Assembly: GCA_018384375.1 (NCBI GenBank)
Contig: JAHAYJ010000032.1
Location: 115,603 to 179,602, forward strand
Reading direction: 5' to 3'
Length of the DNA: 64,000 nt
Source of the DNA: Lachnospiraceae bacterium
GTDB taxonomy: Bacteria; Bacillota; Clostridia; Lachnospirales; Lachnospiraceae
Notes under the pieces: model-generated
Databases searched by the model: none
What the model saw: only the letters and a program-made list of their open reading frames with translations
What the model was told of the DNA's origin: nothing
Made by a program: the position numbers and the translations under genes
Part shown: one piece after another, positions 1 through 64,000 of the stretch
How the letters are laid out: the number at the start of each line of letters is the position of its first letter
Numbering within the stretch: the first letter of the stretch is position 1

Positions 1-1465
1 ATCCAGCATCCCATCTACATACGGAATCGGAACCTTTTCCAGGGAAGCATATGAATTTGTAGACTTTTTAAAGAAGGCAGGGCAGACCTACTGGCAGATA
101 CTTCCTTTAGGGCCTACCGGATACGGGGACTCCCCTTATCAGTCCTTTTCAACCTTTGCCGGAAATCCCTACTATATCGATCTGGAGGAATTGATCGAGG
201 AGGGATATTTAACCAGCAAGCAGTGTGAAAGCTGTGACTGGGGAAGCAATACAGAATATGTGGACTATGAAAAGATTTATCGATCACGCTTTCAGATATT
301 GAAGATTGCTTTTTATAACAGTCATATTGAGAAGGAGAAGGAATTTTGTTCTTTTGTCGAGGAGAACAGCTTTTGGCTTCAGGATTATGCCCTGTATATG
401 GCAGTGAAGGATTCTTTTTCGGGAAAGAGCTGGTCGGAATGGGATGAGGACATTCGCCTTCGGAAACCGGAAGCAATAGCAAAGTACAGCGAAGAACTGA
501 AGGAAGAAATATTGTTTTATGAGTTCCAGCAATATCTGTTTTCCAAGCAGTGGACGAAGCTGAAAAAGTATGCCAATGACAATGGCATTCAGATTATTGG
601 TGACATTCCGATCTATGTGGCATTTGACAGTGCGGATACCTGGGCAAATCCGGAACTCTTTCAACTGGATGAGAACGGGATTCCTACCGGTGTCGCAGGA
701 TGCCCGCCGGACGCATTTTCCGCAACCGGACAGCTTTGGGGGAACCCTTTATATCGCTGGGATTACCATAAGGAAACAGGCTATGCGTGGTGGATACAGA
801 GAATCGGCTATTGCTATAAGCTTTATGATGTGGTAAGGATCGATCATTTCAGAGGTTTTGACGAGTATTATAATATTCCCTACGGAGACCCCACAGCCGA
901 GTTTGGTAAATGGGAGAAGGGACCCGGATACGATCTGTTCCGGGTTATGAAAGAAAAATTAGGTAATAAAGCGGTGATCGCGGAGGATCTTGGATTCTTG
1001 ACTCCATCAGTCATTAAGCTGGTTAAAAAGACGGGTTATCCGGGAATGAAAATCCTGCAGTTTGCTTTTGATTCCAGGGAGGAAAGCGATTATCTGCCTC
1101 ATAATTATACGAAAAATTCGGTTGTCTACACAGGTACGCACGATAATGACACGACTGTCGGTTGGTATGGCAGTATCTGCAGGCGCGATCGAAGCTTTGC
1201 CAGAAAGTACCTGAATATTAAGAGTAACAGGAACGTGGAGTGGGAGTTTGTACGGGCAGCGATTTCCAGTGTTTCAGATACTGCAATCATTCCCATGCAG
1301 GACTATCTGGGGCTTGGAAGCGAGGCGAGGATCAATACACCGTCCACATTAGGCGATAACTGGAAGTGGAGAATGAAGAAGGGACAGCTGACAGAGGAGC
1401 TTGCAGAAAAAATATATAAGCTTTGCAAGCTGTACGGAAGAGTGAGATCTGAGAAGGTAAAATAA
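1..1465 (+). CDS. malQ: 4-alpha-glucanotransferase (GH77, MalQ), 5' end outside window
   Basis: This cytoplasmic amylomaltase transfers alpha-1,4-glucan segments between maltodextrins in maltose and glycogen use. The ORF track starts at an internal Met (191), but the same frame is open back to base 2 and reads SSIPSTYGIGTFS, GPTGYGDSPYQS and FAGNPYYIDL, which is the conserved GH77 N-terminus. Only a few residues are therefore missing. Further family motifs are GDIPIYVAFDSADTW, the nucleophile region DVVRIDHFRGF, the acid/base region VIAEDLGF, and YTGTHDNDTTVGW. About 487 residues are visible against the usual length of about 500. A LacI regulator follows 20 bp downstream on the same strand, which suggests local sugar control. 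The family call is secure. Confidence 0.95.
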   Translation, partial: SSIPSTYGIGTFSREAYEFVDFLKKAGQTYWQILPLGPTGYGDSPYQSFSTFAGNPYYIDLEELIEEGYLTSKQCESCDWGSNTEYVDYEKIYRSRFQILKIAFYNSHIEKEKEFCSFVEENSFWLQDYALYMAVKDSFSGKSWSEWDEDIRLRKPEAIAKYSEELKEEILFYEFQQYLFSKQWTKLKKYANDNGIQIIGDIPIYVAFDSADTWANPELFQLDENGIPTGVAGCPPDAFSATGQLWGNPLYRWDYHKETGYAWWIQRIGYCYKLYDVVRIDHFRGFDEYYNIPYGDPTAEFGKWEKGPGYDLFRVMKEKLGNKAVIAEDLGFLTPSVIKLVKKTGYPGMKILQFAFDSREESDYLPHNYTKNSVVYTGTHDNDTTVGWYGSICRRDRSFARKYLNIKSNRNVEWEFVRAAISSVSDTAIIPMQDYLGLGSEARINTPSTLGDNWKWRMKKGQLTEELAEKIYKLCKLYGRVRSEKVK

Positions 1466-1485
1466 GATTTGAGGGGAAGCTGCTC

Positions 1486-2520
1486 ATGGAAGAAATGACG
1501 ATTAAGGATGTAGCGAAAAAATGTGGTGTGGGTGTCAGCACAGTCTCGAGGGCAATCAATAATCATCCGGACATCAATCCGGAAACCAAAAAGATGGTTA
1601 TGGATGTTATCCGTCAGATGGGTTATGTGCCGAATAACAGTGCCAGAAATTTAAAGCGGGTGGACGCTAAGTGCATTGCGGTTCTGATCAAGGGAATTAC
1701 GAATCCGTTTTTCAGTGCTGTCATTCAGGTGATCGAGGCGGAGGTTCAAAAGAAAAAATATGCCATGGTCATGCAGCACGTGGAGGCTTATGAAAATGAG
1801 CTGGAGGTTGCATTGGAGCTTATAAAAGAAAAAAGGCTCCGCGGTATCATTTTTCTTGGGGGAACCTATTATCATGACCCCAAACAGTTGGAAAAGCTGA
1901 ATGTGCCCTTTGTATTCAGTACCATTGGCACCGTGCAGGGAGATGAGAGGATCAGAACCTATTCCAATATTGCGGTAGATGACCGTGTGGAAAGCCGCAA
2001 AATGGTTGATTATCTTCTGGATCTTGGGCATCGAAGAATTGCGATCGTCGTGGAAGGTACGGCAGCAGAATCCGTAGGACAGCTTCGTCTGGAGGGCTAT
2101 CGGGATGCCTTGAGCGCAAGAGGAATCGATGTGGACGAGAACCTGATTCTTGAGGTCAGGGACAAGATCGATCCTTATTCCATGGAAAACGGTTACAAGA
2201 CCATGAGGGAATTCCTTGCTACAGAAACGGAGTTTACTGCTGTGTTTGCCATTGCGGATTTCCTGGCAGTAGGAGTGTGCAGGGCGCTTTATGAGGCAGG
2301 CCTGCGGATACCGGAGGATGTGTCTGTGGCTGGATATGATGGTATTCCCATCGGGAAATTTTATACGCCTCAGCTTACTACCATCTGTCAGCCCGTGGAG
2401 GCTATGGCGAAAAAGACGGTAACGCTTTTGCTGGATGTGATTTCAGGAAAAGCAGAGCATGAGCATATTACTTTCCCGGCAGAATTGATCATCCGGGAAT
2501 CCACCGGGAAACCGAAGTAA
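1486..2520 (+). CDS. LacI/GalR-family transcriptional regulator
   Basis: A sugar-responsive DNA-binding repressor or activator of 344 aa, the family's normal length. The N-terminal helix-turn-helix and hinge (about residues 4-60, TIKDVAKKCGVGVSTVSRAI ... YVPNNSARNLK) are textbook LacI. The rest is a periplasmic-binding-protein-like effector domain, with typical stretches such as NPFFSAVIQVIEAE, DLGHRRIAIV and SVAGYDG. It lies between malQ and a GH95 fucosidase, so it may control alpha-glucan use, fucoside use or both. The effector is not evident from sequence. Start chosen at ATG 1486 behind GGGGAAG. A short terminator follows, so malQ and this gene may be one transcript. Confidence 0.92.
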   Translation: MEEMTIKDVAKKCGVGVSTVSRAINNHPDINPETKKMVMDVIRQMGYVPNNSARNLKRVDAKCIAVLIKGITNPFFSAVIQVIEAEVQKKKYAMVMQHVEAYENELEVALELIKEKRLRGIIFLGGTYYHDPKQLEKLNVPFVFSTIGTVQGDERIRTYSNIAVDDRVESRKMVDYLLDLGHRRIAIVVEGTAAESVGQLRLEGYRDALSARGIDVDENLILEVRDKIDPYSMENGYKTMREFLATETEFTAVFAIADFLAVGVCRALYEAGLRIPEDVSVAGYDGIPIGKFYTPQLTTICQPVEAMAKKTVTLLLDVISGKAEHEHITFPAELIIRESTGKPK

Positions 2521-2536
2521 ATAGGATAGATGATTT

Positions 2537-2560
2537 AAGCCTTTGAAAACAGGCTTTTTT
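2537..2560 (+). terminator. Intrinsic terminator after the LacI regulator
   Basis: AAGCCT and AGGCTT form a 6-bp stem with an 8-nt loop, followed by a run of T. The loop also holds TTGAAA, which is 16 bp from TAGAAT (2565-2570). A promoter for the GH95 gene may therefore begin inside the terminator. Confidence 0.6.
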
Positions 2561-2601
2561 CGTGTAGAATAGAGTTAAATAACAGGAAATGAGGAAACTC
2601 T

Positions 2602-4893
2602 ATGCAAGGTAATTCAACGATTTGGTTTGATAAGCCGGCGGAAAGCTGGAATGAAGCTCTTCCAATCGGAAATGGAAGACTGGGAGGGATGATTTATGGG
2701 AAGCCATACACAGAGCTGATTCAGCTCAATGAGGATTCTGTATGGTATGGTGGTCCCATGTGCAGGAACAATCCATCTGCAAAAAAATATCTTTCTCAAA
2801 TACGCAAACTGATTTTTGAAGGCAGGATTGGGGAAGCTCAGGATTTATGTGCATTTGCACTTTCAGGAACACCGGAAGAGCAGCGGCACTATGAACCGCT
2901 TGGGAATTTATACCTGCTCTTTGAAGGAAGAGAGGGAAAAATAACAGATTATGTCAGGAAGCTGAGTATTTCTGACGCAGTGGCACAGGTCAGCTTTAAC
3001 TGGGACGGAGTTTTCTATACCAGACAGATGTTGGCAAGTTACCCTTCCGGGGTGATCGCAGTACATCTGAGTGCGGACCGGCCGGGGAGTGTGTCCTTTC
3101 ATACACAGTTGGCAAGAGGGGAAGCAACCTGGGATTATGCGCCTTATCAGTCACAGACCTTTCGGCATCCTGACTACAATTCCTATGTGGACCGATGTGA
3201 AGCAATCGGTGATGATACAACCGTTATGGAAGGACAGTGCGGCGGAAAGGGAGCAGTTTCTTTCTGTTGTGCACTAAAGGTGATTGCAGACGGAGGGAGT
3301 ACTTATGCAATCGGGAACAGCATTATTGTAAAGAATGCTGACAGTGCACTTGTTTTGTTGGCGGCAGATACTACCTTTCGTGAGAAAGATCCGGAGCAGT
3401 CTGCGCGCCAGAGACTTGACAGAGCTGCCGGTCTTGGATGGGAAGAATTACTTAAGGAGCATAAGCAGGACTACCGGAGCCTCTATGATCGTGTTCAATT
3501 GAGACTTACAGAGCGTACATGTGTGGCTGCGATGCTCCCTACGCCGGAACGTGTGAAGGCATTTCAAAAGGACGAAAGTGATCAAGAGCTTTTGGAGCTT
3601 TTTTTTCAATATGGCAGGTATCTCCTTATTGCAAGCAGCCGTCCCGGTTCTCTTCCGGCAAATCTGCAGGGAATCTGGAACGGGGAAATGAATCCGGTAT
3701 GGGGAAGTAAGTATACCATTAATATTAATGCGCAAATGAACTATTGGCCTGCGGAAACCTGTAATCTTTCGGAATGCCATTTGCCTTTGATTGCTCATAT
3801 TGAACGTATGAAGGAAAACGGAAGAAAAACAGCTCGTGATATGTATGGCTGTAATGGGTTTATGGCCCATCATAATACGGATATCTGGGGAGATACCGCA
3901 CCACAGGATGTATGCCTTAGTTCTACTTATTGGGTTATGGGTGCTGCATGGCTATGTCTGCACATATGGGAACACTACTTATTTACGGAAGATAAAACGT
4001 TTTTAGCGGCAAACTATCCATCCATGAAGGAAGCGGCAGAGTTTATCCTTGATTTTCTGGTGGAGGATGGGGAGTATCTTGTTACCTGTCCGACACTTTC
4101 CCCTGAAAATGAATATTGCCTTCCCGGTGGTGAAAAAGGAGTCATCTGTAAAGGAGCATCCATGGATAATCAGATCATCAGAGAGCTTTTTACAGCTTGC
4201 ATCAAGGCGGGTGATGTGTTGTCAGAGGATGAGAAATTCAGGGAAAGACTTGTAGAAACACAAAAGGGAATAGCACCGATCCGAATCGGGAAACATGGGC
4301 AGATCATGGAATGGAACGAGGATTATGAGGAGACAGATCCCGGACATCGTCATATATCCCAGCTGTTTGCGCTGCATCCGGGGACGCAGATCTCACCGGA
4401 AAAAACACCGGAACTTGCAGAAGCGGCGAAGAGAACTATAGAGCGAAGGCTTTCGCATGGTGGTGGGCATACCGGCTGGAGCAGGGCATGGATCATCAAT
4501 ATGTGGGCTCGTTTGGGTGAGGGTGAAGAAGCACTTAAGAATGTGAAGGAGCTTGTGAAAACTTCTACACTTCCGAATCTGTTTGACAACCATCCGCCGT
4601 TTCAGATCGATGGGAATTTTGGCTGCACAGCAGGAATTGCGGAGATGCTGCTGCAAAGTCATGAAGGAGAAATAGTTTTGCTGCCTGCTCTTCCAAAGGA
4701 ATGGAAAAACGGAAGGGTATCGGGACTCCGTGCAAGGGGTGGCTTTGAGATCAGCCTGGAGTGGAAGGCAGGCATTTTGATAAAGGCAGTAATTACTGCG
4801 GATAAGGATAGTAAAGCTGTGGTCCGGTATGGTCAAAGGAAGATAGCGTTGTCTTTGACTGCACACACAGCGCAGAAACTGGATTTTGCATAG
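2602..4893 (+). CDS. GH95 alpha-L-fucosidase-like glycoside hydrolase, cytoplasmic
   Basis: A 763-aa enzyme of glycoside hydrolase family 95, which inverts alpha-1,2-L-fucosides or related alpha-galactosides (established for the family). Seen here: the N-terminal beta-sandwich with [20 protein letters not shown] and [11 protein letters not shown], then the (alpha/alpha)6 barrel with [20 protein letters not shown], the catalytic Glu region [19 protein letters not shown], and [13 protein letters not shown] with the catalytic Asp region. There is no signal peptide, so it should act on imported oligosaccharides. Start ATG 2602 has GAGGAAACTC just upstream. The exact substrate (fucose or L-galactose) cannot be read from sequence. 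Confidence 0.93.
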
Positions 4894-4901
4894 GAGGAAG
4901 G

Positions 4902-5393
4902 TCAGAGCTTCCTCCTTGACAGATTGGAGTTGTGAAAGTTTGGATCATTGGTGACATCCTCGCCAAGCCAGGCAGGAGGGAGAAAAGCATTCGCCATTTC
5001 TTCGTCCGGAAATTCTACCTCAGCGATGATGAGTGGTGCAAGAGGAGCATCAAAGATGTCCAGTTCGATTTTTAGAGCGGGCATCTTTTCTGATTTCTGA
5101 TAATCGTCTGAAAAGCACAGCTCAGCAATGGGGATAAGATACCTTTTCTTTGAAATAATAATGCCATCTGCTTTTTCTTTCAAATGGAAGTAGGCTTCCT
5201 GGGTAAGGGGAAGATTGTATTCTTCTCTTGCCAGTAATCCTTTTCCCTTGTAGGTCAGATAGTAGTCGTTATCCTGTCTGCGGATGCGGATGACAGGGTT
5301 TGTACAAAGATAGGCCTGTTCAATGCGCAGACATTGAAAGGAGGAAAGATCAGCAGGTAATTGTCTCACTAAAAATTTGCGTTCGATTTCCAT
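4902..5393 (-). CDS. CYTH-domain protein (triphosphate tunnel metalloenzyme family)
   Basis: 163 aa beginning MEIERKFLV, which carries the CYTH signature ExExK at residues 2-6. It continues with the Arg/Lys-rich strands IRIRRQDNDYYLTYKGKG and EEYNLPL, and later KIELDIF and AEVEFP. Family members bind triphosphates in a beta-tunnel and act as inorganic triphosphatases, thiamine triphosphatases or adenylate cyclases. Small bacterial forms like this are usually triphosphatases (inference). Its end converges with the GH95 gene 9 bp away, and a GGAGGAAG/CTTCCTCC inverted repeat spans both ends. A minus-strand promoter TTGCAA-18-TATAAT lies at 5429-5458. Confidence 0.88.
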   Translation of the reverse strand: MEIERKFLVRQLPADLSSFQCLRIEQAYLCTNPVIRIRRQDNDYYLTYKGKGLLAREEYNLPLTQEAYFHLKEKADGIIISKKRYLIPIAELCFSDDYQKSEKMPALKIELDIFDAPLAPLIIAEVEFPDEEMANAFLPPAWLGEDVTNDPNFHNSNLSRRKL

Positions 5394-5428
5394 GAATGAA
5401 ACTCCCTTCGGGTTGTATATCTGTCCTT

Positions 5429-5458
5429 ATTATATGCATTTTCATAAGTTGTTTGCAA
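5429..5458 (-). promoter_or_regulatory. Sigma-A-type promoter for the CYTH gene
   Basis: Minus strand TTGCAA, 18-bp spacer, TATAAT. It lies about 35 bp upstream of the ATG at 5393. Confidence 0.6.
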
Positions 5459-5483
5459 TAGCAGGTGAGTAAGACAATTTTTC

Positions 5484-5512
5484 TTGGAAATCTACTGTAA
5501 AACTGTTAAAAT
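5484..5512 (+). promoter_or_regulatory. Sigma-A-type promoter for the DJ-1 gene
   Basis: TTGGAA, 17-bp spacer, TAAAAT, about 40 bp before the ATG at 5553. Together with the CYTH promoter it makes this a divergent promoter region. Confidence 0.5.
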
Positions 5513-5552
5513 AAGATTGCATGGAAATAACAGCAGAGAGGCGGTATACAGT

Positions 5553-6107
5553 ATGAGTAAGGTGTGTGTATTTTTTGGTACAGGCTTTGAGGAAATTGAA
5601 GCCCTTACCGTAGTGGATATCCTGCGCAGGCAGGGAATTGATACAAAAACGGTTTCTGTGACGGGGGACAGGACTGTGATGGGATCTCACCAGATTCCGG
5701 TTCTCACGGATTTAAGGATTGATGAGATTCATTTTTCAGAAGTGGATGTGATTATTCTTCCCGGCGGAGGCGGAGGAACCAAGGTGCTTGAAGCATGTGA
5801 GCCCCTGATGAAACAGGTAGATGCTTTTGCGGCAGAAGGAAAGACTATCTGTGCAATCTGCGCGGCGCCTTCGATTCTGGGACATCGGGGAATTCTGAAG
5901 GGAAAGAAAGCAATTGCTTATCCGGGATTTGAGGATCAGCTTATCGGAGCAGAGGTGGTTTATGAGCCCGCAGTGAGAGACGGCAACATTATCACAGGCC
6001 GGGGTATGGGCTGCTCTCTTCCTTTTGCACTGCTGGTTCTTGAGCATCTTGCAGGCAGCCAGGCGGCGAAGGATATGGCAGAGAAAATTGTTTATAAAAA
6101 TACTTGA
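5553..6107 (+). CDS. DJ-1/PfpI (ThiJ) family protein
   Basis: 184 aa when started at ATG 5553, which gives the standard MSKVCVFFGTGFEEIEAL start behind AGAGAGGCGG. The ORF-track start at 5484 adds a tail the family lacks. The DJ-1 fold is shown by FEEIEALTVVDILRR, DVIILPGGGGGTKVLE, the nucleophile-elbow cysteine in CAICAAPSILG, and ITGRGMG near the end. Members are protein or glyoxal deglycases, chaperones, or of unknown function. The next gene starts 13 bp downstream, so it is probably the first gene of a small operon with the CBS and GreA-like genes. Confidence 0.9.
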   Translation: MSKVCVFFGTGFEEIEALTVVDILRRQGIDTKTVSVTGDRTVMGSHQIPVLTDLRIDEIHFSEVDVIILPGGGGGTKVLEACEPLMKQVDAFAAEGKTICAICAAPSILGHRGILKGKKAIAYPGFEDQLIGAEVVYEPAVRDGNIITGRGMGCSLPFALLVLEHLAGSQAAKDMAEKIVYKNT

Positions 6108-6120
6108 GAGAAGGATGCAA

Positions 6121-6552
6121 ATGAATATTTTGTTTTTTTTGACGCCCAAAAGTGAAGTGGCATACATATATGATACCGATTCGCTCAGGCAGGCTCTTGA
6201 AAAAATGGAGAATCACAGATATTCCGCAATTCCCATTATCGGGAAGGAGGATGGAAGATATATCGGTACACTGACAGAAGGCGATCTGCTCTGGAATATT
6301 AAGGACTGTGAGGACTTATCGCTAAAAGATGCAGAAGAAATTTCCATTATGGAAGTAAAGCGGAACAGGGATAATGAACCGGTTGATGTGGATGTTAATA
6401 TGGAGGATCTGATCAACAAATCAATGAATCAGAATTTTGTTCCTGTCATTGACAGCGGAAAATGCTTTATCGGTATCATTAAGAGGAAGGATATCATCCA
6501 GTATCTGAGTTCAAAGCTTGTAAAAGCGCAGCAGGCTTTGCAGGACAGATAG
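6121..6552 (+). CDS. CBS-domain pair protein
   Basis: A 143-aa protein made almost entirely of two CBS motifs: SLRQALEKMENHRYSAIPIIG...GTLTEGDLLW and NQNFVPVIDSGKCFIGIIKRKDIIQYL. Such stand-alone pairs (Bateman modules) usually bind adenosine nucleotides and sense energy state. The partner is not visible here. Start ATG 6121 sits 6 nt after GAGAGAAGG. The longer ORF-track start (6025) runs back into the DJ-1 gene in another frame and is rejected. Confidence 0.85.
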   Translation: MNILFFLTPKSEVAYIYDTDSLRQALEKMENHRYSAIPIIGKEDGRYIGTLTEGDLLWNIKDCEDLSLKDAEEISIMEVKRNRDNEPVDVDVNMEDLINKSMNQNFVPVIDSGKCFIGIIKRKDIIQYLSSKLVKAQQALQDR

Positions 6553-6577
6553 GTTAATAGAAGGAAAAGAATTTAAA

Positions 6578-7081
6578 ATGTATAATCAGTTGACAAAAAA
6601 AGATATCGAAGCCATGGAGGCTGAAATCGAAGAGAGAAAGCTGGTCATCCGCCCGCAGCTTTTAGAGGCGGTGAAGGAGGCAAGAGCCCACGGTGATCTG
6701 AGCGAAAACTTTGAGTATTATGCTGCCAAAAGGGAAAAGAATAAAAATGAGAGCCGCATCCGTTTCCTGGAGAGAATGATCAAGACAGCTGAGGTAATCC
6801 CTGACGAGTCTAAGGAGGACGAGGTTGGGATGAACAATACTGTGGAGGTCCAGTTCGAGGAGGACGGTTCCATTGAGAAATATAAAATTGTCACAACCAT
6901 GCGCGGCAATTCCCTGGAGGGCTTGATCAGCGTGGAATCGCCTATCGGAAAGGCACTTATGGGACATAAGGCAGGAGATCGCGTCTATGTACAGGTGAAC
7001 GACAGCTTCGGCTATTATTTATTGATCAAATCAATTGAAAATACAGAAGATGACGGCAGCGATAAGATAAGAAGCTTTTAG
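6578..7081 (+). CDS. greA: GreA/GreB-family transcription elongation factor
   Basis: 167 aa. The N-terminal coiled coil (about residues 1-75) carries ARAHGDLSENFEYYAAKREK, the acidic Gre tip that enters the RNA polymerase secondary channel and stimulates transcript cleavage. The C-terminal half is the FKBP-like Gre domain, ending with SPIGKALMGHKAGDRVYVQV. It is slightly longer than typical GreA (about 158 aa) and may be one of several Gre paralogues in the genome. It follows the CBS gene by 25 bp on the same strand. Confidence 0.92.
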   Translation: MYNQLTKKDIEAMEAEIEERKLVIRPQLLEAVKEARAHGDLSENFEYYAAKREKNKNESRIRFLERMIKTAEVIPDESKEDEVGMNNTVEVQFEEDGSIEKYKIVTTMRGNSLEGLISVESPIGKALMGHKAGDRVYVQVNDSFGYYLLIKSIENTEDDGSDKIRSF

Positions 7082-7168
7082 ATCTGTAAGGAAAAACTTA
7101 CCATTATATTTTCGTAAGCACCGCTAATACTATAACCAAGATAAGTGATACGGAATTGCTTTGAAGGA

Positions 7169-7215
7169 AGACTTCTTCGGGATAAGCAGACCGGAAGCTT
7201 ATCTTGAGGAAGACT
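7169..7215 (+). repeat. Long imperfect hairpin in the SASP leader
   Basis: Two 19-nt arms (AGACTTCTTCGGGATAAGC and GCTTATCTTGAGGAAGACT) around a 9-nt loop. Eighteen of 19 positions pair, three of them as G-U. No T run follows, so it is not a canonical terminator. It lies 38 nt before the SASP start codon and would be in the 5' leader of that mRNA. Confidence 0.6.
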
Positions 7216-7253
7216 GAACAAGCAGTCAAAAATAATAACGGAGGTGAACGAAG

Positions 7254-7454
7254 ATGACAAGCAGCAGATCTAATAGAGTAGAAGTTCCTGAAGCTAAGGC
7301 AGCTATGGATCGTTTCAAAACAGAAGTTGCTTCTGAGCTTGGTGTTAACTTAAAAGAAGGTTACAACGGTGACTTAACATCCAAGGAAGCCGGATCTATC
7401 GGCGGCGAGATGGTTCGTAGAATGATCAAGAAGCAAGAAGAACAGATGAAATAA
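7254..7454 (+). CDS. Alpha/beta-type small acid-soluble spore protein
   Basis: A 66-aa SASP. These proteins coat and protect DNA in the dormant spore and are degraded at germination. Family signatures are EVASELGVNLKEGYNGDLTSKEAGSIGGEMVRRMI, with the conserved helix-turn-helix and the TSKEAGSIGG turn. A strong ribosome-binding site (GGAGGTGA) lies 7 nt before ATG. The family is normally driven by forespore sigma-G. An AATACTA element at 7126-7132 loosely resembles a sigma-G -10, but the -35 is not convincing. A clear terminator follows, so it is monocistronic. It is direct evidence that the organism sporulates. Confidence 0.96.
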   Translation: MTSSRSNRVEVPEAKAAMDRFKTEVASELGVNLKEGYNGDLTSKEAGSIGGEMVRRMIKKQEEQMK

Positions 7455-7468
7455 CCAGGAAACAGACA

Positions 7469-7506
7469 GAGCAGTATCGCTTTATAGCGGTACTGCTCTT
7501 GTTTTT
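7469..7506 (+). terminator. Intrinsic terminator after the SASP gene
   Basis: GAGCAGTATCGC and GCGGTACTGCTC form a 12-bp stem (one G-U) around TTTATA, followed by TTGTTTTTT. Confidence 0.9.
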
Positions 7507-7642
7507 TATACATTCATATTGTTATGCATCGCAGCATGGATCGCGGTAAATAGTTTTAAAATCATGAAAGAATAAGCATATTTGTCGGGAAATGGCGTGA
7601 TATAATTATGTCATCAAGCGGTATGCTGAAGGAGGGCGATGA

Positions 7643-8587
7643 ATGCCTGAGAAAAAAACAAGCTACTATTATCCCAAATATTCGGATATACCCGATATTA
7701 AGGAGGACGGCTCTGAGAGTATTCGCTATGATAATCCGGATTTTCCACTTTTTTGCAGGCGTAATTTCATACCCGGGAAAGCGATTCTCCCGGGTATGTC
7801 TGTGCATCGGCACAGTGATGTGGAATTTGTCTACATAAAAAGGGGGAGCACCTTCTATCAGTTAAATGGCAGGACCGTCAAAATAAAGGAAGGAGAGGGA
7901 ATCTTTGTAAACGCAAGGCAGATTCATATGATTACTGCCGGTGACGAGGACTGTCTGTTGTACTGTGTTATCTTTCACCCGATGCTTCTGTGTGCCTCAA
8001 AGCATATCGAGGAAAAATTTGTATTTCCAGTTGTCTCAAATTCCGCTGCTCCCTATGTGTTGCTGCACGAAAATGTACAATGGGAAAGAAAAGTGCTTAC
8101 AGGGCTCAGTCTCCTTTATGAGCTTTCGAAAAAAGAAGATTGCGAGCTTGAAATGGTGAAGGTTGTCTATGATATTTGGAAGCTTCTATATGACAATATG
8201 CAAGGAAATGTTTTAAAGGATACGAAATATGACGGAGGCTTTGAAATCATCAAGAGAATGATAGCTTGTCTGGAGGAGCATTACAGAGAAAACGTCACCC
8301 TTGAACTATTGTGCCGGGCAGGAGGAGTAGGCAGGACAGCGTGTACAAAGCTTTTTCAAAAATATCTGAATGCAACCCCTATAGATTATGTAAGGCGTTA
8401 CCGTATAGCAAAAAGCATAGAGCTTTTGCAGAGTACTGATAAGACGATAACAGAGATTGCTTATGAAACGGGCTTTTCGGGGGCCAGCTTTTTTGCAAAA
8501 ACATTTAAGGAAATAACAGGGATCACCCCGGGACAGCTGCGGAAAGGAGAAGTATTTTATGAGGATCAGAGAATTAAGGGAAACTGA
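7643..8587 (+). CDS. AraC-family transcriptional regulator with N-terminal cupin
   Basis: 314 aa. The first about 150 residues are a cupin-type ligand domain (MSVHRHSDVEFVYIKRGSTFYQLNGRTVKIKEGEGIFVN). The last about 100 are the double HTH of AraC regulators (LELLCRAGGVGRTACTKLFQKY ... ITEIAYETGFSGASFFAKTFKEITGITPGQLR). Start ATG 7643 follows AAGGAGGGCGATGA. Upstream TGATATAAT (about 7595-7603) looks like an extended -10. It overlaps the next gene (GNAT) by 29 bp, so the two are translationally coupled. The sensed ligand is probably a sugar or small metabolite (inference). Confidence 0.92.
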   Translation: MPEKKTSYYYPKYSDIPDIKEDGSESIRYDNPDFPLFCRRNFIPGKAILPGMSVHRHSDVEFVYIKRGSTFYQLNGRTVKIKEGEGIFVNARQIHMITAGDEDCLLYCVIFHPMLLCASKHIEEKFVFPVVSNSAAPYVLLHENVQWERKVLTGLSLLYELSKKEDCELEMVKVVYDIWKLLYDNMQGNVLKDTKYDGGFEIIKRMIACLEEHYRENVTLELLCRAGGVGRTACTKLFQKYLNATPIDYVRRYRIAKSIELLQSTDKTITEIAYETGFSGASFFAKTFKEITGITPGQLRKGEVFYEDQRIKGN

Positions 8588-8996
8588 TATTTCCCCCTGT
8601 GCAGATATTCTTTGCAGTGTCTATAACAATGAATTGTGGATGTGCAGATGGACAAAGGAGGTAGCAGAGAGCTATTTGCGGGATTTTTTCAGACACAGTA
8701 AATTTGTGGGCTATGTGGCAGAGGAGGAGTCTGTCATTGTTGGTGGTTTGTTTGCACATGAAAAGATATGGTGGAACAATAGCGAGGTGTTTATTGAGGA
8801 GATGTTTGTAACACCATGCAGGCAGGGACGCGGAGTTGGAACATTACTTTTGAAGGAAGTGGAAAAATACATAGAGGATAAGAGCCTAGGGGGAATTACC
8901 CTGTCCACAAACAAATATGCTCCGGCGCCAAAATTCTATGAGAAAAATGGGTTTGTGAACTGTGAGCATGTTATGTTTATGGCAAAGAGCTTATGA
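8559..8996 (+). CDS. GNAT-family N-acetyltransferase
   Basis: 145 aa with the GNAT fold: MRIRELRETDISPCADIL at the N-terminus, the acetyl-CoA pyrophosphate loop RQGRGVGTLLLKEVE, and the C-terminal APAPKFYEKNGFV that is common in this family. The substrate is unknown. The start lies inside the end of the AraC regulator gene (29-bp overlap), with GGAAAGGAG as Shine-Dalgarno. The pair is thus co-expressed, and the regulator may control its own operon. Confidence 0.88.
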   Translation: MRIRELRETDISPCADILCSVYNNELWMCRWTKEVAESYLRDFFRHSKFVGYVAEEESVIVGGLFAHEKIWWNNSEVFIEEMFVTPCRQGRGVGTLLLKEVEKYIEDKSLGGITLSTNKYAPAPKFYEKNGFVNCEHVMFMAKSL

Positions 8997-9036
8997 GAAT
9001 CTGTCCAATCTATATTCTGCAAAGAAACGTCATGAA

Positions 9037-9081
9037 AGCACCGGCAAGGTACAGCTTACTGTACCTTGCCGGTGCTTTTTT
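9037..9081 (+). terminator. Strong intrinsic terminator between convergent genes
   Basis: AAGCACCGGCAAGGTACAG pairs perfectly with CTGTACCTTGCCGGTGCTT, followed by TTTTTC. It ends the AraC-GNAT operon and faces the 3' end of the ECF S component gene. Confidence 0.92.
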
Positions 9082-9088
9082 CATTGAA

Positions 9089-9658
9089 TTAATTCTGTTC
9101 TGCTTTCAGATATTTTTTCAGTGGAAGCCAGATCACATAGGATAGAACGCTTCCGATCAGTGCAGTAATAAGCTGTGTGACGGAAAAGGTGGTTCTTGCT
9201 GTTGCGAGCACCGCGGGAAGTGCTTCCGGCTTCGGAAGCTTGGCAGCAACATTGTCTCCGAAAATGGGAAGAATGATCAGCACGATCACGATCCCCATAA
9301 AAACAGCCTTTAGGACGGAGCCGGCAAGAAACCCGGCAGGAAGCTTCCATTGAAAGGAAGTCTTCTCCTCGAAGTACCATACGCAAACAGCAAGGATCAC
9401 ATTTCCCGCCATAACCACAGGGAACATCAGCGGGATGGCAGCCATAATGGGTGAACCTGTAAAGAAGAAGGCGGTAATGGGAGCAACGATACTGATTAAA
9501 ATACCGCTCCATAGACCTACTGCCAAAACTGCAATAATGATGGTAGCGTTAACGATTGGACCCGTAATATATACGGAAATGTTTTTGAAATACTGGCTGA
9601 CAATGCAGATCGCAAGTAAAAGTGCCGTCTGAACCAGCTGCTTGGTAGTGAGTTTCAT
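9089..9658 (-). CDS. ECF transporter S component, substrate unknown
   Basis: About 189 aa starting at the second ATG of the ATGATG pair (9658), seven bases after AGGAGG. The longer ORF-track start overlaps the upstream gene and is rejected. It is a small membrane protein with about five or six hydrophobic segments and the typical TTKQLVQTALLLAICIVSQYF opening, GPIVNATIIIAVLAVGLWSGI, and FPVVMAGNVILA. S components capture vitamins or metals and dock onto a shared EcfAAT module encoded elsewhere. It sits 22 bp behind the TM1266-like gene, so the two form an operon. Confidence 0.85.
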   Translation of the reverse strand: MKLTTKQLVQTALLLAICIVSQYFKNISVYITGPIVNATIIIAVLAVGLWSGILISIVAPITAFFFTGSPIMAAIPLMFPVVMAGNVILAVCVWYFEEKTSFQWKLPAGFLAGSVLKAVFMGIVIVLIILPIFGDNVAAKLPKPEALPAVLATARTTFSVTQLITALIGSVLSYVIWLPLKKYLKAEQN

Positions 9659-9680
9659 CATGATTCCTCCTGAAATATGG

Positions 9681-9926
9681 TTATAGTTTGGCCTGCATGG
9701 CTTTGGCACTGATCCCTTCGATGCGTCCAAGCTTCCCTGAGAGTGTACTGATCCTGTCAGAAGAAGCATTGACGATCACAGAAATAATATTCAGTGATCT
9801 TTCACGGAAGGGAATCCCGATCCGCCCGATGATGCAGTCCGCATATTCGTGAAGCAGCTCGTTAACCTTTGTGATGGCATTCGTATCCTGAATGAAAATA
9901 CCGATGATGGCAACCTTTTCTTCCAT
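9681..9926 (-). CDS. TM1266-family (iron-only hydrogenase system) putative regulator
   Basis: 81 aa, small ACT-like/NikR-C-like fold: EKVAIIGIFIQDTNAITKVNELLHEYADCIIGRIGIPFRERSLNIISVIVNAS matches the TM1266 family, often found beside [FeFe]-hydrogenase maturation genes. No hydrogenase gene is in this window. Here it heads an operon with an ECF S component, which suggests sensing of a cofactor or amino acid (inference). It is preceded by a good promoter and a roughly 150-nt leader with a terminator-like hairpin. Confidence 0.82.
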   Translation of the reverse strand: MEEKVAIIGIFIQDTNAITKVNELLHEYADCIIGRIGIPFRERSLNIISVIVNASSDRISTLSGKLGRIEGISAKAMQAKL

Positions 9927-10074
9927 AAAAAACTTATCCTTCTTTCTAAAAATAAAAGAAACCTTACCGGCACTCTGTCAGTAAGGCGTTGATCTTTACC
10001 GCAGGAATCCCTTGAGCTCAGAATATATAAACTGCTGCAGGGACAGAACCTATCTCTCCGTGCAGGTTAACTAT
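9927..10074 (-). promoter_or_regulatory. Structured leader of the TM1266/ECF operon, type unassigned
   Basis: The transcript from the 10075-10103 promoter would carry about 145 nt before the ATG. On the minus strand it contains CCTTAC...GTAAGG followed by TTTCTTTTA, a plausible small terminator, and several complementary GC-rich blocks upstream (such as CTGCAG and GAGCTC). I could not match it to the T-box, TPP, THF, preQ1 or glycine consensus. Confidence 0.35.
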
Positions 10075-10103
10075 AGTATAAGAGAAGAAACTTGGAAAAG
10101 CAA
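10075..10103 (-). promoter_or_regulatory. Sigma-A-type promoter for the TM1266/ECF operon
   Basis: Minus strand TTGCTT, 17-bp spacer, TATACT. This is close to consensus. The start point would be near 10068. Confidence 0.7.
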
Positions 10104-10137
10104 GTTAAAATAACAACAGATCAACGGTGAAAACCCA

Positions 10138-10220
10138 ACTTTTTATAAAAAGTGCATAAAAAACCCCCTTTAAGAAAAAAGATACCCCCCCTTATAAAAG
10201 AGAGCCCTCTTTGTTATACT
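10138..10220 (+). promoter_or_regulatory. Promoter region with palindromes before the ABC/kinase remnant
   Basis: TTATAA (10192-10197), 17-bp spacer, TATACT (10215-10220). The spacer holds the inverted repeat AAAGAG-AGCC-CTCTTT, and a perfect 16-bp palindrome ACTTTTTATAAAAAGT lies at 10138-10153. These look like operator sites of the former sugar operon (inference). Nothing else is seen in the divergent gap 9927-10285. Confidence 0.45.
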
Positions 10221-10285
10221 CTAGAAAGTAAAGAAAAGCTGTTCCATCGAACAGAAAGTAGAGAAAGGGAAGGAAAGCCGGTGAT

Positions 10286-10756
10286 ATGGGAATGAGTGAG
10301 ACGATTGTGTCCATGGAGGGCATATGTAAAAGCTTTCCGGGTGTAAAAGCACTGGATCATGTGAAGTTTGAACTGAAATCAGGTGAGGTAGCTCTCCTGG
10401 GGGAGAACGGTGCAGGGAAAAGTACGCTGATGAAGATCCTGAGCGGCGTTTATACCAGAGATGAAGGCAGGATGCAGATTTTCGGGAAAGAATACGGAAA
10501 TCTGACTCCGAAGCTTGCACAGGAAGTAGGAGTGGCAATTATCCATCAGGAACTGAATATGTGTAAGCACTTATCAGTAGCTGAAAATATTTTCCTGGGA
10601 AGAGAAAAGAAAAAAGGAATTGTGCTGGCAGGCGGAGAGATGGAAGCTGAGTCACAGCAGATACTGGATGAACTGAAAATTGATCTGGATCCCAAACAGG
10701 TAGTAGGGGAATTACCGGTATCCAAACAACAGATCAGAACTTTTGAAACTAAATAA
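10286..10756 (+). pseudogene. Truncated sugar ABC importer ATPase (MglA/RbsA type), 5' fragment
   Basis: 156 aa matching only the first third of MglA/RbsA-type double ATPases, which are normally about 500 aa. It has SFPGVKALDHVKFELKSGEVALLGENGAGKSTLM with an intact Walker A, the Q-loop stretch IIHQELNMCKHLSVAENIFLGRE, and VGELPVSKQQ just before where the ABC signature would be. It then departs into IRTFETK and stops. The bases at the break are the coding frame of a sensor kinase (next feature). A deletion has therefore joined this gene's front to the kinase's back, removing the rest of the ATPase and whatever lay between. Confidence 0.88.
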
Positions 10757-11450
10757 GCGACAGGCACAGTATCTTGCATTGCAAAATTAGATCAATCCTC
10801 ATTTCCTGTACAATACACTGGAGAGCATCAGAAGTGAAGTGCTGATTGCAGGACTGACAAGCGTATCGGATATGACAGAAGCCCTGGCAAGCTTTTTTCG
10901 CTATACCATCAGTAAGGTAGAAAACCTGGTGTCGGTGGAGGAGGAGCTTCAGAATTGTGAAACCTACTTTAAGATTCAGCAATACCGGTTTGGGGAGCGG
11001 CTGCAGCTGACCATAGAATGTGATAATGAGGAACGGGAAGAAATCTATTGCTGCAGACTGCCTAAGCTCACCATGCAGCCGATTCTGGAGAACAGTATCA
11101 TTCATGGCACGGAATGCAAGGTGGGAACCGGGCACCTCAAAATTCATCTGGAAAGAACAGGAAGCAGACTCTTGATCCGAATTTCAGATGACGGGGTTGG
11201 AATTGATGCCAAAACCCTTGCAGACATGAATGAACGCCTGGAAAAGAGTGCACAGGCGATGTCGAGCCAGGAATCTGAGACAAAGGGAGGAATCGCGCTG
11301 GTCAACGTAAATAATCGTATCCATCTTCTGTTTGGTGAGGAGTATGGTCTGCATGTCTTTTCCATGCCCGGAATCGGAACCGATGTGGAAATTACGCTGC
11401 CGGCCATCACCAGTGACAGAGAAATTCCCAATAAGGAAGCACTTAGTTAA
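10737..11450 (+). pseudogene. YesM/LytS-type sensor histidine kinase, C-terminal remnant with an internal amber codon
   Basis: The frame reads ELLKLNKRQAQYLALQN-stop-INPHFLYNTLESIRSE. INPHFLYNTL is the phospho-acceptor block of the His_kinase (PF06580) family, where the position before it is normally Gln. The stop is TAG at 10788-10790, one base from CAG. Downstream are the ATPase motifs QPILENSIIHG, ISDDGVGID and GGIALVNVNNRI. The sensor and membrane parts are missing, lost in the deletion that fused this to the ABC fragment. The ORF-track start (GTG 10839) is only the first start-like codon after the stop. The protein is almost certainly non-functional. Confidence 0.88.
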
Positions 11451-11461
11451 GGACGTGGGCT

Positions 11462-12985
11462 ATGAGAGAAGAAATGTTGCGCATGGAGCGTGTAACCTAC
11501 AAGAGCCAGGGGGAAACCGGCCTTTACAATTTCAGCATGACGATTTGGGCAGGAGAGATTTTAGGACTCATTCCCGTTAATAATTATGGGCTGGAAACGC
11601 TTCTCCTGCTGCTGAAGCAGAATCTGCCTCTCCATTATGGATATGTTTATTACCATGAAAAGCTGATCAATGATTGGAAAAAACCGGGGAGCGGGATGAA
11701 CCGGATCAGCATAATTCAAAATAAAAGCTGTCTTGCCAAGGATTTGACTGTTGCAGACAATATTTTTGTGCTGCGCCCCGGATTTAAAAAGTGGTTTATG
11801 CAGCCTGAGGTATTAAAAAAGCAGCTGATTCCGTTCATGGAGGACATCGGTATTACAATCAGTGCCGATGCCTATGTAGACGAACTGACGACGTTTGAAA
11901 AATTTGTGGTAGAGCTTTTGAAGGCAGTGGTTGCCGGAAGCAGGCTGATTGTTCTTGAAAATATCGGAACCTTTATCAGTGATGATGAGCTTGTAAAGCT
12001 GCATGAAATTCTGCGGCATTATGCGCAGGAAGGAATATCCTTTCTGTATATTACCTCTCATCACGAGGAGGCAAGGCAGTTCTGTGACAGAACCGCCTTT
12101 ATGATGAATGGACAGATTACCAAATACTTTGAAGTGGGAGATCGGACACCGGATACCCTGTTTCTGCCCGGTGTAGCGGATTATGACAGATGGGTCAGGC
12201 AGCAGTTTGAAGTTCAGGAGGAGGAAGGCAAAAGCGGAGCTGCATTTGAGATTAAGTCACTGTATCACGGAAATCTGCGCAACTTTAGTCTGCGGGTGGA
12301 AGCAGGGGAATGCCTGGTGATACAGGATCTGGATAACGGGGCTCTGAAGGATTTGTTCTCGCTTCTGGAAGGCGAAACGCAAAGGAGCGGGCAATTGCTG
12401 ATTGACGGTGAAGCAGTTCGACCGGGAAAGGACAGAAGACTTGCGGTAATACAGGAGCTGCCGACGGAAACAATGATCTTCCACAATATGAGCTATCTGG
12501 ACAATCTGTGCTTTAACATGGATCATCGTTTTAAGAGAATCTGGTTTGCAAAGGGAGTGAAAAAGAGTGTTGCCGGGGAATACGGAGCACTTTTGGGGGA
12601 GGATGTCTTCTATCAGAAGGTGGAGGATCTTACCCAGCAGCAGAAATATGACCTGGTCTACACGAGGATCCTTCTTCAAAACCCAAGAATCGTGTTTTGC
12701 GTGCAACCCTTTAAGCAGGCAGAGGTATCCATCAGAAGCCATATCTGGGAGCTTTTGGAACGTTTCCTGAAAAAGGGTATTGCGGTAGTGATCCTGGCGG
12801 TGAATTTGGCAGACTCACTGGCGCTGGCCGACAGACTGGTCAGGGTTAAGTATGGAAGCGTACAGGAAATATATAATAAAGAGGATTTTATCAAGCTGCC
12901 GGTTGATACACCATGGCTGTACCTATATAAGGAAAAATATGCTTTGGAAATGGAAAAACAAAGAGAAAAGGCGAAGGAGAAATAG
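11462..12985 (+). CDS. Double ABC-fold protein lacking Walker motifs (pseudo-ATPase), sugar-sensing locus
   Basis: 507 aa with the length and layout of MglA/RbsA tandem ATPases, but with its nucleotide motifs erased. In half 1 the Walker A position reads GLIPVNNYGLETL instead of GENGAGKSTL, the signature region is ELTTFEKFVVELLKAV, and Walker B reads LIVLENI where LILDEP is expected. The switch His of YITSHHEEA is kept. Half 2 has QDLDNGALKDL for Walker A and IVFCVQPF for Walker B. It is intact, with no stops, and starts 11 bp after the kinase remnant. Seen: a conserved fold without catalytic residues. Inferred: a regulatory partner of the lost two-component/ABC system. Confidence 0.8.
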   Translation: MREEMLRMERVTYKSQGETGLYNFSMTIWAGEILGLIPVNNYGLETLLLLLKQNLPLHYGYVYYHEKLINDWKKPGSGMNRISIIQNKSCLAKDLTVADNIFVLRPGFKKWFMQPEVLKKQLIPFMEDIGITISADAYVDELTTFEKFVVELLKAVVAGSRLIVLENIGTFISDDELVKLHEILRHYAQEGISFLYITSHHEEARQFCDRTAFMMNGQITKYFEVGDRTPDTLFLPGVADYDRWVRQQFEVQEEEGKSGAAFEIKSLYHGNLRNFSLRVEAGECLVIQDLDNGALKDLFSLLEGETQRSGQLLIDGEAVRPGKDRRLAVIQELPTETMIFHNMSYLDNLCFNMDHRFKRIWFAKGVKKSVAGEYGALLGEDVFYQKVEDLTQQQKYDLVYTRILLQNPRIVFCVQPFKQAEVSIRSHIWELLERFLKKGIAVVILAVNLADSLALADRLVRVKYGSVQEIYNKEDFIKLPVDTPWLYLYKEKYALEMEKQREKAKEK

Positions 12986-12988
12986 AAA

Positions 12989-13796
12989 ATGAAACTTGGA
13001 GCATTGGAAGCAGGCGGAACAAAGATGGTATGTGCAATCGGAGATGAGACCGGAAAAATCTATGATCAGGTATCTATCCCTACTGAGACACCGGATGTTA
13101 CCATTCCGAAGCTGATAGAATATTTTGAGAAAAATACGGTAGATGCCCTTGGAATTGCAAGCTTTGGCCCTGTTGAGCTTGACCCGAAGGCACCGAATTA
13201 CGGATATATCACGACGACAACCAAGGTGGCGTGGAGAAATTTTGATATGGCGGGAAGCTTTGCAAGAGCGTTAAAGTGTCCCATCGGATTTGACACGGAT
13301 GTAAATGGCTCGGTTCTGGGCGAAGTGACCTTTGGACAGGCGAGAGGAAAGAGCTGTGTCATTTATCTAACCATTGGAACTGGTGTGGGGGCAGGAATTT
13401 ATATTGAAGATAAGCTGCTGCATGGCATGCTTCATCCGGAAGCGGGGCATGTGCTGATCGAGAAGAGGAACGGGGATGCCTATGCCGGAAAATGTCCTTA
13501 TCACAGAAATTGCCTGGAGGGTCTGGCAGTTGGAAGCAGATTATATAGCCCAGGCACTTACCGGCTATGTACTTACCCTGTCGCCGGAGATGATCATTTT
13601 AGGCGGCGGCGTCATGCATCAGAAACAGCTCTTCCCACTCATCAGGGCAAAGGTGACAGAATTTCTGGGAGGATACATACAGGCGGAAGAACTTCGGGAT
13701 ATGGATCACTACATCGTACCGGCAAGCCTGCATGATGATCAGGGGATTATGGGATGTCTGGAGCTTGCAAGAAGAGCATTACAGAAGAGACAGTAA
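12989..13796 (+). pseudogene. ROK-family fructokinase, frameshifted by an internal deletion
   Basis: The first frame (12989-13735) gives MKLGALEAGGTKMVCAIGDE, ASFGPVEL, GTGVGAGIYIE, HPEAGHVLIE and the zinc-site motif CPYHRNCLEGLA of ScrK/GmuE-type fructokinases. The correct C-terminus continues in another frame from about 13525: VWQLEADYIAQALTGYVLTLSPEMIILGGGVMHQKQLFPLI, ending at 13796. About 20-25 residues expected between CLEGLA and VWQLE are missing. At the join, GTCTGGCA can be read both as the end of GLA and as the start of VWQ, so a deletion between two such repeats explains the shift. It would phosphorylate fructose if intact. Confidence 0.88.
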
Positions 13797-14007
13797 ATTT
13801 CTTATGCGGCAATAGGAATATCTATGCAAAATGATGGTGCGATTACAGAATAAAAGCGGACAAAAAAATCTGGTATTTTTCTGACAGGTATGCTATAATC
13901 GTACAATGACTGTGAGTATGCTTGTAATTCATTGGTTTGTGCACATGCCGCACAGACTGGAAGAGATAATTCAGGAACACAGGATTTATTAAGGAGGACG
14001 TACTTAG
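13797..14007 (+). promoter_or_regulatory. tig promoter region
   Basis: An extended -10 TGCTATAAT (13891-13899) lies about 110 bp before the trigger factor start. No good -35 is visible, as expected for an extended -10. The rest of the gap shows nothing recognisable. Confidence 0.5.
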
Positions 14008-15294
14008 ATGAGCGTACAGGTAGAAAAATTAGAAAACAGCATGGCAAAGCTTACCATCGAAGCTTCTGCAGACGAATTAGAGAAGGCATTACAGAATGCT
14101 TACTTAAAGAACAAGAACAAAATCAGCATTCCCGGCTTCAGAAAGGGGAAAGTACCCCGTCAGATGATAGAAAAGATGTATGGCCCTGCTATCTTCTATG
14201 AAGATGCAGCCAACGAAATCATTCCCGAGGCATATGAAAAGGCCGTTGAAGAGTGTGGAGAGGATATTGTTTCATCCCCTGAAATTGATGTGACACAGAT
14301 TGAGAAGGGCAAGCCTTTTATCTTTACTGCGCTGGTTGCATTGAAGCCGGAAATTAAGCTTGGTAAGTACAAGGGTGTAAAGGTTGACAAGGCTGATGTG
14401 ACAGTAACAGATGAAGAGGTAGATGCCGAGATCAACAAAGAGAGAGAAAACAATGCAAGAAACATCGAGGTGACAGACCGGGCAGTTAAGGACGGCGATA
14501 TGACAGTTCTTGATTTTGAAGGCTTTGTTGACGGTGTGGCATTCGAAGGTGGCAAAGGAGAAAACTATCCGCTCACGATTGGCTCCGGCGCATTTATCCC
14601 CGGATTTGAAGAACAGCTGGTTGGAGCAGAAATCGGTAAGGAGGTTGAGGTAAATGTAACCTTCCCCGAAGATTATCAGGCAGAGGAATTGAAAGGGAAA
14701 GCAGCAACCTTCAAATGTACTGTTAAGGAGATCAAGGAGAAGGAGCTTCCTGAACTTGATGATGAATTTGCCAGTGAGGTTTCTGAATTCGAGACACTTG
14801 CAGAGTATAAGGCAGATGTGAAGACAAAACTTTCTGAGAAAAAAGAAAAGGAAGCCAAGGATGCTAAGGAGGCGGCAGTTATCGAGGCAATCGTAAATGA
14901 CTCCGAAATGGAAATTCCTGAGGCAATGCTGAAGACCCAGCAGAAGCAGATGGTGGATGAGTTTGCACAGAGAATCCAGATGCAGGGCTTATCCATTGAC
15001 CAGTACTTCCAGTTTACCGGAACAACCTATGACAAGATGATCGAGCAGGTGAAACCTCAGGCAGAAAAGAGAATCAAGTCAAGACTGGTTCTGGAAGCTG
15101 TTGTCAAGGCTGAGAATATTGCGGCATCCGATGAAGACTATGAAGAAGAACTTAAGACGATGGCAGAGGCTTACCAGATGGAAGTGGAAAAGGTGAAGGA
15201 ACTGCTGCCTGAAAAGAGCGTTGCTCAGATCAAGGAAGATATTGCAGTGAGAAAGGCTGCAGAGTTTGTAGTCGAGAATGCAAAAGAGAAATAA
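14008..15294 (+). CDS. tig: Trigger factor, ribosome-associated chaperone and peptidyl-prolyl isomerase
   Basis: 428 aa, the full family length. The ribosome-binding domain carries ISIPGFRKGKVPRQMIEKMYG. The FKBP-type isomerase domain (about residues 150-245) has DGDMTVLDFEGFVDG, FIPGFEEQLVGAEIGKEVEV and FPEDYQAEELKGKAATF. The C-terminal helical chaperone arms follow. It binds near the ribosome exit tunnel and shields nascent chains. The RBS AAGGAGG lies 12 nt upstream. The order tig-clpP-clpX-lon-engB is conserved in Firmicutes and ties folding to proteolysis. Confidence 0.97.
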   Translation: MSVQVEKLENSMAKLTIEASADELEKALQNAYLKNKNKISIPGFRKGKVPRQMIEKMYGPAIFYEDAANEIIPEAYEKAVEECGEDIVSSPEIDVTQIEKGKPFIFTALVALKPEIKLGKYKGVKVDKADVTVTDEEVDAEINKERENNARNIEVTDRAVKDGDMTVLDFEGFVDGVAFEGGKGENYPLTIGSGAFIPGFEEQLVGAEIGKEVEVNVTFPEDYQAEELKGKAATFKCTVKEIKEKELPELDDEFASEVSEFETLAEYKADVKTKLSEKKEKEAKDAKEAAVIEAIVNDSEMEIPEAMLKTQQKQMVDEFAQRIQMQGLSIDQYFQFTGTTYDKMIEQVKPQAEKRIKSRLVLEAVVKAENIAASDEDYEEELKTMAEAYQMEVEKVKELLPEKSVAQIKEDIAVRKAAEFVVENAKEK

Positions 15295-15316
15295 GCTATA
15301 AGAGAAAAACGGGACT

Positions 15317-15346
15317 CCTGCGGAATTTTTCCGCAGGAACTGTTTT
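15317..15346 (+). terminator. Hairpin between tig and clpP
   Basis: CCTGCGGAA and TTCCGCAGG form a perfect 9-bp stem with a TTT loop, followed by AACTGTTTTAG. The T run is weak, so it may be a partial terminator. Confidence 0.6.
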
Positions 15347-15392
15347 AGAACATTCTTTATAGAACAGAATGATTGACAAGGAGGATTTTACT

Positions 15393-15986
15393 ATGAGTTT
15401 AGTACCTTATGTCATTGAACAGACAAGCAGGGGCGAGCGTTCCTACGATATTTATTCAAGACTTTTAAAGGAAAGAATTATTTTCTTGGGAGAAGAGGTA
15501 AATGATGTGACATCCAGCCTGATTGTAGCGCAGATGCTCTTTCTTGAGGCGGAGGATCCGGAGAAGGATATCCAGTTTTATATAAACAGCCCCGGCGGTA
15601 GTGTTACTGCAGGTATGGCTATTTATGATACTATGCAGTATGTGAAATGTGATGTCTCTACCTATTGCATGGGTATGGCTGCCAGCATGGGCGCATTTCT
15701 TTTGGCAGGTGGAACCAAAGGAAAGCGTCTGGCTCTTCCCAATGCGGAGATTATGATCCATCAGCCACTGGGCGGTGCGCAGGGACAGGCTACGGAAATT
15801 GAAATTGCAGCAAAACATATTCTGCAGACCAAAAAGAAATTAAATGAGATCCTGGCTGAAAATACAGGTAAGGATTATGATGTGATCGCCGCAGACACAG
15901 AGAGAGACAACTGGATGACAGCCGAGGAGGCAAAGGAATATGGCCTGATCGACAGAGTAGTCTATAAGCGTTCAGACGATAAGTAA
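15393..15986 (+). CDS. clpP: ATP-dependent Clp protease proteolytic subunit
   Basis: 197 aa from ATG 15393, giving [25 protein letters not shown], the conserved mature start. The ORF-track Met (15369) lies before the AAGGAGG ribosome site and is rejected. The catalytic triad is visible: Ser in [15 protein letters not shown], His in MIHQPLGG, Asp in ADTERDNWM. It forms the tetradecameric barrel that degrades proteins unfolded by ClpX or ClpC. It is 20 bp upstream of clpX. Confidence 0.98.
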
Positions 15987-16006
15987 AACTAAAAAGAGGT
16001 AAAAAG

Positions 16007-17260
16007 ATGGCGGGAAAAAATTCCGACAATATCAGGTGTTCTTTCTGCAATAAGACACAGGATCAGGTTAGAAAGTTGATTGCAGGCCCTGCAGGGGTAT
16101 ATATCTGTGACGAATGTGTGGAGATATGCGCGGATATCGTAGAGGAAGAATATGAAGATGAGGTGCAGACGCAGGAGCTTGATATTAACCTGCTAAAGCC
16201 CATCGAGATAAAGGAATTTCTTGACGATTATGTGATTGGGCAGGAGGAAGCCAAGAAGGTTCTGTCCGTTGCGGTATATAACCATTACAAGCGGGTGACA
16301 GCCCCCAAGGACATGGATGATGTGGAACTTCAGAAGAGCAATATTATCATGATCGGTCCTACCGGCTCCGGCAAGACCTATCTGGCGCAGACACTGGCCA
16401 AGATCATCAATGTGCCTTTTGCAATTGCAGATGCCACCACGCTTACCGAGGCAGGCTATGTAGGTGAAGATGTAGAGAATATCCTGCTCAAACTGATACA
16501 GGCGGCAGACTATGATGTGGAGCGCGCCCAGTTGGGCATCGTTTATATCGATGAAATTGACAAAATTACAAAGAAAAGTGAAAATGTTTCCATCACCAGG
16601 GATGTTTCCGGTGAGGGAGTACAACAGGCACTTCTGAAAATTGTGGAGGGAACCATTGCCAGTGTACCGCCTCAGGGTGGCAGAAAGCATCCTCATCAGG
16701 AATTGATACAGATTGATACCTCCAACATCCTGTTCATCTGCGGTGGGGCATTTGACGGACTGGAAAAGATCGTGGAGAACAGGCTGAATCGTAATTCAAT
16801 CGGATTTGATGCGGAAATCGCAAGCAAAAATAATCGTGAGATCAGTGAACTTCTCAGCGAGGTGACGCCTCAGGACCTGGTGAAATTTGGGCTGATACCG
16901 GAATTTGTGGGACGTGTGCCGATCAATGTTTCCTTGGAAGGCTTGGATGAAAAAGCACTCGTCCGGATCCTGACAGAACCCAAGAACGCGTTGATCAAGC
17001 AGTATCAGAAGCTGTTTGGCTTTGATCAGGTGAAGCTGACCTTTGAGGAGGATGCCGTTACAACGATTGCAAAGCAGGCATTTGAACGTAAGACAGGGGC
17101 GAGAGGACTGCGTTCCATCATGGAAAAGGCGATGATGAATGTCATGTATCAGATCCCTTCCGATGAAACAATTGAAGAATGCGTAATTACAAAGGGTGCG
17201 GTGGAAGGTACCAGTGAGCCTTTACTGATACATCGTGAAGTAATGCGTAAAGCAAGATAA
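16007..17260 (+). CDS. clpX: ATP-dependent Clp protease ATP-binding subunit ClpX
   Basis: 417 aa. The N-terminal C4 zinc-binding domain reads [17 protein letters not shown]...CDECVEIC. The AAA+ module has Walker [13 protein letters not shown], pore-region GYVGEDVEN, Walker [12 protein letters not shown], and sensor/arginine regions later. The IGF-type ClpP-docking loop appears as NSIGFDAEI. It unfolds tagged substrates and feeds them to ClpP. RBS GAGGTAAAAAG lies before the ATG. Confidence 0.98.
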
Positions 17261-17274
17261 CAGACAAAGGAGTA

Positions 17275-17299
17275 AATGCCGCCGGATGGCGGCATTTTG
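17275..17299 (+). terminator. Short hairpin between clpX and lon
   Basis: AATGCCGCC and GGCGGCATT with a GGAT loop, followed by TTGC. It is compact and may attenuate transcription into lon. Confidence 0.55.
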
Positions 17300-17332
17300 C
17301 GTCCTTGCAGGAAAAGGTGTAAAGAGAGAAAG

Positions 17333-19672
17333 ATGACAGACGAAAGACAGCTTAAGACATTGCCGGTAATTCCCCTGCGTGGGATGACGATCATGCCGGA
17401 TACGATTATCCATTTTGACTTAAACAGAGATAGATCGATACAGGCGCTGGAAAGCGCCATGATGGGCGGTGGCGTCCTTTTTCTGACGACACAGAAGGAT
17501 CCGGATGTGGATATGCCGCGGCAGGAACATCTGTATTCGGTTGGAACGATTGCGCAGATAAAGCAGATCACGAAGCTGCCGAATCAGATTGTCAGGGTTC
17601 TGGTGGAAGGAAAATGCCGCGGAATCCTGAAGGAAATAAAGGAAGAGAATGAAAAATATATAGAAGCACTTATTCTGCGGGTGCAGGAAGAGGAGCCCAC
17701 GGTGGAAAAACAGGTCAGAGAGGAAGCAATGCTCAGACAGATCAAGGAACTGTTTGCAGTTTTTGCCACCCATTATCCGAAGCTTGATAAGAATGCCCTG
17801 CATCGATATGCAGGCGTGAAAAGTCTCAGGAGGCTGATCGACCAGATTACGGCAAATCTGCCCATGGATTTTGAGAAAAAACAGCAGATATTGGAAACTC
17901 TGGATCTGGAGGAGCGCTATGAGCTGATGTGTGAGCATCTTCAGCGTGAAATTGAAATTGCCAAGGCGCGGGAGGATATCACCCAGAAGCTGAAAGGGCG
18001 TGTTGAGAAAAATCAAAAGGAGTATCTTTTGAGGGAGCAGCTCAGGTATATCAAGGAAGAGCTGGGAGATGAAGATTCCTTTTCGGATACGGATCAGTTT
18101 GAAGAGAGCCTGGGACAGTTGCAGGCATCCGAAGAAGTAAAGGCAAAAATCAGAAAGGAAATTGCCAGGTTCAAAACGCTTGCGGGCAGCAGCTCGGAAA
18201 GTGCCGTGGAGAGGGCTTACATTGAGACACTTCTGGAGCTCCCCTGGGATAAGACATCGGTGGATAACGAGAGCATGAAGCGCGCTCAGGAGATTCTGGA
18301 GAGGGAGCACTACGGGCTGGAGCAGGTCAAGGAGCGTATTCTTGAATTTCTGGCAGTGCGCCAGCTGACCAGCAAGGGGGAAAGCCCGATCATCTGTCTG
18401 GTGGGACCTCCGGGAACCGGGAAGACTTCCATTGCCAGAAGTGTTGCCGAGGCGCTTGATAAAAAGTATGTGCGGATATGCCTCGGAGGGGTTCGGGATG
18501 AAGCAGAGATAAGAGGTCACCGGAAAACCTATGTGGGAGCCATGCCGGGGCGGATTGCAGCCGGACTCAAGCAGGCGGGTGTCAAAAATCCGCTGATGCT
18601 TCTTGATGAGATTGATAAGGTGAGCAATGATTACAAAGGAGATACCTTTTCCGCTCTGCTGGAGGTATTGGATGGAGAACAGAATGTCAGATTCCGGGAC
18701 CACTATGTAGAGATTCCACTGGATTTGTCTGAAGTGCTCTTTATTGCAACAGCAAATACCACGCAGACTATACCAAGACCGCTGCTGGATCGTATGGAAA
18801 TCATTGAGGTGAACAGCTATACGGAAAATGAGAAATTTCATATTGCCAGAGAACATCTGCTGAAAAAGCAGATGGAACGAAACGGACTGGACAAGAAAAT
18901 GATCTCAATTCAGGACGGAGCGATCAAAAATATCATCACCTATTATACGAAAGAGGCCGGAGTAAGGGAACTGGAGCGGAAACTGGGAGAGATCTGCCGG
19001 AAGGCTGCAAAGAGGATTCTGGAAAGTCGGGAAAACGGAGAAGAGCTTGCGAGGATCAGAGTCAGTGCTTCCAATCTGGAGGATTACCTGGGAAAGAAAA
19101 AGTATTCTCTGGATAAGGCGAACAAGGCACCCCAGATTGGAATTGTGCGCGGACTTGCGTGGACCAGTGTGGGAGGAGATACCCTGCAGATAGAAGTCAA
19201 TTGCATGCCCGGTAAGGGAGAGATTGAGTTGACCGGTCAAATGGGAGATGTGATGAAGGAATCTGCAATCATCGGCATGAGCTATGTACGTTCCATTGGT
19301 GCGGAATACCATATTAAGCCGGAAGTCTTTAAGGAGAATGACTTCCACATCCATATCCCGGAGGGGGCAGTACCCAAGGATGGCCCTTCCGCCGGAATTA
19401 CCATGGCGACAGCGTTGTTTTCAGCAATTACTGACCGATTGGTACGCAGTGATCTTGCAATGACCGGAGAAGTCACTCTGAGAGGAAGAGTTCTGCCCAT
19501 CGGCGGCCTGAAGGAAAAGATTCTGGCAGCTAAGATGGCCGGAATCAAGGAGGTATTGGTTCCTGCTGAGAATAAGAAGGATGTGGAAGAGATCGCAGAG
19601 GAAATCAGGGAAGGGCTTACCATTACTTATGTAAAAGATATGCGGGAAGTGCTTCGCCATGCATTGATCTAA
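17333..19672 (+). CDS. lon: ATP-dependent protease Lon
   Basis: 779 aa from ATG 17333. The track's start at 17276 includes the clpX-lon hairpin and is rejected. The N-terminal LON substrate domain starts LKTLPVIPLRGMTIMPD. The AAA+ domain has Walker A GPPGTGKTS (about residue 360) and LLDEIDKVSNDYKGD. The C-terminal protease domain holds the Ser-Lys dyad: Ser in PKDGPSAGITMATAL (about residue 681) and Lys in IGGLKEKILAAKMAG. It degrades misfolded and regulatory proteins in the cytoplasm. No membrane insertion is seen, so it is the A-type (soluble) Lon. Confidence 0.98.
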   Translation: MTDERQLKTLPVIPLRGMTIMPDTIIHFDLNRDRSIQALESAMMGGGVLFLTTQKDPDVDMPRQEHLYSVGTIAQIKQITKLPNQIVRVLVEGKCRGILKEIKEENEKYIEALILRVQEEEPTVEKQVREEAMLRQIKELFAVFATHYPKLDKNALHRYAGVKSLRRLIDQITANLPMDFEKKQQILETLDLEERYELMCEHLQREIEIAKAREDITQKLKGRVEKNQKEYLLREQLRYIKEELGDEDSFSDTDQFEESLGQLQASEEVKAKIRKEIARFKTLAGSSSESAVERAYIETLLELPWDKTSVDNESMKRAQEILEREHYGLEQVKERILEFLAVRQLTSKGESPIICLVGPPGTGKTSIARSVAEALDKKYVRICLGGVRDEAEIRGHRKTYVGAMPGRIAAGLKQAGVKNPLMLLDEIDKVSNDYKGDTFSALLEVLDGEQNVRFRDHYVEIPLDLSEVLFIATANTTQTIPRPLLDRMEIIEVNSYTENEKFHIAREHLLKKQMERNGLDKKMISIQDGAIKNIITYYTKEAGVRELERKLGEICRKAAKRILESRENGEELARIRVSASNLEDYLGKKKYSLDKANKAPQIGIVRGLAWTSVGGDTLQIEVNCMPGKGEIELTGQMGDVMKESAIIGMSYVRSIGAEYHIKPEVFKENDFHIHIPEGAVPKDGPSAGITMATALFSAITDRLVRSDLAMTGEVTLRGRVLPIGGLKEKILAAKMAGIKEVLVPAENKKDVEEIAEEIREGLTITYVKDMREVLRHALI

Positions 19673-19688
19673 GCCGGAGGAGAAAGAA

Positions 19689-20285
19689 ATGGTTATTAAG
19701 AATGTAAGTCTGGAGACCGTATGCGGAATTACCAGCAAGTTGCCGCAGAATGCGCACATGGAGTTTGCCTTTGCAGGGAAGAGCAATGTAGGGAAATCCT
19801 CTCTCATCAATGGCCTGATGAACCGGAAGTCCCTTGCCAGAACCAGTGCGCAGCCGGGAAAGACGCAGACAATCAATTTCTATAATATCAATGATCAGAT
19901 GTATTTTGTGGATCTGCCGGGATATGGCTATGCCAGGGTGAGTGAACAGGAAAAGGCAAAGTGGGGAAAGATGATAGAGGATTATCTGCATCAATCCAAG
20001 CAGTTGAAAGCGGTCTTTCTGCTGATCGATATCCGTCATGAGCCGTCCGGAAACGATAAGCTGATGTATGACTGGATCTTACATCAGGGATTTGAGCCGA
20101 TCATTATTGCAACCAAGCTGGATAAGATCAGCAGAGGACAGGTGCCAAAGCACCTGAAGATGATTCGGGAGGGACTTGGCGTTGTAAAGAACACGGTCAT
20201 AATCCCCTACTCAGCACAGACCAAGCAGGGAAGGGAAGAAATCTACGAGCTTTTAGACTCTTATTTGGAGCCGGAAGAGAATTGA
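19689..20285 (+). CDS. engB: Ribosome biogenesis GTP-binding protein YsxC/EngB
   Basis: 198 aa of the TrmE-Era-EngA-YihA GTPase group. G1 is AGKSNVGKSSLINGL, G3 is VDLPGYGYARV, G4 is TKLDKI, and G5 lies near IPYSAQTKQG. It assists 50S subunit assembly and is usually essential. It starts 16 bp after lon with CCGGAGGAG as ribosome site, matching the conserved clpX-lon-ysxC order of Firmicutes. Confidence 0.96.
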   Translation: MVIKNVSLETVCGITSKLPQNAHMEFAFAGKSNVGKSSLINGLMNRKSLARTSAQPGKTQTINFYNINDQMYFVDLPGYGYARVSEQEKAKWGKMIEDYLHQSKQLKAVFLLIDIRHEPSGNDKLMYDWILHQGFEPIIIATKLDKISRGQVPKHLKMIREGLGVVKNTVIIPYSAQTKQGREEIYELLDSYLEPEEN

Positions 20286-20292
20286 GGCGTCT

Positions 20293-21543
20293 ATGAGTGG
20301 AAGAGGTAATTTGCGAACCTATTTAAAAGTGTTGATCAATGTGGGAATGCTGATCGTGCTGGTCCTGCTTTGCATTTTTGTGGTGCCGAAGGTGATTATC
20401 TATTTTATGCCTTTTGTGATTGGGTGGCTGATTGCTCTGATTGCGAGCCCGCTTGTACGATTTTTGGAAAAAAAGCTGAAAATTAAACGAAAGGTGGGTT
20501 CGGCTTTTACCATTATTGCAGTGCTTGCCCTGGTGATCGTGGCTGGTTATCTTCTGGGGGCTAAGCTCATCGAGGAGATCATAGATTTTATCGGAGATTT
20601 GCCCAAGATGTGGGAAGGACTGCAGAGTGATTTCGCGCAGATCGGGCAAAAGCTGGAGGTTGCCAGCAGACTGCTTCCAAAGAGCATCAGCGATACGGTC
20701 AGGAACATTTCAGGAAACATTGAGGAATATGTGGGGGATTTTGTGGGAGGACTGGTAAATAAGATGAGCAGTCCGACGTTGGAGGCACTCAGCAGATTTG
20801 CGGGAAATCTTCCGTCAATCTTTATCGGTGTCATCATGTGTTTATTGTCCGCCTACATGTTTGTGGCAGATAAGGAGTACATGCCGAACCTATTAAAGAA
20901 GGCTTTGCCGCTTTCGATTGTTGAGCGCTTTAACCTGATCAAGCGCGGGCTTCACAGAGCTGTGGGAGGATACTTCAGGGCACAGTTTAAGATAGAGATC
21001 TGGATGTATCTGCTTCTTGCAATCGGCTTTTCGGTTTTGCGGGTCCGCTATGCGTTCCTCATTGCAATCGGAGTAGCCTTTTTAGATCTGCTGCCGTTTT
21101 TTGGAACAGGAACGGTACTGCTTCCGTGGGCGGCGATCAAATTTTTGAGCGGTGATTACATGATGGTCATCGGCCTTTTGATCATCTGGGGCGTGGGACA
21201 GCTTGCAAGGCAGGTAATCCAGCCTAAGATCGTGGGGGATTCTGTGGGACTTGCTCCGATCCCGACGCTGATCCTGCTTTTTGTGGGATATAAGGCAGCA
21301 GGTGTGATCGGAATGATCATTGCGGTTCCCATCGGAATTATCATTCTGAATATGTATGAGGAGGGTGTATTTGATACTTTCCTGAACAGCTTAAAAATAT
21401 TGTACGCCAGCCTGAGTAACTTCCGGCATCTGACGGAGGAAGATATGGAAGAGGTACGGATTTACAAAGAAGAAGAAAAGAAGCGCATTGAGGCAAAGGA
21501 AAAGAAGCTTAGGGAACAATGCCGGAGCGGAAAGGAAGAATAG
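20293..21543 (+). CDS. AI-2E/PerM-family membrane protein (YtvI-like)
   Basis: 416 aa with about seven or eight hydrophobic segments in the AI-2E exporter arrangement: N-terminal pairs (VLINVGMLIVLVLLCIFVV, FMPFVIGWLIALIASPL), a central soluble stretch, then LFVGYKAAGVIGMIIAVPIG near the end. The C-terminus is charged (EEEKKRIEAKEKKLREQ). Some family members in spore formers are the sporulation membrane protein YtvI and others are Na+/H+ antiporters. Which applies here is not clear. It starts 8 bp after engB, so it is co-transcribed. Confidence 0.8.
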   Translation: MSGRGNLRTYLKVLINVGMLIVLVLLCIFVVPKVIIYFMPFVIGWLIALIASPLVRFLEKKLKIKRKVGSAFTIIAVLALVIVAGYLLGAKLIEEIIDFIGDLPKMWEGLQSDFAQIGQKLEVASRLLPKSISDTVRNISGNIEEYVGDFVGGLVNKMSSPTLEALSRFAGNLPSIFIGVIMCLLSAYMFVADKEYMPNLLKKALPLSIVERFNLIKRGLHRAVGGYFRAQFKIEIWMYLLLAIGFSVLRVRYAFLIAIGVAFLDLLPFFGTGTVLLPWAAIKFLSGDYMMVIGLLIIWGVGQLARQVIQPKIVGDSVGLAPIPTLILLFVGYKAAGVIGMIIAVPIGIIILNMYEEGVFDTFLNSLKILYASLSNFRHLTEEDMEEVRIYKEEEKKRIEAKEKKLREQCRSGKEE

Positions 21544-21545
21544 AA

Positions 21546-22532
21546 ATGAAGGTTACGGTATATAACTGCAGAGCATTTGATGAAAAAGCGTTGTTTGAGC
21601 GTTATGGAAAGGAGCTGGGCATAGAACTGGTTTTGTGCCCGGATGCACCGAATCCTGAAAATGCGGCACTGGCAAAGGGAAGTGAATGCATTGATATCAT
21701 TACCTCCAAAATGCCTGCTCAGCTGCTTAAGGTGTTTGCAGATCAGGGAGTGAGGTATGTTACGACGAGAACCATCGGATATGACCATATCGATGTAAAG
21801 GCGGCAAAGGAACTGGGAATGACAGTCGCAAATGCACCCTACGGTCCCTGTGGTGTGGCAGATTATGCGGTGATGCTGATCCTGATGACAATCCGTAAGA
21901 TGAAGAGGATTCTGGAGCGTACCAATATTCAGGATTATTCCCTTCAGGGAATCCAGGGAAGGGAATTAAAAGACTTGACTGTAGGAGTCATTGGAACGGG
22001 GCGTATCGGAAGAACAGTTCTGACAGACTTGTCAGGTTTTGGCTGCAGACTGCTTGCCTATGATCTGTATGAAAATGAAGAGGTCAAGAGAGCCGGGGTG
22101 CCCTATGTGACGCTGGAGGAAATGTGGAAGCAGGCAGATGTCATTACGCTCCATGCACCACTTACGGATGATAATTATCATATGATAGGGAAGGAAGCAA
22201 TCGCAAAAATGAAGGATGGCGTCATGATTGTCAATACGGCAAGAGGTGGTCTGATTGACTCGGAAGCGCTGATTGAGGGAATCGAATCCGGAAAGATCGG
22301 CGGTGCAGGGCTGGACGTTGTGGAAAATGAATTTGGATTGTATTATTATGACCATAAATCAGATATACTAAATAACAGGGAGCTTGCAGTTCTGCGTGGT
22401 TTCCCCAATGTGACGGTAAGCCATCATATGGCTTTTTATACAGATGACTGTGTGGAAACGGTTGTCAGGGACTCTTTACTTGGCTGCAAATACTTTGTGG
22501 AGGGAAAAGAGAATCCCTGGGAGGTAAATTAA
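21546..22532 (+). CDS. D-lactate dehydrogenase-type 2-hydroxyacid dehydrogenase
   Basis: 328 aa from ATG 21546, two codons after the previous stop, with GGAAAGGAAG inside that gene as ribosome site. NAD-binding motif: GVIGTGRIGRTVL. Catalytic residues: Arg in NTARGGLIDS, Glu in ENEFGLYYYDH, His in VSHHMAFYTD. TTRTIGYDHIDV and the overall pattern match the D-lactate/VanH branch. It most likely reduces pyruvate or another 2-ketoacid to the D-hydroxyacid. No ligase genes of a vancomycin cluster are near. Confidence 0.88.
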   Translation: MKVTVYNCRAFDEKALFERYGKELGIELVLCPDAPNPENAALAKGSECIDIITSKMPAQLLKVFADQGVRYVTTRTIGYDHIDVKAAKELGMTVANAPYGPCGVADYAVMLILMTIRKMKRILERTNIQDYSLQGIQGRELKDLTVGVIGTGRIGRTVLTDLSGFGCRLLAYDLYENEEVKRAGVPYVTLEEMWKQADVITLHAPLTDDNYHMIGKEAIAKMKDGVMIVNTARGGLIDSEALIEGIESGKIGGAGLDVVENEFGLYYYDHKSDILNNRELAVLRGFPNVTVSHHMAFYTDDCVETVVRDSLLGCKYFVEGKENPWEVN

Positions 22533-23303
22533 TTGCGTAATTTCAGGATGCTTCTCCAATATGAGGGAACCAGATATCAGGGCTGGCAGCGCCAGGAAAG
22601 CACAGACAATACTATACAGGGAAAGCTGGAGATGCTGCTTTCCAAAATGACCGGACAGAAGATCGAGATCCAGGGAGCGGGAAGAACGGATGCCGGAGTA
22701 CATGCGCTTGGTCAGGTGGCGAATTTCCATGCAGATACACAGATGACAGAAAAGGAAATTCTGGAATATATGAACCGTTATCTGCCGGAAGACATTGCGG
22801 TCATTTCGCTGAAGGAGGTATCGGAGCGGTTTCACAGCAGGCTAAACGCGACAGGAAAAACCTATTGCTATCGAGTCATTCATTCTGAGCTTCCGCATGT
22901 TTTTGACAGAAGACATGCCCATGTGGTAGAGCAGAAGCTGGATGTCAGAGCAATGGAGGAAGCTGCTCAGTATTTGGTAGGAACGCATGATTTTAAGGCT
23001 TTCACTTCCAACAAAAGAGGGAAAAAATCAACCGTCAGAACGTTGGAAAGCATTCAGATCGAAGAACATGTAAGCGCATCCATGCAAATGCAGGGACTGC
23101 AGGATGAAATCTGTTTTCTGTACCGTGGAGACGGATTTCTCTATCATATGGTAAGGATTATAACAGGAACGCTTCTTGAGGTGGGGGCACATAAGAGAAA
23201 ACCCGAAGAAATTGCAGAAATTCTGGCATCCGGTTTAAGGGAAAGAGCCGGAGAGCTTGCACCTGCAAAGGGACTCACTTTATTGGAGGTTCGTTATCAG
23301 TGA
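22533..23303 (+). CDS. truA: tRNA pseudouridine synthase A
   Basis: 256 aa, starting at TTG directly after the TAA of the previous gene, with GGGAGG 6-11 nt upstream. It makes pseudouridine at tRNA positions 38-40. Motifs: YEGTRYQGWQRQ, the catalytic Asp loop GAGRTDAGVHALGQVANF, and FLYHMVRIITGTLLEVG. The TTG start gives MRNFRMLLQYEG, the correct family N-terminus. Its stop TGA overlaps the GTG start of the next gene. Confidence 0.96.
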   Translation: MRNFRMLLQYEGTRYQGWQRQESTDNTIQGKLEMLLSKMTGQKIEIQGAGRTDAGVHALGQVANFHADTQMTEKEILEYMNRYLPEDIAVISLKEVSERFHSRLNATGKTYCYRVIHSELPHVFDRRHAHVVEQKLDVRAMEEAAQYLVGTHDFKAFTSNKRGKKSTVRTLESIQIEEHVSASMQMQGLQDEICFLYRGDGFLYHMVRIITGTLLEVGAHKRKPEEIAEILASGLRERAGELAPAKGLTLLEVRYQ

Positions 23304-23791
23304 AGGATAGACCCACAGAAAGAAAATATATCAGATGGATCTTCTTCTTATATTTATTGATCATTATCAGACTCATTATTTTTAAATATCCGTTTGAAGA
23401 ACTTTTGGCAATAGCAGGAGGCTGGTCAGGGGAAGTGGTTGCGGCAGGTCTCCGCTCTGCAAATTTTACATTTTTTAAGACAATACGGATGTATGTGGAT
23501 TATTCCTATATGCTCAACAGCTTTGAAAATCTGGTGGGAAATATCGTGATCTTTGTTCCCTTCGGCTTTTTACTGCCAATGGTGCAAAAAGGGGGAAGGA
23601 ATTTTTTTGTCATGCTGCTTCATGCACTCCTGTTTGTACTTGGAATAGAGATTTTTCAGCTTTTCAGCGGCTTTGGAGCATTTGATGTGGATGATATTCT
23701 GCTTAATTGTATGGGAGCAATCTGGGGATATTTGATTTATTTTGTCTATGAAGGAATAAAAAAGCATAAAGAAGGGAAAAGGAGAGAATGA
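23300..23791 (+). CDS. VanZ-like membrane protein
   Basis: 163 aa with four hydrophobic segments and the VanZ-type core NLVGNIVIFVPFGFLLPM ... GIEIFQLFSGFGAFDVDDILLNCMGAIWGYL. The family name comes from a teicoplanin-resistance accessory gene, but most members are of unknown function. The start is GTG at 23300, sharing bases with the truA stop (GTGA). No other glycopeptide resistance genes are present, so a resistance role is not suggested. Confidence 0.88.
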   Translation: MKDRPTERKYIRWIFFLYLLIIIRLIIFKYPFEELLAIAGGWSGEVVAAGLRSANFTFFKTIRMYVDYSYMLNSFENLVGNIVIFVPFGFLLPMVQKGGRNFFVMLLHALLFVLGIEIFQLFSGFGAFDVDDILLNCMGAIWGYLIYFVYEGIKKHKEGKRRE

Positions 23792-23792
23792 A

Positions 23793-24383
23793 ATGGCAGA
23801 TTTTTTAAAAGGATTAAAAGCAAATTATACAATTTCTGCACTTCTGTGTGTGATACTGGGGCTGGTACTCCTGATCTGGCCGGGAACAACCACACAGATT
23901 GTGTGTATGCTTCTGGGAATCGTCCTCTTTACCTATGGGGCGATTCAGATCGTGCTCTATTTATTTAACAGAGAGCGGACGATCGTTTCACAGGGAATGC
24001 TGGTGCTCGGAATCATCTTTGCCGTGATTGGCGGCTGGATTCTGTTAAAGCCGGAAATGATCATCATGGCGGTACCTGTTATCGTAGGTGTATTGATTGT
24101 GATACATGGTTTACATAATGCAGCCCAAGCCTTTGCGTTGAAAAACGATGGCTACGATAGGTGGTGGGTGGCTTTTCTTCTGGGAGCTCTGACTGTGATT
24201 CTTGGAGGAATTCTGATCTATAATCCTTTTAAGGTCGTGAATACGGTTGTCAGGCTGATCGGAATTTTCCTGATCTATGACGGCCTTTCCGATGTGTGGA
24301 TCCTGTCACGGATCTTTAAGGTAAAAAGGAATGCGGAAAAGATCATAGATGCAAGCTATGTAGACGTTGAGGAGGATGACTGA
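23793..24383 (+). CDS. DUF308 (HdeD-like) membrane protein
   Basis: 196 aa with six hydrophobic segments arranged as three repeats of the pattern LGLVLLIWPG...GIVLFTYGAIQIV, LGIIFAVIGGWILLKPE...VGVLIVIHGLHNA and LGALTVILGGILIYNPF...IGIFLIYDGLSDV. This is characteristic of DUF308 (HdeD family). The function is unknown. It starts 2 bp after the VanZ-like gene, so the truA-to-epimerase stretch is one operon. Confidence 0.88.
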   Translation: MADFLKGLKANYTISALLCVILGLVLLIWPGTTTQIVCMLLGIVLFTYGAIQIVLYLFNRERTIVSQGMLVLGIIFAVIGGWILLKPEMIIMAVPVIVGVLIVIHGLHNAAQAFALKNDGYDRWWVAFLLGALTVILGGILIYNPFKVVNTVVRLIGIFLIYDGLSDVWILSRIFKVKRNAEKIIDASYVDVEEDD

Positions 24384-24384
24384 C

Positions 24385-25263
24385 ATGGCAGTATATGAGC
24401 TTACCAATAATACTGTGGCAATTCAGGTGAATTCCCACGGTGCAGAATGGAAGTCCCTGAAAAGTCTGAAGAACGGCACAGAGTACCTGTGGAAGGCAGA
24501 CCCGGCATTCTGGGGAAGAACCTCGCCGGTGCTTTTCCCCTTTGTGGGAGGTGTGAACAATAAGGAATACAGGACAAAGGGAAGGATTTATACCATGTCT
24601 CAGCATGGATTTGCCAGAGATATGGAGTTTGCGCTTTATTTAAAGAAGGAGAGCGAGATCTGGTTTGTCCTTCAATCCGATGCGCAGACCTATGAGAAAT
24701 ACCCCTATGAGTTTACCTTGAAGCTGGGCTACCGACTTCTGCCTGCAGGGGTGGAGGTACTCTGGCAGGTAGAAAATCCGGGAAAAGAGGAGCTGCCCTT
24801 TTCCATCGGCGGTCATCCCGCATTTAATTGTCCCATTGAGGAGGGAAAAAAGCAGACGGATTATCTGCTCAGGCTGGATGCCGGTGAACAGATCGTCAGC
24901 ACCCGTCTTAGCGGTAACGGACTGGCAACCGATGAACAGGAGGTATTTCAGCTCAAAGACGGTTTTTTGCCGATCACAGAGCAGCTGTTTGACAAGGATG
25001 CACTGGTGATCGAGCATGATCAGGCAAGGAAGGTTTCTCTTTGCAGGGCAGACGGCAGACCATATCTTACTGTAACCATGAGCGCCCCCTTATTCGGCAT
25101 CTGGTCTCCGCCAAAGAAGAATGCTCCTTTTATCTGTATTGAACCCTGGTATGGAAGATGTGACAGAGAGGGATTCCGGGGAGAACTGAAGGATCGGGAA
25201 TGGGGCAATTGCCTTGCGCCCGGAGGAATCTGGAAGGCGGCTTATCAGGTGGAGATCTCGTAA
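24385..25263 (+). CDS. Aldose 1-epimerase-like protein (LacX type)
   Basis: 292 aa from ATG 24385, following GAGGAGG at 24369-24375. The track's upstream Met lies in the previous gene. Galactose-mutarotase fold with VNSHGAEWKSLKSL, GRTSPVLFPFVGG, QHGFARDMEF, IGGHPAFNCPI (catalytic His) and FICIEPWYGRCD. It belongs to the LacX-like group of aldose epimerases (COG2017) that act on hexoses or hexose phosphates. The sugar is not determined. Confidence 0.9.
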   Translation: MAVYELTNNTVAIQVNSHGAEWKSLKSLKNGTEYLWKADPAFWGRTSPVLFPFVGGVNNKEYRTKGRIYTMSQHGFARDMEFALYLKKESEIWFVLQSDAQTYEKYPYEFTLKLGYRLLPAGVEVLWQVENPGKEELPFSIGGHPAFNCPIEEGKKQTDYLLRLDAGEQIVSTRLSGNGLATDEQEVFQLKDGFLPITEQLFDKDALVIEHDQARKVSLCRADGRPYLTVTMSAPLFGIWSPPKKNAPFICIEPWYGRCDREGFRGELKDREWGNCLAPGGIWKAAYQVEIS

Positions 25264-25275
25264 AATAAAAAATAA

Positions 25276-25304
25276 TTGACTTTAGCGCTTTAAAGCTGTA
25301 TAAT
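25276..25304 (+). promoter_or_regulatory. Near-consensus promoter with palindrome for the TrpXYZ-like operon
   Basis: TTGACT, 17-bp spacer, TATAAT. The spacer centre is the perfect palindrome GCTTTAAAGC (25287-25296), a possible operator. Confidence 0.85.
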
Positions 25305-25356
25305 CGGTTCAGCAATGAAAGCTGTCATTGCAAATTTTTTTTTGGAGGAGAAAAGG

Positions 25357-26403
25357 ATGAAAAAGTTACTTGCATTGCTTTTGACAGTAGCTATGGTCGG
25401 AACTTTGACAGCCTGTGGCGGATCCAAGACACAGGAAACCGAAGCAACTGCTGAAAGCACAGAAGAGACAAAAGAGACAGAAACAGCAGAAGCAGAAAAC
25501 GTTGCAGAAACAGCAGAGGATACCACATACACGATAGGTATCTGTCAGCTGGTACAGCATGAGGCTCTGGATGCTGCAACACAGGGCTTTAAGGATGCTT
25601 TGACGGAAGAATTTGGTGACAAGGTTATCTTTGATGAGCAGAATGCACAGGGTGATTCCAACACCTGCTCCACCATTGTAAACGGCTTTGTTTCCAATAA
25701 TGTAGATTTGATTCTTGCAAACGCAACACCTGCTCTTCAGGCAGCTGCAGCAGGAACCAATGAGATCCCGATTCTCGGAACATCTGTTACGGAATACGGC
25801 GTTGCTCTCGAAATTGACGGATTTTCAGGAACGGTAGGCGGAAATATTTCCGGTACCTCCGATCTGGCACCTCTTGACGGACAGGCTGATATGCTTCAGG
25901 AGTTGTTCCCGGATGCCAAGACAGTAGGTTTACTGTACTGCTCCGCAGAAGCAAACTCCCAGTATCAGGTTGACACCATCAAGGCTTTTCTTGAGGAAAA
26001 GGGATACAGCTGTGAGTATTATGCATTCTCTGATTCGAACGATCTTTCCGCTGTAGTAACAGAAGCTGCAAATACAGTTGATGTGATTTATGTTCCTACG
26101 GACAACACAGCAGCTTCCAACACAGAGATCATCAACAATATCTGCCAGCCTGCCGGAGTACCGGTTGTTGCAGGTGAGGAAGGAATCTGTGCAGGATGTG
26201 GTGTGGCAACATTGTCCATCAGCTATTATGATCTGGGTGTGGCTACCGGCAAGATGGCGGTTAAGATCCTGAAAGGGGAGTCTGATATTTCCACTATGCC
26301 GATTGAATATGCACCGAACTTTACCAAGAAGTACAACGCAGCAAACTGCGAAGCACTGGGTATTAAAATTCCCGAAGGTTACGAAGCAATTGTAGCTGAG
26401 TAA
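25357..26403 (+). CDS. ABC importer substrate-binding lipoprotein (TrpX/PF04392 type)
   Basis: 348 aa from ATG 25357, behind GGAGGAG. The signal peptide ends in the lipobox LTACGG, then a Thr/Glu-rich linker (about residues 25-60) leads to the binding domain. The domain has IGICQLVQHEALDAATQGF, NGFVSNNVDLILANATPALQAA and VDVIYVPTDNTAASN, the pattern of the TrpX family (tryptophan or tyrosine uptake in streptococci, unknown in most). It acts outside the membrane and hands ligand to the permease encoded next. A hairpin after the stop would let more binding protein than permease be made. Confidence 0.88.
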   Translation: MKKLLALLLTVAMVGTLTACGGSKTQETEATAESTEETKETETAEAENVAETAEDTTYTIGICQLVQHEALDAATQGFKDALTEEFGDKVIFDEQNAQGDSNTCSTIVNGFVSNNVDLILANATPALQAAAAGTNEIPILGTSVTEYGVALEIDGFSGTVGGNISGTSDLAPLDGQADMLQELFPDAKTVGLLYCSAEANSQYQVDTIKAFLEEKGYSCEYYAFSDSNDLSAVVTEAANTVDVIYVPTDNTAASNTEIINNICQPAGVPVVAGEEGICAGCGVATLSISYYDLGVATGKMAVKILKGESDISTMPIEYAPNFTKKYNAANCEALGIKIPEGYEAIVAE

Positions 26404-26420
26404 TGACTGAAAACAACTGA

Positions 26421-26449
26421 CAGCGGGAGAAGCTTTTCTCTCGCTGCCT
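26421..26449 (+). terminator. Hairpin after the binding-protein gene (partial terminator)
   Basis: CAGCGGGAGA and TCTCTCGCTG pair (one G-U) around AGCTTT, followed by CCTTTG. It is probably an attenuator that sets stoichiometry within the operon. Confidence 0.6.
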
Positions 26450-26470
26450 TTGTCGTTTATGGAGGAACAA

Positions 26471-27400
26471 ATGAACATATTAAACTTATTAAATGCAATG
26501 CCGGGGGCAGTGGCCCAGGGGTTGATCTGGGGCATTACTGCAATTGGAATTTATCTCACCTTTCGAATCCTTGACATAGCCGACCTTACTGTGGATGGCT
26601 CCTTATGTACGGGCGGTGCGGTCTGCATTATGATGATGCTTTCCGGACATAATGTTTTGGTATCCATGCTGGCAGCAACACTGGCTGGTATGGTAACCGG
26701 TCTCGTGACCGGACTATTTCACACCTTTATGGGAATTCCGGCTATTCTGTCCGGTATTCTTACACAGCTTGCCCTGTACTCTGTAAATCTGAAGATCATG
26801 GGCAAGGCGAATCAGGCAATTAACGTTGACAAATATGACCTTCTGGTTTCATTAAGATATATCAAGAATGTTGTTTTTTACAAGAATCCTATTTTTGTAG
26901 TGGCAATCTGTATTGTTTTGCTGGTACTCATTCTCTACTGGTTTTTCGGTACAGAGCTTGGCTGTGCACTGCGGGCCACCGGATGTAACGGGAATATGGC
27001 AAGAGCACAGGGGATCAATACGAATTTTTCCAAGGTGTTGGGATTGATGTTGTCTAACGGTCTGGTAGGCTTATCAGGTGCACTGCTTTCCCAGTATCAG
27101 GGCTTTGCGGATATCAATATGGGACGTGGCGCAATCGTTATCGGTCTTGCGGCAGTTATTATCGGAGAGGCGATCTTTGGACGTATCTTCCGCAATTTCG
27201 GTTTGAAACTGATCGGTGTGGCACTGGGCTCGATCCTTTATTATATCGTGCTGCAGACAGTGATCTGGCTGGGCGTGGATACGGATCTGCTCAAATTGTT
27301 CTCAGCGGTCGTTGTGGCAATCTTCCTTGCGATTCCCTATTGGAAGGGGAAATACTTTGCAAAACCGGTAGTGAAGAAGGGAGGCAGTACAAATGCTTGA
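26471..27400 (+). CDS. ABC importer permease (TrpY-like, PF02653)
   Basis: 309 aa from ATG 26471, five bases after GGAGG. The TTG at 26450 used by the track is rejected. Eight or more membrane segments of the branched-chain/sugar permease fold: QGLIWGITAIGIYLTFRILDIADLTVDGSL, IPAILSGILTQLALYSVN, GCALRATGCNGNMARAQGINT and GFADINMGRGAIVIGLAAVIIGEA. It overlaps the ATPase gene by 8 bp. Confidence 0.9.
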   Translation: MNILNLLNAMPGAVAQGLIWGITAIGIYLTFRILDIADLTVDGSLCTGGAVCIMMMLSGHNVLVSMLAATLAGMVTGLVTGLFHTFMGIPAILSGILTQLALYSVNLKIMGKANQAINVDKYDLLVSLRYIKNVVFYKNPIFVVAICIVLLVLILYWFFGTELGCALRATGCNGNMARAQGINTNFSKVLGLMLSNGLVGLSGALLSQYQGFADINMGRGAIVIGLAAVIIGEAIFGRIFRNFGLKLIGVALGSILYYIVLQTVIWLGVDTDLLKLFSAVVVAIFLAIPYWKGKYFAKPVVKKGGSTNA

Positions 27401-28187
27401 GATTAAAAATGTTACAAAGATTTTTAATCCTGGGACAGTCAATGAAAAGCTGGCACTGGATAACTTCTCCCTGACACTTGAAGATGGTGATTTTGTTACG
27501 GTCATTGGCGGTAACGGTGCAGGAAAATCTACCATGATGAATGCGATTGCCGGTGTATGGCCGGTAGATGCAGGAAAGATCATAATTGACGGTGTAGATG
27601 TCACAAAGCTTCCTGAGCATAAAAGGGCAAAGTATCTGGGACGTGTGTTCCAGGATCCCATGACGGGAACGGCGGCTACGATGGGAATTGAGGAAAATCT
27701 CGCGCTTGCGAAACGTCGCGGGCACGGACGTACGCTGAGGGCCGGGATCAGCAGGAAGGAAAGAGAAGAATATAGAGAGCTGCTTAAGATTCTGGATCTG
27801 GGGCTTGAGGATCGTCTTACCTCTAAGGTTGGACTGCTGTCAGGAGGACAAAGACAGGCGCTTACGCTTCTGATGGCAACATTGCAAAAACCAAAGCTTC
27901 TGCTCCTTGACGAGCATACGGCAGCGCTGGATCCCAAGACTGCAGCAAAGGTTCTGGAAACAACAGAATTTATCGTGCAAAGAGATCAGCTGACAACACT
28001 GATGATCACTCATAATATGAGAGATGCCATTGCACACGGCAACCGTCTGATCATGCTGAATGAGGGACGCATCATTCTGGATATCAGAGGGGAGGAGAAA
28101 AAGAAGCTTACCGTGGAGGATCTGCTTCATAAATTTGAGGCGGCAAGCGGTGAAGAATTTGCAAGTGATAAAGCAATTCTGGGATAA
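27393..28187 (+). CDS. ABC importer ATPase (TrpZ-like)
   Basis: 264 aa with a complete set of motifs: Walker A GGNGAGKST, Q-loop GRVFQDP, signature LLSGGQRQALTLLMA, Walker B LLLLDEHTAALDP (His where most ABC proteins have Pro, usual in this subfamily), and the switch His in MITHNMRDA. It energises the permease encoded just upstream. The three genes form one transporter whose likely ligands are aromatic amino acids or similar small solutes (inference from family). Confidence 0.92.
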   Translation: MLEIKNVTKIFNPGTVNEKLALDNFSLTLEDGDFVTVIGGNGAGKSTMMNAIAGVWPVDAGKIIIDGVDVTKLPEHKRAKYLGRVFQDPMTGTAATMGIEENLALAKRRGHGRTLRAGISRKEREEYRELLKILDLGLEDRLTSKVGLLSGGQRQALTLLMATLQKPKLLLLDEHTAALDPKTAAKVLETTEFIVQRDQLTTLMITHNMRDAIAHGNRLIMLNEGRIILDIRGEEKKKLTVEDLLHKFEAASGEEFASDKAILG

Positions 28188-28297
28188 AGAGTGTTCATTT
28201 GCCATAAGAACTGATAGAATAGATATGTGGATGCATTGCCTGACGGCCGCAGGCAGTGCCAAACTTGTGTAAATCGGAAAGGAGAGGGAATAGGGAG

Positions 28298-30115
28298 ATG
28301 AAAGAGAAATTATTGTCGTTACTGCTGGTAGTGTGCCTGCTTTTCGGAGTGGCACCTGCGATACAGGTACAGGCGGCACCGGGAGCAGATCAGGATATTA
28401 TCATTCTTTATACGAATGATGTTCATTGCGGCGTGGATGACAATATCGGATATGCGGGATTGGCGCTCTACAAGAGCGAACTGGAGCAGCAGACCCCATA
28501 TGTGACCTTGGTTGATGCGGGAGATGCGATCCAGGGTGCACCGATCGGAACTTTATCTGAGGGAGCTTATCTGATCGATATCATGAACCAGGTAGGATAT
28601 GATGTAGCCGTGCCCGGTAATCATGAGTTCGACTATGGAATGAGCCGTTTCCTGGAACTGTCGAAAAAAATGAATTGTGGTTATTATTCCTGCAATTTTA
28701 TCAAAACAGCAACAGGAGAGACCGTGTTTGAACCGTACAAAATGATTACTTATGGGGACATCGATGTTGCTTATGTTGGCGTATGTACCCCGGAAAGTTT
28801 TACGAAATCAACACCGGCCTATTTCCAGGATAAAAACGGAAATTATCTCTATTCCTTCTGTGAGGATGAGAGTGGTCAGCGCCTTTATCAGCAGGTTCAG
28901 AATGCGGTGAATGCTGCAAGAGAGGCAGGGGCTGAGTATGTCATTGCAGTTGCACATGTAGGCGAAAATGACGTGACACCCAGATGGAGTTCGCCCCAGA
29001 TCATAGCAAATACAACGGGAATAGATGCATGGATTGACGGACATTCCCATGAAACAACACCTGTTAAGAAGGTGAAGAACCAACAGGGAAAAGAAGTCGT
29101 ACTGACTCAGACCGGAACAAAACTGAAAAATATCGGCCGCTTAACGATTAAGACGGACGGAACCATTGAAGCCGGGTTGGCATCAGAGGTGCCGGCTCTT
29201 GGCTATGAAACGGTGTATACTGTAAAGAACGGTGATACCCTTGCAAGAATTGCAAAGAGAGAACTCGGCTCTTATGACAGATGGAATGAGATCTATGAGA
29301 GAAATAAAGAGGCTCTGTCAAATGTCAATACTCTTGCTGTGGGACAGCAGATCATCATACCGCAGGGTGCTTCTGTGAATGAGGACGGCAAAGCAATTGA
29401 TTATGCAACAGATCAGTACATTAAAAGGATTCAAAGTCAGTACGAGGAGAGTCTGAAGACGGTCTTGGGAAGGACAGCTTATGAACTGACGGTGAATCGG
29501 CCGGATGGAAGCCGAAAAGTGCGAAGCGGAGAAACCAATCTGGGTGATCTTTCTGCAGATGCTTATCGCGTTATGCTTGGCGCTGACATCGGCTTTGCAA
29601 ACGGAGGCGGAATTCGGGCAAGTATAAAGCCGGGAAATATTACATATAAGGATACATTGACAGTGTTCCCGTTTGGCAATATGGGCTGTGTGGTTCAGGC
29701 TACCGGACAGCAGATCAAGGATGCACTGGAAATGGCATCCAGAAATTATCCGGTGGAAAACGGCGGATTCCTGCAGGTGTCAGGCCTTACCTATACCATT
29801 GATTCTTCAGTTCCTTCCAGCGTGAAAACAGATGAAAAGGGAAATTTCATCGGTGTGACGGGTGCCTATCGTGTTACCGACATTATGGTGGGGGGAGAAC
29901 CGATCGATTTGGCAAAAACCTATACGGTTGCATCTCATAATTACATGCTGAAGTCAGGCGGAGATGGAATGACTATGTTTGCCTCCTGTCCCATTTTGAA
30001 GGATGAAGTGATGGTGGATGTGGATATTCTGTCAGGTTATATCAACAGCCTTGGCGGAAGCGTACCGGCAGACTATGCTGCTGTCGAAGGCCAGGGAAGA
30101 ATCACAATCAGATAA
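28298..30115 (+). CDS. Secreted 5'-nucleotidase/cyclic phosphodiesterase with an embedded LysM domain
   Basis: 605 aa from ATG 28298 behind GGAGAGGG. The signal peptide is MKEKLLSLLLVVCLLFGVAPAIQVQA. The metallophosphoesterase domain has IILYTNDVHCG, LVDAGDAIQGAP, VPGNHEFDYGM and WIDGHSHE. The C-terminal nucleotidase domain has SADAYRVMLGADIGFANGGGIRASI and KSGGDGMTMF. Between them, about residues 303-357, is a LysM: YTVKNGDTLARIAKRELGSY ... NTLAVGQQIIIPQ. It should release phosphate from extracellular nucleotides while held on peptidoglycan. The position of LysM inside the protein is unusual. The 110-bp upstream gap holds a GCATTGCCTG/CAGGCAGTGC hairpin without a T run. Confidence 0.92.
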   Translation: MKEKLLSLLLVVCLLFGVAPAIQVQAAPGADQDIIILYTNDVHCGVDDNIGYAGLALYKSELEQQTPYVTLVDAGDAIQGAPIGTLSEGAYLIDIMNQVGYDVAVPGNHEFDYGMSRFLELSKKMNCGYYSCNFIKTATGETVFEPYKMITYGDIDVAYVGVCTPESFTKSTPAYFQDKNGNYLYSFCEDESGQRLYQQVQNAVNAAREAGAEYVIAVAHVGENDVTPRWSSPQIIANTTGIDAWIDGHSHETTPVKKVKNQQGKEVVLTQTGTKLKNIGRLTIKTDGTIEAGLASEVPALGYETVYTVKNGDTLARIAKRELGSYDRWNEIYERNKEALSNVNTLAVGQQIIIPQGASVNEDGKAIDYATDQYIKRIQSQYEESLKTVLGRTAYELTVNRPDGSRKVRSGETNLGDLSADAYRVMLGADIGFANGGGIRASIKPGNITYKDTLTVFPFGNMGCVVQATGQQIKDALEMASRNYPVENGGFLQVSGLTYTIDSSVPSSVKTDEKGNFIGVTGAYRVTDIMVGGEPIDLAKTYTVASHNYMLKSGGDGMTMFASCPILKDEVMVDVDILSGYINSLGGSVPADYAAVEGQGRITIR

Positions 30116-30162
30116 TTTCACGGTAAGGAATCCTGAGAATATAAAAACTCTCAAAATTCATC

Positions 30163-30191
30163 TTGACAAATGAAAAAGCGGCTACTAAGAT
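30163..30191 (+). promoter_or_regulatory. Promoter of the T-box/valS transcript
   Basis: TTGACA, 17-bp spacer, TAAGAT. Confidence 0.65.
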
Positions 30192-30198
30192 AATAGTA

Positions 30199-30502
30199 AT
30201 TATAAAAAGGCGTTGAAAAAGAGGAGTACACGGATCGGATCTCCATCAGAGAAGAAACCCTGCGTAAGAAGCGCAGTGCTGTGAGGTTTCAGGAGAAGGA
30301 GCGTGGAAGGTAGCTTTGGAGCCGGGAGATCGAACCTGATCTATAGAAGATATCGGAAGGTCAACAGTAGATTTTCACGATTTATCCCCGTTAACGGATA
30401 GGATTTTGAGCAGCAGATGCCGAAATCACTGAGTGATAAATGAAGGTGGTACCGCGTGAATACGCCCTTTGCAGATTGGAGAATCTGCAAAGGGCTTTTT
30501 TG
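30199..30502 (+). ncRNA. T-box leader controlling valS
   Basis: A tRNA-sensing riboswitch. The conserved T-box AAGGTGGTACCGCG is at 30443-30456 and pairs with the NCCA end of uncharged tRNA. It is followed by the terminator GCCCTTTGCAGATT/AATCTGCAAAGGGC and a T run (30464-30502). Stem I begins near GAGGAGTACACG (AGTA loop-E element at 30225-30228). A GAA-rich 3' strand reads CGGAAGGTCAACAG, in which GTC (30360-30362) is the proposed valine specifier codon, by analogy with the glyQS leader. When tRNA-Val is uncharged, the antiterminator forms and valS is read. The specifier assignment is inference; the T-box itself is secure. Confidence 0.93.
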
Positions 30503-30525
30503 TTTTGTGGGAAAGGAGAAACGAT

Positions 30526-33186
30526 ATGAGCAAAGAACTTGCAAAAACTTATGATCCCAAAGGGATTGAAGACAGACTTTATCAGAAGTGGCTTGACAAG
30601 AAATACTTTCATGCAGAAGTAGATCATTCCAAGACACCCTTTACCATTGTGATTCCGCCCCCAAATATTACGGGACAGCTTCACATGGGGCATGCGCTTG
30701 ATAATACGATGCAGGATATTCTGATCCGTTTTAAGAGGATGCAGGGCTACAATGCGCTCTGGCAGCCCGGAACAGACCATGCCAGCATTGCGACAGAGGT
30801 CAAGATCATAGAGAAGCTGAAGGAAGAAGGTATCAGTAAGGAAGATCTTGGGCGGGAAGGCTTTCTTGAGCGTGCCTGGGAGTGGAAGAAGGAGTATGGC
30901 GGAAGGATCATCAGCCAGCTGAAAAAGCTCGGTTCCTCCTGTGACTGGGACAGAGAACGCTTTACTATGGATGAGGGCTGTAATAAAGCCGTAACCGAAG
31001 TGTTCTGTAAAATGCACGAAAAAGGCTGGATCTACAAGGGAAGCCGTATTATCAACTGGTGCCCGGTATGTAATACCTCCATTTCTGACGCTGAAGTTGA
31101 ATACACAGAGCAGGCAGGACATTTCTGGCATATCAAGTATCCTGTGATCGAGGATGACGGCAGTGTAAGCACCACAAGATTTGTAGAGTTTGCAACGACC
31201 AGACCGGAAACCATGCTGGGTGATACTGCTGTTGCGGTAAATCCTGATGATGACAGATATAAGGATATTGTCGGAAAGAAGCTGATGCTTCCCATTGTAA
31301 ACAGGGAAATTCCTGTGGTGGCAGACGCTTATGTAGATATGGAATTCGGTACCGGTGTGGTTAAGATCACGCCTGCCCATGACCCGAACGACTTTGAGGT
31401 CGGAAAGCGTCATAATCTGCCGGAGATCAATATCCTGAATGATGATGCGACCATCAATGAAAACGGTGGAAAGTTCTGCGGTATGGATCGCTACGAGGCA
31501 AGGGAAGCAATCGTAAAGGAACTGGATGAGATGGGGCTTCTCGTTAAAATAGAGGACTATTCCCATAATGTGGGAACCCATGACCGCTGCAAAACAACGA
31601 TTGAGCCTATGATCAAGCAGCAGTGGTTTGTGAAGATGGATGAACTGATCAAGCCTGCTGTGGAAGCAGTGAAGAACGGTGATATCCAGCTGATTCCCAA
31701 GAGGATGGAAAAGACCTACTTTAACTGGACCGACAACATCCGTGACTGGTGTATTTCCAGACAGCTCTGGTGGGGACACAGAATTCCTGCTTACTATTGT
31801 GACAAATGCGGAGAGGTTGTGGTAAGTCCTTCCATGCCGGAGAAGTGCCCCAAGTGCGGCTGTGAGCATCTGACGCAGGATCCTGACACGTTGGATACCT
31901 GGTTCTCTTCCGCACTCTGGCCTTTCTCAACTTTAGGCTGGCCGGAACATACAGAGGATTTGAAATATTTCTATCCCACAGATGTTTTGGTAACCGGTTA
32001 TGACATTATTTTCTTCTGGGTAATTCGTATGATCTTCTCAGGCTATGAGCAGATGGGAGAGAAGCCTTTTAAGACAGTATTATTCCATGGATTGGTAAGA
32101 GATTCCCAGGGACGCAAGATGAGCAAGTCCCTTGGAAACGGAATCGATCCGCTGGAGATCATTGATCAGTACGGTGCAGACGCGCTTCGTCTTACTCTGA
32201 TTACCGGAAATGCACCCGGCAATGATATGCGCTTTTATTATGAGAGAGTGGAGGCAAGCAGAAACTTTGCAAATAAGATCTGGAATGCTTCCCGTTTCAT
32301 TATGATGAATATGCCGGAAGAAGAACTGACCGTAACGGACCCTGTGCTGGAGCCGGTTGATAAGTGGATCCTCTCCAGGCTGAATACGCTGATTCGGGAT
32401 GTGACCGATAATATGGAAAGCTTTGAACTGGGCATTGCGGTTCAGAAGGTTTATGATTTTATCTGGGATGAGTTCTGCGACTGGTATATTGAGATGGTAA
32501 AGCCCCGGCTTTATAATTCAGATGATCAGGCAAGCAAGGATGCTGCACTGTGGACCTTAAAGACAGTATTGATCAATGCACTTAAGCTGCTTCATCCTTA
32601 TATGCCGTTTATCACGGAGGAAATCTTCTGTACCCTGCAGTCTGAGGAGGAATCCATCATGATCTCCAAATGGCCGCAGTACCAGGAGGCATGGAACTTC
32701 GATAAGGAAGAAAAAGATATTGAGATCATCAAGGAGGCAGTAAGGGGCATTCGCAATGTGCGTACAGAGATGAATGTTGCACCGAGCAAAAAGGCACAGG
32801 TGTTTGTAGTCAGCGAAAATGCGGATATCATCAATGCCTTTACAGAAGGTAAGCTGTTCTTTAAGTCACTTGCTTATGCATCTGAGGTTACTGTAAAGAA
32901 GGATAAGGCAGGGATTGCGGAGGATGCGGTATCGGTAGTGATCGCAAACGCGACTCTCTATATTCCGTTTGCAGAGCTGGTAGATTTGAAACAGGAGATA
33001 GAACGTCTGGAAAAAGAGGAAAAGCGCCTTGAGGGTGAGCTTAACAGAGTAAACGGTATGCTGAAGAATGAGCGGTTTTTATCCAAGGCACCTCAGGCAA
33101 AGATTGACGAGGAAAAGGAGAAGCTTGCAAAGTATACCCAGATGATGGAGCAGGTAAAGGAAAGACTATCCCAGCTTAAGAAATAA
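30526..33186 (+). CDS. valS: Valyl-tRNA synthetase
   Basis: 886 aa from ATG 30526 behind AAAGGAG. The track's earlier start lies inside the T-box terminator. Class I synthetase: the HIGH-type site is [21 protein letters not shown] and the KMSKS loop is [14 protein letters not shown]. The editing (CP1) domain includes [17 protein letters not shown], a zinc-ribbon-like [23 protein letters not shown] is present, and the C-terminal coiled-coil tRNA-binding arm ends the protein ([19 protein letters not shown]). It charges tRNA-Val and is regulated by the T-box upstream. A terminator follows. Confidence 0.98.
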
Positions 33187-33209
33187 AAAATCAAATTCAG
33201 AAGATAGGT

Positions 33210-33269
33210 TTGAACAACTACGCTAATAATGTTACAATAAAACCGGGAGGATTTTTCTCCCGGTTTTTC
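33210..33269 (+). terminator. valS terminator with an overlapping promoter for the FapA-like gene
   Basis: The perfect stem AAAACCGGGAG/CTCCCGGTTTT (33239-33267) ends in T's. Just before it, TTGAAC (33210-33215), a 17-bp spacer and TACAAT (33233-33238) would start transcription inside the hairpin, so the new transcript escapes it. Confidence 0.7.
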
Positions 33270-33317
33270 ACATGATAGAAAATATTTATGATGTAAATTG
33301 GGGAAGGAGGGGACCAT

Positions 33318-34856
33318 ATGAGCAGTAAGAATGATTTTTTATCAGGAGATGAGCTTGAGTCACTCCGCAAGGAAATAGTTACGTTGGCTGCGAGTGAGGA
33401 TAGAAAAGCCGACGCTGGAGAAGAAGTGGCTGTTGTTGATGAATTGCCGCCGAAGGCTCTGTCCATCGAAGATAACGGATCTTATGTCAGGATCGATGAG
33501 GACGAGATGACTGCGTGGCTGTATCTGGTGTCTCCGGCAGAGGAGAGAGAGAACTATACAATGGAGGAGCTTCTTTCTTTTCTGCAGAGTAATGGAGTGA
33601 TGATGGGGTACCATCATTCCAATCTTGCAGCTATGATCAAGAAAAAAGTATATGACCGCGAAATCCTTGTGGCAAAGGGACAGCCGGCTGTGGAAGGCAG
33701 GGATGGTTATTTTGAGTATAAATTTGATCCGGATTCCTACCGGGCCCCGAAGGTTCTTGAAAACGGAAGAGTGGACTATACAAATATGAGTGCGCTGTCA
33801 AATGTCCGTAAAGGGGATGTGGTAGCCGTCTATCATCATGCTAAGATCGGTCAGGATGGTTTTGACGTCAAGGGTAAGGCAATTGCTGCCCAGAAGGCAA
33901 AGGAAATACCCCCTCTTCGGGGACAATCGATCTCCAATCAGGATAACCCGGATATTTATCTCGCAACCAGAGATGGCAAGATAGAATTTAGGGATGGAAG
34001 AATCGATATACAGGCGCTTCATGAAATACACGGAGATGTGACACTGATTACCGGAAAGATTGAATTTTTTGGAGATGTAGTGATTGACGGAAATGTGGAG
34101 GCAGGAGTCATTATCCGCGCGGGAAGAAATATTGAAATTCGCGGAACGGCGGAAGCAGTCAATCTGTTTGCCGGTGGAGATGTGATTCTGGGCAGAGGTA
34201 TTCAGGGAGCTCAGAAGGCGAAAATCTCAGCCAGAGGAAACATTTTTGCAGATTTCATTGAACATACTGTTGTGGCAGCCGGTGGAACCGTGCAGGCAAA
34301 CACGATTTTGAATTCCAGGATTTCTGCTGACGAGAAGGTGATCCTTACGGGAAAGAAGGGCGCTATCATCGGTGGCTATACGCATGCGGCGATGGGGATT
34401 ACTGCTACGGAAATCGGAAATGCAGCTGAAGTGAGAACGGTGGTTCATGCCGGCAGCGAGAAGGAAGTGTACCAGAGATTTCAAGAGGTCAGGAAGAAGG
34501 ATGCCGAACTTACGGATAAGCTGAAAGAAATTTATGAGGAACTTGAGGAAATTCGTAAAAAACTGCAGTCCGGGGCGATAAAGCCAATGGAATCGTTGAA
34601 CATTAGGGTGAAGAAAATGAAACAGGATCTCACTGCCTTAAAGGCAGAGCAGGTTGAGAACCGGAAGGAATGCAAGGATATAGAAGAACTGATGGCAAGA
34701 AGGCAGAATGCGGAAATTGCCGTAAGCGGGAATATTTATCGGGGAACGGTGGTGTGCTTTGCACAGATGCAGATCCCCATTGAACATAACACCTGTTTTA
34801 TGAAATATTATCAGCAGAGAGGAATGATTGAAAGCAGTGTGATTGCATATTCATAA
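33318..34856 (+). CDS. FapA/DUF342-family protein
   Basis: 512 aa. N-terminal FapA domain, then the central beta-helix of polymerising FapA proteins seen as repeated short strands (GDVTLITGKIEFFGDVVIDGNVEAGVIIRAGRNIEIRGTAEAV ... AGGDVILGRGIQGA), then a C-terminal coiled coil (about residues 385-455, RKKDAELTDKLKEIYEELEEIRKKL). The family is linked to flagellar assembly in some bacteria but is widespread in non-motile Clostridia with no defined role. RBS GGAAGGAGGGG. A terminal folC gene follows 20 bp on. Confidence 0.88.
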   Translation: MSSKNDFLSGDELESLRKEIVTLAASEDRKADAGEEVAVVDELPPKALSIEDNGSYVRIDEDEMTAWLYLVSPAEERENYTMEELLSFLQSNGVMMGYHHSNLAAMIKKKVYDREILVAKGQPAVEGRDGYFEYKFDPDSYRAPKVLENGRVDYTNMSALSNVRKGDVVAVYHHAKIGQDGFDVKGKAIAAQKAKEIPPLRGQSISNQDNPDIYLATRDGKIEFRDGRIDIQALHEIHGDVTLITGKIEFFGDVVIDGNVEAGVIIRAGRNIEIRGTAEAVNLFAGGDVILGRGIQGAQKAKISARGNIFADFIEHTVVAAGGTVQANTILNSRISADEKVILTGKKGAIIGGYTHAAMGITATEIGNAAEVRTVVHAGSEKEVYQRFQEVRKKDAELTDKLKEIYEELEEIRKKLQSGAIKPMESLNIRVKKMKQDLTALKAEQVENRKECKDIEELMARRQNAEIAVSGNIYRGTVVCFAQMQIPIEHNTCFMKYYQQRGMIESSVIAYS

Positions 34857-34876
34857 ATTCTGATGGAGGTCAGAAC

Positions 34877-36178
34877 ATGACAGCATACGCGAAGGCAACA
34901 CAGTATATAGATGATATACCCAGATTTGCAGGCAAAAATACAGTGGAGGATACCGGCAGGCTTCTTTCTCTGTTGGTTGGAAATGATATGCAGAGCAGGA
35001 TCGTTCATGTTGCAGGCACAAACGGAAAGGGTTCCGTTTGTGCTTATTTGCGTTCGATTCTGATGGAGAGCGGGCGCAGCGTGGGAATGTTCATTTCGCC
35101 GCATCTGGAAACCATGAGAGAGAGAATCAGTATCAACGGTGAATGGATATCGGAAGAGGAGTTTGGGCATGTCTTTGACAAGGTTAAGGCAGGAATAGGA
35201 GAAGCTGAAAAGCAGGGACTATCCCATCCTTCCTTTTTTGAGTATCTTTTTCTGATGGCGATGTACTATTTTTATGAGAAGAAGCCGGATATAATCATTC
35301 TTGAGACCGGGCTGGGCGGACGACTGGATGCAACCAACTGTATCCGAAAGCCTGCGGTATGCATCATTACGGAAATCGGGTATGATCATATGCAGTATCT
35401 TGGAGATACCCTTGAGGAGATCGCGACAGAAAAGGCGGGCATTATGAAGGATAAGGTTCCGGTTGTTTTTCAAAATAAAAGACCGGAAACGACAAAAATT
35501 TTGGAAAAGTACGCAAAAAAGCTGGAATGTCCCACGATTATGCTCAGAAAAGAGCAGATTTTGAATTTCAATAGGGACAATAAAACCATTGATTTTTCAC
35601 TCCATACTGGTTATTATAAATATGTTAGCCTTACTTTGCATACTGCAGCACGGTATCAGGCAGAAAATGCATCGCTGGCAGTTCTGGCAGCAGAAGCTCT
35701 GAAAGACAGTAAGATTACGCCGGACACAGTGAAAAGAGGGCTCTGGGCGGCATCCTGGCCGGGAAGAATGGAAGAGATTTTACCGGGGATTTTTCTGGAT
35801 GGAGCTCATAATGAAGACGGGATAGAGGCTTTTTTAGATACGGTCAGGGAAGATGGCTGCGTAGGGAAAAGGCTCTTGTTATTTGGTGTTGTGGCAGATA
35901 AGCGCTACGGGAAGATGATCCGGATGATTGCGGATTCCTGCCTGTTTTCTCAGGTCATGGTGACAGGACTTGAAACAGACAGAAGTGCATCCATAGACAG
36001 ACTGAAGGAAACATGGAAGCAGTGCGGTGGAATATCATGCCGCTTTTATGAGGATGCGCAGGAAGCGTACCGGGATCTGCTTTTCAGTAAAGAAGCAGAA
36101 GATACTGCATATGTTGTCGGATCATTGTACTTAATAGGACAGATTAAGACCCTGATGAGGAGAATGCAGGATGATTGA
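34877..36178 (+). CDS. folC: Bifunctional folylpolyglutamate/dihydrofolate synthase
   Basis: 433 aa of the Mur-ligase-like family. The ATP site is VAGTNGKGSVCAYLRSIL, followed by FISPHLETMRERISING, the metal/substrate loop ETGLGGRLDATN and EIGYDHMQYLGDTLEEIATEKAGIMK, and the C-terminal FLDGAHNEDGIEAF. It adds glutamates to folates, which retains them in the cell, and makes dihydrofolate. RBS GATGGAGG. Its stop overlaps the ATG of the next small ORF by 8 bp. Confidence 0.95.
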   Translation: MTAYAKATQYIDDIPRFAGKNTVEDTGRLLSLLVGNDMQSRIVHVAGTNGKGSVCAYLRSILMESGRSVGMFISPHLETMRERISINGEWISEEEFGHVFDKVKAGIGEAEKQGLSHPSFFEYLFLMAMYYFYEKKPDIIILETGLGGRLDATNCIRKPAVCIITEIGYDHMQYLGDTLEEIATEKAGIMKDKVPVVFQNKRPETTKILEKYAKKLECPTIMLRKEQILNFNRDNKTIDFSLHTGYYKYVSLTLHTAARYQAENASLAVLAAEALKDSKITPDTVKRGLWAASWPGRMEEILPGIFLDGAHNEDGIEAFLDTVREDGCVGKRLLLFGVVADKRYGKMIRMIADSCLFSQVMVTGLETDRSASIDRLKETWKQCGGISCRFYEDAQEAYRDLLFSKEAEDTAYVVGSLYLIGQIKTLMRRMQDD

Positions 36179-36314
36179 TTTTGAAGAGGAATTAAAGAAA
36201 TTTCATCCCAGCCTTGAGGTTGAGGATGCCGAAGAAGCCATATATAATCAGGATTTGACAGATATGGCGGATATACTGATCAAGATGATGGAAAAGCCCA
36301 GAACAGAAGAATAA
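36171..36314 (+). CDS. Small acidic protein of 47 aa, function unknown
   Basis: ATG 36171 opens MIDFEEELKKFHPSLEVEDAEEAI and ends KMMEKPRTEE at TAA 36312-36314. It is too short for the ORF track. Support: an 8-bp overlap with folC (ATGATTGA), a ribosome site GAGGAGAATG just upstream, an uninterrupted acidic/helical composition, and only 11 bp to the next gene. I recognise no domain. Its position suggests co-translation with folC. Confidence 0.65.
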   Translation: MIDFEEELKKFHPSLEVEDAEEAIYNQDLTDMADILIKMMEKPRTEE

Positions 36315-36325
36315 GGAGTGACGGC

Positions 36326-37753
36326 ATGATTTGTTATAATTGCGGATGCCGTTTGTCAGAACACGATTTTTGTACGGGCTGTGGTGCGGATGTAGGTCTT
36401 TACAAGAAGATCTTAAGTATGTCTAACCGTCTTTACAATGACGGCTTGGAGAAAGCTACAGTAAGAGATTTATCCGGAGCAATTGTCAGCTTGCGGCAGA
36501 GCTTAAAATTAAATAAGAATAATATTGATGCAAGGAATCTTTTGGGACTTGTTTATTTTGAAATGGGTGAAACCGTTTCGGCTTTAAGCGAATGGGTCAT
36601 CAGCAAGAATCTCCGTCCTAAGAAGAATATTGCTGATGATTACATTGACATGATCCAGACCAATCAGGCAAGGCTTGATGCCATTAATCAGACGATTAAA
36701 AAGTATAATCAGGCATTGCTTTACTGTTATCAGGACAGTCTGGATCTTGCAGTGATACAGCTGAAGAAGGTTCTTTCCTATAATCCAAAGTATGTACATG
36801 CACATCAGCTTCTGGCACTTTTGTATATTAACTCGGAAGAATGGGAAAAAGCGCAGAAAGAGCTGCTAAAGTGTATCCAGATCGATACCAACAATACGAC
36901 AACACTGCGTTATCTGAAGGAAGTGGAGCATATGCTCATGCCGGAGGAGGCAGTGAAAAATATGCCTAAGAAAAAGACCGCCGCGGAGGATGTGGTACGC
37001 TATCAGAGTGGCAATGAAACGATCATCCAGCCGGTCAATATGAAGGAACCGAAAGGGGTTTCCTCTCTTCTGAATCTGGGAATCGGTGTTATCATTGGTG
37101 TCGCAATTGCCTGCTTCCTGATTTTGCCGGGGCAGATTCAGAGTGCCAAAGCAGATATCAATAAGGAGTTGAGGGTCGTAAGCGAGCAGTCTGATGCTAA
37201 GACAGCGACGATTGACGAACTGGAGCAGAAGGTTCAGAATCTGATGGATGATAAGAGCAGCCTGGAGGAGGAGCTTGCGACTTACCAGGGATCAAGCGGG
37301 GCAATGAAGACTACGGACGGTCTGATGATGGCAGTCAATGCCTACCTTGAAAATCCGGAGGATATCGAGACAATCGCTACCTATCTGGAGGCAATCGAGG
37401 ATGAGGAGCCTGCAGTTGGAGAAACCAGTCAGGAGAAGTCAGAATCTTTCATGACCTTGTATCATAAACTGTTGGAGCTTCTGGGAACCAAATTAGTTGA
37501 TTACTATTACAATGCTGGGTATGAGAGCTATCGGGGAGAAAACTACGAAGAGGCAATTCCCAATCTGGAACGGGCTTATCGTTATGATAATACTAAGGTG
37601 GAAGCATTGTTCTATCTCGGAAACAGTTATCACAGAAATGGAGATGATGACAAGGCAAAGGAGACCTATGCACTGGTAATGGATTATTTCCCGGATACGG
37701 AATTTGCAAATAAATCGGAAACTTATCTGGCGGAAATCAATAATGCAGAATAA
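36326..37753 (+). CDS. Zinc-ribbon/TPR membrane protein
   Basis: 475 aa. A zinc ribbon at the extreme N-terminus (CYNCGCRLSEHDFCTGCG) is followed by TPR repeats (about residues 40-200, DLSGAIVSLRQSLKLNKNNIDARNLLGLVYFEMGE). One membrane segment comes at about 248-272 (LLNLGIGVIIGVAIACFLIL), then a coiled coil (about 275-330), and further TPRs at the C-terminus (YESYRGENYEEAIPNLERAYRYDNTKVEALFYLGNSY). The N-terminal part would be cytoplasmic and the C-terminal TPRs outside. The architecture suggests a scaffold for a membrane complex; no function is known. A terminator follows. Confidence 0.85.
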   Translation: MICYNCGCRLSEHDFCTGCGADVGLYKKILSMSNRLYNDGLEKATVRDLSGAIVSLRQSLKLNKNNIDARNLLGLVYFEMGETVSALSEWVISKNLRPKKNIADDYIDMIQTNQARLDAINQTIKKYNQALLYCYQDSLDLAVIQLKKVLSYNPKYVHAHQLLALLYINSEEWEKAQKELLKCIQIDTNNTTTLRYLKEVEHMLMPEEAVKNMPKKKTAAEDVVRYQSGNETIIQPVNMKEPKGVSSLLNLGIGVIIGVAIACFLILPGQIQSAKADINKELRVVSEQSDAKTATIDELEQKVQNLMDDKSSLEEELATYQGSSGAMKTTDGLMMAVNAYLENPEDIETIATYLEAIEDEEPAVGETSQEKSESFMTLYHKLLELLGTKLVDYYYNAGYESYRGENYEEAIPNLERAYRYDNTKVEALFYLGNSYHRNGDDDKAKETYALVMDYFPDTEFANKSETYLAEINNAE

Positions 37754-37809
37754 AGTGCGGCTTTCATAGAAGGCTGTCTTCAGGAATATTGAGAATATTG
37801 GTATCACGA

Positions 37810-37844
37810 AAGAGAACACATAAAATCGGTGTTCTCTTTTTTTG
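37810..37844 (+). terminator. Intrinsic terminator before the spoIIA operon
   Basis: AAGAGAACAC and GTGTTCTCTT around ATAAAATCG, followed by a T run. Confidence 0.88.
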
Positions 37845-37850
37845 TTACAG

Positions 37851-37878
37851 TTGACTTTTAAGCAATAAAGCGTAATAC
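37851..37878 (+). promoter_or_regulatory. Candidate promoter of the spoIIA operon
   Basis: TTGACT, 16-bp spacer, TAATAC, directly after the terminator. No sigma-H pattern (AGGAATT/GAAT) and no clear 0A box is visible. Confidence 0.5.
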
Positions 37879-37896
37879 GCGGAAATGAGGTGGAGA

Positions 37897-38205
37897 ATGG
37901 AAGAAGATTTTAAGGTAATTGACAATTATCTGATGGTAAAAATGCCGGAGGAGGTCGATCACCACAAATCGGTTTACATAAGTGAAACGGCTGATGAGTA
38001 TATCATGAAGGAAGGAGTTGGAAATGTTGTCTTTGATTTCGAGAGTACCCGATTCATGGATAGCTCCGGAATTGGGATTATTATTGGAAGATACAAGAAG
38101 ATATCCTATTTTGGCGGCAAGGTTTTTGCAATTAATGCAGATACCAGAATCAAAAGAACACTGATGATATGCGGTTTACATAAAATTGTTGAAATCATGG
38201 AATAA
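37897..38205 (+). CDS. spoIIAA: Anti-sigma F factor antagonist SpoIIAA
   Basis: 102 aa of the STAS family. The phosphorylated serine lies in FDFESTRFMDSSGIGIIIGRYK. In the forespore SpoIIAA binds SpoIIAB and frees sigma-F; phosphorylation by SpoIIAB inactivates it. Start chosen at ATG 37897 behind GAGGTGG, giving MEEDFKVIDNYLMVKMPEEVDHH. It is the first gene of the spoIIAA-spoIIAB-sigF operon, in the usual order. Confidence 0.94.
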   Translation: MEEDFKVIDNYLMVKMPEEVDHHKSVYISETADEYIMKEGVGNVVFDFESTRFMDSSGIGIIIGRYKKISYFGGKVFAINADTRIKRTLMICGLHKIVEIME

Positions 38206-38262
38206 AGGATGGAGAGGAAAATGAAAACAAAATATGAAAATGAGACGAACAGGGGAGTGGTC

Positions 38263-38733
38263 ATGAAAAATGAAATGCAGCTTCAATTTGATGCGGTTTC
38301 GGTGAATGAAGCGTTTGCCAGAATTGCGGTTGCGGCATTTGTAGCTCCGCTGAATCCTACTATAGAAGAGATTTCAGATATTAAAACAGCAGTCTCAGAG
38401 GCAGTTACAAATGCAATCATCCACGGCTATGATGCTGAATTTGTCAAAGAAAGTAACGGAACCGGAAAGAATCTGGTTTTTCTGCATTGTACGATCGAGG
38501 GGGATGTCTTATGCGTGGAAGTCAGTGACAAAGGCAGAGGAATTGATGATGTAGAGCAGGCAATGGAACCGCTTTTTACAACGAAACCGGAAATGGATCG
38601 GTCGGGAATGGGTTTTGCCTTTATGGAAGCTTTTATGGATGATCTGGAGGTTTTCTCGGAGCCTTATCGTGGTACAACCGTACGGATGAAAAAGAAACTG
38701 GGAACAAAGCCATGGTTCAGGCAAGAGGATTGA
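38263..38733 (+). CDS. spoIIAB: Anti-sigma F factor SpoIIAB
   Basis: 156 aa from ATG 38263, five bases after AGGGGAG, giving MKNEMQLQFDAVSVNEAFARIAVAAF. This matches the B. subtilis start exactly, so the upstream Met codons (38209, 38221) are probably not used. GHKL kinase motifs: DIKTAVSEAVTNAIIHGY, VSDKGRGIDD, LFTTKPEMDRSGMGFAFME. It holds sigma-F inactive and phosphorylates SpoIIAA. Confidence 0.95.
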   Translation: MKNEMQLQFDAVSVNEAFARIAVAAFVAPLNPTIEEISDIKTAVSEAVTNAIIHGYDAEFVKESNGTGKNLVFLHCTIEGDVLCVEVSDKGRGIDDVEQAMEPLFTTKPEMDRSGMGFAFMEAFMDDLEVFSEPYRGTTVRMKKKLGTKPWFRQED

Positions 38734-38736
38734 AAT

Positions 38737-39471
38737 ATGGCAGAAAATTCAGTACTGATCGACAGAGCACATGCAGGAGAAAAGGAAGCAAGAGAAGTAC
38801 TGACCACACAGAATCTGGGCCTGGTACATCATATCGTAAAGCGTTTTTTGGGAAGAGGATATGAGGCAGAGGATCTGTTTCAAATCGGGGTAATCGGATT
38901 GTTAAAGGCAATCGACAAGTTTGATACCTCCTATGATGTCAAATTTTCAACCTATGCAGTTCCTCTTATTACCGGAGAAATAAAGCGATTTATCCGGGAT
39001 GACGGTATGGTGAAGGTGTCCCGGAATCTGAAGGAAAACGGAATGAGAGTAAAGTATGCAAGGGAAAGACTGAACGGAAAACTGGGAAGAGAGCCTACTT
39101 TGGAGGAGGTCGCCCAGGAAGCAGCGCTTGATGTGGAAGAGGTTGTGCTTGCCATGGAAGCGAATATACAGGTAGAGTCTATCTATAAGTCTGTCTATCA
39201 GAGTGACGGTAATGAAATATTTATGGTGGATCAGCTTGCCGACAAGCGAAGCAGTGCCCAGGAAGAGGTTTTAAATCATCTGGTCATCCGGCAGCTGATC
39301 GAGGGACTTGGCGAGCAGGAACAGAAGCTGATCACGCTACGTTATTATCAGGATAAAACCCAGACTGAGGTGGCCAGAGTGCTTGGAATCAGTCAGGTAC
39401 AGGTCAGCCGTATGGAAAAGAAAATTTTATTGGGAATGCGACAGATGATAACAGGAGAACGGTTGACATAA
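38737..39471 (+). CDS. sigF: RNA polymerase sigma-F factor, forespore-specific
   Basis: 244 aa of the sigma-70 family. Region 2 is NLGLVHHIVKRFLGRGYEAEDLFQIGVIGLLKAIDKFDTSYDVKFSTYAVPLITGEIKRFIRDD, and region 4 ends with TQTEVARVLGISQVQVSRMEKKIL. It follows spoIIAB by 3 bp in the canonical operon. It drives the first forespore gene set after asymmetric division. Its last codons (TTG ACA TAA) fall in a TTGACA sequence. Confidence 0.95.
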   Translation: MAENSVLIDRAHAGEKEAREVLTTQNLGLVHHIVKRFLGRGYEAEDLFQIGVIGLLKAIDKFDTSYDVKFSTYAVPLITGEIKRFIRDDGMVKVSRNLKENGMRVKYARERLNGKLGREPTLEEVAQEAALDVEEVVLAMEANIQVESIYKSVYQSDGNEIFMVDQLADKRSSAQEEVLNHLVIRQLIEGLGEQEQKLITLRYYQDKTQTEVARVLGISQVQVSRMEKKILLGMRQMITGERLT

Positions 39472-39537
39472 TTTTACAAATAGTGTAAGGTATATTATGT
39501 AAACGAATGCACAAATAGAGAATGTATTGGGGTAACT

Positions 39538-42057
39538 ATGAAAACACATAAGAGATTTTTACTACTGTTATTGTGTGCAATTTTGGTTTTTCAGCCATGC
39601 TTTGCGGTGTTTGCAACCGAGAGCGGGGATGTGGGAAAAGCCGGGCAGCAGGCAGAGGAAGAACAGATAGAAACAGAGGAAGCAGAAGACGAGACTGAGG
39701 ACGAAGATGCGGAACTGAAGGCGTATATCAGGGAAGCACAGGAGGAACTTCAGGAGATTACGGATCAGAATATCATTATGGCACTGGTCTATCTCTGTGA
39801 CACGTATAAAGTGAGGGAGACACCCAGTGATGACAGTGGAGTCAGTGTGAGCGTCCCTTCCGGAACCACTGTTCAGATTATCGGGATGGATGTGGATGAG
39901 GAGTGGAATGTATGGTATCAGGTTTCTCTCGGACAGAACGATCAGGTTTACTGTGGATACATTGAAAGAAGTTATCTTGCTTATTCCGATGAGTTGTTTT
40001 TGGATTGGGAGGAGAATTATTTTCCCAAGATAACACTGTTTTCGACACGTAGCAGCAGTTATCCGGATGTGGAACAGTTCCCGGAATCTTACCAGGTAAG
40101 CCTGATGAAACTGAAGCAGACACATCCAAACTGGTTTTTTGTAAGGCAGGACACCGGACTGAACTGGCAGACTGTTGTGGATAATGAGAACTATAAGGAT
40201 AGAAATCTGATCAGCAGTACCATGGGTGATGCATACAAAAACGGAGTGTATGGCTCCGGCTGGTGCTACGCATCCGAGGCAGCTGTGGAGTATTATCTGG
40301 ATCCCAGAAACTTTTTGGATGAATCCCGTGTTTTTCAGTTTGAACAGTTGACCTATAATTCCTCTTATCATACCAAGTCGGCAGTTGACAATATTTTGGC
40401 AACTACCTTTATGAAGGGGGAAATACCTCAGGAAGGAATGACTTATTCTTCGGCATTTTATGAAATTGGTGTTTCCCTGAGAGTAAGCCCGTTTCATCTG
40501 GCATGTCGTGTGTATCAGGAACAGGGCAAGGGAACCTCTGACTTGATTTCCGGTACATATAGCGGATATGAGGGATATTATAATTATTATAATATTGGAG
40601 CTACAGGAAAGACAACTGCGGCGATTGTGGAGAGCGGTCTGAAAAAAGCGGTAGAGAAGGGCTGGAACAGTCGCTACGCATCGCTGAAGGGTGGCGCTGC
40701 ATTAGTATCGCAGGACTACATATTAAAGGGACAGGATACACTGTATCTTCAAAAATTTGATGTGGATGGCAGCTACAGTGGATTGTACTGGCATCAATAT
40801 ATGCAAAATATTATGGCGCCATATACGGAGTCGGTTATGGTAAAAAAAGCGTATACGGAAACCGGTGCACTTGACAATCCGTTTGTGTTCAAAATACCGG
40901 TGTATAATAATATGCCGCAAACGGCATGCCCAAAGCCGGGAACAACCGCAACGCCAACAGCAACCCCAACTGCGACGCCTACCGCAACGCCAACAGCAAC
41001 TCCCAGTGCGACACCAACTGCGAAGCCGACGGCAAGCCCCAGTGCAACACCAACAGCGAAGCCGACAGCAAGTCCCAGCGCGAAGCCGACAGCAAGTCCC
41101 AGCGCGAAGCCAACAGAGGCGCCTACTGCGAAACCAACAGAAAAGCCGGTACAGACGGCATCAAATACAGATTCTACCTATGCATCAAATGATCAGGTTT
41201 CAGAGAATGTCGATGCGCAGGAGAATACAAGTACTAAAGAGAATGTGAATGTACAGTCAAATAATACTGATATGTCTGAAAATAAAAATGTACAGACTGA
41301 TGATGGACAGGCACAGAATAGTATACAGGAAAATAGATCTGTCAATGAAGTAGTGGTGGCAGCAATGACACCGAAGCCGCAAACAGAACCGGAAGATAAA
41401 TCTGTTCTCACTATGGATATGAGCAGTACCGGCAAGATTTTTGCTCAGACCTTGGAACAGATCAGACAACAAGGGCGAAAGGTTGTTCTTGAAATGAGTG
41501 ATGCGGTGACATGGACAATTGATGGAAGCCAGATGGGAGAGGAGCCGCTTCAGGATATTGATTTTGAGGTTACAATGGGAGATAGTAGGATACCGAAGGA
41601 ACGACTGAAGGTATTGACAGAGGATGAAAAGTATGTAGAACTGTCTCTCAAGCATGACGGAGCCTTTGGTTTTACAGCAATCCTTTCTGTGGAGCTTGCT
41701 GATGCACAGCCCGGACAGTATGCAAATCTGTTCTACTATAACGAGGCTGCTGATGAATTTGAATTTATGTGTGCGTCACTGATCAGCAGTACCGGGAAGG
41801 CGGAATTTGAGTTCCGACATGCATCAGATTATGTGATCATTATCAGTGATGAGAGTAAGGAAAATCTGTTGCTCGAAAAGACAGATGAAATGCAGGCGAT
41901 GAAGGAACAGGAAGCAGAGAAAATTGCGCAGGCCAAGACAGAACTGCCGGCAGAAGAACCGAAGAAGGCAGCAGGTTTCCTTATCTTAATCCTACTTGCC
42001 AGTGTGGCGATCGGAATCGGTGCTTATCTGATTTTTAAGAGAAACGATGATGAATAA
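39538..42057 (+). CDS. Cell-wall glucosaminidase (LytD/COG4193 type), membrane-anchored
   Basis: 839 aa. Signal peptide (MKTHKRFLLLLLCAILVFQPCFAVFA), an acidic linker, then a bacterial SH3 domain (about residues 85-155, YKVRETPSDDSGVSVSVPSGTTV). The glucosaminidase domain (about 185-455) contains HPNWFFVRQDTGLNW, RNFLDESRVFQFEQL, VSPFHLACRVYQEQGKG and GYYNYYNIGATG. A Pro/Thr/Ala/Ser-rich repeat stalk (about 462-545), a Ser/Asn/Gln-rich stretch and a C-terminal membrane helix (ILILLASVAIGIGAYLIF) end the protein. It cleaves beta-N-acetylglucosamine linkages in peptidoglycan. It follows sigF but has a 66-bp gap. Confidence 0.88.
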   Translation: MKTHKRFLLLLLCAILVFQPCFAVFATESGDVGKAGQQAEEEQIETEEAEDETEDEDAELKAYIREAQEELQEITDQNIIMALVYLCDTYKVRETPSDDSGVSVSVPSGTTVQIIGMDVDEEWNVWYQVSLGQNDQVYCGYIERSYLAYSDELFLDWEENYFPKITLFSTRSSSYPDVEQFPESYQVSLMKLKQTHPNWFFVRQDTGLNWQTVVDNENYKDRNLISSTMGDAYKNGVYGSGWCYASEAAVEYYLDPRNFLDESRVFQFEQLTYNSSYHTKSAVDNILATTFMKGEIPQEGMTYSSAFYEIGVSLRVSPFHLACRVYQEQGKGTSDLISGTYSGYEGYYNYYNIGATGKTTAAIVESGLKKAVEKGWNSRYASLKGGAALVSQDYILKGQDTLYLQKFDVDGSYSGLYWHQYMQNIMAPYTESVMVKKAYTETGALDNPFVFKIPVYNNMPQTACPKPGTTATPTATPTATPTATPTATPSATPTAKPTASPSATPTAKPTASPSAKPTASPSAKPTEAPTAKPTEKPVQTASNTDSTYASNDQVSENVDAQENTSTKENVNVQSNNTDMSENKNVQTDDGQAQNSIQENRSVNEVVVAAMTPKPQTEPEDKSVLTMDMSSTGKIFAQTLEQIRQQGRKVVLEMSDAVTWTIDGSQMGEEPLQDIDFEVTMGDSRIPKERLKVLTEDEKYVELSLKHDGAFGFTAILSVELADAQPGQYANLFYYNEAADEFEFMCASLISSTGKAEFEFRHASDYVIIISDESKENLLLEKTDEMQAMKEQEAEKIAQAKTELPAEEPKKAAGFLILILLASVAIGIGAYLIFKRNDDE
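40939..41155 (+). repeat. Low-complexity Pro/Thr/Ala/Ser/Lys tandem repeats
   Basis: Short units such as ACGCCAACAGCAACC, and about two copies of a 24-bp unit (GCGAAGCCGACAGCAAGTCC...), encode TPTATPTA and KPTASPSA. They are inside the glucosaminidase gene and form its wall-spanning stalk. Length variation between strains is likely. Confidence 0.85.
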
Positions 42058-42060
42058 TAT

Positions 42061-42100
42061 AAAATCCCGAAAACGAAATAATTATCGTTTTCGGGATTTT
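42061..42100 (+). terminator. Intrinsic terminator after the glucosaminidase gene
   Basis: The perfect 16-bp stem AAAATCCCGAAAACGA/TCGTTTTCGGGATTTT with an 8-nt loop. It can act on both strands. Confidence 0.9.
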
Positions 42101-42103
42101 GTG

Positions 42104-42258
42104 TAAGTGAGGGTATTGGGGAAGGTAGTACTTGTGGTATACCCCACAATGAAGAGAGGTCGGGGCGCAGGCGCAAAGGACAAGGCTTGGAAGCGGCAAT
42201 CCCTCCGATTTTATACAGGTCCCCAATCTCTATCCCGGAATATATTCTGGGAAAAGAG
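42104..42258 (+). other. Possible structured RNA or leader between terminator and PHP gene
   Basis: The stretch has ATTGGGGA (42115-42122) complementary to TCCCCAAT about 100 nt later. Between them are a TTGTGG/CCACAA hairpin and further GC-rich partial pairings. CCCGGAATATATTCTGGG follows. No known RNA family was recognised and no promoter was found. It is reported as a candidate only. Confidence 0.3.
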
Positions 42259-42260
42259 GT

Positions 42261-42288
42261 TTGTTTTGCTTGTAGATTATAGTATAAT
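42261..42288 (+). promoter_or_regulatory. Promoter of the PHP-sbcD-sbcC operon
   Basis: TTGTTT, 16-bp spacer, TATAAT, 36 bp before the ATG. Confidence 0.7.
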
Positions 42289-42323
42289 AACACCGTAAAT
42301 TTATTTGAGAAGCAGGCGAGAAA

Positions 42324-43073
42324 ATGACACTGAGAAAGGATTTCCCTTATTTATATGAAACTCATATGCACACCTGTGAGGCGAGCAAATGCGCACGTTC
42401 TACCGGTGCCCAGATGGCACAGGCGGCAAAGGAAGCCGGATACACAGGTGTGATCATCACGGATCATAACTGGCATGGTAACAATTGTATTGATTCCGGT
42501 CTTGCCTGGGACAAGTGGGTGACGGCATTCTGCAAGGGATTTGAAAATGCAAAGGCCCGGGGCGATGAGATCGGGCTGGATGTATTTTTCGGCTATGAGG
42601 CAAACTATCGGGGAACGGAATTTTTGATTTACGGAGTAGATAAAGAATGGCTGATATCACATCCGGAAATGAAGGATGTATCCATACCGGAACAATACCG
42701 TCTGATTCATGAAGCGGGCGGTATGGTCATTCAGGCTCACCCCTATCGGGAGGAGGCTTATATCCCGGAAATCAGATTGTTTCCGGAGGATGTGGATGGA
42801 GTGGAGGGGATCAATGCTACCCATTCCTGCCATTTGAGCAAAAGCCACAATAACCCAGAGTTTGATACCAAGGCAATTGCCTATGCCAGAGAGCATCAGC
42901 TGCCTATGACGGCAGGATCGGATGTCCACAATACGATTTTATTCGGAGGGGGAGTTGCTTTTAAAAGGAAACTTACCTCGATCCAGGATTACTGTCATGC
43001 AATTCTCTCCGGAGAGGATTATCTTCTCACAAATGGAGATGCTTGGTTTTTGAAAACAGGAGAACCGATATGA
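42324..43073 (+). CDS. PHP-domain phosphoesterase-like protein
   Basis: 249 aa with the metal-binding PHP fold: YETHMHTCEASKCARS, VIITDHNWHGN, VFFGYEANYRG, VIQAHPYREE and AGSDVHN supply the His/Asp/Glu ligands. Members hydrolyse phosphoesters (histidinol phosphate, short nucleotides); the substrate here is unknown. Its stop overlaps the sbcD start by ATGA. That placement suggests a link to nuclease work, but this is inference. Confidence 0.88.
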   Translation: MTLRKDFPYLYETHMHTCEASKCARSTGAQMAQAAKEAGYTGVIITDHNWHGNNCIDSGLAWDKWVTAFCKGFENAKARGDEIGLDVFFGYEANYRGTEFLIYGVDKEWLISHPEMKDVSIPEQYRLIHEAGGMVIQAHPYREEAYIPEIRLFPEDVDGVEGINATHSCHLSKSHNNPEFDTKAIAYAREHQLPMTAGSDVHNTILFGGGVAFKRKLTSIQDYCHAILSGEDYLLTNGDAWFLKTGEPI

Positions 43074-44230
43074 AATTTTTACATATTTCAGACCTGCACA
43101 TCGGAAAGATTGTGAATGATTTTTCTATGCTGGAGGATCAGCGCTTTTTACTTGATCAGATCAGTGGTATGGCTGCTTCAAATGAAGTGGATGCAGTGGT
43201 CATAGCAGGAGATATCTATGACCGGGCAATTCCGCCCGGCGAAGCGGTCACGCTCTTTGATGCTTTTCTGACAGAGCTTGTCAGACAGAAAATCCAGGTT
43301 ATCCTGATCAGCGGAAATCATGATTCACCGGAGCGGATCAGCTTTGGAGAGAGTCTTTTAGGGGCACAGGGGGTGCACATTGCAGGTGTGCGGAAGGACT
43401 CACTGACCAGAGTGAAGCTTGAGGAGAGGTCAAGTATCACGGAGTTCGTTCTTCTCCCGTTTATCAAATCCGCACAGGCGGGTGCTGCAAACAGCGCTGA
43501 AGCAGTAGAAAAGCTTCTTGCAGGATATTGGGAGGAAGAAGAGGAGGCGGCAGCAAAAGGACAGCCACGTAAAAACAGAGTTCTGGTAACGCATTTTTTT
43601 GTGACGGATGCAGGAAGAGAGCCGGAGCTTTCCGACAGTGAGACTACAATTCATGTAGGAGGCCTTGATAATGTGGATGCCTCTCTTTTTACCGGCTTTG
43701 ATTATGTAGCGCTTGGGCACATTCATAAACCGCAGCAGATCGGGAATCATCCTGTGTGGTATGCAGGCTCTCCGCTGAAATATTCCTTCGGTGAGGCCAC
43801 TCAGGTAAAGGGTGCTTTGCTTGTCACTATGGGAGAAAAAGGACTTGAGAGTGTGCAGAACCTGTCTTTAAATCCATTGCATGATTTCAGAAAGATCAAA
43901 GGCTCCTTAAAGGAACTGCTTGAGCAGGGACAGCGTGCAGGGGAGGAACGATTCGATTATCTGCAGGCAATTTTGACGGACACGGGAGAACTGATCGATC
44001 CCATAGGAACCCTTCGGAGTGTATATCCCAATATTATGCAGATTATCAGAGAGGAAAGGGAATTTGCTGTAAATAGCGACAATCTGCCAGATGCAGATGC
44101 AAGGAATCTCTCAGAACGGAAGGATGCCCTTACCCTGTTTGAGGATTTTTACAGACAGGTCCGGGGGCAGGAGCTTTGCGATGAAGGAAGAAAAATTGTT
44201 GCAGAACTAGTGAAGGAACTGGAAGGATAG
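43070..44230 (+). CDS. sbcD: Exonuclease SbcCD subunit D
   Basis: 386 aa from ATG 43070, overlapping the PHP stop. The track's earlier start lies within that gene. The Mre11-type phosphoesterase shows MKFLHISDLHIGK, VVIAGDIYDRAIPP, LISGNHDSPERI, VTHFFV, and DYVALGHIHKPQ. With SbcC it opens DNA hairpins and processes blocked double-strand ends. Confidence 0.95.
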   Translation: MKFLHISDLHIGKIVNDFSMLEDQRFLLDQISGMAASNEVDAVVIAGDIYDRAIPPGEAVTLFDAFLTELVRQKIQVILISGNHDSPERISFGESLLGAQGVHIAGVRKDSLTRVKLEERSSITEFVLLPFIKSAQAGAANSAEAVEKLLAGYWEEEEEAAAKGQPRKNRVLVTHFFVTDAGREPELSDSETTIHVGGLDNVDASLFTGFDYVALGHIHKPQQIGNHPVWYAGSPLKYSFGEATQVKGALLVTMGEKGLESVQNLSLNPLHDFRKIKGSLKELLEQGQRAGEERFDYLQAILTDTGELIDPIGTLRSVYPNIMQIIREEREFAVNSDNLPDADARNLSERKDALTLFEDFYRQVRGQELCDEGRKIVAELVKELEG

Positions 44231-44241
44231 AAAATAAGAGT

Positions 44242-46866
44242 ATGAAACCAATCCGTTTAATTATCTGTGGCTGGGGACCCTATCGGGGAAAACAGGAAAT
44301 TGATTTTACCGCACTTAACAGGCGGGGGCTGTTCCTGATTGCGGGACCGACCGGCGCCGGTAAAACTACAATTTTTGATGCACTTACCTATGCGCTTTAT
44401 GGGAATATGAGTGGCGAAATGCGTGAAAAAAACAGTGTCCGCAGTGACTTTGCAGACGTGGATACTCCTACCTATGTTGAACTTGTCATGACCCATGGCG
44501 GCGGAGAATACAAAATATACAGGAACCCGGAATATCTTCGCCCCAGAAAGAGAGCGGAGGGCTTTACCAAGGAAAAGGAGAAGGCAGTTCTGACGGAGCC
44601 GGACGGAACGATTCTTCAGGGTAGCAGTGAAGTGACAAGGCGTATCCAGGAGCTTTTGCGCCTGGATTACCGTCAGTTTAAACAGTTATCCATGATCGCA
44701 CAGGGAGAATTTGCGCGTCTCCTCTCTGCACCTCCGACAGAGAAAACGCGCATTTTCAGAGAAATTTTTGGAACCGATCTGTATGAAAAAATGGCAGTAA
44801 CACTAAAAGGAAAAGCTTCCGCTGCGTACAGGCAGGTTATGGAATGCCGCCATAAAATGGATGAGGATATCGATCTGATCACCCGGGACTGCGCTTTTGA
44901 TGAGGAACAGGACCGGAAGTGGCAGGAACTGACTTCCACGGGAAGCTATTATTATGAGGGGATCATTGATTTTCTGAAAGCGGAGGCGGCGGACAGCCGG
45001 AAAAGCTGGGAAAGCAGCCTGAAGGCTCATGCCAAGAAGGAGGAGGAGGTGCAGCTTTGCGCGGGAAGACTGGCTAAAGCGCAGCGTGTACAGAGCCTGT
45101 TTGAAAAGCTGGAAAAGGAAACGGAGAAAAGAAGCCGCTTGAAGGAACAAGAGGGAGAAATGGAAGAGGCGGAAAGGAAACTCCGTGTGCAGGAGGCTGC
45201 AGCAGGCCTTCAGGCCGATGAACAGCGAGTGAAGACTGCGGAGGAATATACTGATCGTCTGGAGAAGCTGATTGCGGAAGCCAAAAAGGAGATTGCGGAA
45301 CTGAGCGGGCAAAAGAGCCGGGAAGAGAGCTTCTATCAGAAGAGAGATGAAATCAAGGCGGCTTATGAGATTGAAAACAACAGGAGAAATGTAATCGGAC
45401 AACTGAGGAAGCTGCAAGCTGCCTGCACCGATACGGAAGAAGAGTTATGTAAACTACAAGAGGCTTATCTTTCTGCAGAGCAGGAGGAGGAAAAGAAAAA
45501 AGTTGTTTTTGAGCAGGCACAGAAAACCTATCGCCATTGTATTGCCGGAATTCTTGGCGAGGAGCTTTCGGAGGGAATACCCTGTCCGGTATGCGGTTCC
45601 GTTCATCACCCAAATCCTGCCGTAAGAGATCAGGCAGTACCGGATGAAAAACAGGTCAGAAATTTGAAAAGCATCTATGAGGAAAAGCAGAAAATCAGAA
45701 TCGAGCTTCATGGGAAGACGGCAGCCTGCGCGGCAAAGCGTGAGGAGATCAGGAAACAGATAGAGGAGCTTGCATATGAAACAGACCGTCTTGACAATAT
45801 ACAGAGCAAAATTACCGCTTCAGCCAGAAGCTATGCTGCAGAGAATCCCGAAGAGCAGTTTTCGGAGCAGCTTGCCGGTTATGAGAAACGCCTGGCGGTT
45901 CTGTCAGAAAAAGAAAAGAAATTGAAGGAACAGGAAGAGGAGCTTGCCGGGAAAAGAGAAAGCTGTCAGGAACTGCTAAAGGCTTTTACGGATCAAAGAA
46001 GAAAAGCAGGATTTAAACGGGAAGAGGACTATAAAAAGGCGCTTGTGAGTGAGCAGGAGAGGAGAATGCTGCGGGAAAGAATTCAGGAATACCGGCAGAA
46101 TTGCCGGGCCAATGAAGAACTGGTGCGCCATCTGGAGGAAGAAACAGCAAATACACAAAGAGAAGATGGTTCTATGCTGGAGGGATTGCTGAAGGAGCTG
46201 AATGAGCAGAAGGGCCGGTTGTTTGAGGAACAGATGAAACTCGGCAACCGCGTGAGAAGCGTTGAGATGGGCCTGCAATCCCTAAAGGAAAAGAGGGAGC
46301 TTCTGGTACAATGGATGGCAGATTACAGTCTTTTGAAGGATTTGGATGATGCCGCAAACGGAAATAATAAGAAAAGGTTGGTTTTTGAGCAGTATGTGCT
46401 TGCCTCCTATTTTGAGCATATTTTGAGTGCGGCAAATATAAGACTCCGGATGATGAGCGGCGGCAGATATGAGCTGCGACGGGTCAGCCAGGTCAGCGAC
46501 GGAAGAAGCAAGGATAACCTGGAAATCGAGGTGCTGGATTACTACACGGGAAAATATCGTTCTGTCAAAACTCTTTCGGGAGGAGAAAGCTTTAAGGCAT
46601 CCCTGGCACTAGCCCTGGGAATGAGTGATGTGGTTCAGGCAACCAGTGGCGGGATCCGGGTGGAGGCACTCTTTATCGATGAGGGTTTTGGAAGCCTTGA
46701 TGGCGAATCGGTGGAGCAGGCATGCCTTACGCTGCAAAGCCTGGTGGAGAAGGACAGACTTATCGGTATTATTTCCCATGTACCTGAGCTTGCGGAAAAA
46801 ATTGAGAGTCAGGTCCTGATTCATAAAACAAGTACTGGAAGCAGCATTGAAGTTATGGTATCCTAA
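44242..46866 (+). CDS. sbcC: Exonuclease SbcCD subunit C (Rad50-like ATPase)
   Basis: 874 aa, an SMC-like protein. Walker A GPTGAGKTTIFDALTYALYG lies near residue 36. Two long coiled coils flank the zinc hook CPVCGSVHHP (about residue 450). The C-terminal signature LSGGESFKASLALALGMSD and Walker B ALFIDEGFGSLD complete the ATPase head. It dimerises through the hook and positions SbcD on DNA ends. It starts 11 bp after sbcD. Confidence 0.96.
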   Translation: MKPIRLIICGWGPYRGKQEIDFTALNRRGLFLIAGPTGAGKTTIFDALTYALYGNMSGEMREKNSVRSDFADVDTPTYVELVMTHGGGEYKIYRNPEYLRPRKRAEGFTKEKEKAVLTEPDGTILQGSSEVTRRIQELLRLDYRQFKQLSMIAQGEFARLLSAPPTEKTRIFREIFGTDLYEKMAVTLKGKASAAYRQVMECRHKMDEDIDLITRDCAFDEEQDRKWQELTSTGSYYYEGIIDFLKAEAADSRKSWESSLKAHAKKEEEVQLCAGRLAKAQRVQSLFEKLEKETEKRSRLKEQEGEMEEAERKLRVQEAAAGLQADEQRVKTAEEYTDRLEKLIAEAKKEIAELSGQKSREESFYQKRDEIKAAYEIENNRRNVIGQLRKLQAACTDTEEELCKLQEAYLSAEQEEEKKKVVFEQAQKTYRHCIAGILGEELSEGIPCPVCGSVHHPNPAVRDQAVPDEKQVRNLKSIYEEKQKIRIELHGKTAACAAKREEIRKQIEELAYETDRLDNIQSKITASARSYAAENPEEQFSEQLAGYEKRLAVLSEKEKKLKEQEEELAGKRESCQELLKAFTDQRRKAGFKREEDYKKALVSEQERRMLRERIQEYRQNCRANEELVRHLEEETANTQREDGSMLEGLLKELNEQKGRLFEEQMKLGNRVRSVEMGLQSLKEKRELLVQWMADYSLLKDLDDAANGNNKKRLVFEQYVLASYFEHILSAANIRLRMMSGGRYELRRVSQVSDGRSKDNLEIEVLDYYTGKYRSVKTLSGGESFKASLALALGMSDVVQATSGGIRVEALFIDEGFGSLDGESVEQACLTLQSLVEKDRLIGIISHVPELAEKIESQVLIHKTSTGSSIEVMVS

Positions 46867-46931
46867 TAAATAGCGGACGTAATAAGAAATTATAACCAGA
46901 TAAAATATTGCAGTAGCAAATGGAGGAAGTT

Positions 46932-48329
46932 ATGCAGAATCAATTTGATGTGATCATTATAGGTGCAGGACCGGGTGGTATTTTTTGCGCTTATGAGCTG
47001 ATGGATAAAAAGAAGGATTTGCGGGTATTAATGATAGAAAAGGGGCGTTCCATTGAGAAGAGACAGTGCCCGAAAAGAACGACCAAGCAGTGCGTGGGCT
47101 GTAAGCCCTGCTCTATTACAACAGGCTTTGCAGGTGCAGGTGCCTTTTCTGACGGGAAGCTTTCTCTTTCACCGGATGTAGGAGGAAATCTGCCTTCTAT
47201 CCTTGGTTATGATGAAACCAAAAAGCTGATCAAGGAATCCGACGATATCTATTTGAAATTTGGTGCGGATACCAGTGTATACGGAATCGACAAGCAGGCA
47301 GAGATCAGGGAAATCAGAAGAAAGGCGATCAATGCAAACTTAAAGCTTGTTGAGTGTCCCATCCGCCATCTCGGAACGGAGGAAGGGTATAAGATCTATG
47401 AAAAGCTGCAGCATCATCTGGAAGAACAGGGAGTTACCCTGCTGTTTAATACCATGGTGGAGGAGATCCTTGTAGAGAACGGAACTGCGAAGGGAGTCAG
47501 GACAGACAAGGGAGAAATGTTCTATGCAGGAGAAATTGTCAGTGCCGTGGGAAGAGAGGGTGCTGATTGGTTTAAGGATAAGTGTGGGGAAATCGGAATT
47601 GAAACCACACCCGGCACGGTAGATATCGGTGTCCGTGTGGAGGTCCGCGATGAAGTCATGCAGTTTTTAAATGAGAATCTGTACGAGGCAAAGCTGATTT
47701 ATCATACCCCTACCTTTGATGATAAGGTAAGGACCTTCTGTACCAATCCTTCCGGAGAGGTGGCAACGGAATATTATGAGGGTGGCCTTGCGGTGGTGAA
47801 CGGGCACGCATATAAGTCCAAGGACTTTAAAACAGACAATACCAATTTTGCGATTCTCGTCAGCAAGAATTTTACCAAACCCTTTAAGACTCCCATTGAA
47901 TATGGGAAGCATATTGCGCAGCTTTCCAATATGCTTTGCGGAGGGAAAATTCTGGTACAGACCTTTGGCGATTTCAGGAGAGGCAGAAGAACAACGGAGG
48001 AGAGACTTTGCCGGAACAATCTGCTCCCGACCTTAAAGGATGCTGTCCCGGGTGATCTTTCCCTGGTATTTCCGCACAGGATTATGGTTGATATTGAGGA
48101 GATGCTGTTTGCACTGGATAAGATTACACCCGGAATTGCGGCAGATGAAACATTGCTCTATGGGGTGGAGGTAAAATTCTATTCCAACAAAGTGATCGTC
48201 AATCAGGAATTTGAGACCAGTATTAAAGGGCTTAGAGCAATCGGGGACGGAGCCGGCGTGACAAGAGGACTTCAGCAGGCATCGGCAAACGGGATCAGTG
48301 TTGCCAGAAGCATCCTGAAGAATCTGTAA
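46932..48329 (+). CDS. FAD-dependent oxidoreductase-like protein (COG2509)
   Basis: 465 aa from ATG 46932, six bases after GGAGG; the Met at 46920 is too close to that site. The dinucleotide-binding motif is DVIIIGAGPGGIFCAYEL. Further family blocks are TTGFAGAGAFSDGKLSLSPDVGG, VDIGVRVEVRDEVM, GEVATEYYEGGLAVVNGHAY and GDGAGVTRGLQQASANGISVARSI. Cysteines in CPKRTTKQCVGCKPCS may form a disulphide or a metal site. This is a conserved bacterial flavoprotein family whose reaction is not known. Confidence 0.88.
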   Translation: MQNQFDVIIIGAGPGGIFCAYELMDKKKDLRVLMIEKGRSIEKRQCPKRTTKQCVGCKPCSITTGFAGAGAFSDGKLSLSPDVGGNLPSILGYDETKKLIKESDDIYLKFGADTSVYGIDKQAEIREIRRKAINANLKLVECPIRHLGTEEGYKIYEKLQHHLEEQGVTLLFNTMVEEILVENGTAKGVRTDKGEMFYAGEIVSAVGREGADWFKDKCGEIGIETTPGTVDIGVRVEVRDEVMQFLNENLYEAKLIYHTPTFDDKVRTFCTNPSGEVATEYYEGGLAVVNGHAYKSKDFKTDNTNFAILVSKNFTKPFKTPIEYGKHIAQLSNMLCGGKILVQTFGDFRRGRRTTEERLCRNNLLPTLKDAVPGDLSLVFPHRIMVDIEEMLFALDKITPGIAADETLLYGVEVKFYSNKVIVNQEFETSIKGLRAIGDGAGVTRGLQQASANGISVARSILKNL

Positions 48330-48355
48330 AGGGCGGACCGATAAAAGAGGTTAGC

Positions 48356-49411
48356 ATGAAAAGCAGAAAGAGATTGACTACAGCAGTTATAGGCTTCCTA
48401 TTGACAGCCTTGCTATGCGGATGCCAAAGCAGGCTCTCAGACACGAAGCTGGTGCTTTACACGGGATTTAAAGAGAATGAGGTGTTTCGGATTGAAACTA
48501 TTTCATGTATGCTGCCGGAGGTTCTGGTGTATCTTACCAATACACAGAACCAGTATGAAAGCGTATTTGGAGAGGAAATCTGGGATACGGAATTGAATGG
48601 TGTGACTTTTGAGGAGAATGTCAAAGAAACGGTGCTTGCCAATCTGGCACAGATCAAGACGATGAATCTGCTGGCAGGGAAGCACGGTGTGACGCTGGAT
48701 TCAGGAGAGCTTGAAACGGTAGAGGAAGCGGCAGCCGTTTACTATGGGTCTTTGAATGAGGCGGAACGCCAGGCAATGCTGGTGGATCAGGAAACCATTG
48801 AAGGCTTATATGCAGAATTTGCGCTTGCAAATAAGGTATATGAATACATTATTAAGGACATTAATCCTGAGATCAGCGATGATGAGGCGAGGACCATCAC
48901 CGTACAGTATATTCAGCTCAAAACCTATGCAATGGACGGAACCGGCAAAAAAATTGAATATTCTGATATTGCCAGGGAAGATACCTTAGTGACCATGCAG
49001 GAAATATTGGAAATGGCAAGGGAAGAGGGCAGTGATTTTGAAGAACTGGTATTGAATTACAGTGAGGGAGAAAAGGGCAGCTATTCCTTTGGCAAAGGAG
49101 AGGAAGATCCTGTTTTTGAAGAAGCTGCTTTCAATTTGGAGACGGGAGAGATCAGCGATATTGTCGAAACGCAGGAAGGCTACTATATTATCAAATGCAT
49201 CAATACCTTTAACCGTGAGGAGACAGATGCGAATAAGATCAAGATTGTGGAGGAGAGAAGAGAGGAAGTTTTTGGACAGGAGTATGATGCTTTTGTCAAA
49301 TCACTTACAAGAACCCTCAATGATTCCCTTTGGGAGAAAATTACATTTATTGATGATCAGGATGTGAAAACCAGCGATTTTTTTGATGTTTATAATCAAT
49401 ATTTTAGTTAA
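48356..49411 (+). CDS. Peptidyl-prolyl isomerase lipoprotein, PrsA-like
   Basis: 351 aa. Signal peptide with lipobox LTALLCGCQS. N-terminal SurA/PrsA-type helical chaperone region (about residues 30-170), then a parvulin-like domain with EEGSDFEELVLNYSEGEKGSYSFGKGEEDPVFEEAAFNLETGEISDIVETQEGYYIIKC. It should fold secreted proteins outside the membrane. The parvulin domain is somewhat degenerate, so catalytic activity is uncertain. No obvious strong terminator follows; an AAATGCC/GGCGTTT repeat at about 49445-49468 is weak. Confidence 0.88.
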   Translation: MKSRKRLTTAVIGFLLTALLCGCQSRLSDTKLVLYTGFKENEVFRIETISCMLPEVLVYLTNTQNQYESVFGEEIWDTELNGVTFEENVKETVLANLAQIKTMNLLAGKHGVTLDSGELETVEEAAAVYYGSLNEAERQAMLVDQETIEGLYAEFALANKVYEYIIKDINPEISDDEARTITVQYIQLKTYAMDGTGKKIEYSDIAREDTLVTMQEILEMAREEGSDFEELVLNYSEGEKGSYSFGKGEEDPVFEEAAFNLETGEISDIVETQEGYYIIKCINTFNREETDANKIKIVEERREEVFGQEYDAFVKSLTRTLNDSLWEKITFIDDQDVKTSDFFDVYNQYFS

Positions 49412-49477
49412 AACAGTCAGTTAATAAAAATTTTAGATTTATAAAATGCCCTATTTTCAGGCGTTTCAAGAGAATTG

Positions 49478-49504
49478 TTAGCACTCATACAAAATGAGTG
49501 CTAA
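49478..49504 (+). promoter_or_regulatory. CIRCE operator (HrcA binding site)
   Basis: TTAGCACTC-N9-GAGTGCTAA, a perfect match to the consensus. It lies 7 bp upstream of the -35 of the htpG promoter TTGACT-17-TACACT (49512-49540). HrcA should repress htpG in the absence of heat stress. Confidence 0.97.
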
Positions 49505-49511
49505 TTTTATC

Positions 49512-49540
49512 TTGACTTTTACAGAAAAGAGAACTACACT
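49512..49540 (+). promoter_or_regulatory. htpG promoter
   Basis: TTGACT, 17-bp spacer, TACACT, just downstream of CIRCE. Confidence 0.75.
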
Positions 49541-49593
49541 TTATTTTAGTTCATCAAAACACACGAAAAGGATTGAAAAAGGAGTGATTTATC

Positions 49594-51690
49594 GTGGCAG
49601 AAAAACACGGAAGCTTATCGATTAACAGTGAGAACATATTTCCGATTATTAAGAAATGGCTGTATTCGGATCATGACATTTTTTTCAGAGAACTGATCTC
49701 CAATGGATGTGATGCGATCACGAAACTGAAAAAACTGGATATGATGGGTGAGTATGCCCTCCCGGAGGATTTCAAAGGGAAAATTCAGGTTCTGGTGAAT
49801 CCGGAAGAGAAAACACTGAAATTTATCGATAACGGCATTGGTATGACAGCGGATGAAGTAGAAGAATATATCAATCAGATTGCTTTCTCCGGTGCCACAG
49901 ATTTTATTGCAAAGTATAAGGATAAGACCAACGAGGATCAGATTATCGGTCATTTCGGACTTGGCTTTTATTCGGCGTTCATGGTAGCTGACGAAGTGCA
50001 TATTGACACACTTTCCTGGCAGGAGGGTGCAAAACCGGTACATTGGGAATGTGACGGCGGCACGGAGTTTGACATGAAGGAAGGTGACAGGGCTGAGGTC
50101 GGCACCACGATTACTTTGTTTCTGAATGAAGATGTGTTGGAATTCTGTAATGAATATAGAGCAAGAGAGGTTATTAAAAAATACTGCTCCTTCATGCCGA
50201 TAGAGATTTATCTCTCTAAGGAAAATACTACGGAAACGCAGATCATTGATGCGGATGAAAAGCTGGATACCGACACGGTGGTAGAGGAGATCAAGCCGGA
50301 GAAGGAAGAGGATAAGCCCAGGGTTAAGATTGTAAAGCGTCCCGAGCTGTTAAATGAGACAAATCCTCTCTGGATGAAGCATCCGAATGAGTGCACGAGG
50401 GAAGAGTACCTGGAATTCTACCGGAAGGTATTTCAGGACTACAAGGAGCCGCTGTTCTGGATCCATCTGAACATGGATTATCCTTTTAACCTGAAGGGTA
50501 TTTTATACTTCCCTAAGATCAATATGGAATATGAATCCATTGAAGGCGTGATCAAGCTGTACAATAATCAGGTATTTATTGCAGATAATATTAAAGAAGT
50601 AATTCCTGAATTCCTGATGCTGCTTAAGGGTGTCATTGACTGCCCTGATCTGCCGCTTAACGTATCAAGAAGTGCATTGCAGAATGACGGCTTTGTAAAG
50701 AAGATTTCCGATTACATTACCAAGAAGGTGGCAGATAAGCTTTCCGGAATGTGTAAGACAGAAAAGGAAGAATATGATAAATACTGGGATGACATCAGTC
50801 CTTTTATCAAATTTGGATGCCTGAAGGATGACAAGTTCTGCGAAAAGATGACAGATTATATTCTGTTTAAGAATCTGGATGGCAAATATCTGACCCTCCC
50901 CGAATGTCTTGAGGTAAATAAGACAGACCCGGATGAAATTGCTGAAGAAAACGGCGAGAAGGAGACAGAGGGAGAAACAGAGGCGGAGGTCGTTGATGCC
51001 GACGGCAATGTGGTTAGCGGCAATGAGGCTGCCGGAGAGACAGAGGAAGCTGCCGAAGAAGGAGAAGAGGAAAAGAAGGAAAAGGTTATCTATTATGTGA
51101 CCGATGAAAAGCAGCAGAGCCAGTACATTAACATGTTTAAGGCAGCTAAGATGGATGCTGTGATTCTGACCCATAACATTGACCAGCCCTTCATTTCCCA
51201 GCTGGAAGCAAAGAATGAGGGAATCAAATTCCAGAGAATTGATGCGGATCTTACCGATACCTTCAGATCAAAGACCAGCAAAAAGGCGGAAAAGGAACTG
51301 GAGGAAGCGGCCCAGTCCATCAGTAAGGTGATGAAGAAAGCGTTAAAGAAGGATAAGATCACGGTCAAGGTGGAAAAACTGAAAAACAAGAAGATTTCTT
51401 CCATGATCACGCTTTCCGAGGAAAGCCGGAGAATGCAGGATATGATGAAGATGTACTCCATGTCGGGAATGGATATGGGGGGCTTTGGCAGGGAAGGCGA
51501 AACACTGATCCTGAATGCAAACCATCCGTTAGTACAGTACATCATGGAGCATACAGATGGCAGCAATGTGGAAATGATCTGTGAGCAGCTTTATGATCTG
51601 GCTCTTTTGCAGCATGCACCGCTTGAGCCGGAGGCTATGAGCAAGTTTGTGGCAAGAAGCAATGACATTATGATGCTGCTGACAAAATAA
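49594..51690 (+). CDS. htpG: Chaperone HtpG (Hsp90)
   Basis: 698 aa. GHKL ATPase domain: FFRELISNGCDAITKL, IDNGIGMT, GHFGLGFYSAFMVAD. Middle domain: LPLNVSRSALQND and NPLWMKHPNECTREEYLEFYR. The C-terminal dimerisation domain follows. It is about 70 aa longer than E. coli HtpG (624 aa), mainly because of an acidic segment at about residues 445-500 (EENGEKETEGETEAEVVDAD ... EEAAEEGEEEKKEK) before the C-terminal part. Control by CIRCE makes it a class I heat-shock gene here. RBS AAGGAGTG. Confidence 0.97.
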   Translation: MAEKHGSLSINSENIFPIIKKWLYSDHDIFFRELISNGCDAITKLKKLDMMGEYALPEDFKGKIQVLVNPEEKTLKFIDNGIGMTADEVEEYINQIAFSGATDFIAKYKDKTNEDQIIGHFGLGFYSAFMVADEVHIDTLSWQEGAKPVHWECDGGTEFDMKEGDRAEVGTTITLFLNEDVLEFCNEYRAREVIKKYCSFMPIEIYLSKENTTETQIIDADEKLDTDTVVEEIKPEKEEDKPRVKIVKRPELLNETNPLWMKHPNECTREEYLEFYRKVFQDYKEPLFWIHLNMDYPFNLKGILYFPKINMEYESIEGVIKLYNNQVFIADNIKEVIPEFLMLLKGVIDCPDLPLNVSRSALQNDGFVKKISDYITKKVADKLSGMCKTEKEEYDKYWDDISPFIKFGCLKDDKFCEKMTDYILFKNLDGKYLTLPECLEVNKTDPDEIAEENGEKETEGETEAEVVDADGNVVSGNEAAGETEEAAEEGEEEKKEKVIYYVTDEKQQSQYINMFKAAKMDAVILTHNIDQPFISQLEAKNEGIKFQRIDADLTDTFRSKTSKKAEKELEEAAQSISKVMKKALKKDKITVKVEKLKNKKISSMITLSEESRRMQDMMKMYSMSGMDMGGFGREGETLILNANHPLVQYIMEHTDGSNVEMICEQLYDLALLQHAPLEPEAMSKFVARSNDIMMLLTK

Positions 51691-51735
51691 GTCGGGAATG
51701 GCCGGAAGGCGGTCCGTGAAACAGAACCATTTTGG

Positions 51736-51780
51736 ATACCTCTGCATAGGATACGATAAGTATATTTGCAGAGGTATTTT
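51736..51780 (+). terminator. Hairpin downstream of htpG that includes the next gene's ribosome site
   Basis: ATACCTCTGCA and TGCAGAGGTAT are perfectly complementary (11 bp), with an inner ATAC/GTAT stem, and are followed by TTTT. The 3' arm contains GCAGAGG, the likely Shine-Dalgarno of the split gene starting at 51782. It can end htpG transcripts or hide that site. Confidence 0.65.
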
Positions 51781-51781
51781 T

Positions 51782-52468
51782 ATGCCTGAAAGCAGTTTGC
51801 GCAGTGCCCAGACAGATTACAGTTATACGGGAAAACTGCAGATTAATGTGACATCTACCTTGGGTCTCATTCCGATTCAGGGGGCAACCGTGACCATTTC
51901 CTACACAGGCGTTCCGGATGTGACAATTGAAAGAATAAATACCGATTCTTCCGGTCAGACGGAAGTGATCGATCTGCCGGCACCACCCCTTGCATACAGC
52001 CTGGAGCCTGTAGATCAGCGTCCATATTCGGAGTACAATATTCAGGTGGAGGCTCCGGGATATGAGCCGGTTCTTGTTTCCGGTACAGAGATCCTGCCGG
52101 ATGTGACGGCGGTTCAGCCGATACAGATGATACCGCAGGAGACAGCAACGGAAGGGGAGGAGTCCATTGTGATTCCGGATCACACTCTTTATGGGGAGTA
52201 TCCGCCCAAGATTCCGGAGGATGAGATCAAGCCCATGAATGAAAGCGGCGAGATCGTTTTAAGCCGTGTAGTGATACCGGAATATGTGATTGTGCACGAT
52301 GGCGTTCCGGATGATTCTTCCGCTCCCAATTATTATGTGAAATACAGGGATTACATCAAGAATGTGGTATCCTCAGAGATTTATGCGACCTGGCCCGAAA
52401 ACGCGATTTATGCCAATACACTGGCGATCATGTCCTTTACGCTAAACAGGGTATATACGGAGTGGTGA
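51782..52468 (+). pseudogene. 5' part of a SpoIID-like/peptidoglycan-binding protein, interrupted by an element
   Basis: ATG 51782 gives 228 codons, from MPESSLRSAQTDYSYTG through an extracellular beta-type domain (LQINVTSTLGLIPIQGATVTISY), a Pro/Glu-rich linker, and the start of a SpoIID-like catalytic region (YIKNVVSSEIYATWPENAIYANTLAIMSFTLNRVYTEW). It then hits TGA made by element DNA. The missing part lies at 60179-60757 in the same orientation. Joining TGG (52463-52465) to TAC (60179-60181) restores a continuous 420-aa protein. Such proteins trim peptidoglycan; the SpoIID family works in engulfment, so a sporulation role is likely (inference). In its present state it makes at most a truncated protein. 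Confidence 0.9.
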
Positions 52469-52486
52469 CAAAGCCAATGGATTTAA
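52447..52486 (+). other. Left attachment site (attL)
   Basis: Gene side GTATATACGGAGTG, core GT at 52465-52466, element side GACAAAGCCAATGG. The only bases shared with the right junction around the crossover are GT. Confidence 0.85.
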
Positions 52487-52496
52487 GGGAACGTTC

Positions 52497-52525
52497 TTGA
52501 TTTGCGCCAGGAAAGCTGATATAAT
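52497..52525 (+). promoter_or_regulatory. Promoter of the BMP lipoprotein gene
   Basis: TTGATT, 17-bp spacer, TATAAT, starting 31 bp inside the element's left end. Confidence 0.75.
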
Positions 52526-52572
52526 AACTAAATATTTATAAGATACATTTACAATTTTAAGGAGGAACGAAA

Positions 52573-53748
52573 ATGAAAAAGGTATTATCTCTTGTTCTTG
52601 TGCTCTGCATGGTATGTTCTCTGTGCGCGTGCGGGAATTCCGCTTCCAAAGGGGGAGCAGATTACAAGGTGGCAATGATCACTGACTACGGTGACATCAC
52701 AGACCAGTCCTTTAATCAGACAACCTATGAAGCTTGTAAGAAATTCTGTGAGGATAACAGTCTTGAATTCACATACTACAAGCCTGCCGGTGACAACACA
52801 GCAGACCGTGTTGCTATGGTAGATAAGGCTGTTGACGAGGGCTATAATGTCATCGTAATGCCCGGATATGCGTTCGGCGGTACCATCGTTGAGGCAGCAG
52901 GCGAATATCCCGATGTGAAGTTCATTGCACTTGATGTTGCAGCAGGCGATATCCTTGAGGCCGGTGTTGCAGCAAAGGGTGGTACATATGATTACAATCC
53001 TGATAACTGGGATGTAAAGGAATACTATCATTCCGATAATGTATACTGCGCGATCTTCCAGGAGGAACTCAGCGGATATATGGCTGGCTATGCAGCAGTT
53101 AAGCTTGGCTACACAAAGCTTGGCTTCCTGGGTGGTATGGCAGTTCCTGCTGTTATCAGATACGGTTACGGTTTTGTACAGGGTGCTGACGCTGCAGCAG
53201 CAGAGCTTGGCATTACAACAGAGATGAAGTATGCGTATGGTAACCAGTTCTATGGAGATGCTGATATCACAGCAGCTGTAGATACCTGGTGTGCAGCCGG
53301 AACAGAAGTAGTATTTGCATGCGGCGGCGGTATCTACACATCAGCAGCTGAGGCAGCCCAGAAGACAGGCGGCAAGGTAATCGGTGTTGACGTTGATCAG
53401 GCCGGTATCATCGATGGCTCCTACGGTGAGGGTATGACAGTTACCTCTGCTATGAAGGGTCTTTATCCTGCAACCTACGATGCACTGAAGGATATTGTTG
53501 TGAATGGAAAGTGGGCTGATTATGCAGGAAAGATCACTACACTGGGAATGATTTCCGGAGATGATCCGGAGGCAAACTATGTTCAGATTCCTATGGAGTC
53601 TACCCAGTGGTCAGATGCCTTCTCACAGGATGACTATAAGAAGCTTGTTTCTGATATGTTTGCCGGAACTGTAAAGGTATCAAACGATATCAGTGCAGAA
53701 CCTGCTACAACAAACTGTAATGTAGAATATTTAGGAAATCTGAAGTAA
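52573..53748 (+). CDS. BMP-family nucleoside-binding lipoprotein
   Basis: 391 aa. Signal peptide with lipobox CSLCACG. The Bmp/PnrA domain follows: VAMITDYGDITDQSFNQTTYEACKKFCED, GYNVIVMPGYAFGGTIVEAAGEYPDVKFIALDV, GYMAGYAAVKLGYTKLGFLGGMAVPAVIRYGYGFVQGAD, and VIGVDVDQ. Family members bind purine or pyrimidine nucleosides (PnrA, NupN). It is followed by a terminator, then the transporter genes with their own promoter. RBS AAGGAGG. It is the first gene of the element. Confidence 0.92.
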   Translation: MKKVLSLVLVLCMVCSLCACGNSASKGGADYKVAMITDYGDITDQSFNQTTYEACKKFCEDNSLEFTYYKPAGDNTADRVAMVDKAVDEGYNVIVMPGYAFGGTIVEAAGEYPDVKFIALDVAAGDILEAGVAAKGGTYDYNPDNWDVKEYYHSDNVYCAIFQEELSGYMAGYAAVKLGYTKLGFLGGMAVPAVIRYGYGFVQGADAAAAELGITTEMKYAYGNQFYGDADITAAVDTWCAAGTEVVFACGGGIYTSAAEAAQKTGGKVIGVDVDQAGIIDGSYGEGMTVTSAMKGLYPATYDALKDIVVNGKWADYAGKITTLGMISGDDPEANYVQIPMESTQWSDAFSQDDYKKLVSDMFAGTVKVSNDISAEPATTNCNVEYLGNLK

Positions 53749-53776
53749 TTTCAGAATGAGATAATAAGCTTACTTA

Positions 53777-53808
53777 AGAGCAGACGGCGAAGGCTGTCTG
53801 CTCTTTTT
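53777..53808 (+). terminator. Intrinsic terminator after the BMP gene
   Basis: AGAGCAGACGGC and GCTGTCTGCTCT (one G-U) around GAAG, with a T run. Confidence 0.9.
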
Positions 53809-53829
53809 GACACTTGCGGCATATTTGCT

Positions 53830-53858
53830 TTGAATTACACGGATTCCTATAGTATAAT
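53830..53858 (+). promoter_or_regulatory. Promoter of the nucleoside ABC importer genes
   Basis: TTGAAT, 17-bp spacer, TATAAT. Confidence 0.8.
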
Positions 53859-53902
53859 ACTTTGGAACAGAAAATAAACTCAGTGAAAGTGAGGGGGAAA
53901 AT

Positions 53903-55441
53903 TTGGAACAGCCATATGCAATAGAGATGTTGAATATCACAAAGAAGTTCCCGGGTATTGTTGCCAATGACAACATTACGCTTCAGCTGAAAAAGGGTGA
54001 GATTCATGCACTGCTTGGTGAGAACGGGGCAGGAAAATCTACATTGATGAGCGTGCTTTTCGGTCTGTATCAGCCGGAGGAAGGAACCATTAAGAAGGAT
54101 GGACAGGTCGTTAAAATTGAGAATCCCAATGATGCCAATGATCTTGGAATCGGTATGGTACATCAGCATTTTAAGCTGGTTGAGTGCTTTACCGTGCTTG
54201 ATAACATTATTCTTGGGGTGGAGCCGAACCAGTTTGGCTTTTTGAAAAAGGCCGAGGCACGAAAGAAGGTGCTGGAGCTATCCGAAAGGTATGGTCTTCG
54301 AATTGATCCGGATGCGAAAATTGAAGATATTACGGTTGGAATGCAGCAGCGTACCGAGATCCTGAAAATGTTGTACCGTGATAATGAGATTCTTATTTTT
54401 GATGAACCCACTGCTGTTCTGACTCCCCAGGAGATCAATGAGCTGATGCAGATCATGAGAAACCTGGCAGCAGAGGGAAAGAGCATTCTGTTTATTTCCC
54501 ATAAGCTGGCTGAGATTATGGCGGTGGCAGACAGATGCAGTGTACTTCGTAAGGGGAAATATATCGGGACGGTAAATATTGCAGATACCAGTATTCCTGA
54601 ATTGTCGGCGATGATGGTAGGACGCAATGTCAACTTTCATGTGGAAAAGAAAGAGGCAAAGCCCGGGGAGGTCATTCTTTCTGTAGAAAACCTGACGGTT
54701 GCTTCGGATGTTCACAAAAATAATGCAGTCAAAAATGTTTCTCTGAAGGTACATGCGGGAGAGATCGTCTGCATTGCCGGAATTGACGGAAACGGACAGA
54801 CGGAACTGGTTTATGCACTGACAGGGCTTAAACCGGCTATCAGTGGTAAGATCACTCTGCATGGGCAGGACATTACCAATGCAAGTATTCGAAAGAGAAA
54901 TGTTCTGGGGATGAGCCATATCCCGGAGGATCGGCATAAGCATGGACTTGTTCTTGATTACTCGCTGGAAAACAATCTGGTTTTGAAACGCTATTTTGAA
55001 CCGGAGTTTACAAATAAGGCGGGGATGCTGAGGCAGAATAATATTCGTGCGTATTCAGAAAAACTGATTGAGCAGTATGATGTGCGTTCCGGTCAGGGAC
55101 CGGCTACCATTGCAAGAAGCATGTCGGGAGGAAATCAGCAGAAAGCGATCATTGCCCGGGAAATTGATACGAATCCAGAACTCCTGATTGCAGTTCAGCC
55201 CACCAGAGGCTTGGATGTGGGTGCTATTGAATATATTCATAAGCAGCTTGTTGCACAGCGGGATGCCGGCAAAGCAGTATTGATGGTTTCCCTGGAGCTG
55301 GATGAGGTCATGGATGTTCCTGACAGAATCCTTGTGATGCATGATGGCGAGATCGTGGGTGAATTCGATCCGAAGAAGACCACGGAAGAGGAACTGGGGC
55401 TTTATATGGCGGGCGCCAAGAAAGATCAGGTGAAAGCATGA
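53903..55441 (+). CDS. Nucleoside ABC importer ATPase (double ABC, NupO/YufO type)
   Basis: 512 aa starting at TTG 53903 behind GAGGGGG. First ABC half: Walker A GENGAGKSTLMS, signature VGMQQRTEILKML, Walker B LIFDEPTAVLT. Second half: degenerate Walker A AGIDGNGQTELV, signature MSGGNQQKAIIAREI, and AVQPTRGLD as Walker B. An impaired second Walker A is normal in this family. It energises the two permeases that follow and overlaps the first by 4 bp (ATGA). With the BMP lipoprotein it forms a guanosine/uridine-type importer. Confidence 0.93.
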   Translation: MEQPYAIEMLNITKKFPGIVANDNITLQLKKGEIHALLGENGAGKSTLMSVLFGLYQPEEGTIKKDGQVVKIENPNDANDLGIGMVHQHFKLVECFTVLDNIILGVEPNQFGFLKKAEARKKVLELSERYGLRIDPDAKIEDITVGMQQRTEILKMLYRDNEILIFDEPTAVLTPQEINELMQIMRNLAAEGKSILFISHKLAEIMAVADRCSVLRKGKYIGTVNIADTSIPELSAMMVGRNVNFHVEKKEAKPGEVILSVENLTVASDVHKNNAVKNVSLKVHAGEIVCIAGIDGNGQTELVYALTGLKPAISGKITLHGQDITNASIRKRNVLGMSHIPEDRHKHGLVLDYSLENNLVLKRYFEPEFTNKAGMLRQNNIRAYSEKLIEQYDVRSGQGPATIARSMSGGNQQKAIIAREIDTNPELLIAVQPTRGLDVGAIEYIHKQLVAQRDAGKAVLMVSLELDEVMDVPDRILVMHDGEIVGEFDPKKTTEEELGLYMAGAKKDQVKA

Positions 55442-56541
55442 AGAAAAATTTGTTGAAAAATAATATAGTGCAGTCCTTGCTCACTTCATTGATCTGCATC
55501 ATTTTGGGTATGATTGTCGGATTCATTGTATTACTCTTTATTAATCCTGCCGGTGCGGCAGAGGCGATCATCAGTATTGCCAAGAACTTTTTCTGCTATA
55601 ACAGTACCAATATGCAGCTGAAATATCTTGGTAACACGCTGGCGAAAACAGCACCCCTTTTGATGTGCTCCCTTTCTGTACTGTTTTCCTATAAGGTTGG
55701 TCTGTTCAACATTGGAGTTGCGGGACAGTATGTGGTGGGAGCCTGTGCCTGTCTCTACGCAGCACTTGCATGGCATTTGAGCTGGCTGCCCTGTATGCTG
55801 CTTGCAATTTTGGCAGGTGCGGTGTTCGGAGCCATCTCAGGCGCTTTAAAGGCTTATTTCAATGTAAATGAGGTTATTTCCGGAATCATGCTGAACTGGA
55901 TCGGACTCTATGGAACCAATATGATCCTCAGCAATGTAAAGGAAGCAGCCAGCCCGTATACTTATCAGCTTTCCGCTGCAGGGGAGCAGGCAATTCTTCC
56001 CACACTGGGGCTTGGCGCATTATTTAACAATAACCAGTATGTAGGTCTGGCATTGCCTCTTTCCATCATCTGTGCAATTGCCATCTGGGTCATTCTGGAA
56101 AAGACACGTTTCGGATATGAACTGAAGGCAACCGGATATAACAAAAATGCTGCAAAATACAGCGGCATGGCAGAAAAGAGAAATATGATCCTTACCTTGA
56201 TCATCGGCGGCGCGTTGGCAGGCCTTGGCGGCTCTCTTCTTTATCAGACCGGCTATGAACAATGGCAGTGCACCCATTCTTCACTTCCGGCTATGGGCTT
56301 TAACGGTATTGCAGCGGCCTTTCTTGGTGGGTTAAGTCCTATCGGGACCATATTTGCTTCCTTCTTTATTCAGCATATTACAGCGGGAGGAACCTATGTG
56401 GATAAAACCATGTACTGTTCCCAGATTTCAGATTTGATCTCTGCAATCATCGTATATCTTTGTGGATTTGTGGGATTTTTCAAATATGCGATCAATACAC
56501 ATATTGCAAAGAGAGAAGCAAGGAAAGGGGGAAATGAATAA
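55438..56541 (+). CDS. Nucleoside ABC importer permease 1 (NupP/YufP type)
   Basis: 367 aa, an integral membrane protein of the PF02653 family: IICIILGMIVGFIVLLFINPAG, SVLFSYKVGLFNIGVAGQYVVGA, NVNEVISGIMLNWIGLYG, LKATGYNKNAAKYSGMAEKRN and GFNGIAAAFLGGLSPIGTIFASFF. It pairs with the next permease to form the channel. ATGA overlap with the ATPase and a TAATG overlap with the next gene. Confidence 0.92.
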   Translation: MKKNLLKNNIVQSLLTSLICIILGMIVGFIVLLFINPAGAAEAIISIAKNFFCYNSTNMQLKYLGNTLAKTAPLLMCSLSVLFSYKVGLFNIGVAGQYVVGACACLYAALAWHLSWLPCMLLAILAGAVFGAISGALKAYFNVNEVISGIMLNWIGLYGTNMILSNVKEAASPYTYQLSAAGEQAILPTLGLGALFNNNQYVGLALPLSIICAIAIWVILEKTRFGYELKATGYNKNAAKYSGMAEKRNMILTLIIGGALAGLGGSLLYQTGYEQWQCTHSSLPAMGFNGIAAAFLGGLSPIGTIFASFFIQHITAGGTYVDKTMYCSQISDLISAIIVYLCGFVGFFKYAINTHIAKREARKGGNE

Positions 56542-57482
56542 TGCTGTTACTGATTCAATACACAATTTTGTTTGCCTCAATCCTGATATTGGTTGCCCTT
56601 GGCGGATGTTTTGCGGAGCATTCCGGTGTCATTAATCTTGGACTGGAAGGGATCATGGTCATCGGTGCTCTTGGCGGTGCCCTGATGATGCGGTATCTTC
56701 CGGGAACGACTCCGGCATTTCTCATGATCTTACTTGTGGTTCTGGCAAGTACAGCAGCGGGTGTCCTGTATTCTGTGCTTCTGGCGGTGGCAGCAATCAA
56801 TTTTAAGGCTGACCAGACTATTGTAGGAACGGCTATGAATATGCTGGGTACCGCAGTAGCGACTGTTATTGTGAAGGCAATCAATATTGCAGCCAACCCG
56901 GATGATGTATCCTCTACGATTCAGTATGTAAATGCGAAGACTGCGTTTATCATCAATATTGGCGGCTTTGAATTTAACTGGTTTATGGTGCTTACACTGA
57001 TCGCTTTGATTGTATCTTACGTGGTGCTTTATAAGACCAGGTTCGGTCTTCGCCTGATGGCATGCGGAGAACATCCTCAGGCAGCGGACTCTGTAGGAAT
57101 CAATGTTTATAAGATGCGTTGGGCAGGTGTTCTGATCTCCGGTTTTCTGGGAGGACTTGGCGGTATTGTTTACATTACGGCAGGCGTCAGCGAGTGGAAG
57201 TTTGAATATGGGGTTGCCGGTTTTGGTTTCCTCGCACTTGCTGTTATGATCTTTGGACAGTGGAAGCCAACCAGAATCGCGCTTGCAGCATTGCTGTTTG
57301 GTCTGTTCCGGGCCCTTTCCAATGTTTACTTTGGCTTTGACTTCCTTGTGAAGCTGCAGATACCAAGCGGCGTTTACAATATGCTCCCTTATATTATTTC
57401 GCTGGTAGTGCTGGCATTTACCTCAGGGAAGTCCCGTGCACCCAAGAGTGAGGGTATTCCTTACGACAAGGGCAGCAGATAA
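56541..57482 (+). CDS. Nucleoside ABC importer permease 2 (NupQ/YufQ type)
   Basis: 313 aa, PF02653 family. GCFAEHSGVINLGLEGIMVIGALGGALMM, NFKADQTIVGTAMNMLGTA, LRLMACGEHPQAADSVGINVYKMRWAGVLISGFLGGLGG and GFGFLALAVMIFGQWKPTRIAL are typical of the nucleoside subgroup. Start ATG shares bases with the previous stop. A bidirectional terminator follows, facing tdk. Confidence 0.92.
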   Translation: MLLLIQYTILFASILILVALGGCFAEHSGVINLGLEGIMVIGALGGALMMRYLPGTTPAFLMILLVVLASTAAGVLYSVLLAVAAINFKADQTIVGTAMNMLGTAVATVIVKAINIAANPDDVSSTIQYVNAKTAFIINIGGFEFNWFMVLTLIALIVSYVVLYKTRFGLRLMACGEHPQAADSVGINVYKMRWAGVLISGFLGGLGGIVYITAGVSEWKFEYGVAGFGFLALAVMIFGQWKPTRIALAALLFGLFRALSNVYFGFDFLVKLQIPSGVYNMLPYIISLVVLAFTSGKSRAPKSEGIPYDKGSR

Positions 57483-57517
57483 GAATAATAGAAATATAGA
57501 AGAAAATATAAAAGAAA

Positions 57518-57576
57518 AGCAACCCTCCGAGCTGACACTTCTTTATGGAAAGTGAAAGTCCGGGGGGTGCTTTTTG
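57518..57576 (+). terminator. Bidirectional terminator between the importer genes and tdk
   Basis: GCAACCCTCCG...CGGGGGGTGC with an inner CACTTC/GAAAGTG helix and TTTTTG on the plus side. The minus side reads GCTTTTCTTTTATATTTTC. Confidence 0.8.
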
Positions 57577-57586
57577 TGTAATCGGA

Positions 57587-58156
57587 TCATTCGGATTGCT
57601 TTTGCTTCCAGCATTTATGGCACATTGCCGTATAGCTGTCATTTCCGCCTAAAAATACCTGATCTCCCTTGGTAATGATCTTTCCGTTTGCATCAAGTCT
57701 GGCATTTACGGTAGCTTTCCTGCCGCAGGCACAGACCATCTTGATCTCAGTGATGGAATCTGCAAGCTCCATCAGACGCATGGAGCCCGGGAAAAAATGC
57801 GTTGTGAAATCAGTTCGCAGGCCAAAGCATAATACGGGAAGCTCCTCCTTGTCTACCAACTCACGCAATTCATCGATCTGCTGAGGGGTAAAAAACTGCG
57901 ATTCGTCTGCGATGATCACATCATGTCTTCCCACTTTATGGTATTCCTCCACAAGATTCTGCTCCGGTGTGATAACCTGGGCGGTTGCCTGAAGGCCGAT
58001 CCGGCTTTTGATGATACCTGCACCGTCTCTTGTGTCAACGCTGGGCTTAATCAGCCATACCCGCATTCCCAATTCTTCATAATTAAATTTGGTGATCAGC
58101 GTCTGGGCTGATTTGGAGGAACCCATTACGCCGTATTTAAAATATAGTTTTGCCAT
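57587..58156 (-). CDS. tdk: Thymidine kinase (type II)
   Basis: 189 aa. The P-loop is YGVMGSSKSAQTL, the catalytic Glu lies in VIIADESQFFTPQQID, the substrate lasso includes FGLRTDFTTHFFPGSMRLMELAD, and zinc ligands are CACGRKATVNARL and CHKCWKQK. It phosphorylates thymidine to dTMP, fitting with the nucleoside importer beside it on the element. Start ATG 58156 behind GAAAGGAA; promoter TTTACA-17-TAAACT (minus strand, 58177-58205). It is the only opposite-strand gene in the element. Confidence 0.95.
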   Translation of the reverse strand: MAKLYFKYGVMGSSKSAQTLITKFNYEELGMRVWLIKPSVDTRDGAGIIKSRIGLQATAQVITPEQNLVEEYHKVGRHDVIIADESQFFTPQQIDELRELVDKEELPVLCFGLRTDFTTHFFPGSMRLMELADSITEIKMVCACGRKATVNARLDANGKIITKGDQVFLGGNDSYTAMCHKCWKQKQSE

Positions 58157-58176
58157 GTCAAATTCCTTTCAAAAAT

Positions 58177-58205
58177 AGTTTATCATATTCAAATAATCGT
58201 GTAAA
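58177..58205 (-). promoter_or_regulatory. tdk promoter
   Basis: Minus strand TTTACA, 17-bp spacer, TAAACT. Confidence 0.5.
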
Positions 58206-58314
58206 CCGCTTGTCATGTTGCCTCACAATATATCTTACAATTTAAATTCTGAATACAGACAAGTCAAAATTGCATAGTAATAGAAATAAAAAACTTAGCC
58301 GGAGGGAAAAGCAG

Positions 58315-58485
58315 GTGCGAGCGCAAGCATTCGTTTTCAAGCATAAAGGTGAGGAGGTAAATGTTACAATGGAATTTCCGGAGCAGTCAGATAAAGCTGC
58401 GGAACTGGAGTTTATTGGCCGATGTAAAGCAATCTGCCTTGAAAGCTACAGAGCGAACATGTCAAGGGAGAAAGGGAATGAGTAA
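58315..58485 (+). CDS. Small protein (56 aa) translationally coupled to the serine recombinase
   Basis: GTG 58315 is eight bases after CGGAGGG and gives RAQAFVFKHKGEEVNVTMEF ... YRANMSREKGNE. The track's TTG (58270) lies before that ribosome site. The stop overlaps the recombinase start by 8 bp (ATGAGTAA), so the two are made together. No domain was recognised. Its size and coupling resemble small partners of serine recombinases such as recombination directionality factors (SprB is about 58 aa). That is an inference with no sequence proof. Confidence 0.7.
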   Translation: MRAQAFVFKHKGEEVNVTMEFPEQSDKAAELEFIGRCKAICLESYRANMSREKGNE

Positions 58486-60118
58486 GCGGGTCAGAACCCT
58501 GCTCCGCGTATCCTCAAGACAACAGCTCCATGATGATGATATACCGGTTCAGAGGGCGGAGGCAGAACAATACATAGCGAAACAGCCGGATTGGATATTT
58601 GACAGGGAATACATGGAAAAAGCAGTATCTGCTTACAAAAACAGTGTGGAGGACCGGGAGGTTCTGCAACAGATTCTGGCAGATGCCAGGGAAAAGCAGT
58701 TTGATGTCCTGCTGACCTATATGTCAGACAGGATCGGCAGACAGGAAGAATACAGTTTTTATGTGGCAACCCTAAATCGGCTTGGAATTGAAGTGTGGAC
58801 GATCAGGGACGGACAGCTGAAAACAGAGGAACATGTAGACAGGCTGCTAAATTACATTCGCTTCTGGCAAAATGAAGGGGAAAGCAAAAAAACCGGTATG
58901 CGGGTGCGTGACACACAGCGGGAAATGGTAAAGGAAGGCAGATTTGTAGGCGGCAAAGCTCCCTTCGGTTACCGGCTGGTTCCTTCTGGTATAATCAGTA
59001 ACCATGGACGTCTGCTTAAGAAGCTTGAGATTGTGGAAGAAGAGGCAGAAATTGTCAGGAAGATCTATCGTTTAGCCATTTGTCAGGGACTCGGATATGA
59101 GAAAATTGCAAATACACTGAATGCTGAGGGTATCCGGACAATTACCTCTGACACGTGGAAACCGGGTACTGTTGGTGGTATTCTAAAAAATCCCATTTAT
59201 ATGGGCTATTATGCCATTCACAGAAGAGCCGGAAACGGGAGCGGTGCCAGACTGGATCGCAGGGACTGGATCTACTCAGAGAATCAGATTTCAGAGCTGG
59301 TGATCATTCCTCAGCCAATGTGGGAGAAGGCACAGCAGATCAGAGAGACACGTAAAAATAAGATCAGTGCAGCAAAGGAACAATCGGCGAAGCAGTATGA
59401 GGAGCAGTATCGAGTGCCGCTTTGCACCGGAGGAAAGCTGGCACTGACCGGACTGGCATATTGCGGTTATTGCGGAAAACGATTGAAAAACGGAAGCTAC
59501 TGTAATCACTGGACAGTAAAAGCAACAGGGGAAAGGAAAGTGTCTTTTGCAGGCAGATATGTGTGTCCGGGGAAATGCCGGGAGAGAAGCTGCTATTCCC
59601 AGGACTATCTGGAAAGTATTGTTTTTAGGGCTGTAAAGGAATTCCTGAAGGAGCTTCATACAATGGATCTATCTTTAGAAATAAGGAAGATAAGGCAGTT
59701 GGTAAAGGCAGGCTTTGAAAAAGAACTGGAGCAGATTGCAAAACAGCAGCAGATTTTACAGCTTGATATTGAGACGCTGGAAGAAAAAATACCTGAGGCA
59801 ATCCGAGGAAATTACTGCTTCAGTGCCGGGAAGCTTTCAGAACTGATCAGGGAAAAAGCAGACCGAAAAAGAGAACTGGAGATAAAAAAAGAAAAAATGA
59901 AAGTAAGAAGGAATCAGGCAGATTGCAGGGAAGAAGAAACAAAACAGCTTATGAATGAGACATTGAACTGGACAAAGCTGTTTGAAGATACGGACCCGGC
60001 GACCAGAAAAATGCTGTTAGCTGCCCTGATTGATAAAATTATTGTGAAAGATCGTGACATTGTTGTAAAGTTCAGGTTTCATCCTGATGCTTTAGCGGAT
60101 AATGAGCAGACAGAATAG
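58478..60118 (+). CDS. Large serine recombinase (site-specific integrase/excisionase)
   Basis: 546 aa from ATG 58478 behind GAAAGGG. The track start at 58361 runs into the small ORF in another frame. The catalytic resolvase domain (about residues 1-150) has LLRVSSRQQLHDDDIPVQ with the nucleophile Ser, and LTYMSDRIGRQEEY. The Recombinase domain has GKAPFGYRLVPSG and TWKPGTVGGILKNPIYMGYY. The zinc ribbon is YCGYCGKRLKNGSY...CPGKCRERSC, followed by a coiled coil (ELEQIAKQQQILQLDIETLEEK) and a C-terminal tail. These enzymes join short att sites through a 2-bp core. The gene ends about 60 bp from the right core (60178-60179), the usual position for the element's own recombinase. Confidence 0.95.
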   Translation: MSKRVRTLLRVSSRQQLHDDDIPVQRAEAEQYIAKQPDWIFDREYMEKAVSAYKNSVEDREVLQQILADAREKQFDVLLTYMSDRIGRQEEYSFYVATLNRLGIEVWTIRDGQLKTEEHVDRLLNYIRFWQNEGESKKTGMRVRDTQREMVKEGRFVGGKAPFGYRLVPSGIISNHGRLLKKLEIVEEEAEIVRKIYRLAICQGLGYEKIANTLNAEGIRTITSDTWKPGTVGGILKNPIYMGYYAIHRRAGNGSGARLDRRDWIYSENQISELVIIPQPMWEKAQQIRETRKNKISAAKEQSAKQYEEQYRVPLCTGGKLALTGLAYCGYCGKRLKNGSYCNHWTVKATGERKVSFAGRYVCPGKCRERSCYSQDYLESIVFRAVKEFLKELHTMDLSLEIRKIRQLVKAGFEKELEQIAKQQQILQLDIETLEEKIPEAIRGNYCFSAGKLSELIREKADRKRELEIKKEKMKVRRNQADCREEETKQLMNETLNWTKLFEDTDPATRKMLLAALIDKIIVKDRDIVVKFRFHPDALADNEQTE

Positions 60119-60159
60119 TGATTTCCATTCTCTTGTATCATATATATTCATAATATGAT

Positions 60160-60198
60160 ATAACCAGTGGCTTCGCCGTACCGGAGCAAAGGCTACGA
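60160..60198 (+). other. Right attachment site (attR)
   Basis: Element side ATAACCAGTGGCTTCGCC, core GT at 60178-60179, gene side ACCGGAGCAAAGGC. Confidence 0.85.
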
Positions 60199-60757
60199 CT
60201 TTACCATCACCTCGTCCACTGCTTATGACCAGAAATGGATGAGAGGGAGAAATGTTTATGAAAATATTGATCAGGTGGTAGATAGTGTTTTTGCAAATTT
60301 CCTGTCACGTCCCGGGGTCAGACAGCCGATTCTCACTGCATATTGTGACGGAAGGCGAGTTACCTGTGACGGTCTGAGTCAGTGGGGCTCCAAATATCTG
60401 GGAGAAGAGGGATACTCGGCAATTGAGATTATCCGCTATTACTATGGATCTGATATGTATATCAATACGGCAGAGCGAATTGCTGGTGTTCCTTCCTCCT
60501 GGCCGGGGTATGATCTGACCATCGGTTCTACCGGGGATAAAGTGAGACAGATGCAGACACAACTGAACCGGATCGCACAGAATTATCCGGCGATTCCAAG
60601 GATTGCTGTGGATGGAATTTACGGACCGGCCACCGCGCAGGCGGTGCGTACCTTCCAGAGAATTTTTGATCTTCCACAGACCGGAATTGTGGATTACCCT
60701 ACCTGGTATAGCATATCCAACATTTATGTGGGAGTCAGCCGGATCGCTGAGCCCTAG
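60179..60757 (+). pseudogene. 3' part of the SpoIID-like/peptidoglycan-binding protein
   Basis: Reads YRSKGYDFTITSSTAYDQKW, then the SpoIID-like end DGLSQWGSKYLGEEGYSAIEIIRYYYG, then a peptidoglycan-binding domain (PF01471 type: GSTGDKVRQMQTQLNRIAQ ... VDGIYGPATAQAVRTFQRIFDLPQTGIVDYPTW). 192 codons plus TAG. It has no ribosome site of its own; the GTG at 60167 in the track is element DNA. It becomes expressible only if the 7.7-kb insert is removed. Frame and content match the 5' half exactly. Confidence 0.9.
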
Positions 60758-60807
60758 GGAACGAAAAGTACGCATATTCTGTGTACTATAGCGGTTCTGT
60801 GACGCCA

Positions 60808-60861
60808 TGGTTACAATTTGGTTACATTTTACTTGAAATCTTTTGCAACTTCTGATAAAGT
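60808..60861 (+). promoter_or_regulatory. Promoter and tandem repeats before the LytTR regulator
   Basis: Two abutting 11-bp repeats, TGGTTACAATT (60808-60818) and TGGTTACATTT (60819-60829), lie just upstream of TTGAAA-17-TAAAGT (60833-60861). The position suits an activator site. Confidence 0.6.
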
Positions 60862-60908
60862 GCAGAGTAACAAAAGTAATTTTGCTTTGTAGGATAAGGG
60901 GAGTATCA

Positions 60909-61631
60909 ATGAAGATATATATTTGTGATGATTCCAAGAGTGATCTGCTAAGGCTGCATCATTATCTGGAGAAGTATGCAAAGGAACAGGAAATCAGCAT
61001 GGATGTGGAAGAGTTTCAGTCTGCCAGGGATATGCTGCTTGCACATAAAAAGGCAGCGGAAAAGCCTGTATTGATTTTCTTGGATATTTATATGGATCAG
61101 ATTGATGGTATGGAAACTGCCAAAATGTTGAGAAAAGCAGGGATAAAGACGAGTATTCTTTTTACTACCTCATCTCAGGAGCATGCAATGGAAGCTTTTC
61201 AGGTCCATGCGGACGGCTATCTCCATAAGCCGTTTGATTATGAAGCTTTTAAACATGCTATGAGCAAGGTGAGTGATCAGCTGCAGACAGAGTTTAAGAC
61301 AATCGACATACGGATTGACCGGATGAACAGGAAATTTCGTGTGAAGGATATCTGTTATGCAGAAACGGATAGTCACAGAGTCCTACTTCATTGTACCGAT
61401 AACGCTTATTATGCAAGTATTACCATGGAAGCCCTGAAGGAACTGCTGAAGGAAGAACCTTCCTTTATTATGTGTGGCAGAAGCTTTTTGGTCAATCTGG
61501 CTTATGCGGATTCCATAGATGGGGAACAGATTTATTTGAGAGAGGGCAGTACCATCCCGATCCCGGTGCGTTTGCGAAAACAGATCAGAGAGCAATACCA
61601 GCAGTATCAGCTGGAGAACCGGAGGGATTAA
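60909..61631 (+). CDS. LytTR-family response regulator
   Basis: 240 aa from ATG 60909 behind GGGGAG. Receiver domain (about 1-120): ICDDSKSD acidic pocket, phospho-Asp in LIFLDIYMDQIDGMETA, LFTTSSQ, HKPFDYE. LytTR DNA-binding domain (about 140-235): ICYAETDSHRVLLHC, EALKELLKEEPSFIMCGRSFLVNLAYADSID, IPIPVRLRKQIREQY. Such regulators bind direct repeats and often act on peptide-signalling or cell-wall genes. No histidine kinase is adjacent. It is followed by an HPt protein gene. Confidence 0.93.
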   Translation: MKIYICDDSKSDLLRLHHYLEKYAKEQEISMDVEEFQSARDMLLAHKKAAEKPVLIFLDIYMDQIDGMETAKMLRKAGIKTSILFTTSSQEHAMEAFQVHADGYLHKPFDYEAFKHAMSKVSDQLQTEFKTIDIRIDRMNRKFRVKDICYAETDSHRVLLHCTDNAYYASITMEALKELLKEEPSFIMCGRSFLVNLAYADSIDGEQIYLREGSTIPIPVRLRKQIREQYQQYQLENRRD

Positions 61632-61636
61632 AAGGG

Positions 61637-61999
61637 ATGGATAATAAGTCGTTAGAGAGCCTTAAAAAACAGGGAATTGATGTTGAAGCCGGAATGAGAT
61701 ATGCAGATCAATCACTGGACTTTTATCAGGAATTGATTGTGATTTTTCTGGAAGAATACGAGCAGAAATACAAGGCCATGGAAGAGGAAGCAGGGAAAGC
61801 ACAGAGGGAATACACGGTTCTGGTGCATGGACTGAAAAACAGTGCAGGCTATCTGGGAGCAGGACATCTCTCGGCACTTGCTTATGAGCATGAGAAGGCG
61901 TCCAAGGAAGGAAATCTTTCCTATATTAAAGATAATCTTGCAGAATTACTTGGGGAGTGGGAAAAAATTGTCCACATTTTCAGAAGTGTGCTTCCCTGA
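61637..61999 (+). CDS. HPt (histidine phosphotransfer) domain protein
   Basis: 120 aa from ATG 61637 behind GGAGGG..AAAGGG. The track's longer ORF begins in the other frame of the regulator. The four-helix HPt pattern is seen with the phospho-His in VLVHGLKNSAGYLGAGHLSALAYEHEKAS. A stand-alone HPt normally relays phosphate between a hybrid kinase and a regulator. Neither is nearby except the LytTR receiver 5 bp upstream, so it may serve that one (inference). Confidence 0.85.
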   Translation: MDNKSLESLKKQGIDVEAGMRYADQSLDFYQELIVIFLEEYEQKYKAMEEEAGKAQREYTVLVHGLKNSAGYLGAGHLSALAYEHEKASKEGNLSYIKDNLAELLGEWEKIVHIFRSVLP

Positions 62000-62059
62000 C
62001 AGAAGAAACATATAATAAGCATATAATATAATAGAAGATACAAATGAGAAAAGGATGAC

Positions 62060-62096
62060 AAGGCAGTCTGACAGCGTGTGCTGTCAGGACTGCCTT
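62060..62096 (+). terminator. Strong hairpin after the LytTR/HPt operon
   Basis: AAGGCAGTCTGACAGC and GCTGTCAGGACTGCCTT pair with one bulged G around GTGT, followed by CTTCCGGTTTG (poor T run). Confidence 0.7.
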
Positions 62097-62307
62097 CTTC
62101 CGGTTTGTTACTGAAAAATAAGAAGAGAAGTGTTTAGCAGGGGAAAAATGGGCTAAACTAGTAAAAAATGAACAAATAGGAAAAAAAAACAACAATTGGG
62201 AAGAATGGATTGCAAGTTTGCAAGATTGTATTTATTATGTAAAATGTAAAATGTGAACAAGATAAAGAGATTAATTGTTTAGGTTGCATCTGAAGGAGGA
62301 ATTAATA
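62097..62307 (+). promoter_or_regulatory. Promoter and leader of the coiled-coil protein gene
   Basis: A-rich DNA with TTGCAA (62210-62215), 17-bp spacer, TATTAT (62233-62238). TTGCAAGTTTGCAAG at the -35 is a direct repeat. GAAGGAGG is the ribosome site. Nothing else is recognised in the 308-bp gap apart from the hairpin at 62060. Confidence 0.6.
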
Positions 62308-64000
62308 ATGAAAAGAATGAAAAGAGCATTGACATTATCATTAGCAACATTGATGGTGTTTGGCTCCGTAACGGGCAATGTGAATGTGATTAAGGCATAT
62401 GCATTGGAGAAGCCGGCAGAGGTTACAGAAGTTCCGGATCTTTTACCGGATGGCGTAGCAGAGAATGTACAGGCAGCCAAGGAGGCTTCCGAAGCAGCAC
62501 AGCAGGCAGCGAAGGATGCACAGGCTGCAGTGGAGGAACTGAACGAGGAAGCTTCTGATCAGATCATCACTGAGGTAACAAAGGATATAAAAGATGCAAA
62601 AGACGATGTGAAAGAGGCAGCTAACGATGTCGATCAGGCAAAGATAGACGCAACAAATGCGGTAGAGACTGCAGAAGCAAAGGATAAAGCAGCTGATACA
62701 GCTTACCAAGAAGCAGAGAAAATTGTTGCCGATTCCGAAACAGCAATTGCAGCTGAGGAAGGAAAGGTTGAAGGCGCAGCGGATGCCGTGCTGAAAGCTA
62801 CTGAGGATGCCAATAAGGCAGCACAGGAAAAGCTTGTTGAGCAGGAAAAAAATGCGCAGCGGGCAAAGGATGAAGCTAAGAAAGCTCTTGAGAAAGCTCT
62901 GACGAAAGACAATAAAGAGCAAGCTCAGGAAGCTGTTGACGAGGCAAACAAAGCAGCTGCAAAGGCAAACGATGCAGTAAAGAAAGCGGAAGCAATCGTA
63001 GGTGATGTTCAGAGCGCTTATGATACCGCACTGGCTGAGTACAATAAAGCTAAAGCAGATGCACAGGACGAAGAAGCGAAATATGCAGATGCCCTCGCAG
63101 CAAAGCAGGCTGAAATTGCAGAATTAGAGGCAGAGCTTAAGGCAGCCCAGGATGCATATGATGCAGCAAAGAAGGATGCTAAAGAAGCAACAAAGCTTGC
63201 AACACAGGCTGCAACCGCAGTAAACGATGCAAACAAGACAATCACTGATGAAGAGAATAGAGTAGAAGAGATTAAGGATAATGCTGATGCCGCAGTAAAG
63301 ACAGCTGAGGAGGAAGCAAATAAGGCAGCAGGTGCAGCAAATGATGTTGCAGATATGTATGTTGATCCTGCTAAGGATACAGTAGTAGCTACAGGTAAGG
63401 CCGTAGAGGCAGCACAGGCTGATTATGATCAGGCAGTTGATGAAGAAGCTACTGCAAAGGCAGCTGCAGATAAGACCTATACAGATGCAGAGAAGGCAGC
63501 AAGTGATGCAAGGACAAAAGAAATAAACCGTATTAATGCAGCAGATTCTTCCTACAATAAAGCAATTGACAAGGCAAAGCAGGATTATGATAATTGCTCA
63601 TGGTGGAATCCGAAGAGAATATACCTTTGGGGAGTTTGGCAAGGTAAGATAGCCGAGAAGAATAATGCAATAGAGGCTGCTAATAAAGAGCATGACGAAG
63701 CAGTAAAAGCAGCAGAATCTGCAAAGAAGGCTGCTTACACACAGGCAGAAAACAACACAACAGACAAGTTGAATAAGCTCACCGGAGCAAAGCAGGCTGA
63801 CGCTGAAGCAAAAGCCGTAGTAGCTGCAGAAGAAGGAATCAGAGATACGATTCTTGGCGCAATGACAGATGATGTTGAGCAGAATCAGAAATTGATCGAT
63901 GATGTAGAAAAGGAACTGGCTGGTGAAGGCGCACAGTATCTGGAATACATGAATGACCTCAATGCATATCTCTGGGCGACAGATGAGAGAAACGACGCAT
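62308..64000 (+). CDS. Secreted Ala/Glu/Lys-rich coiled-coil protein, 3' end outside window
   Basis: ATG 62308 opens MKRMKRALTLSLATLMVFGSVTGNV, a signal peptide, and remains open to the window end (564 codons). It is absent from the ORF track because it has no stop. The mature part is a long heptad-like coiled coil rich in Ala, Asp, Glu and Lys (EASEAAQQAAKDAQAAVEEL, KAAADKTYTDAEKAAS). At about residues 426-451 a Trp-rich patch, NCSWWNPKRIYLWGVWQGK, breaks it. Such proteins are usually surface fibres or adhesins, but I recognise no specific family. Repetitive Ala-coding DNA creates many antisense ORFs. Confidence 0.85.
   Translation, partial: MKRMKRALTLSLATLMVFGSVTGNVNVIKAYALEKPAEVTEVPDLLPDGVAENVQAAKEASEAAQQAAKDAQAAVEELNEEASDQIITEVTKDIKDAKDDVKEAANDVDQAKIDATNAVETAEAKDKAADTAYQEAEKIVADSETAIAAEEGKVEGAADAVLKATEDANKAAQEKLVEQEKNAQRAKDEAKKALEKALTKDNKEQAQEAVDEANKAAAKANDAVKKAEAIVGDVQSAYDTALAEYNKAKADAQDEEAKYADALAAKQAEIAELEAELKAAQDAYDAAKKDAKEATKLATQAATAVNDANKTITDEENRVEEIKDNADAAVKTAEEEANKAAGAANDVADMYVDPAKDTVVATGKAVEAAQADYDQAVDEEATAKAAADKTYTDAEKAASDARTKEINRINAADSSYNKAIDKAKQDYDNCSWWNPKRIYLWGVWQGKIAEKNNAIEAANKEHDEAVKAAESAKKAAYTQAENNTTDKLNKLTGAKQADAEAKAVVAAEEGIRDTILGAMTDDVEQNQKLIDDVEKELAGEGAQYLEYMNDLNAYLWATDERNDA

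Follow-up and report, generated by a model that had tools for sequence, protein, structure and literature searches.

The locus and its decay

The window analysed here is a stretch of 64,000 nucleotides from a Lachnospiraceae bacterium. At positions 11462-12985 of its + strand lies one open reading frame of 507 codons with the layout of MglA and RbsA, which starts 11 nt past the stop codon of a YesM-family kinase remnant. Its product, a degenerate tandem ABC protein (pseudo-ATPase) of 507 aa with an intact frame, is referred to here as pABC.

When the locus (G000:C97) was compared with the related genomes G034 and G018, a complete version was found in both, consisting of an intact ATPase, a permease, a double binding protein of about 600 aa, an AraC-type response regulator, the kinase and pABC. 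Relative to these genomes, about 6.0 kb (6012 bp versus G018 and 6038 bp versus G034) is missing from the window at a junction between 10734 and 10735, and with it the remainder of the ATPase, the permease, the tandem binding protein (SBP), the response regulator and the kinase N-terminus. The kinase remains and the broken state of the neighbours were thus described correctly in the original prediction. The "real ABC ATPase" which it placed beside them turned out to be the N-terminal ~150 codons of an RbsA/MglA-type importer ATPase (10286-10734, + strand; Walker A intact), joined at codon ~150 to the kinase's C-terminal half, just ahead of the H-box. The kinase remnant itself (10735-11450, + strand) comprises the part from the H-box onward and carries a nonsense TAG (10788-10790) just ahead of the H-box. 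Near 13520, a 71-nt deletion breaks the ROK-family sugar kinase gene downstream of pABC (12989-13796, + strand).

An assembly artefact may lie behind the junction, but the nonsense codon and the separate 71-nt deletion nearby favour real decay. Judged from the sequence, it is the ~6-kb deletion and the nonsense codon that killed the system in the window and left pABC as an orphan. As the kinase is dead in this genome, the window copy of pABC cannot now signal through it. When the genome was searched with the kinase profile, the broken copy was the only short kinase among the matches listed, and the next listed match was a frame of 486 aa (240 bits). Few non-synonymous differences were found in the operon remnants, which suggests a recent loss; that the frame of this single pABC copy is still open says little about selection since then.

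Sugar-binding proteins of about 600 aa were also seen at L032 (7650-9458; two Peripla_BP_4 domains by Pfam), L033, L105, L108, L110 and L121.

Degenerate motifs and predicted fold of pABC

In the Pfam search, pABC was matched by ABC_tran alone (4.3e-9). The best NCBIfam matches were the CUT2 ATPases XylG, AraG, RbsA and MglA (E-values 1e-25 to 1e-32), with scores far under the cut-offs that assign a protein to the CUT2 importer ATPases. The tandem layout and length proposed for the protein were borne out, as pABC has the two fused ABC nucleotide-binding domains (NBDs) and the ~500 aa of a CUT2 ATPase. The protein has no working catalytic site, which would comprise Walker A, Walker B DE, the H-switch and LSGG. 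As CUT2 importer ATPases top the NCBIfam matches, annotation that relies on homology alone looks likely to take pABC genes for ordinary ATPases of sugar transport.

When pABC was aligned with importer ATPases, Walker A of the first half (11573-11599, + strand) was found to read PVNNYGLET for GENGAGKST and Walker B of the first half (11954-11965, + strand) LENI for MDEP, and the H-switch is gone. In NBD2, the Walker A position holds DLDNGALKD for GLMGAGRTE, the signature position LTQQQK for LSGGNQ and the Walker B position CVQPF for FDEPT, with DE absent. Both nucleotide sites are thus erased, as originally proposed.

Two other segments are retained. The first, DLTVADNIFVLR (11741-11776, + strand), lies past the Q-loop and contains N100, which is invariant in the 34-row alignment A2; we propose it as the face that docks on the permease. 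The second, MSYLDNLC (12488-12511, + strand), lies in the second half and contains N348, invariant in the same alignment. In MalK-type importers, the segment past the Q-loop lies at the permease interface, and in pABC it is kept in both halves while the catalytic residues are gone. By itself this would be a weak sign of permease docking, since conservation extends to other structural residues, and the segment may have been retained for folding instead.

The AlphaFold model of pABC, made with the 34-row alignment, contains two complete NBDs (mean pLDDT 82.7, pTM 0.68), and among the solved structures nearest to it are those of DppD and OppD, both tandem importer ATPases (TM about 0.70). When solved structures were searched by the pABC sequence, no CUT2 ATPase was among the matches listed.

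A conserved clade of dead ATPases

Homologues of pABC belong to a gene cassette in which a response regulator and a YesM-family kinase are followed by pABC as the last gene. In profile searches of the order and the phylum, cassette members scored at least 450 bits and all others at most 335 bits. All 11 new matches of at least 450 bits outside the first set in the ABC-first search belong to a regulator-kinase-ABC cassette, and two lower-scoring control matches are plain importers. The original prediction asked whether homologues recur next to YesM kinases and MglA-type importers; they clearly do, in many genera of at least seven bacterial families, some of them outside the class of the window.

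Three same-genus orthologues (G034, G018 and G011; 73, 67 and 59 % identity) have intact frames and a Walker A that is likewise erased (PVNN, PVNH, PVNY). Pairwise dN/dS was about 0.05-0.12 for the closer cassette pairs with measurable dS, and changes were mostly synonymous in the pair containing the window pABC (pN 0.15 versus pS 0.74). When a tree was drawn for 87 cassette ABCs and 79 importer ATPases, two groups were observed with 0 misplaced tips and a support of 1.0. pABC therefore does not group with the importer ATPases, and its identity to those compared is ~22 % at most. The frame could be taken for a decayed importer ATPase not yet hit by a stop codon, as all surrounding genes are broken in this genome. 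However, the deep separate clade, the low dN/dS and the open frames of orthologues whose motifs are erased likewise led us to reject this reading for the family, and it is almost certainly wrong. Of the two options first offered for the intact frame, selection for a non-enzymatic role and recent decay, each holds in part: the family is conserved in a non-catalytic form, and the rest of this operon has recently decayed.

Among 52 pABC members, Walker B1 DE and LSGG were found in 0 and Walker A1 in 6, with these motifs present in 47/47 importers. In the larger set, a first-half P-loop is kept in 12/87 cassette ABCs, 11 of which have no complete site. Close homologues are all degenerate, so that intact Walker motifs in the same position, which would have marked the window copy as simply decayed, were not found there; more distant homologues retain at most a remnant P-loop, with the exception of L249, the only one of the 87 with a complete first-half ATP site. 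The absence of LSGG in 86/87 members, the restriction of Walker B1 DE to 4/87 and the intact ATPase already present at most loci make it very improbable that pABC is an active but divergent ATPase which powers its own transporter via non-canonical residues, a reading to which the 12 retained P-loops, the full site in L249 and a few loci (L072, L135) where pABC is the sole ATPase near a permease lend some support. On sequence evidence, the pABC proteins demonstrably form a conserved clade of their own, made up of CUT2-type tandem ABC ATPases that are catalytically dead and under purifying selection.

The protein at L249 (6072-7523; G194:C26) has GENGAGKST, DE and LSGGN all present and looks fully catalytic. 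Its complete site is possibly the ancestral state or possibly a recent replacement. Given this site and the P-loops, nucleotide binding may matter in some pABC members.

Cassettes and sensor-less kinases

The pABC gene lies directly 3' of the YesM-family kinase gene, with a gap of at most 20 nt in 74/86 cassettes, 22 of which show a 4-nt overlap. An AraC-type response regulator is present in 83/86 cassettes. A binding protein, a permease and a second ABC ATPase were all found within the fetched stretch in 64/86, and in seven cassettes the fetched stretch has no importer gene. The neighbouring permeases are of the CUT2 type (PF02653).

A kinase-first search was performed with a profile of the kinase sequence alone, without the ABC protein. 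Scores were >270 bits for short kinases (about 255 to 390 aa) and mostly <265 for the canonical YesM kinases of ~600 aa. A tandem ABC gene, the dead ATPase, was located directly 3' of 35 of the 38 previously unseen short kinases, and no ABC gene directly 3' of any of the 20 full-length YesM kinases. Pfam detected no sensor domain in the short kinases, and no extracytoplasmic sensor domain is present. They contain either a pair of adjacent TM helices joined by a tiny loop or no TM helix at all. Their H-box is intact in 51/51. This arrangement, seen in many gut-type Clostridia, suggests that the dead motor acts as the sensor of a sensor-less kinase.

The same data bear on the possibility that the non-catalytic pABC regulates the importer, competing with the working ATPase and damping transport, while kinase and regulator are merely co-transcribed. 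Many cassettes do contain a single permease gene, and the co-divergence of pABC with the permease (see below) would fit. However, pABC is coupled to the kinase gene and not to the importer genes, and it accompanies sensor-less kinases and is absent behind the 20 full-length ones. We regard such a damping role as quite unlikely.

An SBP gene lies directly 3' of about half of the 20 long YesM kinases. SBP genes directly downstream of full-length YesM kinases beside CUT2 operons were recorded at L258, L260, L262, L264, L267, L269-L272 and L274.

Co-divergence and dedicated permeases

A partial mirror-tree analysis was carried out on 36 cassettes, with each distance pair controlled for the other components. 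The partial r was 0.59 for pABC and permease (bootstrap 0.44 to 0.77; 0/2000 permutations), 0.29 for pABC and kinase, -0.06 for regulator and permease and -0.08 for kinase and permease, the last pair being uncorrelated once pABC is accounted for; rate differences and saturation can distort such partial correlations of distances. When rank correlations were used or the data were restricted to closer pairs, the pABC-permease value still lay well above the kinase-permease value. The same was observed in 11 cassettes with the regulator gene nearer the importer, and gene order is thus not the explanation.

Five cassettes (L072, L223, L233, L241 and L248) have a CUT2 permease gene coupled directly to the 3' side of pABC. 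This dedicated permease shares 26 to 34 % identity with the permease of the separate importer in the three cassettes compared. At L072 (5432-7790) and L135 (5992-9518), a permease adjoins pABC and no intact CUT2 ATPase was found in the fetched stretch; these two permeases are candidate non-transporting receptors.

The main rival to a permease-bound pABC is a cytosolic sensor, in which pABC has no contact with the permease and modulates the kinase through a ligand from the cytosol (ATP/ADP or a sugar phosphate) bound by its degenerate NBDs. It would account for the NBD fold, for the tight coupling of the pABC gene to the kinase gene and for the first-half P-loop in 12/87 members. Most members have lost that loop, however, and both the strong pABC-permease co-divergence, independent of kinase and response regulator, and the existence of dedicated permeases speak against it. 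We consider this sensor unlikely, and the importer-damping subunit less likely still.

Proposed mechanism

We judge it rather probable that pABC is a non-hydrolysing adaptor which docks on a CUT2 permease and signals to a kinase without a sensor of its own, in a conserved cassette. Binding to the permease and reporting to the kinase, the role first offered in the original prediction, would agree with the co-divergence, the dedicated permeases and the sensor-less kinases. The docking, the direction of the signal and the regulated target are what we infer as follows. pABC would keep the NBD fold and the permease-facing segment, and would dock without ATP hydrolysis on a CUT2 permease that is either shared with the working ATPase or dedicated. 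It would then communicate to the kinase's cytoplasmic part whether the permease or binding protein is sugar-loaded or transporting. The AraC-type regulator, with the importer operon as its probable target, would be phosphorylated by the kinase. As to the broader proposal, that a dead importer ATPase and a sugar permease form a non-transporting receptor which serves a whole clade of YesM-family kinases without sensors, across Clostridia, as their sensory input, we find the case evenly balanced.

Comparison with known systems

pABC resembles the CUT2 importer ATPases (RbsA/MglA/XylG/AraG) in its tandem two-NBD layout, length and fold. It differs from them in its erased catalytic motifs and separate clade, and in being encoded with a kinase and not as the motor of an importer.

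In the SBP-linked three-component systems XylFII-LytS-YesN and CuaD-CuaS-CuaR (PMC10384115), a YesM/LytS-type kinase and a YesN/AraC regulator also receive input from a transporter-like protein, and the genes likewise adjoin a sugar importer (PMC10384115). Such a kinase and regulator are present in the relatives of the window; in the window itself the kinase is broken and the regulator lost. In the SBP-linked systems, the partner is a binding protein outside the cell that acts on an extracytoplasmic domain of the kinase (PMC10384115), whereas the pABC cassette has a cytoplasmic pseudo-ATPase as the partner, and its kinases have no extracytoplasmic sensor domain for an SBP to contact.

In the flux-sensing BceAB-BceS modules, the kinase has no dedicated sensing domain and signalling was proposed to depend on the state of the ABC transporter (PMC10314905). 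A sensor-domain-less kinase is thus common to Bce modules and pABC cassettes. Bce modules use an active exporter-type ATPase and the permease BceB (PMC10314905), whereas the pABC cassette has a dead importer-type ATPase, encoded by a gene of its own and adjacent to an intact second ATPase, and CUT2-type permeases in place of a BceA/BceB-type exporter. Another feature of Bce modules is a physical complex of transporter and kinase; the observation in pABC cassettes that bears on it, indirectly, is the co-divergence. The pABC cassette therefore lacks one defining feature of each of the two kinds of system.

In 5.39 million open-access papers, a set that omits most of the subscription literature and all preprints, no description of the pseudo-ATPase cassette was found. 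Sensor-less kinases pose the question of their input, and monophyletic dead ABC ATPases genetically fixed to them offer a concrete and testable answer. If true, ABC ATPases would have been repurposed as signalling adaptors in sugar-competing bacteria, and this would be a third way to wire sugar import to gene control.

Two further observations were made around the cassettes. At L127, an 816-aa protein (4213-6663) with cupin/AraC HTH and GH39 glycosidase domains adjoins the cassette. In addition, L039 contains two CheW-like ORFs (268-822 and 5013-5567) of 184 aa each, identical in their first 75 residues and each followed by a receptor-like ORF.
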